Assembly (NCBI GenBank): GCA_018648655.1
Contig: JABGQV010000223.1
Span: 1-33,484 of the forward strand
DNA length: 33,484 nucleotides
Reading direction: 5' to 3'
DNA from: Anaerolineae bacterium
GTDB lineage: Bacteria; Chloroflexota; Anaerolineae; Anaerolineales; Villigracilaceae
Below, piece after piece: positions 1 to 33,484 of the stretch. A program made the translations under genes and the position numbers. The notes below the pieces were generated by a model that was not told the origin of the DNA, ran no database searches, and saw nothing but the letters and a program-made list of their open reading frames with translations. Position 1 is the first letter of the stretch; each line of letters opens with the position of its first letter.

Positions 1-38
1 AAGTTTCAGATATTCTATCTTAGCCTGTGGTCTAGTTT

Positions 39-2336
39 TTGGGGGTCATTATACTCTTTGCAAACACTTTCTATATTGCATTGATTTTTGCATTTCTTTT
101 TGCAATGATCTTTCCGCAACTTGCGCGCGCAGCCACAATCACTGTCAGCAACACCAATAACAGTGGCACTGGCTCTTTGCGCCAGGCGATTGCTGATGCT
201 GCATCAGGAGACACAATCAATTTCAGTATCTCTGGCACTATCATCCTGACTACCGGCGAACTGATTATCGATAAAAACCTTACTGTCGATGGAAGCGGGC
301 AAAGCATCGCGCTTAGCGGGGGGAATACTTCCAGCATCATTCGGATAAATACCGGAAATATTGGGATGACCGTCTCGCTTATCAGCCTTACTCTTCAAGA
401 TAGTGCCAATACTGCCGTCTCCAACGATGGAACCTTAACGATTACAAATTGTACATTTTCAAATAATGGCGGTCTGTCTACGGTCATTCTTGGTGGTGCT
501 ATTCATAACGATGGTATTCTAAGAATTAGCGGGAGTACTTTTTCTAATAACAGGGCTAATAGCAGCAGTAGCATAGCTGAAGGCGGTGCCATATACAACC
601 AGGGCACCATGAATATCACTGATAGCACCTTCTCTAATAACAGCGTTGACGGTTCCGTATCTCCCCGTGGCGGTGCCATTTTAAATCATTCAGTTGGAAC
701 AACGACTATTGCCAATAGCACCTTTTCTAGCAATGAAGTAGACCACTATTTCATATCTGGGCCTGAAAGTTTATATGGTGGGGCTATCCACAGCATGGGG
801 GCACTTGTAGTCACTAATAGTACTTTTACAGGCAACCACGCTCACATTGAAGTGCAAGCAGGGGCGACCGATAGTGATGCTAATGCCTATGGTGGTGCAA
901 TATACAGCAATGGCTCTCTTACGATCAGCAACAGCACCTTTTCTGGCAACAGTACTACTGCAACAGCATCCGGACAAACAATATCCTCAGGTGGTGCTGT
1001 ATATGGTAGCACTGTCAATACCACGATCTCAAATAGTACTTTCGCAGATAACAGTGTTTCTGCTAACGGTTCTACGTCACTTGCTTTCGGTGGCGGTATC
1101 TCATCTTCTGGCACATTAGAAAACAGTATTTTTGCCAACAACACTGGTGGGGATTGCACAGGTCCCTTTTCTGCTGATGCCTACAACCTGGATACAGATG
1201 GCTCCTGCAATAATGCCACACAGAAAACAGTAGCCGAAATTGGATTAAGCCCTCTGGCAGATAACGGTGGGCCAACGCAAACGATGGCAATTAGCAATAT
1301 AAGTGCTGCCTATAATGCTGCAGATAATAGCGTCTGCCAAGCAAAAGATCAGCGTGGGGTTGCCCGCCCACAATATAGCCGTTGCGATGTAGGCGCCTAC
1401 GAGCTTGATTCAACTTCTCCTCTTATAGAGTCCGATAATATTATCACCCCCTACTCAACCGGGCCCACATCTTTCACATTCGGCTTTATTGAAGATGTCT
1501 ACGACCCTGATGGCGACTCAAATAACGATGATGTGACAAACCCAGCCAATTACCTATTACTTGAAGAAGGAAACACAGTAGGCTTCCAAACCACGGCTTG
1601 CAATAACACAGACTTGGTCAACGATACCAAGGTTACGGTCAACAGTATTTCCTACAACGCATCCACATATCATGCAACCGTAAGCTTTAATGGCGGTATT
1701 TCTTTATTAGATGGAACCTATCGGCTATTTGTCTGCGGGACAACATCCATCGTGGATTGGGCCAATAATGCGCTCAATGGTGGAGCGGATTCTGCCTATA
1801 ATTTCACCGTTCAAGCAAACGCAACATCCTTGCCCACCACTGGCTTCCGCCATGGAAGCGTGACTGCGCTCCCCCAACAGCCTACCGCTAAAGCCTACGC
1901 ATCAACAACAATGATGCTTGAAATTCCCAGCATCGGTGTGGAGATACCCATCGTCGGTGTCCCCCAATCTGACGCTGGCTGGGATGTGACCTGGCTCGGC
2001 AATGGCGCGGGCTATTTGGCTGGCTCTGCCTTCCCCACTTGGGCAGGCAACACCGTCATCACCGGTCACGTTTGGGATGCATGGAATCAACCGGGAATCT
2101 TCTCAGACTTGAAAACGCTGAAGTACGGCGACCAAGTTCAAATCAAGGCGTGGGGGCAGGTTTACACCTACGAAGTCCGAGAAAGTAAATTGGTCACCAC
2201 CAAAAATGTGAACGCCGTCCTCCAATCCGAAGAATATGATTGGGTGACATTGGTGACGTGCGAGTTCTATAATCCTTTTACAGGAGATTACTTATTCCGT
2301 CGCAGTGTGAGGGCGGTTTTAGTGAGCGTGAAATAA
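39..2336 (+). CDS. Secreted right-handed beta-helix (PMP-like, choice-of-anchor Q type) protein with Ig-like domain, internal LPTTG motif and C-terminal sortase domain
   Basis: ORF 765 aa; repeated GGAIY..G.L.I.NSTFSGN motifs; 'DQRGVARPQ..RCDVGAYEL' anchor-Q signature; Big_5-like segment; LPTTG (nt 1830-1844); sortase motifs TGH and TLVTC plus a following Arg. TTG start at 39 is uncertain (in-frame TAG at 33-35). Confidence 0.85.
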   Translation: MGVIILFANTFYIALIFAFLFAMIFPQLARAATITVSNTNNSGTGSLRQAIADAASGDTINFSISGTIILTTGELIIDKNLTVDGSGQSIALSGGNTSSIIRINTGNIGMTVSLISLTLQDSANTAVSNDGTLTITNCTFSNNGGLSTVILGGAIHNDGILRISGSTFSNNRANSSSSIAEGGAIYNQGTMNITDSTFSNNSVDGSVSPRGGAILNHSVGTTTIANSTFSSNEVDHYFISGPESLYGGAIHSMGALVVTNSTFTGNHAHIEVQAGATDSDANAYGGAIYSNGSLTISNSTFSGNSTTATASGQTISSGGAVYGSTVNTTISNSTFADNSVSANGSTSLAFGGGISSSGTLENSIFANNTGGDCTGPFSADAYNLDTDGSCNNATQKTVAEIGLSPLADNGGPTQTMAISNISAAYNAADNSVCQAKDQRGVARPQYSRCDVGAYELDSTSPLIESDNIITPYSTGPTSFTFGFIEDVYDPDGDSNNDDVTNPANYLLLEEGNTVGFQTTACNNTDLVNDTKVTVNSISYNASTYHATVSFNGGISLLDGTYRLFVCGTTSIVDWANNALNGGADSAYNFTVQANATSLPTTGFRHGSVTALPQQPTAKAYASTTMMLEIPSIGVEIPIVGVPQSDAGWDVTWLGNGAGYLAGSAFPTWAGNTVITGHVWDAWNQPGIFSDLKTLKYGDQVQIKAWGQVYTYEVRESKLVTTKNVNAVLQSEEYDWVTLVTCEFYNPFTGDYLFRRSVRAVLVSVK
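1918..2336 (+). other. Sortase catalytic domain (copy 1) at the C-terminus of the 39-2336 CDS
   Basis: LEIPSIGVEIPIVGVP...VITGHVWD...WVTLVTCEFYNP...YLFRRSVRAVL: His/Cys/Arg sortase signature. Confidence 0.85.
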
Positions 2337-2362
2337 TTGAAATTTAAGAATTGAGCATTAAG
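2335..2362. repeat. Degenerate tandem heptamers (AATTGAA ATTTAAG AATTGAG CATTAAG)
   Basis: Direct reading; starts at the stop codon of the first CDS. Confidence 0.6.
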
Positions 2363-2486
2363 AAAGATATTGGCCTATCATACCGGTTTGCTACGCGGTC
2401 TGGATGTTGACCAGCCAAGAAATTTGGCAAAGAGTGTACGGTGGAGTAGCAGCATTCAGTAGGTCAGTTTTCAGTAATCAATCAAG

Positions 2487-2527
2487 CGAATTCTTCTGAG
2501 TTCTCGAAGAATTCGGAAGGCTTTTTT
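2487..2527 (+). terminator. Probable rho-independent terminator downstream of the first beta-helix gene
   Basis: 10-bp perfect stem CGAATTCTTC/GAAGAATTCG followed after 6 nt by a T6 run. Confidence 0.5.
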
Positions 2528-2631
2528 GATTAACGTATGTAGCACATAGGATATCTACTGAGGAAACATTACTGCCAAAACAAAAGTATTTCAAACTATC
2601 TTAATTGCAAGTTTGTCCCACTCCATCTCGT

Positions 2632-2658
2632 GGCTAATCATATAATGTATGATTAGCC
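2632..2658 (+). promoter_or_regulatory. Palindrome ggctaatcat-ataatgt-atgattagcc spanning a TATAAT -10-like hexamer (2641-2646)
   Basis: 10-bp perfect inverted repeat overlapping a consensus -10 box, about 110 nt upstream of the second beta-helix gene. Confidence 0.5.
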
Positions 2659-2766
2659 TGACGCAGCAGTAAAACTAAGGGCGAATACTCATCAGGTCTC
2701 AAGCGCACAACGCCTTTTTTTGTAGTGGGTAAAACCCACCTTATTTCTAAGCAGGAGAAACTTACC

Positions 2767-5112
2767 ATGAAATTTTCAAAGTTTGCTTCCACGGTCTTGA
2801 TCTTATCCTTCATTTTGACATCCATGCCAACGAAATCTGCCCATGCCGCGACAGGGCCTCTTTGCTATGTAGAAACTGGGGCAAGCGGAAGTGGGGACTC
2901 TTGGGGTAGTGCATACCCCGATCTACAAAGCGCACTAGCAGACACCAATTGCTCCGAAATATGGATCGTCCAAGGTACTTACTATCCTGATGAGGGCACA
3001 GGGCAAATAAATGATGATCGCGCATCCAGCTTTACGCTAAAAAACAATGTTGCGATCTATGGCGGCTTTGACGGTACAGAAACCTTGCGCGCAGATCGAG
3101 ATTGGGAAAGCAATACGACGACTTTGAGCGGTGATATCGATCAGATTACCGGAGATACTGGTAATGCTTACCATGTGTTAATCGGCGATGGAACAGACAG
3201 CACGGCTATTTTGGATGGCTTCACAATCACGGCAGGTAACGCAAATGCCCCCATAGCAACTTATCCCGATCCCAATGACCCAAATAGTTCAGGTGGTGGA
3301 TTATATATCTCTAATGGCAACGCAACACTTAAAAACCTGATTTTCTATAGCAACAAAGCTATTCAAGTCGGTGGAGGCATTTACGCCGTGGCCGACTATG
3401 GCGTCACCGGCTATAGCCCAACCCTGGACAATGTTCTCTTCAATATGAATACATCTGGTATCAGTGGCGCCGGTATTTATTTGGGTTTTGTGAGCACTCC
3501 CGGTTCCATAAAAAATACGACCTTCGACAATAATACGACCGCTTACGAAGGTGGGGGGATGATGATCCTAGCATGTGATCCAGTAATCGAAAATGTAACC
3601 TTTAACAATAACACAGCATCAGGAGGCCCTGATGTTTCTTATCTGATTCATGCGGGTGCCGCTATTTTTAATGACCTTGGTAGCAGGCCTACTATTACCA
3701 ATACCACCTTCAGCGGCAACTCAGCGGCTTCTAAAGGCGGCGCGATCTTTAATTCAAATAACAGTGCGCCAACCATTACGAATGCCACGTTCACCGGCAA
3801 CTCGGCTACAATATCAGGTGGAGCGATCTACAATTGGGCCAGCTACCCAACGCTTAACAACGTCATTCTCTGGGGAAATACCGCCGCTGATGAACCAGAA
3901 ATTTTTGATGAGCAATTCCCATCCTACCCTCCTTACAATGCTGAATCAACCATCAAGGATAGCGTTATTCAAGGTGGATGTCCGACGAACTCTAGCTGCA
4001 CAAATATCATCACAATAGACCCCAAGCTAGACGCCCTAACAGACAATGGTGGCAATACGCAAACCCATGCCCTGCTCCCCGGCTCGTCTGCGATCGATAA
4101 GGGCGCAAGCTGCCCCCCCACTGATCAACGCGGCATTTCACGCCCACAAGGTGCAGGCTGTGATATAGGCGCCTATGAATCTGGGGGCTTCAACGTGAGC
4201 AGCACTAGCCCAACATCCGGCGCAACGCTCATCAGCTTGGATACCATCGAAGTCATCTTCAGCGAAGATGCACTTCATGATGGCAGCAACAAAGCAGCTA
4301 ATAATACCGATAACTATATTCTGGTTGAAGCCGGAGCAAATGGGAGTTTCAACACCCAGTCCTGTGCTGGGGGCGTCATTTCTGATGATGTGAACCAAAA
4401 TATTATCAACGCCGCCTACGCCAACAACGGCGGTGCAGGCCCCTTCACAACTACCTTAGCTTTAGAAAACCCCTTGGAAGACGGAGATTATCGTCTCTTC
4501 ATCTGTGGAACCACATCCATTTGGAGTACAACAGGAATGGAATTGAACGACGGATTGGTCGATAATACCGTTAGTTTCATCGTTGGAATAGTCTCCACAT
4601 CATCCTTGCCCTCCACTGGCTTCCGACATGGAGAGGCGATTCAGCTCCCCAAACAGCCTGCCGCCAAAGCCTACACCGAAACAGCGATGATGCTGGAAAT
4701 TCCCAAATTGGATGTGAGTATGCCCATCGTCGGCGTGCCACAAAGTGATGCTGGCTGGGACGTGACTTGGCTCAACAATAGCGCAGGCTACTTGGCTGGA
4801 TCCGCTTTCCCCACTTGGGCAGGCAATACCGTCATCACCGGTCACGTTTGGGATTCGTTTAACCGCCCGGGCATCTTCTCAGACCTGAAAACGTTGAAAT
4901 ACGGCGACCAAGTTCAAATCAAGGCGTGGGGGCAGGTTTACACCTACGAAGTCCGAGAGAGTAAATTGGTCACCACCAAAAACGTGAGCGCAGTCCTCCA
5001 ATCCGAAGAATTTGATTGGGTCACGCTCGTGACTTGCGAGTTCTATAATCCCTTTACAGGAGATTATTTATTTAGAAGAGCCGTGAGAGCGGTTTTGGTT
5101 GAAATAAAATAA
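2767..5112 (+). CDS. Secreted beta-helix/choice-of-anchor Q protein with Ig-like domain, internal LPSTG motif and C-terminal sortase domain (paralog of the first CDS)
   Basis: ORF trimmed to ATG at 2767 (SD aggaga upstream); signal peptide MKFSKFASTVLILSFILTSMPTKSAHA-A; LPSTG at nt 4606-4620; TGH and TLVTC sortase motifs. Confidence 0.88.
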   Translation: MKFSKFASTVLILSFILTSMPTKSAHAATGPLCYVETGASGSGDSWGSAYPDLQSALADTNCSEIWIVQGTYYPDEGTGQINDDRASSFTLKNNVAIYGGFDGTETLRADRDWESNTTTLSGDIDQITGDTGNAYHVLIGDGTDSTAILDGFTITAGNANAPIATYPDPNDPNSSGGGLYISNGNATLKNLIFYSNKAIQVGGGIYAVADYGVTGYSPTLDNVLFNMNTSGISGAGIYLGFVSTPGSIKNTTFDNNTTAYEGGGMMILACDPVIENVTFNNNTASGGPDVSYLIHAGAAIFNDLGSRPTITNTTFSGNSAASKGGAIFNSNNSAPTITNATFTGNSATISGGAIYNWASYPTLNNVILWGNTAADEPEIFDEQFPSYPPYNAESTIKDSVIQGGCPTNSSCTNIITIDPKLDALTDNGGNTQTHALLPGSSAIDKGASCPPTDQRGISRPQGAGCDIGAYESGGFNVSSTSPTSGATLISLDTIEVIFSEDALHDGSNKAANNTDNYILVEAGANGSFNTQSCAGGVISDDVNQNIINAAYANNGGAGPFTTTLALENPLEDGDYRLFICGTTSIWSTTGMELNDGLVDNTVSFIVGIVSTSSLPSTGFRHGEAIQLPKQPAAKAYTETAMMLEIPKLDVSMPIVGVPQSDAGWDVTWLNNSAGYLAGSAFPTWAGNTVITGHVWDSFNRPGIFSDLKTLKYGDQVQIKAWGQVYTYEVRESKLVTTKNVSAVLQSEEFDWVTLVTCEFYNPFTGDYLFRRAVRAVLVEIK
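4690..5112 (+). other. Sortase catalytic domain (copy 2)
   Basis: About 118/128 residues identical to copy 1 over the core by hand alignment; TGHVWD, TLVTC, FRR. Confidence 0.85.
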
Positions 5113-5122
5113 ATCTCAAAAA

Positions 5123-5160
5123 ACAAAAAAGGCTACCAAGTTGGTAGCCTTTTTTGTTTT
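5123..5160. terminator. Bidirectional rho-independent terminator between convergent genes
   Basis: AAAAAA-GGCTACCA-agt-TGGTAGCC-TTTTTT. Confidence 0.9.
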
Positions 5161-6186
5161 TTATATCCAAAAAGCAGGAAAGATTAATCTCAGCGCCACA
5201 TCAATCAATAAGGCTACCATGAAGTACAAACCAAAAGCCCGATTATTCCCAAATGCCAGTGGGGCAAAATAGAGCGGCCAACCACCTTGGCCATCCGGGA
5301 AATCAGCAGGGCGTTCAGCTGGTCTTGGCTTCAATAATGCAGGGTATATCCCACGCAAGGTCGGAATTGCAAATAAAATCAACAGCATAATAGGTGTGAA
5401 GAATTTTATAGCAATAAGATAAACTGTAAAAAAATAGGGGAGAATCATCATCGCGAGAACTGTATAACGTGCAATTTTTTCGCCAATCACAACAGGAAGT
5501 GTGTAAATCTTCTTCTCTTTATCTATGGCAATCTTATCAATATGCTTCCCGAAGATAACGGTTGTAACGCCTAATACATAAGGCAAACTAGCGATGGTTA
5601 TATTCCAATCCCAATTCCCAGAAAGCACATAATAACCGCCACCGATCATCAGCGGGCCCCAAACAATGAGAACAGCGATCTCGCCTAGAGCAATATATTT
5701 CAGAGGCCAAGTATAAAAGAGCACAAAGAAAGCCCCTAAGCCCAATAATATCCATACAAAGCTATCATTACCACGATAAGAAATTAAATATAAACCAGAT
5801 ACCAAAGCCAATAAGCCTGTAATCCCTGCATAAAAAAGATGTTCTTTTTTAGTCATTAAACCACGCTCAACAGGCTGTGGACCATAAAGATTGCGAAAGT
5901 AATTATCCTTATCAACGCCAAGAGCATAGTCCGTAAAATCATTAAAGAAATTATTGGTAGCATGAGCAAGATTTAAGCCTAATACCAATGCCAGCCAAGG
6001 AAGAAACTGAAAACTTCCATCACGCAAAGCAAAAAGCCCCGCTAAGGCAGCTGATATAAAAGTCATTATCAACACCGCAGCACGGCTAGCAATCAACCAT
6101 CGCGAAATTATGTCAAGAGAGTCCCATTCTTCCTTAGATACTTCAGGGATAATATTTAAGGCCTTACGCCACATAGCAAAATTCAT
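5161..6186 (-). CDS. UbiA-family prenyltransferase (polytopic membrane protein)
   Basis: 341 aa, multiple TM segments, NNFFNDFTDYALGVDKD matching UbiA N/D-rich motif; SD aggag. Confidence 0.8.
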   Translation of the reverse strand: MNFAMWRKALNIIPEVSKEEWDSLDIISRWLIASRAAVLIMTFISAALAGLFALRDGSFQFLPWLALVLGLNLAHATNNFFNDFTDYALGVDKDNYFRNLYGPQPVERGLMTKKEHLFYAGITGLLALVSGLYLISYRGNDSFVWILLGLGAFFVLFYTWPLKYIALGEIAVLIVWGPLMIGGGYYVLSGNWDWNITIASLPYVLGVTTVIFGKHIDKIAIDKEKKIYTLPVVIGEKIARYTVLAMMILPYFFTVYLIAIKFFTPIMLLILFAIPTLRGIYPALLKPRPAERPADFPDGQGGWPLYFAPLAFGNNRAFGLYFMVALLIDVALRLIFPAFWI

Positions 6187-6307
6187 TTTCTGTTACTCCT
6201 ACATTTTTTATCTTATTTGTAAACTTATTATAACATTGCTTCAATAACAAGAGAAGAATCAGACAAGATGCGTTTGTAGCAGCGTAGAATTTGGCATCAT
6301 CACAGAT

Positions 6308-6355
6308 AAAACAAAGATACCGAGTGCTTTTAAAAAGACTCGGTATCTTTGTTTT
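6308..6355. promoter_or_regulatory. 18-bp perfect stem hairpin just upstream of the ygiQ-like start codon
   Basis: AAAACAAAGATACCGAGT / ACTCGGTATCTTTGTTTT with a 12-nt loop. Confidence 0.8.
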
Positions 6356-6359
6356 GCGC

Positions 6360-6365
6360 TATAAT
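6360..6365 (+). promoter_or_regulatory. Candidate -10 box TATAAT 7 nt before the ATG of the ygiQ-like gene
   Basis: tataat-ccccccc-ATG. Confidence 0.5.
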
Positions 6366-6372
6366 CCCCCCC

Positions 6373-8100
6373 ATGTTCCTACCAACTACGAAAAAAGAAA
6401 TGACTCAACTCGGCTGGGATTCGCTCGACATCATTATTGTCAGTGGAGACAGCTATATAGATAGCCCCTTTATGGGAACTGCCGTGATCGGCAAAGTTCT
6501 GGCTGACGCAGGATACCGTGTCGGAATCATCGCACAGCCTGATATAAGTTCTACACGTGACGTGGGCAGGCTTGGTGAACCCAAACTTTTTTGGGGCGTA
6601 ACCGCTGGCAGCATAGACTCGATGGTCTCTAATTACACAGCCCTCAAAAGAAAACGCCGCACCGATGACTACACGCCAGGCGGAGAGAATAATCGTAGGC
6701 CCGATAGGGCAACCATTGTTTATACAGGCCTAATTCGCCGCTTTTCCAAAGAAGCTAGCCCAAAAGAAGCGACACCACCTATCGTTCTCGGTGGGATAGA
6801 AGCATCTCTGCGCCGCGTGCCCCATTACGATTATTGGACCAATAAAATCCGTCGCTCAATCCTCTTTGATGCCAAAGCCGATTATCTCCTCTATGGCATG
6901 GCAGAAAAATCAACCTTAGAATTCGCCGCAGCCCTGAGAGATGGAAAAGAGCCGCACGAAATACGCGGGCTAAGCTATATCGCCAAAGAAGCACGTGAAG
7001 ACTATCTTGAAATGCAGCCTTATGAAATTGTAGCCAAAGATAAAATGGCATTTATTGAGATGTTCCACATCTTCTATAAAAATAACGACCCCATCCCTGC
7101 AAAAGGATTAACCCAAAAACACGGTAACCGCTACCTTATTCAAAACCCACCTGCACTTTACCAAACAGAAGATGATCTAGATGCCATCTACGCGCTAGAT
7201 TATGAACGTGCCCAACATCCTTATTACGCAAAAAATGGCAAAGTACGTGCCCTAGATACAGTCGGATTCTCCATCCCATCTCATCGTGGCTGTTATGGCG
7301 AATGTAATTTCTGCGCCATCGCCGTCCATGAGGGGCGCACAATCCGCTCGCGGAGCCAAGATTCTATTGTCTCTGAGGCAAAGAAAATTACCTTACATCC
7401 AAAATTTAAAGGCTATATCTCTGATCTAGGCGGCCCCACCGCAAATATGTATGGCTACGAATGCGGAAAGAAATTGAAGGCTGGCAATTGTCCAACCAAG
7501 CGATGTGTCAGCCCCAGCATCTGCCCCGTTATCAAGATCGACCATCGTCCCCACGCCGAAGTTTTAGAAAAGGTAAGCAAACTGGAAGGTGTCAAGAAGG
7601 TCTTCGTCGCATCTGGCTTACGCTACGATATGATTCTGAGCGACACCGAGCACGGGGACGATTATCTGCGTCAGGTCGTCACTCATCATACATCTGGTCA
7701 AATGAAAATTGCGCCAGAGCATACTGAAAACCACGTTTTGATGAAGATGGGCAAACCAGGTACAGAATCACTGGTCAAATTTAAAGAACGCTTTGAACAA
7801 CTCAATAAAAAAGCGGGCAAAAAACAATTTCTAACCTATTATATGATTGCCGCGCATCCAGGCTGTGATGATAATGATATGCGTAAAATGAAGGGTTTTG
7901 TAAGTAGCGAGTTGCGTATTAGCCCTGAGCAAGTGCAAATTTTTACCCCCACGCCATCCACTTACTCGAGCGTAATGTACTGGACAGAAATGGATCCGTG
8001 GACACTCGAGCCGATGTTTATAGAAAAAGACCCCAACCGAAAAAGAAAACAAAAAGATATTATTACGCAAAAAAATATAAGAAGAAAAGGGCGTAGATAA
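6373..8100 (+). CDS. YgiQ family radical SAM protein
   Basis: GCYGECNFCAI (CxxxCxxC), GGIEASLRRVPHYDYW, QVQIFTPTPST; start trimmed to ATG 6373. Confidence 0.88.
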   Translation: MFLPTTKKEMTQLGWDSLDIIIVSGDSYIDSPFMGTAVIGKVLADAGYRVGIIAQPDISSTRDVGRLGEPKLFWGVTAGSIDSMVSNYTALKRKRRTDDYTPGGENNRRPDRATIVYTGLIRRFSKEASPKEATPPIVLGGIEASLRRVPHYDYWTNKIRRSILFDAKADYLLYGMAEKSTLEFAAALRDGKEPHEIRGLSYIAKEAREDYLEMQPYEIVAKDKMAFIEMFHIFYKNNDPIPAKGLTQKHGNRYLIQNPPALYQTEDDLDAIYALDYERAQHPYYAKNGKVRALDTVGFSIPSHRGCYGECNFCAIAVHEGRTIRSRSQDSIVSEAKKITLHPKFKGYISDLGGPTANMYGYECGKKLKAGNCPTKRCVSPSICPVIKIDHRPHAEVLEKVSKLEGVKKVFVASGLRYDMILSDTEHGDDYLRQVVTHHTSGQMKIAPEHTENHVLMKMGKPGTESLVKFKERFEQLNKKAGKKQFLTYYMIAAHPGCDDNDMRKMKGFVSSELRISPEQVQIFTPTPSTYSSVMYWTEMDPWTLEPMFIEKDPNRKRKQKDIITQKNIRRKGRR

Positions 8101-8129
8101 TTTTTACACGCTAGAGAACAAGAAAAAAG

Positions 8130-8168
8130 AGCCGAATGACGACATTCTTATCATTTAGCTCTTTTTTT
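8130..8168. terminator. Bidirectional terminator between convergent genes
   Basis: aaaaaagagccgaatga...tcatttagctctttttt imperfect stem flanked by A and T tracts. Confidence 0.7.
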
Positions 8169-8206
8169 ACAGCACAGGACAAATCAATATAGTTTACTCA
8201 TAAATA

Positions 8207-9070
8207 TCATTTCGCACTCAAAAAGTTTATAAGCAATTTGTTCACTTTTTCAGCTTCGTCATGCTGTACCCAATGTGTTGCCTCTTCAATAAAAACAAGG
8301 CGTCCATCATCACAGCGATCAATACTTGGCTGCGCCATCTCCCGCCCCAATGCTGTATCTTGGGCTCCCCAAATAAGCAAAGTTGGCACAATAATGCGCG
8401 AGCTGGCTGGAGGAGTGGGAGGCTTTTGCACAAATGCTCGATACCAATTAAGCATGGAACGATAGGCCTTCGGTTGAGACCAAGATTGGCGATAATGATC
8501 CAAATCTTCATCACTAAATGTATTTGGGTGGGCACTTTTTTTCAACATCTCTGAGAGCATTTTCCAATTGCGCAGTCGGGCTAATATCTCTGGGAGATAT
8601 GGAATCTGGAAGAAAAAGATATACCAACTCTTGAGCAATTGGGCAAAATTGCTTCGCAAATGCTTTTGCATGACTGCCCCATGCGGCACATTCATATTCA
8701 CTAATTTTGAAATTCTGTCTGGATATTTTGCAGCTACCCACCATGCGACTGCCGCGCCCCAATCGTGCCCAACTAAAAAGGCTTCTTTCTCATCAGCGGC
8801 ATCTATTAACCCGATAATATCTTTTGCCAGCTCATCGAGCGAATATGCCGCAAGACCATCTGGTTTATCGCTAAGATTATATCCACGCTGGTCAGGTGCC
8901 CAGACCCGATAACCAGCTTCTACCAAAGCGGGAATTTGTTTTCGCCACCCATAAGAAAATTCTGGAAAGCCATGCAATAAAATAACAAGCGGGGCATCAG
9001 GTGAACCAGCTTGAGCAACATTTAAGCGAATTCCATTTGTTTCTATATATTGATAATCCATGATAGGCAT
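8207..9070 (-). CDS. Alpha/beta hydrolase (epoxide hydrolase-like)
   Basis: HGFPEFSYGWRKQIPAL, GHDWGAAVAW; start taken at ATG 9070 (MPIMDYQY) with aaaagga upstream instead of the longer ORF overlapping the neighbour. Confidence 0.82.
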   Translation of the reverse strand: MPIMDYQYIETNGIRLNVAQAGSPDAPLVILLHGFPEFSYGWRKQIPALVEAGYRVWAPDQRGYNLSDKPDGLAAYSLDELAKDIIGLIDAADEKEAFLVGHDWGAAVAWWVAAKYPDRISKLVNMNVPHGAVMQKHLRSNFAQLLKSWYIFFFQIPYLPEILARLRNWKMLSEMLKKSAHPNTFSDEDLDHYRQSWSQPKAYRSMLNWYRAFVQKPPTPPASSRIIVPTLLIWGAQDTALGREMAQPSIDRCDDGRLVFIEEATHWVQHDEAEKVNKLLINFLSAK

Positions 9071-9111
9071 AGTTCCTTTTGAAAATACGGTAAATATAGT
9101 CTTATATTTAA

Positions 9112-10164
9112 TTATTCTTCTCTTGCTGCCAGAATTATCTTCTCGGCGTTTTCTCCTGTTAATTGCCAGGTTAAGCAGCGCACACTTCCACCCATCTGGC
9201 AAACGCCCTTCGCGTTGATTGTGACAACCTTCTTTCCTGTATTTTCACGGATAATATCTACGGCACTCTGGTCGTGTGCCATATTAAAAACAGGGACATA
9301 GATATTTTCAAAAGTCAAAACTGAGTTCAAATTCACCCCACATGCCGATTCAAAGCCTTCCCACTCCCCCGCTTTATTTTGCCCATATTCTACAGGCACT
9401 TCAATGATCGTAGCTAAGGGAAAAGACGCCTCTAGTTCATTTAGTACTGAATCTCTAAAAGTAGGATATTCAGAATAATTATTTACCAAAAGTGTGTTTT
9501 CATCAAGCCACATTACCATGCCATCTGAATGTGCTAAAACTTCTTCGTCTGGTTCAAGAATTGCAACTTCGGTCGCATTCAACAAATCCATCAACGCTTC
9601 TTTGGCTTCTTCATAACTCAACTCATTATCTTCCATAAACCTTGTGGTGGTAATCACGCCCCCCGCATAATTATCAACGAGATTTCCACCGTCTAAAAGT
9701 AATGTTGTTTTGCTTCGCTTAATATCATATTTATCAGCAAATGCGCCAAAGCTATTTTGCACTTCACGGCTTTCTTTTTCTGTCATTGAAGCCCAAGTAT
9801 ATTTAAATTGAACGGGGTTTAACGGGTTCACAAGTGTAAAATCTCGCGCCCAAATATCATAAACTTCTGCCTCAATTAATATGTCTTCGGGCAAATCCTG
9901 TTCATAATATGGCCTTGTATCTGCATCAACAATCACAATAACATTATCATTCCCTATAATGGCTTTAGCATAGTCAATTTGAAAGTCTACTATTGCTTCA
10001 AATGCAGGTTGATAATAAGTAGCGTGAACAGAAGGTGCCGACAAAACCAGCAACATCCGCTCATCTGAAATTTGATTTGAAAAATTTTCAACCATTTCTT
10101 CCTCTTCGACACCACAAGCAGATAAGGTCATCAGCAAGATCAAAACCATCACGATTTTCTTCAT
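9112..10164 (-). CDS. Agmatine deiminase / peptidyl-arginine deiminase family lipoprotein
   Basis: Lipobox LMTLSAC; YDIWARDF, LLDGGNLV, AHSDGMVMW, CQMGGSVRCLTW; start ATG 10164 with gaggag SD. Confidence 0.78.
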   Translation of the reverse strand: MKKIVMVLILLMTLSACGVEEEEMVENFSNQISDERMLLVLSAPSVHATYYQPAFEAIVDFQIDYAKAIIGNDNVIVIVDADTRPYYEQDLPEDILIEAEVYDIWARDFTLVNPLNPVQFKYTWASMTEKESREVQNSFGAFADKYDIKRSKTTLLLDGGNLVDNYAGGVITTTRFMEDNELSYEEAKEALMDLLNATEVAILEPDEEVLAHSDGMVMWLDENTLLVNNYSEYPTFRDSVLNELEASFPLATIIEVPVEYGQNKAGEWEGFESACGVNLNSVLTFENIYVPVFNMAHDQSAVDIIRENTGKKVVTINAKGVCQMGGSVRCLTWQLTGENAEKIILAAREE

Positions 10165-10215
10165 TTTTCTCCTCTGAAATATTCGATTATTGTAGCGTAT
10201 TTTTAAGGCAATAGA

Positions 10216-10248
10216 AAAAGTCCTCATTTATGATTAATGAGGACTTTT
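10216..10248 (-). terminator. Rho-independent terminator downstream of the GyrA-like gene
   Basis: AAAAGTCCTCATT / AATGAGGACTTTT, 13-bp stem. Confidence 0.75.
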
Positions 10249-10338
10249 AAATAAAGCTGAATTTCGCACAAAAACTGAATAACGCTGCCCAAGCCAAATT
10301 TAAGTATGCTTCAGCTCTTCATCCCAAAAAAAATTGCG

Positions 10339-12813
10339 CTACTTCTTCACCTTATCTACAAAGCGTTCTACATCCCATTCCATTGTCAGGCCAATAATAG
10401 CATCGCCGAGCTTCACTTCCTGGACAAGACCGCCACGCGTAGTGGCGCGTTTACGGCTTGGTGCAGCATCAATTCGGGCAGCTTTAGCAGAGAGCTTGAG
10501 CAGGTGCAAGGTGATAGTTTGAGTATATTTACCCACGGCCAGACCTGCAAGTCTTTCACCAGCGGGAAGTTTCCAAAGAATTACACCCTTGCCATAACGA
10601 CCTTGCTTGGGGAAATCTGAGGGCAAAATACGCTTGCCATTGCCCTCGGAGGTGATAATAAAAATTTCATCGTATTTCTGCGGGAGAAGTTCTGCCCCGA
10701 CCACAAGCTCGCCAACCCCTAGTTTGATACCATTCACACCTGCCGCGACCAAGCCCATAACGCGTACATCGTCTTCACTGAAACGAATGCCCATACCACT
10801 AGACGTGGCAAGGAGGATATCTTTTTTACCATCGGTGAGCAATGTCCAACCAAGCACATCGCCATCGTTGACGCGGAGCAGTTGATAGCTTTGCGCCGAT
10901 GGGCCAGGCAAATCGGCAATTGCGCTCTTTTTGACCATACCCCCCCGCGTAACGGTGAGTATATAACTCTCTTCAGGAAGTTCAGAACGCTTTGCCGGAA
11001 GCGAGAAAGCCAATGCGAGTTTTTCACTCGGTTTTAACGGAGAGACTTTATGCCAAAGCGTACCCCCTGAAAGTTTAGTGGCTTCAGGAATCGTATGAGC
11101 CGCCACAGATACACATTTCCCTTTTTCAGAGACGAGATAGAGTGTATCAGTGGTATTTACTTTGACAAGCCATTTCGGTGCTTCTTTCCCACTCGGTCTC
11201 GGCGATTTATCATCTGGTGTGCGAGAAACAAGACCATCGGCAGTAACGCCCACCCAAACGCTCTTTTCAGGCAGTAAATCTGCTGAGGTGAGGAGTGCGC
11301 TTTTATCTCCATCTGCATCTACAGTGATAATTCTTGTGCGGCGGGAATCTCCATAGGTTTCTTTTACTTGCCCTAATTCTTCACTCACAATATCACGCAT
11401 TTTCTTCGGTGACTTAAGCAAAGCCTTCAAGTCTTTAATGATTTTACTCAATGTACTATATTCTTCTTTTATTTTCTTACGCTCTAAACCCGCCAAGCGA
11501 CGCAAAGGCATATCTAAAATAGCTTGGGCCTGAATTGTGCTTAATTTGAACTTTTTCATTAAGCGTTTTCTAGCAGTCGGTACATCTGCGGCATTTCGGA
11601 TCAGAGAAATAATAGCATCCAAATTTTGTTGGTTTTTTATCGCAACCAAATAGCCTTCTAAAATATGAGCTCGTTCTTCAGCTTTACGAAGGTCATACTC
11701 GCTCCGTCTGCGAATAATCTCTAAGCGATGTTCTAGAAAAACACGCAAGGCTTGCTTTAGCGAAAGCGTACGAGGTTCACCATCTACCAACGCCAACATG
11801 ATGATGCTAAAAGTAGAGCGCATGGGCGTCTTACTATAAAGTTTTTCTAGTACATTTTCCGGCTCTACATTCTTGGTCAATTCAATGACCATACGCATCC
11901 CTTGTCGGTCAGATTCATCACGCAAATCAGTTATGCCGTCAATTTTGCCGTCACGGACCAAAGCAGCAATTTTGCTAATCAATTTTGCTTTATTAACTGC
12001 ATAGGGCAATTCTGTCACGATAAGTCTGCTTTTATTTCGCCCCATTTCCTCTACATGCACCTTTGCCTGTAAAGTCACCCTTCCCTTGCCAGAACCGTAG
12101 GCTGATTCTAAGGTGCGTGTACTATCTTTTTCTTGAATAATCAAACCACCAGTGGGGAAATCAGGTCCTTTCACAAACTCCATCAAATCGCCCACTGAAA
12201 TATCATCTAGCTTTCCCCAGCTCGCAAGCATATAATTTAGCGCATCTACCACTTCGCTCAAATTATGTGGCGGGATAGATGTAGACATCCCCACTGCAAT
12301 ACCACTCCCACCATTGACAAGCAAATTAGGAATTGCAGAAGGCAAAACACTCGGCTCGGTGAGGGTATCGTCAAAATTTCCTGTAAAGTCAACTGTTTCT
12401 TTATTGATTTCAGCCAACATATCTAAGGCGGGCATTGCCAGCCGCGCTTCGGTATAACGCATTGCCGCAGGTGGGTCACCATCCACAGAACCAAAATTGC
12501 CTTGTCCATCCACGAGCATATAGCGCATCGAAAAATCTTGTGCTTGGCGCGCCATCGCTTCATAAACGGACGAATCGCCATGTGGGTGATATTTGCCTAA
12601 AACCTCACCCACAATTCTCGCCGATTTTTTATGTGAGCTATCTGCCCGCAAACCCATATCGTACATAGCATATAGAATACGCCGCTGAACAGGTTTTAAT
12701 CCATCTCGTGCATCTGGCAAGGCGCGCGAAACAATCACGCTCATCGCATAATCTAAATAGGATTGTTGCATTTCTTTGTTGATGTCTATTTTATTGACTA
12801 ATCCAAGTTCCAT
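10339..12813 (-). CDS. gyrA/parC-like: DNA gyrase/topoisomerase IV subunit A
   Basis: [60 protein letters not shown] aggag. Confidence 0.9.
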
Positions 12814-13058
12814 TTGAAACTCCTGAAATTATAGAAACGAGACCTAATATAAGGTCTTAATCTTGTCTTTTTATGGGGATGAAAAACCGCTATCGCGCGT
12901 ATATTAGGCTTGGTTACCCATCATTAGCAGCAGCTTGCAGAAAATCCTTTTTTCTTCGTGCAATATCTTACCACGAAAATTTGTTCTATATTCTATTTCC
13001 CTTCTTTTCATCATTAGAGCGTAAAGTTTTGCATCAAAAAAGATGAAATTAACAAAAA

Positions 13059-13090
13059 AAGCCCTCACCTCAATAAAGAGATGAGGGCTT
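13059..13090 (-). terminator. rpoC terminator
   Basis: AGCCCTCACCTC/GAGATGAGGGCT stem, T7 on the minus strand. Confidence 0.88.
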
Positions 13091-13108
13091 CGAAATCAAC
13101 TACTTTTC

Positions 13109-16100
13109 TTACTCAGCGAGGGGGAGTTCAGCTTCTTCTGTTGGGGGTTTTTCTTCCTCATCAGAGTCTGTTGCCTCAGCTACTGCTTCCATAACGGGAG
13201 CAAGCTCCGGGTCAACTTCGCCTTCGGTCTCTACATCTAACTCTTCTTCATCCAGTTCTTCTTCAACTTCTGGATCAAATCGTCCTGAAACAAATCCCGA
13301 ACCAGCAGGGATTAATTTACCAATGATCACGTTTTCTTTCAAACCGTAGAGCGGATCTTCATCCGAGCCAATCGCAGCTTTCGCCAACACTTTGATAGTG
13401 TGCTGGAAGGATGCAGCAGAAAGGAAGGAATCGGTATTAAGAGAGGCTTTGGTAATCCCCAAAAGGATATTAATAAAGCGAGCAGGCTGTTTGCCCTCTT
13501 CAAGCAAGACCTCGTTATCCCGTTGAACATCTTGCCTATCAAAGACATCGCCAGGGAGGTAATTGCTATCGTGAGGGTGCGTAATTTGCACCTTTGAGAG
13601 CATTTTACGAATAATAGTTTCGAAATGCTTATCGTGAATATTTTGCCCTTGTGAGCGATAAACTTGCTGCACCTCTCCCATCAAATATATCTGACAAGCG
13701 TGAATGCCTTGAATACGTAAAATGCTATGTGGGTTAAGCGAGCCTTCAGTAAGGGATTGCCCAGCTTCTACATAATCACCCTCGCTAACGATAACGCGCG
13801 CGGTGGTTGGGATATCATAGTCACTTTCTTCACCTTGTTCATAAGAGACAATTATTGCTTGATCTTCAATACGAACTTTACCGTCATTTTCAGCAGACAC
13901 AGTTGCTTCTTCGTGTGTTGCTAAAATTGTGCCTGCTTTAATTTCATCTTCATCACCAACGGCCATTTCCCAGCCTTCGGGAATTTCATAACGGTCGTTA
14001 ACCATTTGGCTATTTTCAACAATTACGGTGCGAAGATCGGCATATTTCTCAGATTGAGAGATACGTACTTTGCCTGCAATTTCAGACATAACCGCTTCGC
14101 CTTTAGGAGCTTTTCGGGCTTCAAAAAGCTCTTCAACACGGGGAAGACCGGTTGTAATATCGCTACCAGCAGCAACACCGCCAGTGTGGAAAGTACGCAG
14201 GGTAAGCTGCGTGCCCGGCTCACCAATAGATTGAGCAGCGACAATACCAACAGCAGAGCCTAACTCAACAAGTTCACCACGACCAAGGTCGTTACCATAA
14301 CATTTGGCACAAACACCGTGCTGGAGCGAACAAGTCATGGGTGAGCGAACAAAAACTTCCGCAAGATCAGATTTCATTATCTTGCGTGCCATGTCTTGAG
14401 TAATTGTATCGTTACGCTCGCCGATTACTTCACCAGTTTGCGGATCAAGGAGACGATCTGCTAAAAGACGACTATGAAGACGTGCACTAAGTGCCTGCCC
14501 TGCTATATCTTCATCTCTGCGAATCGTGATGCCATTTGTTGTTTCGCAATCATGTTCATTAACAATTAAATCTTGCGCAACATCTACAAGGCGTCGAGTA
14601 AGATAACCAGCATCTGCTGTACGAAGAGCGGTATCTGCCAAACCTTTACGAGCACCATGCGAAGAAATAAAATATTCCAGCGCCGTTAGGCCTTCGCGGA
14701 AGTTTGAGCGAATAGGAAGCGGAATAATACGCCCAGCAGGATCAGCCATAAGACCACGCATCCCAGCTAACTGGGAGATTGGTCCATAACCACCTTTGGT
14801 GGCACCAGAATCTGCCATTGTGGCAAGATTTCCGTTTGGATCCATTACTTTGCGAACTTCTAAACCTACAACCTTGGTTGTATCTTGCCAAATTTGAATA
14901 ACGCGCTCATCTTGCTCATTTTCAGTTAATAAGCCCCGTCTGAAATCACGTTGTACCAGCTCAACTTCTTGCAGAGATTCTTTAAGGATGTCTTTTTTCG
15001 TATCTGGGACAGCAATATCAGCAATAGCGATTGTAACGCCAGAGCGCATTGCATATTCAAAACCAATTGCCTTAATTCTGTCGGCAACTCTAGTAGTCTC
15101 TTCTTGTCCACAGATTTCATAAACATCTGCGATTAAGTCTTTTACCCCACCTTTATCCAATGTTTCGTTCACAAATTGGATTTCTGGTGGCAATATTTGA
15201 TTGAAAATTGCACGGCCTACGGTCGTATCAATCATGCGAGTTTCAGTTTCTTCTAAACGAGTATTTTCATCATTGTAGAAAGTTTCTACGCGCAATTTGA
15301 TATTTGTGTGAACTTCGACATTATCAAGCTCAAAGGCTAAGGTTGCTTCATCTAGCGAACCAAAAATACTTCCCTCGCCCTTATAGACAAATGGATCTGT
15401 CATTGTCAGATAATAAACGCCCAAAACCATATCTTTTGATGGGCTGATAATCGGCTCACCATCTGCTGGCTTAAGTAAGTTTTTGGATGACAACATCAGT
15501 CGACGTGCTTCTTCAACTGCTTTATCCGAAAGCGGGACGTGAACTGCCATTTGGTCGCCGTCAAAATCGGCATTAAATGCGGTTGTGACCAGCGGATGCA
15601 ACTGAATGGCACTTCCTTCAACAACGATTGGCTCGAAAGCCTGAATACCCAATCTGTGCAATGTTGGAGCACGATTTAGAAGCACTGGGCGGTCTTTAAT
15701 CACATCGTCAAGCACTTCCCAGACTTCTGGACGGTTGCGCTCAATCATTCGACGAGCGCCCTTAACATTGGCTGCGTAATTAAGATTGACCAACCCACCA
15801 ATAACAAAGGGGCGGAAGAGTTCCAATGCCATTTTTTTAGGAAGACCACATTGATAAAGTTTTAGTTTAGGTCCAACAACAATTACCGAACGCCCAGAAT
15901 AATCAACACGCTTACCGAGCAAGTTACGACGGAAACGCCCTTTCTTGCCTTTAAGCATATCGCTAAGCGATTTTAGCTCGCGTCTTCCACGGCGTGAAAG
16001 AGCCTTCCCACGTTGACTATTATCTATCAGCGAATCGACAGCTTCTTGCAACATCCGCTTTTCGTTACGGATAATGACATTTGGCGCACCCAATTCTAAT

Positions 16101-17446
16101 AAACGTTTGAGACGGTTATTTCTGTTGATGACACGACGGTAAAGATCATTCAAATCTGAGGTTGCAAAACGTCCACCATCTAATTGCACCATTGGGCGCA
16201 AATCAGGCGGGATGACGGGTAAGAAGTTCATAATCATCCATTCAGGTTTATTCCCTGAACGGCGAAATGCCTCAACAACCTTAAGGCGACTGGTCGCTTT
16301 CTTACGTTTTTGTTTGCTTTTTGTATTACGAACTTCGTACCAAAGCTCTTTTGAAAGGGCATCAAGATCGATGCGCTCAAGAATATCTAAAAAGGCTTCT
16401 GCACCCATATCAGCACGGAAAATCTTGCCCCAGCGAGCTCGATAATTTCGATAGCGAACTTCACTAAGGAAATCAAAGATTTGCAAATTAGCTAATTCTT
16501 TGCGAGTTTGTTTATTTTTTTCTTTTATCTCAACAGCTTGGGTGGCAACTTGATCACTCAAAAGTGCCAATTCTTCATCGCTTGTGGCTTTCAGAATTTC
16601 TATTTCTTGGTCGATTAGCCCAAAGCTATCATTTTTTTCTTTGCGAAGATTATCTTCAACATTATTTAAGTGCTCTCTAACGATTTCTTGCACTTTTGTT
16701 ATATGCTGTGATGCAACTATAGTACCTGCTTGCACGATAACGTCACCAGTTGCGTTAAAAATAATGTCTTTACGCGCTGCTACGCCCATTTGCTCTTGAA
16801 GGTCTTCGTCTAAACGTCGGCCTTCTTTCATGACTGGTTCAAGCAATGTGGCAGTTTGTTCGTCAAAGTCCTGTTCCATAGCTGCTCGGCTTGCTTCAAG
16901 GGCAGCTAAAGCTGTGGCACTACGGTCTTTGATTTCTGCAATTTTTGCGTCTGTTAGCGTATTTTGCTGCTCGGCATAATTTGCAATTTCTTCGTCTAAT
17001 TTATTTAATTCTCTTTCACGAGCATCTTCATCGACATAAGTAATAATATATTGTGCAAAATAAAGAACGCGATCAAGATTTTTACGAGAGATATTAAGTA
17101 ATAAACCTAGATAAGAAGGGATACGGCGCGTATACCAAATATGCGCAACAGGAGAAGCAAGTTCAATATGCCCCATCCGTTCGCGACGCACAGCTGAACG
17201 CGTAATTTCAACGCCACATTTTTCACAAGTAATTCCCTTATAACGTGGGTTTTTATATTTTCCACAATAGCATTGCCAATCACGTGTTGGACCAAAAATC
17301 GCCTCGCAAAAGAGACCGTCTTTTTCTGGGCGCAAGCGGCGATAGTTAATGGTTTCTGGTTTTAAAACTTCACCATAAGACCAACTACGAATTATTTCGG
17401 GTGATGCAAGACTGATACGAAGTGCTTTAAGCCCCTTAGTTTCCAC
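13109..17446 (-). CDS. rpoC: DNA-directed RNA polymerase subunit beta'
   Basis: 1445 aa; [16 protein letters not shown], zinc motif [39 protein letters not shown] start with gaggag SD. Confidence 0.97.
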
Positions 17447-17468
17447 TAGTACTCTCCTCGTCGTCTAT

Positions 17469-17589
17469 AAGTTCTACAGATATTAAGAACTTTTCAGGTA
17501 ATATGCTTTGCACTTTTAAATAGTGCAAGAGACACACAGAAGCAAGCACTCTGAATTTTTTCTCAAGTGCTTGCTAGGTGTGCTTCTGT
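17469..17589 (-). promoter_or_regulatory. Structured rpoC leader: three tandem hairpins (17536-17589, 17508-17528, 17469-17492)
   Basis: AGCAAGCACT/AGTGCTTGCT, TTGCACT/AGTGCAA and AAGTTCT/AGAACTT perfect arms. Confidence 0.65.
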
Positions 17590-17606
17590 TTTCATCCAAG
17601 TCGCGA

Positions 17607-17636
17607 ATTATACTAGTAGAGTATAAGCTTCGTCAA
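17607..17636 (-). promoter_or_regulatory. Sigma70-type promoter upstream of rpoC
   Basis: TTGACG-N18-TATAAT on the minus strand (-35 17631-17636, -10 17607-17612). Confidence 0.75.
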
Positions 17637-17643
17637 GGAAAAT

Positions 17644-18330
17644 TTACTCGAATTTTAAGATATTAACTATATCTTCTACTGCCACCCTGAAAATCTCCCC
17701 CATTATAGCAGCATCTGCTTGATAAGGGCCTCCGAAAGAACCATCACCATAAATTTCGCGTATGTCTTTTGCGTTCAAAATTGCGCTGGGGACATAGGGC
17801 GGTGCTTTAGACTCAGCTGGCATTTCACTAACTTGAGTAAAAGGAAAAGCCTCGAGCCAATTGGCGTGAGCTGGCTTTATCTCATTTTTAAGTGTAATCG
17901 CTTCTATTCCATGCGATTCCCACCAAGAAAACCAGTTCATTTCTAAATCGGGTAACTCGTTTATTAATTCGCTCAGCCGTGCTTGCACCCCACTATTTCC
18001 ACCGTGTCCATTCAAAATCAAAACACGGCGAAATCCCTGCCCATAAACTGAACGAATTATATCCTCCACAGCATCCACTAGAGTGCTTAATCGAAAAGAA
18101 ATTGTGCCAGGATAATCAAGGAAATAGGGAGAACTCCCAAAGTTCAGTGGCGGCGCGACCAAAACCCCGCTCTGCTGAGATGCGGCATCTGCCATAGCAA
18201 GGGGGATTTTAATATCGGTAAGCAAACTTAGATAAGCATGCTGCTCAGTTGCACCAAGCACAATCATTAGACGATCATCTTTTTCAAGGTAGGATTCGAT
18301 ATCCATCCAGTTTAGTTCTTCAAAGCGCAT
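17644..18330 (-). CDS. Creatininase family protein (divergent)
   Basis: GATEQHAYLSLLTD, NGHGGNSGVQ, AHANWLEA; SD aaggag. Confidence 0.75.
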   Translation of the reverse strand: MRFEELNWMDIESYLEKDDRLMIVLGATEQHAYLSLLTDIKIPLAMADAASQQSGVLVAPPLNFGSSPYFLDYPGTISFRLSTLVDAVEDIIRSVYGQGFRRVLILNGHGGNSGVQARLSELINELPDLEMNWFSWWESHGIEAITLKNEIKPAHANWLEAFPFTQVSEMPAESKAPPYVPSAILNAKDIREIYGDGSFGGPYQADAAIMGEIFRVAVEDIVNILKFE

Positions 18331-18412
18331 TGATTCTCCTTCTAGACCCGAAGGGTTTTATTAGTCTAGTTTTTTGATAAGGCAGATTTCAAAAGCATAG
18401 TTTTCGATTTAA

Positions 18413-19291
18413 TTATGCATCAAGAACTGCTGCGAGAGGGGTTGGTGCAGAGATAGATTTGTCTGCTTTTTCTACATCACGTGCCCAAATATATAGACAA
18501 GTATGATAGGCGGTAGTTGTGTAGGTTTTGATGACGGTCGCGATCATCGTGAAGGTGAAGAAGACCAGCAACCCGGCTACGATGCCAATGACCAAGCCAA
18601 AGGTCACGGTCGTCCCGCCAGCGAGAAATATGATTCCGTAACCAAGCGCAGACCCTAATCCTGCTCCCGTTAAAAAGAGCGCGAAGCTAATCAATCCAGT
18701 GACCGCCTTCACACCGACCGTGCTGATTCCCACCAATAGGAGATTATCCTGCACGATTTGCGTGGCGCGTTTAATCCCGTCTACTAGATTGATATCTTCG
18801 ATGACCATCGCGGGGAGAATAAGATAGGATGCCTCTGTCCAAATATTTTGGATGAGGCTGGCGAGCAGATTTCGCCCCGCCTTCTGCCCCTGCCCCTTGA
18901 CGAGTTTCTGGAGCGCGTTGACCGCAGTCGATGCCGCCGCAAGGGTCGCTAGATCGAGCAGATCGCGCTTGACGATTGCCCAAGCCTTATCCATGCGCCC
19001 ATCGCCTTCAGAGAGGTAGCCGTAGATGAGATAAACGGTCATCGCCGAGAAGATATAGCTGATGATGAAATTGCCAAAAACGAGCAGCGCGCCGCCAAGA
19101 TAGAGAAAAACTTGACCGAACGCGCTGTTGCTAAAAAGAAGGGTGGCGATAACGATAGGAATAATGCCGATAATAGCGACAATCGCGCCCGCAAAGAGGG
19201 TGTAGATGGAGGGCTTGATGAGGTCTTTGTCGGCGGATGCCATCTGCCAAGCCTGTTTGAGAAATTGCCAACCGCGTGAGAAGGATTGCAT
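18413..19291 (-). CDS. Polytopic membrane protein, DUF6159-like
   Basis: 292 aa; several TM segments; N-terminal FSRGWQFLKQAWQ; SD aaggag. Confidence 0.6.
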   Translation of the reverse strand: MQSFSRGWQFLKQAWQMASADKDLIKPSIYTLFAGAIVAIIGIIPIVIATLLFSNSAFGQVFLYLGGALLVFGNFIISYIFSAMTVYLIYGYLSEGDGRMDKAWAIVKRDLLDLATLAAASTAVNALQKLVKGQGQKAGRNLLASLIQNIWTEASYLILPAMVIEDINLVDGIKRATQIVQDNLLLVGISTVGVKAVTGLISFALFLTGAGLGSALGYGIIFLAGGTTVTFGLVIGIVAGLLVFFTFTMIATVIKTYTTTAYHTCLYIWARDVEKADKSISAPTPLAAVLDA

Positions 19292-19337
19292 GAGGAACTC
19301 CTTTTTATCCGTTATATATGCGAGTGTTTTCTAATTG

Positions 19338-21806
19338 TTATAACAAACTAACTGGCTCTACTTCCGCGCGCCAGCCTCTTAGTTCTTTTCCCTTCAACAA
19401 AGTCTCTGGTTCTGGACCACGCAAGACAATTTGCCATCGATAGATGCCATCTACTTTGGCGAAAAAACTAGGGATGGGGCCAATCACACTGGTTTCTTTT
19501 CGTTTTTCAACAACTATTAAATTCTTGATTTCTTCAGCGAGTTTATGCGCTTCTTCTTCAGCCGTGATGGGGTCTCGGTGACGGTATTCGAGTTTCACCA
19601 ATTTTGCAAAGGGCGGATATCCCAATTTGCGGCGATATTCGAGTTCATGCAAGTAGAAGTTTTGATAATCATGCTCTGATGCATGCTGAATGACGTAATT
19701 ATCTGGATTAAAAGTTTGGAAGACCACCCGTCCACCACGTTCGGAGCGACCGGCTCGTCCCGCCACTTGGGTTAGGGTCTGGAAAACACGTTCGGCCGCA
19801 AATGGGTCAGGGAGATTCAATCCCACATCTGCCAAGACCACGCCAACAAGGGTGACTAGGGGTAAATCTAAGCCTTTAGCAAGCATTTGTGTGCCTATCA
19901 AAATATCAGCGCGGTGAGCCGTAAAATGGCTCAAAATAAGATCATGCGCGCCTTTTTTGCGAGTAGTATCCCAATCCCAGCGCAAGGTGCGCGCATTAGG
20001 AAAAAGAGAATTGACTTCATCTTCTACTTTTTGACTGCCCAGCCCATATCCGCGAATCTTGGTGCTTTGGCAAGTTGGGCATTTCTTGGGCATTTGGCGT
20101 TTATACCCGCAACGATGACACTGTAAAGCCCCCCCTCTGGCTCCCCCTCTCATGGGGGGAGTATTATGCAAGGTCAGCGGCGTATCACAGCGCGGGCAAT
20201 CAAGGCTTTCTCCGCAATCACGGCAAAAAACATAGGTCGCTGAACCGCGTCGATTGAGGAAAAGAATTGCCTGTTCACCACGTTCTAATATTTGCGCAAG
20301 AGCTTCTTCTAAAGCTCGGCTAAAAATGCCTATATTGCCCGATTTTAGCTCGGCGCGCATATCTACAACTTGCACAGGTGGCAATTCACGTTGAGCAATG
20401 CGCGTGGGGAGTTCAACTAATCTAGCCCCCTCTTGAGGGAGAAGGTTAGGGTGGGGACTGGCTTTATATCTATACTCAATTGGTGGCGTAGCCGACCCCA
20501 AAATGCAGACCGCGCCACAAATCTCGGCATGATTTTGTGCGGCACGCACCGCATTATAAAAAGGAGGCTGGTTTTGATGAAAAGAATTATCGTGAAACTC
20601 ATCCAAAACAATTAATTTGATATTCGGCAAAGGCGCAAAAAGAGCCGAGCGTGCGCCAATTATCACTTTCAATTTTCCCGCTCTTGCTCGCCGCCAAGTA
20701 TCATAATTCTCACCCGCTGAGAGCTTCGAGTGCATCAAACCCACTTCCCCCGCAAAACGCGCCAAAAACCGCCGCACAGTTTGCGCCGTGAGCGCAATTT
20801 CTGGCACCAAAATCAACGCCTGCCCGCCCCTCTTTACCGCCTCTTGCGCGGCACGAATATAAATCTCAGTTTTCCCAGAGCCAGTGATGCCGTGCAAAAG
20901 AATCGGCGATACCAACGTATCAACGAAAGAAGCACTTACAACTTTCATCGCCTTTTCTTGCGCGGCGTTGAGTATATGCTCAGCGATTTCTTCTTTGCCA
21001 ATCTCTACTTTTTTAACTGGATCACGCCAAATCTCTGTTTCTCTCAGAATAATCAATTCTTTTTCTGCCAAAATCTTCAAATCAGATAGATTGCATCCGC
21101 TCTCTGCATAAACCCATGTGACAGCAATAGCAACTTTTTCTCTGATTAGGAGTTGGAGCGCAGCAGCGCGCCTCTTTTGGGTTTGCTCGGTGCTCCCGAG
21201 CTTGGTCATCTTCTCTAGCGCGATACTCGGCGAAACCGCTAACTGCGCCATCCGAATCATCTTCGGGCGGACGCGGGGTGCTGGTAAAACAGATTTACTC
21301 GTTAATATTCCGCGCTTCACCAAATTCCCCGCAGATTTTCGCCAATCAACGTGCTTAAAATGCGTATCAATTTGTCTGCCGCGCAAAGAGCCTCGTTTCT
21401 CGAGCAATACGATAATTCGCTTCTGCGTTTGAGAAAGCTCATTATCCCCAACGCCCAATTCACCAATCCCAAACTCCGTATCTGCCCTTTGACTTAAGCC
21501 ACTTGGCAACATCATCCTCACCATCGCAGAAAGGGGATTTAATGTCTGCTCTGCCATTTTCTCAGCGAGAGAAATCTGCTCGGGTGTGAGAACAGGAAGT
21601 TCATCGAGTAAGTCAATGACAGCTTTTGTATCTTCTACTGCGGGGGTATCTACAAATCTTAAAATCACCCCTTGTACAATTTGATTATTAAACGGAATAG
21701 TCACCAAATGCCCGATATTTATTTTCCCTTCTAGGTTTGAGGGCAAATGATAATCAAAAACACCACTTATGGCGGGGATATTGACGGAGATTTGGACGAA
21801 GGTCAT
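19338..21806 (-). CDS. priA: Primosomal protein N' (PriA) helicase
   Basis: GITGSGKTEIYIRAAQ, zinc-binding cysteines CRDCGESLDCPRCDTPL...CHRCGYKRQMPKKCPTC, GTQMLAKGLDLP, QVAGRAGR. Confidence 0.93.
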   Translation of the reverse strand: MTFVQISVNIPAISGVFDYHLPSNLEGKINIGHLVTIPFNNQIVQGVILRFVDTPAVEDTKAVIDLLDELPVLTPEQISLAEKMAEQTLNPLSAMVRMMLPSGLSQRADTEFGIGELGVGDNELSQTQKRIIVLLEKRGSLRGRQIDTHFKHVDWRKSAGNLVKRGILTSKSVLPAPRVRPKMIRMAQLAVSPSIALEKMTKLGSTEQTQKRRAAALQLLIREKVAIAVTWVYAESGCNLSDLKILAEKELIILRETEIWRDPVKKVEIGKEEIAEHILNAAQEKAMKVVSASFVDTLVSPILLHGITGSGKTEIYIRAAQEAVKRGGQALILVPEIALTAQTVRRFLARFAGEVGLMHSKLSAGENYDTWRRARAGKLKVIIGARSALFAPLPNIKLIVLDEFHDNSFHQNQPPFYNAVRAAQNHAEICGAVCILGSATPPIEYRYKASPHPNLLPQEGARLVELPTRIAQRELPPVQVVDMRAELKSGNIGIFSRALEEALAQILERGEQAILFLNRRGSATYVFCRDCGESLDCPRCDTPLTLHNTPPMRGGARGGALQCHRCGYKRQMPKKCPTCQSTKIRGYGLGSQKVEDEVNSLFPNARTLRWDWDTTRKKGAHDLILSHFTAHRADILIGTQMLAKGLDLPLVTLVGVVLADVGLNLPDPFAAERVFQTLTQVAGRAGRSERGGRVVFQTFNPDNYVIQHASEHDYQNFYLHELEYRRKLGYPPFAKLVKLEYRHRDPITAEEEAHKLAEEIKNLIVVEKRKETSVIGPIPSFFAKVDGIYRWQIVLRGPEPETLLKGKELRGWRAEVEPVSLL
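20127..20165 (-). repeat. In-frame repeat-like insertion in priA (NTPPMRGGARGGA)
   Basis: ctccccccatgagagggggagccagagggggg palindrome; 13 codons between LTLH and LQCHRCGY. Confidence 0.65.
20424..20462 (-). repeat. In-frame repeat-like insertion in priA (ASPHPNLLPQEGA)
   Basis: agtccccaccctaaccttctccctcaagaggggg; translation resembles the common SPHPNPLPQGEGA repeat translation. Confidence 0.65.
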
Positions 21807-21857
21807 AGTTTATAATTCATACAGAGCCCAAGTTTTCTTAGCCTCTTTGCGTGAGAA

Positions 21858-23189
21858 TTACTCCTCCTTCAACTGTTTCAACTCAAGGCGCGCTGCGCGC
21901 ATCCCATCCATTTCGACCACTTTTAGGGAGATATTTTCTTCAGGGATTTCTACCGAGTCGCCTAGTTTCGGGATGCGCCCCAAGCGTCCCATCATATAAC
22001 CGGCGATGGTATCGTAGTTATTGTCGGCAAGTGCCAAGCCCATTTGCTGGTTGATATATTCGAGGAGTGCCAAGCCATCGAGCAAGAACGATCCATCTTC
22101 CTGATGCTGAATTTCATCCAAATCATCATCAAAAGGATCGCGGATATCACCGATAATCTCCTCCAATAAATCTTCCAATGTAACCAAGCCTGCCGTGCCG
22201 CTATATTCATCGAGGGCGATGGCGATATGCTGATGTCCATTCCGAAATTCATGCAAGAGTTTGGTGACAGAAATCGTTTCAGGGACAAAAAGAGCATCAC
22301 GCATAAGTTCTTTAGCGAGGACTTCATGATTATTAGGCTGCTCGAGGCGATGGAGCAAATCTTTAACGTGGAGAATGCCCTTGATGTCGTCTAGGTCTTC
22401 ACCATAAACAGGAAATTTGGTGTAGAGGTTTTCCCGAATTAGAGCGGCAGCATCACGGAGGAGAGTATCCTCTTGAATGGCAGTAATTTCTGTGCGCGGG
22501 ATCATGACTTGGCGCACGACCAGTTTGCCAAAATCGAAAATTGCGGAAAGCATTTCACGCTGTGGTTGTTGGATAATGCCTTCTGTATGAGGACCTGAAA
22601 CGATATTTTTCAGCTCTTCAACTGTGTAAGCAGCACTATGGCTGGTATCACCTTCCACACCAAATGCGCTCAATGTGATGCGGGTGAGCCAATCAAGAAG
22701 GGAGACAAATCCGCTAAAAATCTTCATGAAAATATTCATGGAAGAGGCTGTCGCTATCGAAAAAGGCTCAGGGTTATTTAATGCGGTAATTTTAGGAACT
22801 TGCTCGCCAAGCACAACATGCAAGGTTGTGACGACTGTCAATGAGATGATAAGGGGCAAGGCGGCAATAACCTTGCCAAGAAAGACAAGGTTTTCTGGCA
22901 GAATCAGGTCATGGAAGTAAGGGGCAAGAAGTTCTTCAAAGGTGTTTTCACCAATTGCACCAAGAGCAAGGCTAACAATGGTGATCCCTAGTTGAGATGC
23001 GGCAATAACACGATCTCGTGCAGCAGGGTTTTCAAGCCAACGCTGAACAATTTTTGCGCCTCTGTTGCCCTCTTTCGCAATAATATCGATGCGGGTTTTA
23101 CGAGCGGTGACTGCGGCAAATTCTACGCCAACGAAATAGCCGTTTAGCGCGATAAGGAAAATAATGAGGAGGATGTCCCAAATAATCAT
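21858..23189 (-). CDS. Hemolysin-family / CNNM-CBS-CorC_HlyC transporter-associated protein
   Basis: N-terminal TM domain, VMIPRTEITAI CBS region, EYSGTAGLVTLEDLLEEIIGDI, C-terminal CorC_HlyC domain. Confidence 0.88.
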   Translation of the reverse strand: MIIWDILLIIFLIALNGYFVGVEFAAVTARKTRIDIIAKEGNRGAKIVQRWLENPAARDRVIAASQLGITIVSLALGAIGENTFEELLAPYFHDLILPENLVFLGKVIAALPLIISLTVVTTLHVVLGEQVPKITALNNPEPFSIATASSMNIFMKIFSGFVSLLDWLTRITLSAFGVEGDTSHSAAYTVEELKNIVSGPHTEGIIQQPQREMLSAIFDFGKLVVRQVMIPRTEITAIQEDTLLRDAAALIRENLYTKFPVYGEDLDDIKGILHVKDLLHRLEQPNNHEVLAKELMRDALFVPETISVTKLLHEFRNGHQHIAIALDEYSGTAGLVTLEDLLEEIIGDIRDPFDDDLDEIQHQEDGSFLLDGLALLEYINQQMGLALADNNYDTIAGYMMGRLGRIPKLGDSVEIPEENISLKVVEMDGMRAARLELKQLKEE

Positions 23190-23224
23190 AGTTTATAGTT
23201 TAAGGTTAAAAGTTGAAGGTTGAA
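23190..23224. repeat. Five degenerate tandem heptamers AGTTTAT AGTTTAA GGTTAAA AGTTGAA GGTTGAA
   Basis: Direct reading; abuts the start codon of the 21858-23189 gene. Confidence 0.65.
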
Positions 23225-23254
23225 TATTCAAAGTAACAAGTTTTATTACTCTTG

Positions 23255-24097
23255 CTACCCTAGCACTGCCGCTGCGCCATAGCCGACGACAGAAGAATAA
23301 TCTCCTGAAATATCACCAGATGTAGCGTAGTTTAGGGTTTTGACACTTTTTGCCCCTAACTCACGCACGGCGTAGAGAGTTGCAGCAACTGCGCCGCGTC
23401 CACAGGCAAAGCCTTTGCCCATTTCTTCGGCTTCCAGAACGCCCTCGGGAGAAAAGTTTTCAATTTGGCGGAGCATTTCATTATCGAGAATTCTCGCATC
23501 TTCTTGCGAGTAAAAATGCGATAAATCTGTACTGGCTACGAGAAGTGCCTTTTTGCCACGTAAAACTTTTGCAAGGGTTTGCCCTAAAATTTTCAGTTCT
23601 TCCACATTTGTGGAGCGAATCATGATGGGGAGAAGCTCAAAATTGCTTTTTAAAGCGCGTTGCAAAAAAGGGAGCTCAATTTCTAGTGAATGTTCACGGT
23701 CATTGGCAATGGGTGTAATGCCGAAGCCGAGATTTTCTTCTAAATCTGTGCTCACCGCGTTCACCATATTTTGCGCAATAGGAACTCTGCCAAAGGGAGT
23801 GGCATAAAAAGCATGTTCAGCACTTAGAAAAGCATCACGATGGGGGGCGTGCATCGGTGAAAGGAGGGCAACCAAGTCGAAATCACGGTCGCGGATCGCA
23901 GTAAAAGCGTACCCTGCCACCGCGCCTGAATAGAAATATCCCGCATGAGGGGCAATCACGGCGACCACATCGCCATCTAATTCTGGCAATACGGCATTAT
24001 CGAGATAAGCATCCACTTCTTGCGCAAGTTTTTTAGGATTATCTGAATACCAACTTCCTGCAATGGGTGAGGGGCGAACAAGGGCAATGGCTTTCAT
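23255..24097 (-). CDS. MEMO1 family protein (AmmeMemoRadiSam system protein B)
   Basis: PSPIAGSWYSDNPKKL, APHAGYFYSGAVAGYAF, STDLSHF, NYATSGDISGDYSSVVGYGA. Confidence 0.88.
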   Translation of the reverse strand: MKAIALVRPSPIAGSWYSDNPKKLAQEVDAYLDNAVLPELDGDVVAVIAPHAGYFYSGAVAGYAFTAIRDRDFDLVALLSPMHAPHRDAFLSAEHAFYATPFGRVPIAQNMVNAVSTDLEENLGFGITPIANDREHSLEIELPFLQRALKSNFELLPIMIRSTNVEELKILGQTLAKVLRGKKALLVASTDLSHFYSQEDARILDNEMLRQIENFSPEGVLEAEEMGKGFACGRGAVAATLYAVRELGAKSVKTLNYATSGDISGDYSSVVGYGAAAVLG

Positions 24098-24109
24098 AAA
24101 TAGATTGTA

Positions 24110-24601
24110 CTAGAAATTCTCTAAAAAGTAGCGCGTGGCTTCAAAGGCGAGCTCGGGGAGATTATCACGAGAAAACCACGCGGCATCGGCGGCATCATCT
24201 GCTGCGGCGAGTTGCCCGCTGATGACTTCAGCAGCATAAATAATGATGAAATCTGCGCCACCGGCATGTTCTTTTTCAGTATAAATATCGAGAATGTGGA
24301 GTATGCGCGCATTTAGACTGGTTTCTTCCAAACATTCGCGGCGCGCGGCATCAGCTGGGGATTCACCTGCGTTGACGAAACCTGCGGGGAGTGACCATTT
24401 GCCTTGATGAGGATTAAATGAGCGTTGTACGAGCAAGATTTTCTCGTCTCTTTCGACAAATACACCGACCGCAACTTTGGGATCAGCAAAATAAACCCAC
24501 CCACAGGATGGACAGACGGGACGAACTTCTCCGTAACTGGGTTGCTGCACAACAGCATCTCCGCAGCGGAGACAATGTTTTACTTCGACTCTTTTTGACA
24601 T
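24110..24601 (-). CDS. NUDIX hydrolase with N-terminal zinc ribbon
   Basis: CLRCGD...CPSCGW; Nudix box GFVNAGESPADAARRECLEETSL. Confidence 0.88.
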   Translation of the reverse strand: MSKRVEVKHCLRCGDAVVQQPSYGEVRPVCPSCGWVYFADPKVAVGVFVERDEKILLVQRSFNPHQGKWSLPAGFVNAGESPADAARRECLEETSLNARILHILDIYTEKEHAGGADFIIIYAAEVISGQLAAADDAADAAWFSRDNLPELAFEATRYFLENF

Positions 24602-24685
24602 TCGGGGTAACGGATTAAAGGTTTAGGGCAAAGAGAATTATCGTAAAATTCAAAGCGAGCTTCTCCACCATAGATTCTAAAAAAT

Positions 24686-25471
24686 CTACTCTTGGCTCTC
24701 CCACTTTAGCATGGCTCTACGCCGAAAGAAAAAACCGCCTAGAGCGAAAAGAAGGATTAGCACTAATAATATCTCTTGCCAGCGTGTAAATGAGGGTGCG
24801 GGAATAGGTTCTGGCACTTCTTCGCTATTTGGTATTGCTGTAGATTGCAAGCTCGCAAAGGGCGTGCTTTCTGCAACTTGATCAGTTTCAGCAACTTTCT
24901 CAGTTTCTGCCTCAGCACGAGATGAGGTTTCTTCGGTAGCTGATAAGCCTGCACTTTCACCTTCTGCAACTGGCGCAGCTTCGGCTTCTTCAAAAACTTC
25001 TTCTTCCATAGCTGGGGCTTCAGCCATTGGCATCGCTTCTTCTTCGGCTGGGGCTTCTTCAGCTGGTTCTTCGGCAGGCGCAAATTCTTCCATTGCCATG
25101 TCTGCTGATTCCATCAGCATTTCTTTATTTGCAGGAGCCATTGATTCGCTACCTAAGCTAAATGGCGGGAGAACGCTAAAGAAAAAGAGAATCATGGCGA
25201 AGGCAGTGGCATAATTTAAGGCTGGCACCATTCTCGGTAAGGGTGGGGATTTGGCAACCATCTGCGAGGAGAGAGTAAAGTTGCGAGGAGCAGGTCTTTT
25301 TGGCGTGCGTTGCAAGATATTCTTTGTCACACGCATAGCGTCCAGTGCGGTACGCAAGTTTGGGTCACGTTCGAGACGGTCTTTCATCTTCCTAGAAGAA
25401 GATGCGTTTAACTCTCCATCTAAATAGGCTGAAATATTTTTAAGGTCTTGAGGGGATATATTATTTTTCAT
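24686..25471 (-). CDS. Putative anti-sigma factor, two TM segments with acidic linker
   Basis: N-terminal ISAYLDGELNASSSRKMKDRLERDPNLRTALDAM; TM segments; overlaps the ECF sigma gene by 4 nt. Confidence 0.7.
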   Translation of the reverse strand: MKNNISPQDLKNISAYLDGELNASSSRKMKDRLERDPNLRTALDAMRVTKNILQRTPKRPAPRNFTLSSQMVAKSPPLPRMVPALNYATAFAMILFFFSVLPPFSLGSESMAPANKEMLMESADMAMEEFAPAEEPAEEAPAEEEAMPMAEAPAMEEEVFEEAEAAPVAEGESAGLSATEETSSRAEAETEKVAETDQVAESTPFASLQSTAIPNSEEVPEPIPAPSFTRWQEILLVLILLFALGGFFFRRRAMLKWESQE

Positions 25472-26076
25472 GATGAAGTCTCCCCTTCTAGACGAAATTT
25501 AGCAGGTAAAAGTTCCTTAACTTTTTGGAGACATTTTTGCAAGCGAGTGCGAGCGCGCGCAAGGCGACTTTTAATAGTGCCGAGTGGTTTTTTGATAGCT
25601 TTAGCGGCTTCTTGATAACTAAGCCCTTGCAATTCTGTGAGTACAACAACTGTACGGAATTCAAGCGGAAGGGCTTGAATGCAACGTTGTATGGCTTGCT
25701 CTAGCTCATAAGTTTCAAGTTGTTTTTCGGGGGAGAGTGTGGGGTCTTTTAACCAACTTGGTGATTCTATCTCTTCACCATCGTCTGTATAAATATCCAG
25801 AGGCGTGGTGGGTTTTCGTTTTTGACGGCGAAATTCATCGTAACAAGTATTTGTGACTATGCGCAAAAGCCATGATTTAAATGAGCCGCCTCTATAAGAT
25901 TTTAATTTTTGAAAAGCTGAGATAAAGGCTTCTTGCACTGCGTCATCTGCGAGAGCAGGGTCGCCGATAATGCGGTAGGCAGTATTGTAGAGCATGTCTT
26001 GATAAGTTAAAACAAGCTTGTTGAAGGCGGTCAAATCGCCTTTTTTTGCTTCGCGGATCAGAGTGGCTTCGTCCAT
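25468..26076 (-). CDS. RNA polymerase ECF-type sigma-70 factor
   Basis: FNKLVLTYQDMLYNTAYRIIGDPALADDAVQEAFISAF; ELQGLSYQEAAKAIKKPLGTIKSRLARARTRL. Confidence 0.9.
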   Translation of the reverse strand: MDEATLIREAKKGDLTAFNKLVLTYQDMLYNTAYRIIGDPALADDAVQEAFISAFQKLKSYRGGSFKSWLLRIVTNTCYDEFRRQKRKPTTPLDIYTDDGEEIESPSWLKDPTLSPEKQLETYELEQAIQRCIQALPLEFRTVVVLTELQGLSYQEAAKAIKKPLGTIKSRLARARTRLQKCLQKVKELLPAKFRLEGETSS

Positions 26077-26083
26077 AAGATGT

Positions 26084-26089
26084 ATTTTA
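26084..26089 (-). promoter_or_regulatory. Candidate -10 (TAAAAT in TGATAAAAT) 7 nt upstream of the sigma-factor ATG
   Basis: tgataaaat-acatctt-ATG. Confidence 0.45.
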
Positions 26090-26136
26090 TCAGAGAGTGG
26101 GAAACAACGAAGATAAAGATGTTTCTGTAATTTCGT

Positions 26137-26526
26137 TTATCTTTTTTGTTTTTCAAGAATGGCCCACCAAACACCACGCCAAATAAGCATTCCTAAAGCA
26201 GCTGTTGCAGCAAGCACGGCTATGAAAACGGGCAAAATCGGTGTGTTGCCAAGCATGAGGCTACGAAGTAGCGCAGCAAAAGGTGCTGCTAGAATTACTG
26301 CCCACCCTGCTCTCCAAATCTCTTTCCAATTTTGATAAATTTCTTCTTTATAGAGCCCTAGCCAAGGTGCAATAAGTAGCCAAGCAATCAGTGTAGGCAA
26401 AAGAGTTGCAAGAATTCGATATGGAGAGACAGTGGATAATTGATCGTGAAAAAGAAACCCAGAAACAGTCACAATAAGTACGGTGAGGATATCTCCGAGT
26501 AATAAAAAATGGATTTTTTTCTTCAT
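26137..26526 (-). CDS. DUF3054-like membrane protein
   Basis: About 129 aa with 4 TM segments; LLGDILTVLI, PFAALLRSLMLG, LIWRGVWW pattern; ATG at 26526 preferred over TTG 26538. Confidence 0.6.
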   Translation of the reverse strand: MKKKIHFLLLGDILTVLIVTVSGFLFHDQLSTVSPYRILATLLPTLIAWLLIAPWLGLYKEEIYQNWKEIWRAGWAVILAAPFAALLRSLMLGNTPILPVFIAVLAATAALGMLIWRGVWWAILEKQKR

Positions 26527-26539
26527 AAGTTTTAACAAA

Positions 26540-26563
26540 AAAGGGCGGGATACCCCGCCCTTT
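26540..26563 (-). terminator. lysS terminator
   Basis: AAAGGGCGGG-atac-CCCGCCCTTT, T6 tract on the minus strand. Confidence 0.88.
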
Positions 26564-26588
26564 AAGTATTGTTTCTCAAATAAAATTC

Positions 26589-28124
26589 TTATTCTTCAGC
26601 GCGCAAGTGTGGGAAAAGCAAAACTTCACGGATACTGTGTTTATCGGTAAGCAACATCACCAAACGGTCTACGCCCATCCCAAAGCCACCATTCGGTGGC
26701 ATACCATAGCGCATGGCACGAAGGTAATCTTCGTCCATTGGGTGACGTTCTTCATCATCATCGGCGTAGTCACGTCCCATATCTAAGAAGCGTTGTTCTT
26801 GGTCAATGGGATCGTTCAACTCAGTAAAGGCATTGCATAATTCCATGCCAGCCACAAAACCTTCAAATCGCTCAACAGTTTGCTCATCGCCGGGAATGGA
26901 TTTTGCCAGCGGAGAAATCTCACGCGGATAATTATAGAGGAAGGTCGGTTGAATCATTTTTGCTTCAAGAAACTCGTCCACCATCCAATCAATCAATTTT
27001 CCGCGCTGTATATCAGCGGGATGTTCAATATTTTTCTCATTTAATGCCGCATGTAAGGAATCTGCGTCGCGATGCTCATTAATATCAACGCCACATTCAT
27101 CCAGTAAACCTTGTCGCATTTCTAAACGCTTCCATGGAGGGCTAAAGTCAATTTCTTGGCCTTGATAAGTGACCTTTGTAGAGCCTGTCGCTTTTTCTGC
27201 GGCATAAGCGACCATTTGCTCGGTCAATTCCATTACTTGTAAATAATCGGCATACGCCCAATAAAACTCGAGTTGAGTAAATTCAGGGTTATGTTTATAA
27301 GATACACCTTCATTGCGAAAATCACGCCCAATTTCATAAACGCGCTCTAAATTTCCAACCAAGAGACGTTTTAGATAAAGTTCAAAAGAAATACGTAAAT
27401 ATAACTCTTGCTTTAACTGATTATGATGAGTCGTAAAAGGTTCTGCCGCCGCACCCCCATAAATAGGTTGCAAGATTGGCGTTTCAACTTCAAGAAAATC
27501 TCGGTCATCCAAAAAATCACGTAATGAACGCGTGATCGCAGCGCGCTTTCGGAAGGTTTCTCGTGTCGCAAGGTTGACTGCCAAATCTGCGTAGCGCTGT
27601 CTAGCACGCAACTGCACATCTTCTAATGCAGCATGATGAACAACCGTGCCATCTTCGAGTGTCTCATCTTTTGCGGCAGGGAGTGGGGTCACGGCTTTAG
27701 AGAGCAATTTGAAATCACTGACGTGTAGGCTAACCTCCCCACGGCGAGTGCGGAAGATTTTCCCTTCAGCTTGAATAAAATCACCTAAGTCGAACATCTT
27801 CGCAAAGAAATCCAGCTTCTCTTTACCAATATCATTTATTCTGAAAAAGAGCTGTATACGCCCGGCACCATCTTCAATATGAGCAAAAGAAATTTTTCCT
27901 AAATTACGTGCAGAACGCAAACGCCCTGTTAAGATCGCGACAACTTCTTCTTCGCTCCCTTCAGAGCCGCTCTCTTCATTTTCTTCTGTCTTCTCAAATG
28001 CGGCTATTGCTTCGGCGCTGGTATGTGTCCGCTTTGCACGAGTAGGATAAACTTCAATTCCCTCTGCGCGCAAAGTTTCAATTTTTTCAAGGCGAATTTC
28101 TTCTAGTTTTGTATATTCAGTCAT
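26589..28124 (-). CDS. lysS: Lysine--tRNA ligase, class II
   Basis: [49 protein letters not shown]. Confidence 0.95.
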
Positions 28125-28181
28125 GTTTTTACCTTTTATAAATATCTAAAATTTAAGCAATAAGACCCAAGACTACAGCAA

Positions 28182-28216
28182 AAGTCTTAGGTCTCAAGTC
28201 TACAGTCTTAAGTCTC
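28182..28216. repeat. Five tandem heptamers (consensus NAGACTT on the minus strand)
   Basis: minus: GAGACTT AAGACTG TAGACTT GAGACCT AAGACTT; ends 3 nt from the greA stop codon. Confidence 0.7.
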
Positions 28217-28219
28217 TAG

Positions 28220-28702
28220 CTATTCGTATCGAACTGTTGTGATTTTGAATTTCAATTTTCCAGCAGGTGTCGCAATTTCAATCTCTTCACCCGCTTTGTG
28301 TCCTATCGCAGCTTTTCCAATTGGAGATTCATTGGAAATCATTCCATTACGCGGGTCTGCTTCAGCAGCACCAACAATTACATATTTCTCAGAATTTTTC
28401 TCACCATCTTCACGCAAGAAAATGGTAGAGCCAACTTGAGCATATTTTGATTTTCCGTTTTCTTGATCGTCATAATCAATAATATGCGCATTGGCAAGCA
28501 ATTGTTTCAATTCGCTAATACGCCCTTCTACAAAAGACTGTTCATTTTTTGCAGATTCGAACTCGGCGTTCTCAATCAACTCACCGTCTTCCATTGCCTC
28601 ACGCAATCGCTCGGCAACTTCATTTCTCTTTACAGAACGCAAATCATCTAACTCACGCTGCAAATTAATAAAGCCATCTTTTGTTAAATATGATGTAGGC
28701 AT
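28220..28702 (-). CDS. greA: Transcription elongation factor GreA
   Basis: TSYLTKDGFINLQRELDDLRSVKRNEVAERLREAMEDGELIENAEFESAKNEQ. Confidence 0.95.
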   Translation of the reverse strand: MPTSYLTKDGFINLQRELDDLRSVKRNEVAERLREAMEDGELIENAEFESAKNEQSFVEGRISELKQLLANAHIIDYDDQENGKSKYAQVGSTIFLREDGEKNSEKYVIVGAAEADPRNGMISNESPIGKAAIGHKAGEEIEIATPAGKLKFKITTVRYE

Positions 28703-28771
28703 TTTTTCTCCAACTTTCAGTTTTGACGTTTAATGCCGCCAATATATCACGATTTCAGAACGAAATCAATC

Positions 28772-29926
28772 CTACTGGGGAGCCTCTGTTGCAATGGGGG
28801 CAGCACCTGTCCATGAGAAAACTCGCCCAAAACTAATCGCGCCAGCAGATTCCCAAATCGGATCGCCTACTTCATCAGATCCAACCTGTCGAACAGTGAC
28901 AACTGTCCAGCGCAAAACATGGGGTAGATTATCTTTTGGTCTGAAAGATACAGGGACGATGAATTTCGTATCGCTCGCGTATTCAACAAGCTTCTGCCCT
29001 TCCCCTCCTGTAATATCTTCAACAACGATGCGGTAAATCTCGTTATCGTGCAAAATACCGATCGAAGACCATTGAAGGGTGACATTATCCTCTGCCAAAG
29101 TAAAGGATGCACCATCTGCAGGCAAAAGCAAGTTCGGGGCAGGATATGGGGGCGGTGTTGTTGGGGTTGGCGTTGGCCCCGGGGTGGCCGCACGCATACA
29201 AAGCGGAATCTGAATCTGCATTCCCAAGAAAACTGTATCTGTGCTCAATCCGTTATAGGATTTAATCGCATCTTGCGGTACAGCATAATTCGCGGCAATA
29301 CTGGAGAGCGTATCATTCTCTTGCACTGTAATAAGAACTTTTTCACAAGCTTGTTCTGTCGCTGCACCAGCTTCTAATGTAGGCGTAATTGTCGGAGGTG
29401 GTAAGGGAGTTGGATGGGGAATTTTCAATACCTGCCCAACTGTAAGATCGGTGCATTGCGCTGAGAGATTATTCAACAAAATAATACTTCGAGGGGATAC
29501 ATCAAAAGTGAAACCTAAAGCATTACAACTATCGCCAGCTTTCACCTCATAATCATAGGGCGGTTTGGGCGTAATCGTTGGTATGAGGGTTGGAGTTAGA
29601 GTCTGCGTAGGCGTTGTAGTAAGCGTAACGGTAACAGTGGCTGTGGATACAGCTGTAGGGGTCACGATTTTTTCAGTTCCCTGCAATGTGAAGAAAACCG
29701 TAGCTGCACCGGCAAGCAAAAAGAAAGCTAAAAGCCCTAAAGCCATAGGTAGACTAAGGGTAATTTTCGGCATAGCGCTTCCTTGCACGGTTCGTTTTGT
29801 TTGCGCCGTTTCTTCTGGTGCGTCAAAGCTTAAGCCACAAACGAGACACTTAGTTGCGTTTTCGCTGAGGCGAGTGCCACAAGTTGGGCAAATTTTAGTT
29901 TTGGATTCTTTCTCTATTTTACTCAT
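28772..29926 (-). CDS. Zinc-ribbon, single-TM protein with two LysM domains and C-terminal Ig-like region
   Basis: CPTCGTRLSENATKCLVCG; TM; YEVKAGDSCNALGFTFDV...LKIP and ITVQENDTLSSIAANYAVP...IQIP LysM repeats; T/P-rich linkers. Confidence 0.85.
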   Translation of the reverse strand: MSKIEKESKTKICPTCGTRLSENATKCLVCGLSFDAPEETAQTKRTVQGSAMPKITLSLPMALGLLAFFLLAGAATVFFTLQGTEKIVTPTAVSTATVTVTLTTTPTQTLTPTLIPTITPKPPYDYEVKAGDSCNALGFTFDVSPRSIILLNNLSAQCTDLTVGQVLKIPHPTPLPPPTITPTLEAGAATEQACEKVLITVQENDTLSSIAANYAVPQDAIKSYNGLSTDTVFLGMQIQIPLCMRAATPGPTPTPTTPPPYPAPNLLLPADGASFTLAEDNVTLQWSSIGILHDNEIYRIVVEDITGGEGQKLVEYASDTKFIVPVSFRPKDNLPHVLRWTVVTVRQVGSDEVGDPIWESAGAISFGRVFSWTGAAPIATEAPQ

Positions 29927-29936
29927 ACGGGGCAAG

Positions 29937-29942
29937 ATTATA
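29937..29942 (-). promoter_or_regulatory. Candidate extended -10 (TGGTATAAT) 10 nt upstream of the LysM gene ATG
   Basis: tggtataat-cttgccccgt-ATG. Confidence 0.5.
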
Positions 29943-30048
29943 CCATTGGAAATACAGATTTCAGAATGTGCGATTAAGAATAAGATTTCTACAAGGGAAA
30001 ATTCTTATTCCATATAACAAAGTCCCACGTTCATAGAGGGATTTTTCG

Positions 30049-31113
30049 TTATTTTACCTTAATTCCTTTGCCTGTTACAACTTCGCCAATATGCCAAAGG
30101 GGTTGAGCAAGTTCTTCTCCACGAGCCATAAATGCATCTAGTTTATCGGCGGGAACGGAGAGCAGTAAGCCTCCGCTGGTTTGGGCGTCAAAGAGGAGCA
30201 TCCTGCTTGCTTCATCTATATTATCTGCAAAGCTGACATGTTTCTCAAAATAAAGTTTATTATCTGCTGATCCACCAGGGAAAATCCATTCTTCAGCAAA
30301 TTCACGCGCATAGGAAAGCATGGGGATTTTCTTAAAGTTGAAATGCAAACCAACACCAGAAGTATCTGCCATTTCGTGGGCGTGACCAAGCAGGCTGAAG
30401 CCAGTAATATCTGTTGCTCCGCGGATACCAAATTCCAATGCTATTTCTGAAGCAGTTTTGTTGAGGCGTGCCATCCAGTCTACCACCTCATTTATCTGTT
30501 TGAGAGTAGCCTTCTGTTGTTTTATAGCGGTCGTTGCGGTTCCAAATCCAATTGGTTTGCTTAGTACAAGCGCATCCCCAACTTTTGCGCCGCTTTTCGT
30601 CATCATCTTGTCTATATCAGCAAATCCCAAAACAACCAAGCCGTATTTTGGCTCTTCGTCGGTGATGGTGTGTCCACCTGCAATGACTACGCCCGCTTCA
30701 TGTGATTTCTCTGCACCACCGCGCAAAATCTCGCTAGAAATTTCCGGAGGGAGCTGAGGCGGGAGCGCTGTGATATTAAGTGCAAGAAATGGACGCGCGC
30801 CCATTGCGTAAACATCTGAGAGACTATTTGCCGCAGCGATTGCGCCATAATTATAGGCATTATCTACAACTGGGGTAAAGAAATCAGTGGTAACAATAAG
30901 CGCGCGCTTATCATCTAATTTCCACGCAGCTGCATCGTCTGGATCGCCAATGCCAACTAGTAAATCAGGGTAATTTTCTTCTTTATATATATCTTGAATA
31001 GGACGCAGAACCTGCGCCAGCGCTTCTGCGCTTAGTTTTGAAGCTCAACCAGCACAAGATGCGAGACTAGTGAGACGTATTTTTTGTTCAGATGCTTTTA
31101 CGTTATCGGGCAT
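30049..31113 (-). CDS. selD: Selenide, water dikinase SelD, selenocysteine-containing (UGA codon at 31045-31047)
   Basis: Manual translation: [103 protein letters not shown] joined in frame to the listed ORF MGARPFLALN... Confidence 0.92.
31003..31018 (-). promoter_or_regulatory. SECIS-like hairpin downstream of the selD UGA
   Basis: GCGCAG-GUU-CUGCGU, apical GU, loop about 33 nt after the UGA. Confidence 0.65.
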
Positions 31114-31161
31114 GGAAGGCTCCAATTTTTGATTAAAAAAATCTATTACCTGTTGAAATTA

Positions 31162-31200
31162 AAAGTGGCGAGGGATATTTTACTAAATCCTCGCCACTTT
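31162..31200 (-). terminator. Hairpin terminator between the SPFH gene and selD
   Basis: AAAGTGGCGAGG / CCTCGCCACTTT 12-bp stem, T-rich tail on the minus strand. Confidence 0.75.
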
Positions 31201-31224
31201 CTCAACTACTTTCTATATTTCAAT

Positions 31225-32268
31225 TTACTGTGCAGGCGCCACAGTTACTCCTGTACCCGTATCTGGTAATGGGAAAAGGAAGGGAGAATCGTTTGGCAGC
31301 AGCATCACATCAATTTCAGGGCCGAGTTTGCTAATATATTGATAAGTAAGCAAGTCGGGTTTTCCTTGAATAACACTATTGATTAATTCTAGCGCTGCAG
31401 CTTCTGCTTCGGCTTCAATAAGACGTGCATCTGCCTGACCTTGTGCCGCAATAACTGTTGCATCTGCCTGACCTTGTGCTATTTGACGAGCTTGTTCAGC
31501 TTCTTGTTTCTTTGATTCAACAACAAATTTAGCTTGCTGAGCTTGTTGTTCAGCAATTTGTTTCTGCTCAACAGCTACAGCATATTCTGCGCTAAAGTGA
31601 ATGTCTCGTAAAACAAAATCGATAAGAAGCAAATTGTTTTCTAAAAATTTTTCTTCCATTGCTTCAGTGATAGCTACCTCTAATGAGGCACGTTGAGAAC
31701 TAACAATCTCTTCGATACCATATTGAGATGCTATATCACGGACAATACCACGTGTTGTTGGGCGAACAAGCTCATTACGATAACGATCTTGCCAATCAAT
31801 ATGAAGACGGGTGACTTTCGTATCATCTACTTGATAAATAATTGATGCGTCAATAAATACCTCTTGCCCATCTTTCGTACGCGCTCGTATCGAATCATCT
31901 CCAGAGATACTGCCTTCACTTGTTGCGGCAGACATGGTATAAGTTTGGCGAGAAATCTCATAACGTTTCACATTTTCTCCAGGAACAATCCAACGCAAAC
32001 CGGGGGTGAGAGCTTCTTCAATATATCCTTTTGGTGCTCTAAAAGAATAAGGTGAAACGACAACACCACGCTCTTGTGGCTCAATAAAAACAATGCCTGC
32101 GCTAATAATCGAAATGGCTAAAGCGAAAATAAAAGCACCGATACCAAAGCTTACAATCCCTTTGGTAGGCTGTTTTTTAGTGGCCCGCGTGACAATAATA
32201 AAAACAATGCCAAAAACAGCAAACCACGAAAGAGTTGCTAACCCTTGAAACATTACTGCAATATTCAT
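31225..32268 (-). CDS. SPFH / band 7 / prohibitin-family membrane protein
   Basis: N-terminal TMs; VFIEPQERGVVVS...LTPGLRWIVP; EQKQIAEQQAQQAKFVVESKKQEAEQ coiled coil; start ATG 32268 with gaggaag SD. Confidence 0.85.
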   Translation of the reverse strand: MNIAVMFQGLATLSWFAVFGIVFIIVTRATKKQPTKGIVSFGIGAFIFALAISIISAGIVFIEPQERGVVVSPYSFRAPKGYIEEALTPGLRWIVPGENVKRYEISRQTYTMSAATSEGSISGDDSIRARTKDGQEVFIDASIIYQVDDTKVTRLHIDWQDRYRNELVRPTTRGIVRDIASQYGIEEIVSSQRASLEVAITEAMEEKFLENNLLLIDFVLRDIHFSAEYAVAVEQKQIAEQQAQQAKFVVESKKQEAEQARQIAQGQADATVIAAQGQADARLIEAEAEAAALELINSVIQGKPDLLTYQYISKLGPEIDVMLLPNDSPFLFPLPDTGTGVTVAPAQ

Positions 32269-32294
32269 ATCTTCCTCCAAAATAACTAATAAAA

Positions 32295-32318
32295 AGGTTG
32301 GCTATATTAAGCCAACCT
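32295..32318 (-). terminator. Terminator-like hairpin in the 5' leader of the SPFH gene
   Basis: AGGTTGGCT-taatat-AGCCAACCTTTTT on the minus strand. Confidence 0.7.
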
Positions 32319-32402
32319 AGAACCCTTAGATAAACTTATAAAAAATAATACCATGCAACTATAAGTCGTGATATTGGAAATATATCAGAAATTTTTAAAA
32401 AG

Positions 32403-32426
32403 AAAAAGCCGCCCTTAGGCGACTTT
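32403..32426 (-). terminator. Terminator of the 32457-33386 gene
   Basis: minus: AAGTCGCC-taag-GGCGGCTTTTTC (one G-U pair). Confidence 0.7.
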
Positions 32427-32456
32427 AAGCTTAAAAAGATATCACTTCACTTATAT

Positions 32457-33386
32457 CTAATACCAAATTCTAAAAGAAGTACTCGTTTTTCCAGCAAGGT
32501 TTCGGTGTACAACACTCACATCTATCGTTACAGAGCTACCATGAATTTGTTTCGTAACAGGAAGCATTAAGGTTACAACACCTTTTTCGTCAGTCGTAAA
32601 GGAATGTGTTGTAACTGCTCCATCGGTCCAGTTTACAGTCGCCATGCCTGAGGCCCCTGAAACAGCTTGCAATCTTTGATCTTGCACAACAATAAAGATA
32701 GCTTGTTCGTCTGTTGAAACTGTAACAGCTTTCCAAGGAAAAGCACGCACATTTAACGACAGAACCTGCGCTTCTATCAAGGCGTTGAGTGGCTTAACGC
32801 CAGTCAAACGTACAGGATCTTCCCCAATATCACCAAAATAGATGGAGCCTAAATTCCCTACGACCACCTGTTGTCCATAAGGCTTAGAAGGATGCCATTC
32901 TAAACGCCCATTTTGAAAATACTGAACAATTATATTCTCTTGATATTCAAAAGGAGAGATTGGATAGCCTAAAAGAGATAACCCATTATTATCATTAAAA
33001 AAATCTCGGAAAGCAAAACAAACTAAAAACCCAGTATCAAACTCATCACAAGCTAGGGGATTATCAATACTAAGTTGTACACCCTTTTCATAATTCCATA
33101 ACCCCAAAGTTGACTGCCGAACCTGTCCATTAAATAATTCAAGTCTTGTGCGATGAAAATACTGCACCAATAGACCATCTCGATCTGTAAATTCTTCGGT
33201 GATAGGGTAGCCTAAAAGGGTTTCCGCATTTTCAATGCTCTCATAATAATCCCAAAATATACCCTGCACATTATGCCCCGTTTCATTAAAAAAACGAAAC
33301 TCTGTGCCTTGTGCCTTTACGGGAATTCCCCCCAAGAGCACCAATATAATAATAAGTCCCAAAAAATATCGTGCTATTTTCATCAT
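32457..33386 (-). CDS. Secreted protein with two LGFP-like repeats and a C-terminal Ig-like region
   Basis: Signal peptide; 'FNETGHNVQGIFWDYYES..NAETLLGYPITEEF..VQYFHRTRLEL' and '..LLGYPISPFEYQENIIVQYFQNGRLEWHP'. Confidence 0.75.
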   Translation of the reverse strand: MMKIARYFLGLIIILVLLGGIPVKAQGTEFRFFNETGHNVQGIFWDYYESIENAETLLGYPITEEFTDRDGLLVQYFHRTRLELFNGQVRQSTLGLWNYEKGVQLSIDNPLACDEFDTGFLVCFAFRDFFNDNNGLSLLGYPISPFEYQENIIVQYFQNGRLEWHPSKPYGQQVVVGNLGSIYFGDIGEDPVRLTGVKPLNALIEAQVLSLNVRAFPWKAVTVSTDEQAIFIVVQDQRLQAVSGASGMATVNWTDGAVTTHSFTTDEKGVVTLMLPVTKQIHGSSVTIDVSVVHRNLAGKTSTSFRIWY

Positions 33387-33392
33387 GGCACC

Positions 33393-33398
33393 ATTATA
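33393..33398 (-). promoter_or_regulatory. Candidate extended -10 (TGTGTATAAT) 6 nt upstream of the ATG
   Basis: tgtgtataat-ggtgcc-ATGATG. Confidence 0.5.
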
Positions 33399-33484
33399 CA
33401 CAAAAATCGTATAGTACGAAAGTAGGGTTTCCCAAGGGTTGTTCAGTTCTAAAAGATACGGTTCTATGTTATTCTCTTTCTAAA

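Follow-up and report, generated by a model that had tools for sequence, protein, structure and literature searches.

Sortases are known as stand-alone membrane enzymes with other proteins as their substrates, and they cleave the LPxTG motif between threonine and glycine. Apart from the proteins described here, a sortase placed directly after its own LPxTG tag is, to our knowledge, known only from laboratory-built fusions. Engineered fusions with the order target, LPGTG, linker and sortase A cleave themselves (PMC9985607); these autocyclases were built from S. aureus SrtA with a flexible designed linker and need an exposed N-terminal glycine to form a ring. The purification fusion PhaC-SrtA-LPETG-target (PMC4658790) is another engineered, self-cleaving chain that contains both the sortase and its signal. 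Among natural systems, class C (pilus) sortases carry an N-terminal segment ahead of the barrel that mimics LPxTG (PMC3493515), and in the classical LPxTG signal (Gram_pos_anchor / TIGR01167) a long, secreted, adhesin-like protein carries the motif close to its C-terminus, with a hydrophobic helix and a positive tail behind it. No natural sortase-substrate fusion and no work on Anaerolineae sortases were found in the literature searched, which left most subscription journals outside.

The DNA analysed here, referred to as the window, comprises 33,484 nucleotides from an Anaerolineae bacterium and encodes two adjacent proteins that share with the autocyclases the order of passenger, LPxTG, linker and C-terminal sortase in one chain (Table 1). 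Fusion protein A starts with a hydrophobic stretch, continues with PMP-type repeats that make up a beta-helix, then with a choice-of-anchor Q domain and an Ig-like stretch, and ends with the motif LPTTGF, a linker and the sortase (...NATS-LPTTGF-RHGSVTALPQQPTAKAYASTTMMLEIP... around the motif). A preliminary description of this DNA had pointed out an LPxTG motif directly before a C-terminal sortase with TGH, TLVTC and Arg motifs, and both observations proved right. LPTTGF lies 28 residues ahead of the sortase, PF04203 matches residues 627-759 (E 2.8e-21, 76 bits against a cut-off of 26.6), and His677 of TGH, Cys741 of TLVTC and Arg754 are all intact. The sortase fold was confirmed by Foldseek against the PDB, where module A matched sortases with E down to 3.6e-10. 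At the N-terminus of protein A (...FPQLARA/ATITV), the hydrophobic stretch resembles a signal peptide without a preceding basic residue; the TTG start lies 39 nt into the contig (window 1-140), and the true start may differ, through loss or a frameshift. The paralogue downstream, fusion protein B, went unmentioned in the preliminary description and has the same architecture.

Table 1. Positions of the two fusion genes and their parts in the window
Feature	Position (nt)	Strand	Remarks
Fusion protein A, secreted beta-helix passenger + LPTTGF + linker + sortase	39..2336	+	765 aa, TTG start
Choice-of-anchor Q domain, end of beta-helix passenger	1242..1406	+	NCBIfam NF041518, residues 402-456, E 6.3e-21
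Module alignable as DNA between A and B	1822..2336	+	84%, blastn; starts 8 nt before LPTTGF codons
LPTTGF sorting-signal motif of A	1830..1847	+	Residues 598-603; LPTTG = nt 1830-1844; predicted scissile bond T601-G602
Conserved linker (RHGSVTALPQQPTAKAY...)	1848..1913	+	22 residues, predicted structured
Sortase domain A	1914..2333	+	PF04203; runs up to stop codon
Catalytic His677 of A	2067-2069	+	
Catalytic Cys741 of A	2259-2261	+	
Catalytic Arg754 of A	2298-2300	+	
Fusion protein B, paralogue with architecture of A	2725..5112	+	Probable ATG at 2767
LPSTGF motif of B	4606..4623	+	
Sortase domain B	4690..5109	+	89% identical to A

The passengers of A and B gave no DNA-level alignment by blastn. 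As the DNA identity between the two genes runs from just before the motif to the end, LPxTG forms the edge of the shared unit. The genome to which the window belongs (3.07 Mb, 85% complete; the window is its contig 80) holds five complete sortase matches, namely A, B, two further fusions on contig 20 with the motifs LPSTGFQHG and LPATGFRHG, and an ordinary standalone sortase on contig 158 (L001) without an LPxTGF motif. A codon pattern for LPxTGF matched eight times in this genome, of which four are the fusion genes, two start with a Phe codon and two are out of frame. On contig 197 (L232, G000:C197:8000-13354, locus 3397-5317), the C-terminal remnant of a fused sortase lies directly upstream of the start of a further, intact-looking passenger gene of the same family, which is truncated by the contig end; this arrangement shows signs of gene turnover in the fusion family.

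Relatives were searched in 400 Chloroflexota genomes and, in a second scan, in one genome per GTDB species. The first search split sharply into close relatives with E < 1e-26, nearly all of them long open reading frames, and ordinary sortases with E > 1e-17, mostly in frames of 200-430 residues. A search for this architecture across Chloroflexota had been proposed in the preliminary description; the close relatives occur in 24 of the 25 genomes from the same family (own genome included) and in few other genomes. In the scan by GTDB species, 404 stretches encode relatives, the best 80 of which are all from Chloroflexota and include the cultured carriers Longilinea arvoryzae, Leptolinea tardivitalis and Ornatilinea apprima. 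Counts and trees were drawn from this one phylum, and the distribution beyond it was judged via these best 80 of 404 loci. Each of ten genomes inspected had one housekeeping sortase and one to six fused ones, and in the tree the fused sortases group with one another (2 changes, compared to 16 in shuffles).

Conservation of LPxTG among homologues, on which the preliminary description had made its proposal depend, was found to be nearly complete. Among 130 distinct relatives from Anaerolineales, the consensus is [LIVM]Px[TS]GF, with Pro in 129, Thr in 124 plus Ser in 5, Gly in 128 and Phe in 128, and 38 members at < 60% identity show the same pattern. The x position is free (entropy 3.2 bits) and the residues before the motif are random (entropy > 3.3 bits), and 26-30 residues separate the motif from the first sortase strand in 129 of 130. 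Conserved core positions around a free x are the signature of a sorting signal, and the conserved module starts sharply at LPxTGF. A chance occurrence of LPxTG was rejected, given at least 128 of 130 at each core position and presence in 4/4 own-genome fusion copies with a complete sortase. The catalytic residues (H 130/130, C 130/130, R 129/130) are kept in essentially all members, and the sortases are active-looking. Even two very diverged fusions in genome G176 carry IPDTGY and IPQTGF ahead of the sortase. L119 looked like an exception but proved to be frameshifted, with ...NLPSTGFRHGQ in the other frame. L112 and L118 owe their shortness to a position at a contig end, and the fused copy of G112 is a remnant. 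Sortase columns that covary with L or I at the first motif position include V739, beside the catalytic Thr-Cys, among the top ones, but the signals were weak and uncorrected for kinship and were not used.

Since the tag is almost perfectly conserved across the 130, the fusion proteins probably cut and anchor themselves, that is, they are probably self-processing surface proteins in which the sortase would cut its own polypeptide and hand the passenger over to an amine at the surface. Once the protein is exported, its C-terminal sortase would bind the LPxTGF ahead of it, with the conserved linker holding the motif on the enzyme. Cys741 would then attack the Thr601-Gly602 bond, giving a thioester with the C-terminal Thr of the passenger and freeing the piece made of Gly602, linker and sortase. 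A surface amine, most simply that of peptidoglycan or of a lipid-linked precursor, would accept the passenger and anchor it covalently, and the sortase would thereby do the work that a membrane helix and a positive tail do in classical sorting signals. Of this sequence of events, we infer groove binding, cleavage, the acceptor, and whether a copy acts on itself or on another copy. A few members deviate from the motif (P to L in L057; L to A, P or Y in others), which counts against self-processing.

AlphaFold2 predicted the module of the window with a mean pLDDT of 93.5, and about 94 over the block holding the motif. In a Longilinea homologue modelled with 52 upstream residues, pLDDT is about 52 ahead of the motif and rises abruptly to 95 where the motif begins. 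Because the motif is an extended tail with pLDDT 94-95, compared to about 50 just upstream, LPxTGF is almost certainly packed on its own sortase domain in these models of two diverged members, and it would lie in the active-site groove. The segment following it had been described as a P/A-rich linker; alignment and AlphaFold2 instead point to a conserved segment (consensus APGxVTxLPxQPAxKAY among the 130 members) that is predicted to be structured. The Anaerolineales fusions differ in this from the autocyclases with their flexible linker, and self-cleavage is putative in the natural proteins. In PhaC-SrtA-LPETG-target, the sortase precedes the signal, whereas it follows the signal in the Anaerolineales fusions.

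A docked motif might also be a pseudosubstrate lid, in which LPxTGF occupies the active site of its own sortase uncleaved and gates an enzyme that acts on other proteins. This is the main rival to self-processing, and we regard it as unlikely. In class C sortases, the lid precedes the barrel on its N-terminal side and overlaps with the position of the LPAT peptide in SrtA, and such lids have been called pseudosubstrates (PMC3493515). Class C is also the best-scoring NCBIfam subfamily for module A, although at 69.2 bits against a cut-off of 160, and class C sortases are among the best Foldseek matches. A fixed plug would agree with the invariant Phe and the apparently structured linker, and both count against self-processing insofar as they could equally mark a permanent structural plug. 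However, known lids bear DPF/Y/W and lack a full LPxTG that could be cleaved and whose x is free; nearly all 130 fusions have LPxTGF in place of the DP-aromatic lid and a large passenger in addition. Moreover, the sampled standalone sortases had no LPxTGF motif, nor had L017 (203 aa), the sole family member without a passenger, and because the motif is absent from both, it goes with having a passenger. As a separate observation, standalone sortases of the housekeeping type (L001 of the own genome, L063, L074, L075) have a conserved VLP[SG]GHTPP-like segment about 50 residues before the barrel, which is possibly lid-like.

A gating lid would furthermore call for separate substrates, and few if any are visible in the same genomes. 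No protein of the own genome (85% complete) exceeded the Gram_pos_anchor cut-off, and searches with Gram_pos_anchor and TIGR01167 gave near-chance matches only, as in control genomes. Most relatives contain a single-copy membrane protein of about 190 residues with an N-terminal TM that ends in LPNTGF-TM-RRLR (L238-L258); the copy in the own genome (L253:1495-2067) is degenerate and reads LPDGGF. With no Gram_pos_anchor match and this degenerate candidate, the fused sortases are left without another obvious substrate in their own genome. A pool of separate LPxTGF substrates was also rejected in three complete genomes, where about 30 codon matches were inspected and one classical signal was found (G112), the remaining matches being cytoplasmic or membrane proteins or chance frames. 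Because the relatives hold this classical LPNTGF-TM-RRLR protein, LPxTGF is the local sorting signal. It is therefore more probable that the fused motif is a substrate than that it is an accident of structure.

The fused motif itself is not a classical cell-wall sorting signal, as had already been noted. A linker and a whole sortase follow it in the Anaerolineales fusions, and a scan of protein A and 131 family members found no hydrophobic helix or positive tail after the motif. Hydrophobic segments were flagged there in a few cases, but they are the first strands of the sortase and were rejected as tails. This bears on another reading, in which the housekeeping sortase (contig 158 in the own genome) would cut LPxTGF in trans, so that the passenger is shed or anchored, and the fused sortase would have another role. 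A housekeeping sortase is indeed present in 10 of 10 genomes inspected, and the LPNTGF protein of most relatives implies that the signal is probably recognised in trans. Trans cutting of the fusions seems improbable nevertheless: neither a membrane helix nor a positive tail is there to keep the substrate in place, the motif is predicted to dock on its own sortase, and the fused enzyme retains all catalytic residues.

The passengers carrying the LPxTGF-linker-sortase module are unrelated by Pfam and comprise Big_12 + Laminin_G_3, Cna_B, SdrD_B/DUF11, DUF7933/DUF7507 and ice-binding domains; beta-helix and Ig/LamG passengers also occur in the family. As the same unit is found on unrelated passengers, the module is a cassette that carries LPxTGF along. 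In genome G176, L042:2049-4439 encodes a Ser/Thr protein kinase with one TM helix, followed by LPRTGF and sortase; by its sequence this product is a membrane kinase with a predicted extracellular sortase domain. Wall anchoring has a less obvious purpose for such a passenger, a cytoplasmic kinase, which counts against self-processing.

The preliminary description had suggested that one chain may be both substrate and enzyme and might cleave itself in cis, release its sortase domain, or polymerise head to tail or ligate its beta-helix passenger. The conserved LPxTGF border on unrelated passengers gives good support to the double role as substrate and enzyme, and nothing specific was found in support of polymerisation or cyclisation of the beta-helix. 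In polymerisation or cyclisation, the thioester would be resolved by an amine of another or the same copy to give covalent fibres or rings; the sequence similarity to class C polymerases fits this, as do the engineered autocyclases, which yield rings, and oligomers at high concentration (PMC9985607). However, the C-terminal module is the only shared part, and no common acceptor motif, shared lysine motif or N-terminal Gly was evident in the passengers of the window copies, and such products thus appear very improbable. For passengers this diverse, anchoring to the wall or another surface amine would be the simpler outcome. Going beyond self-processing as such, we lean slightly towards a natural, widespread Anaerolineales family of single-use self-anchoring proteins that would cut themselves at LPxT/G and discard the enzyme after one turnover, and whose module would be passed on as a cassette among adhesins and ice-binding proteins, and even to a kinase.

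If true, a conserved family whose members each bring their own sortase would be a new way of anchoring surface proteins in bacteria from which classical LPxTG proteins are almost absent. The engineered fusions that cleave or cyclise themselves would then have a counterpart in nature. Natural linkers, evolved for presenting LPxTG to a tethered sortase, would be offered to protein engineering, and surface anchoring of the little-studied Anaerolineales would become directly testable in cultured species.

Elsewhere in the window, RpoC (13109-17446, 1445 aa) has its Rpb1 domain 1 spread over 505 residues, compared to a profile of 312 positions, which suggests an insertion.
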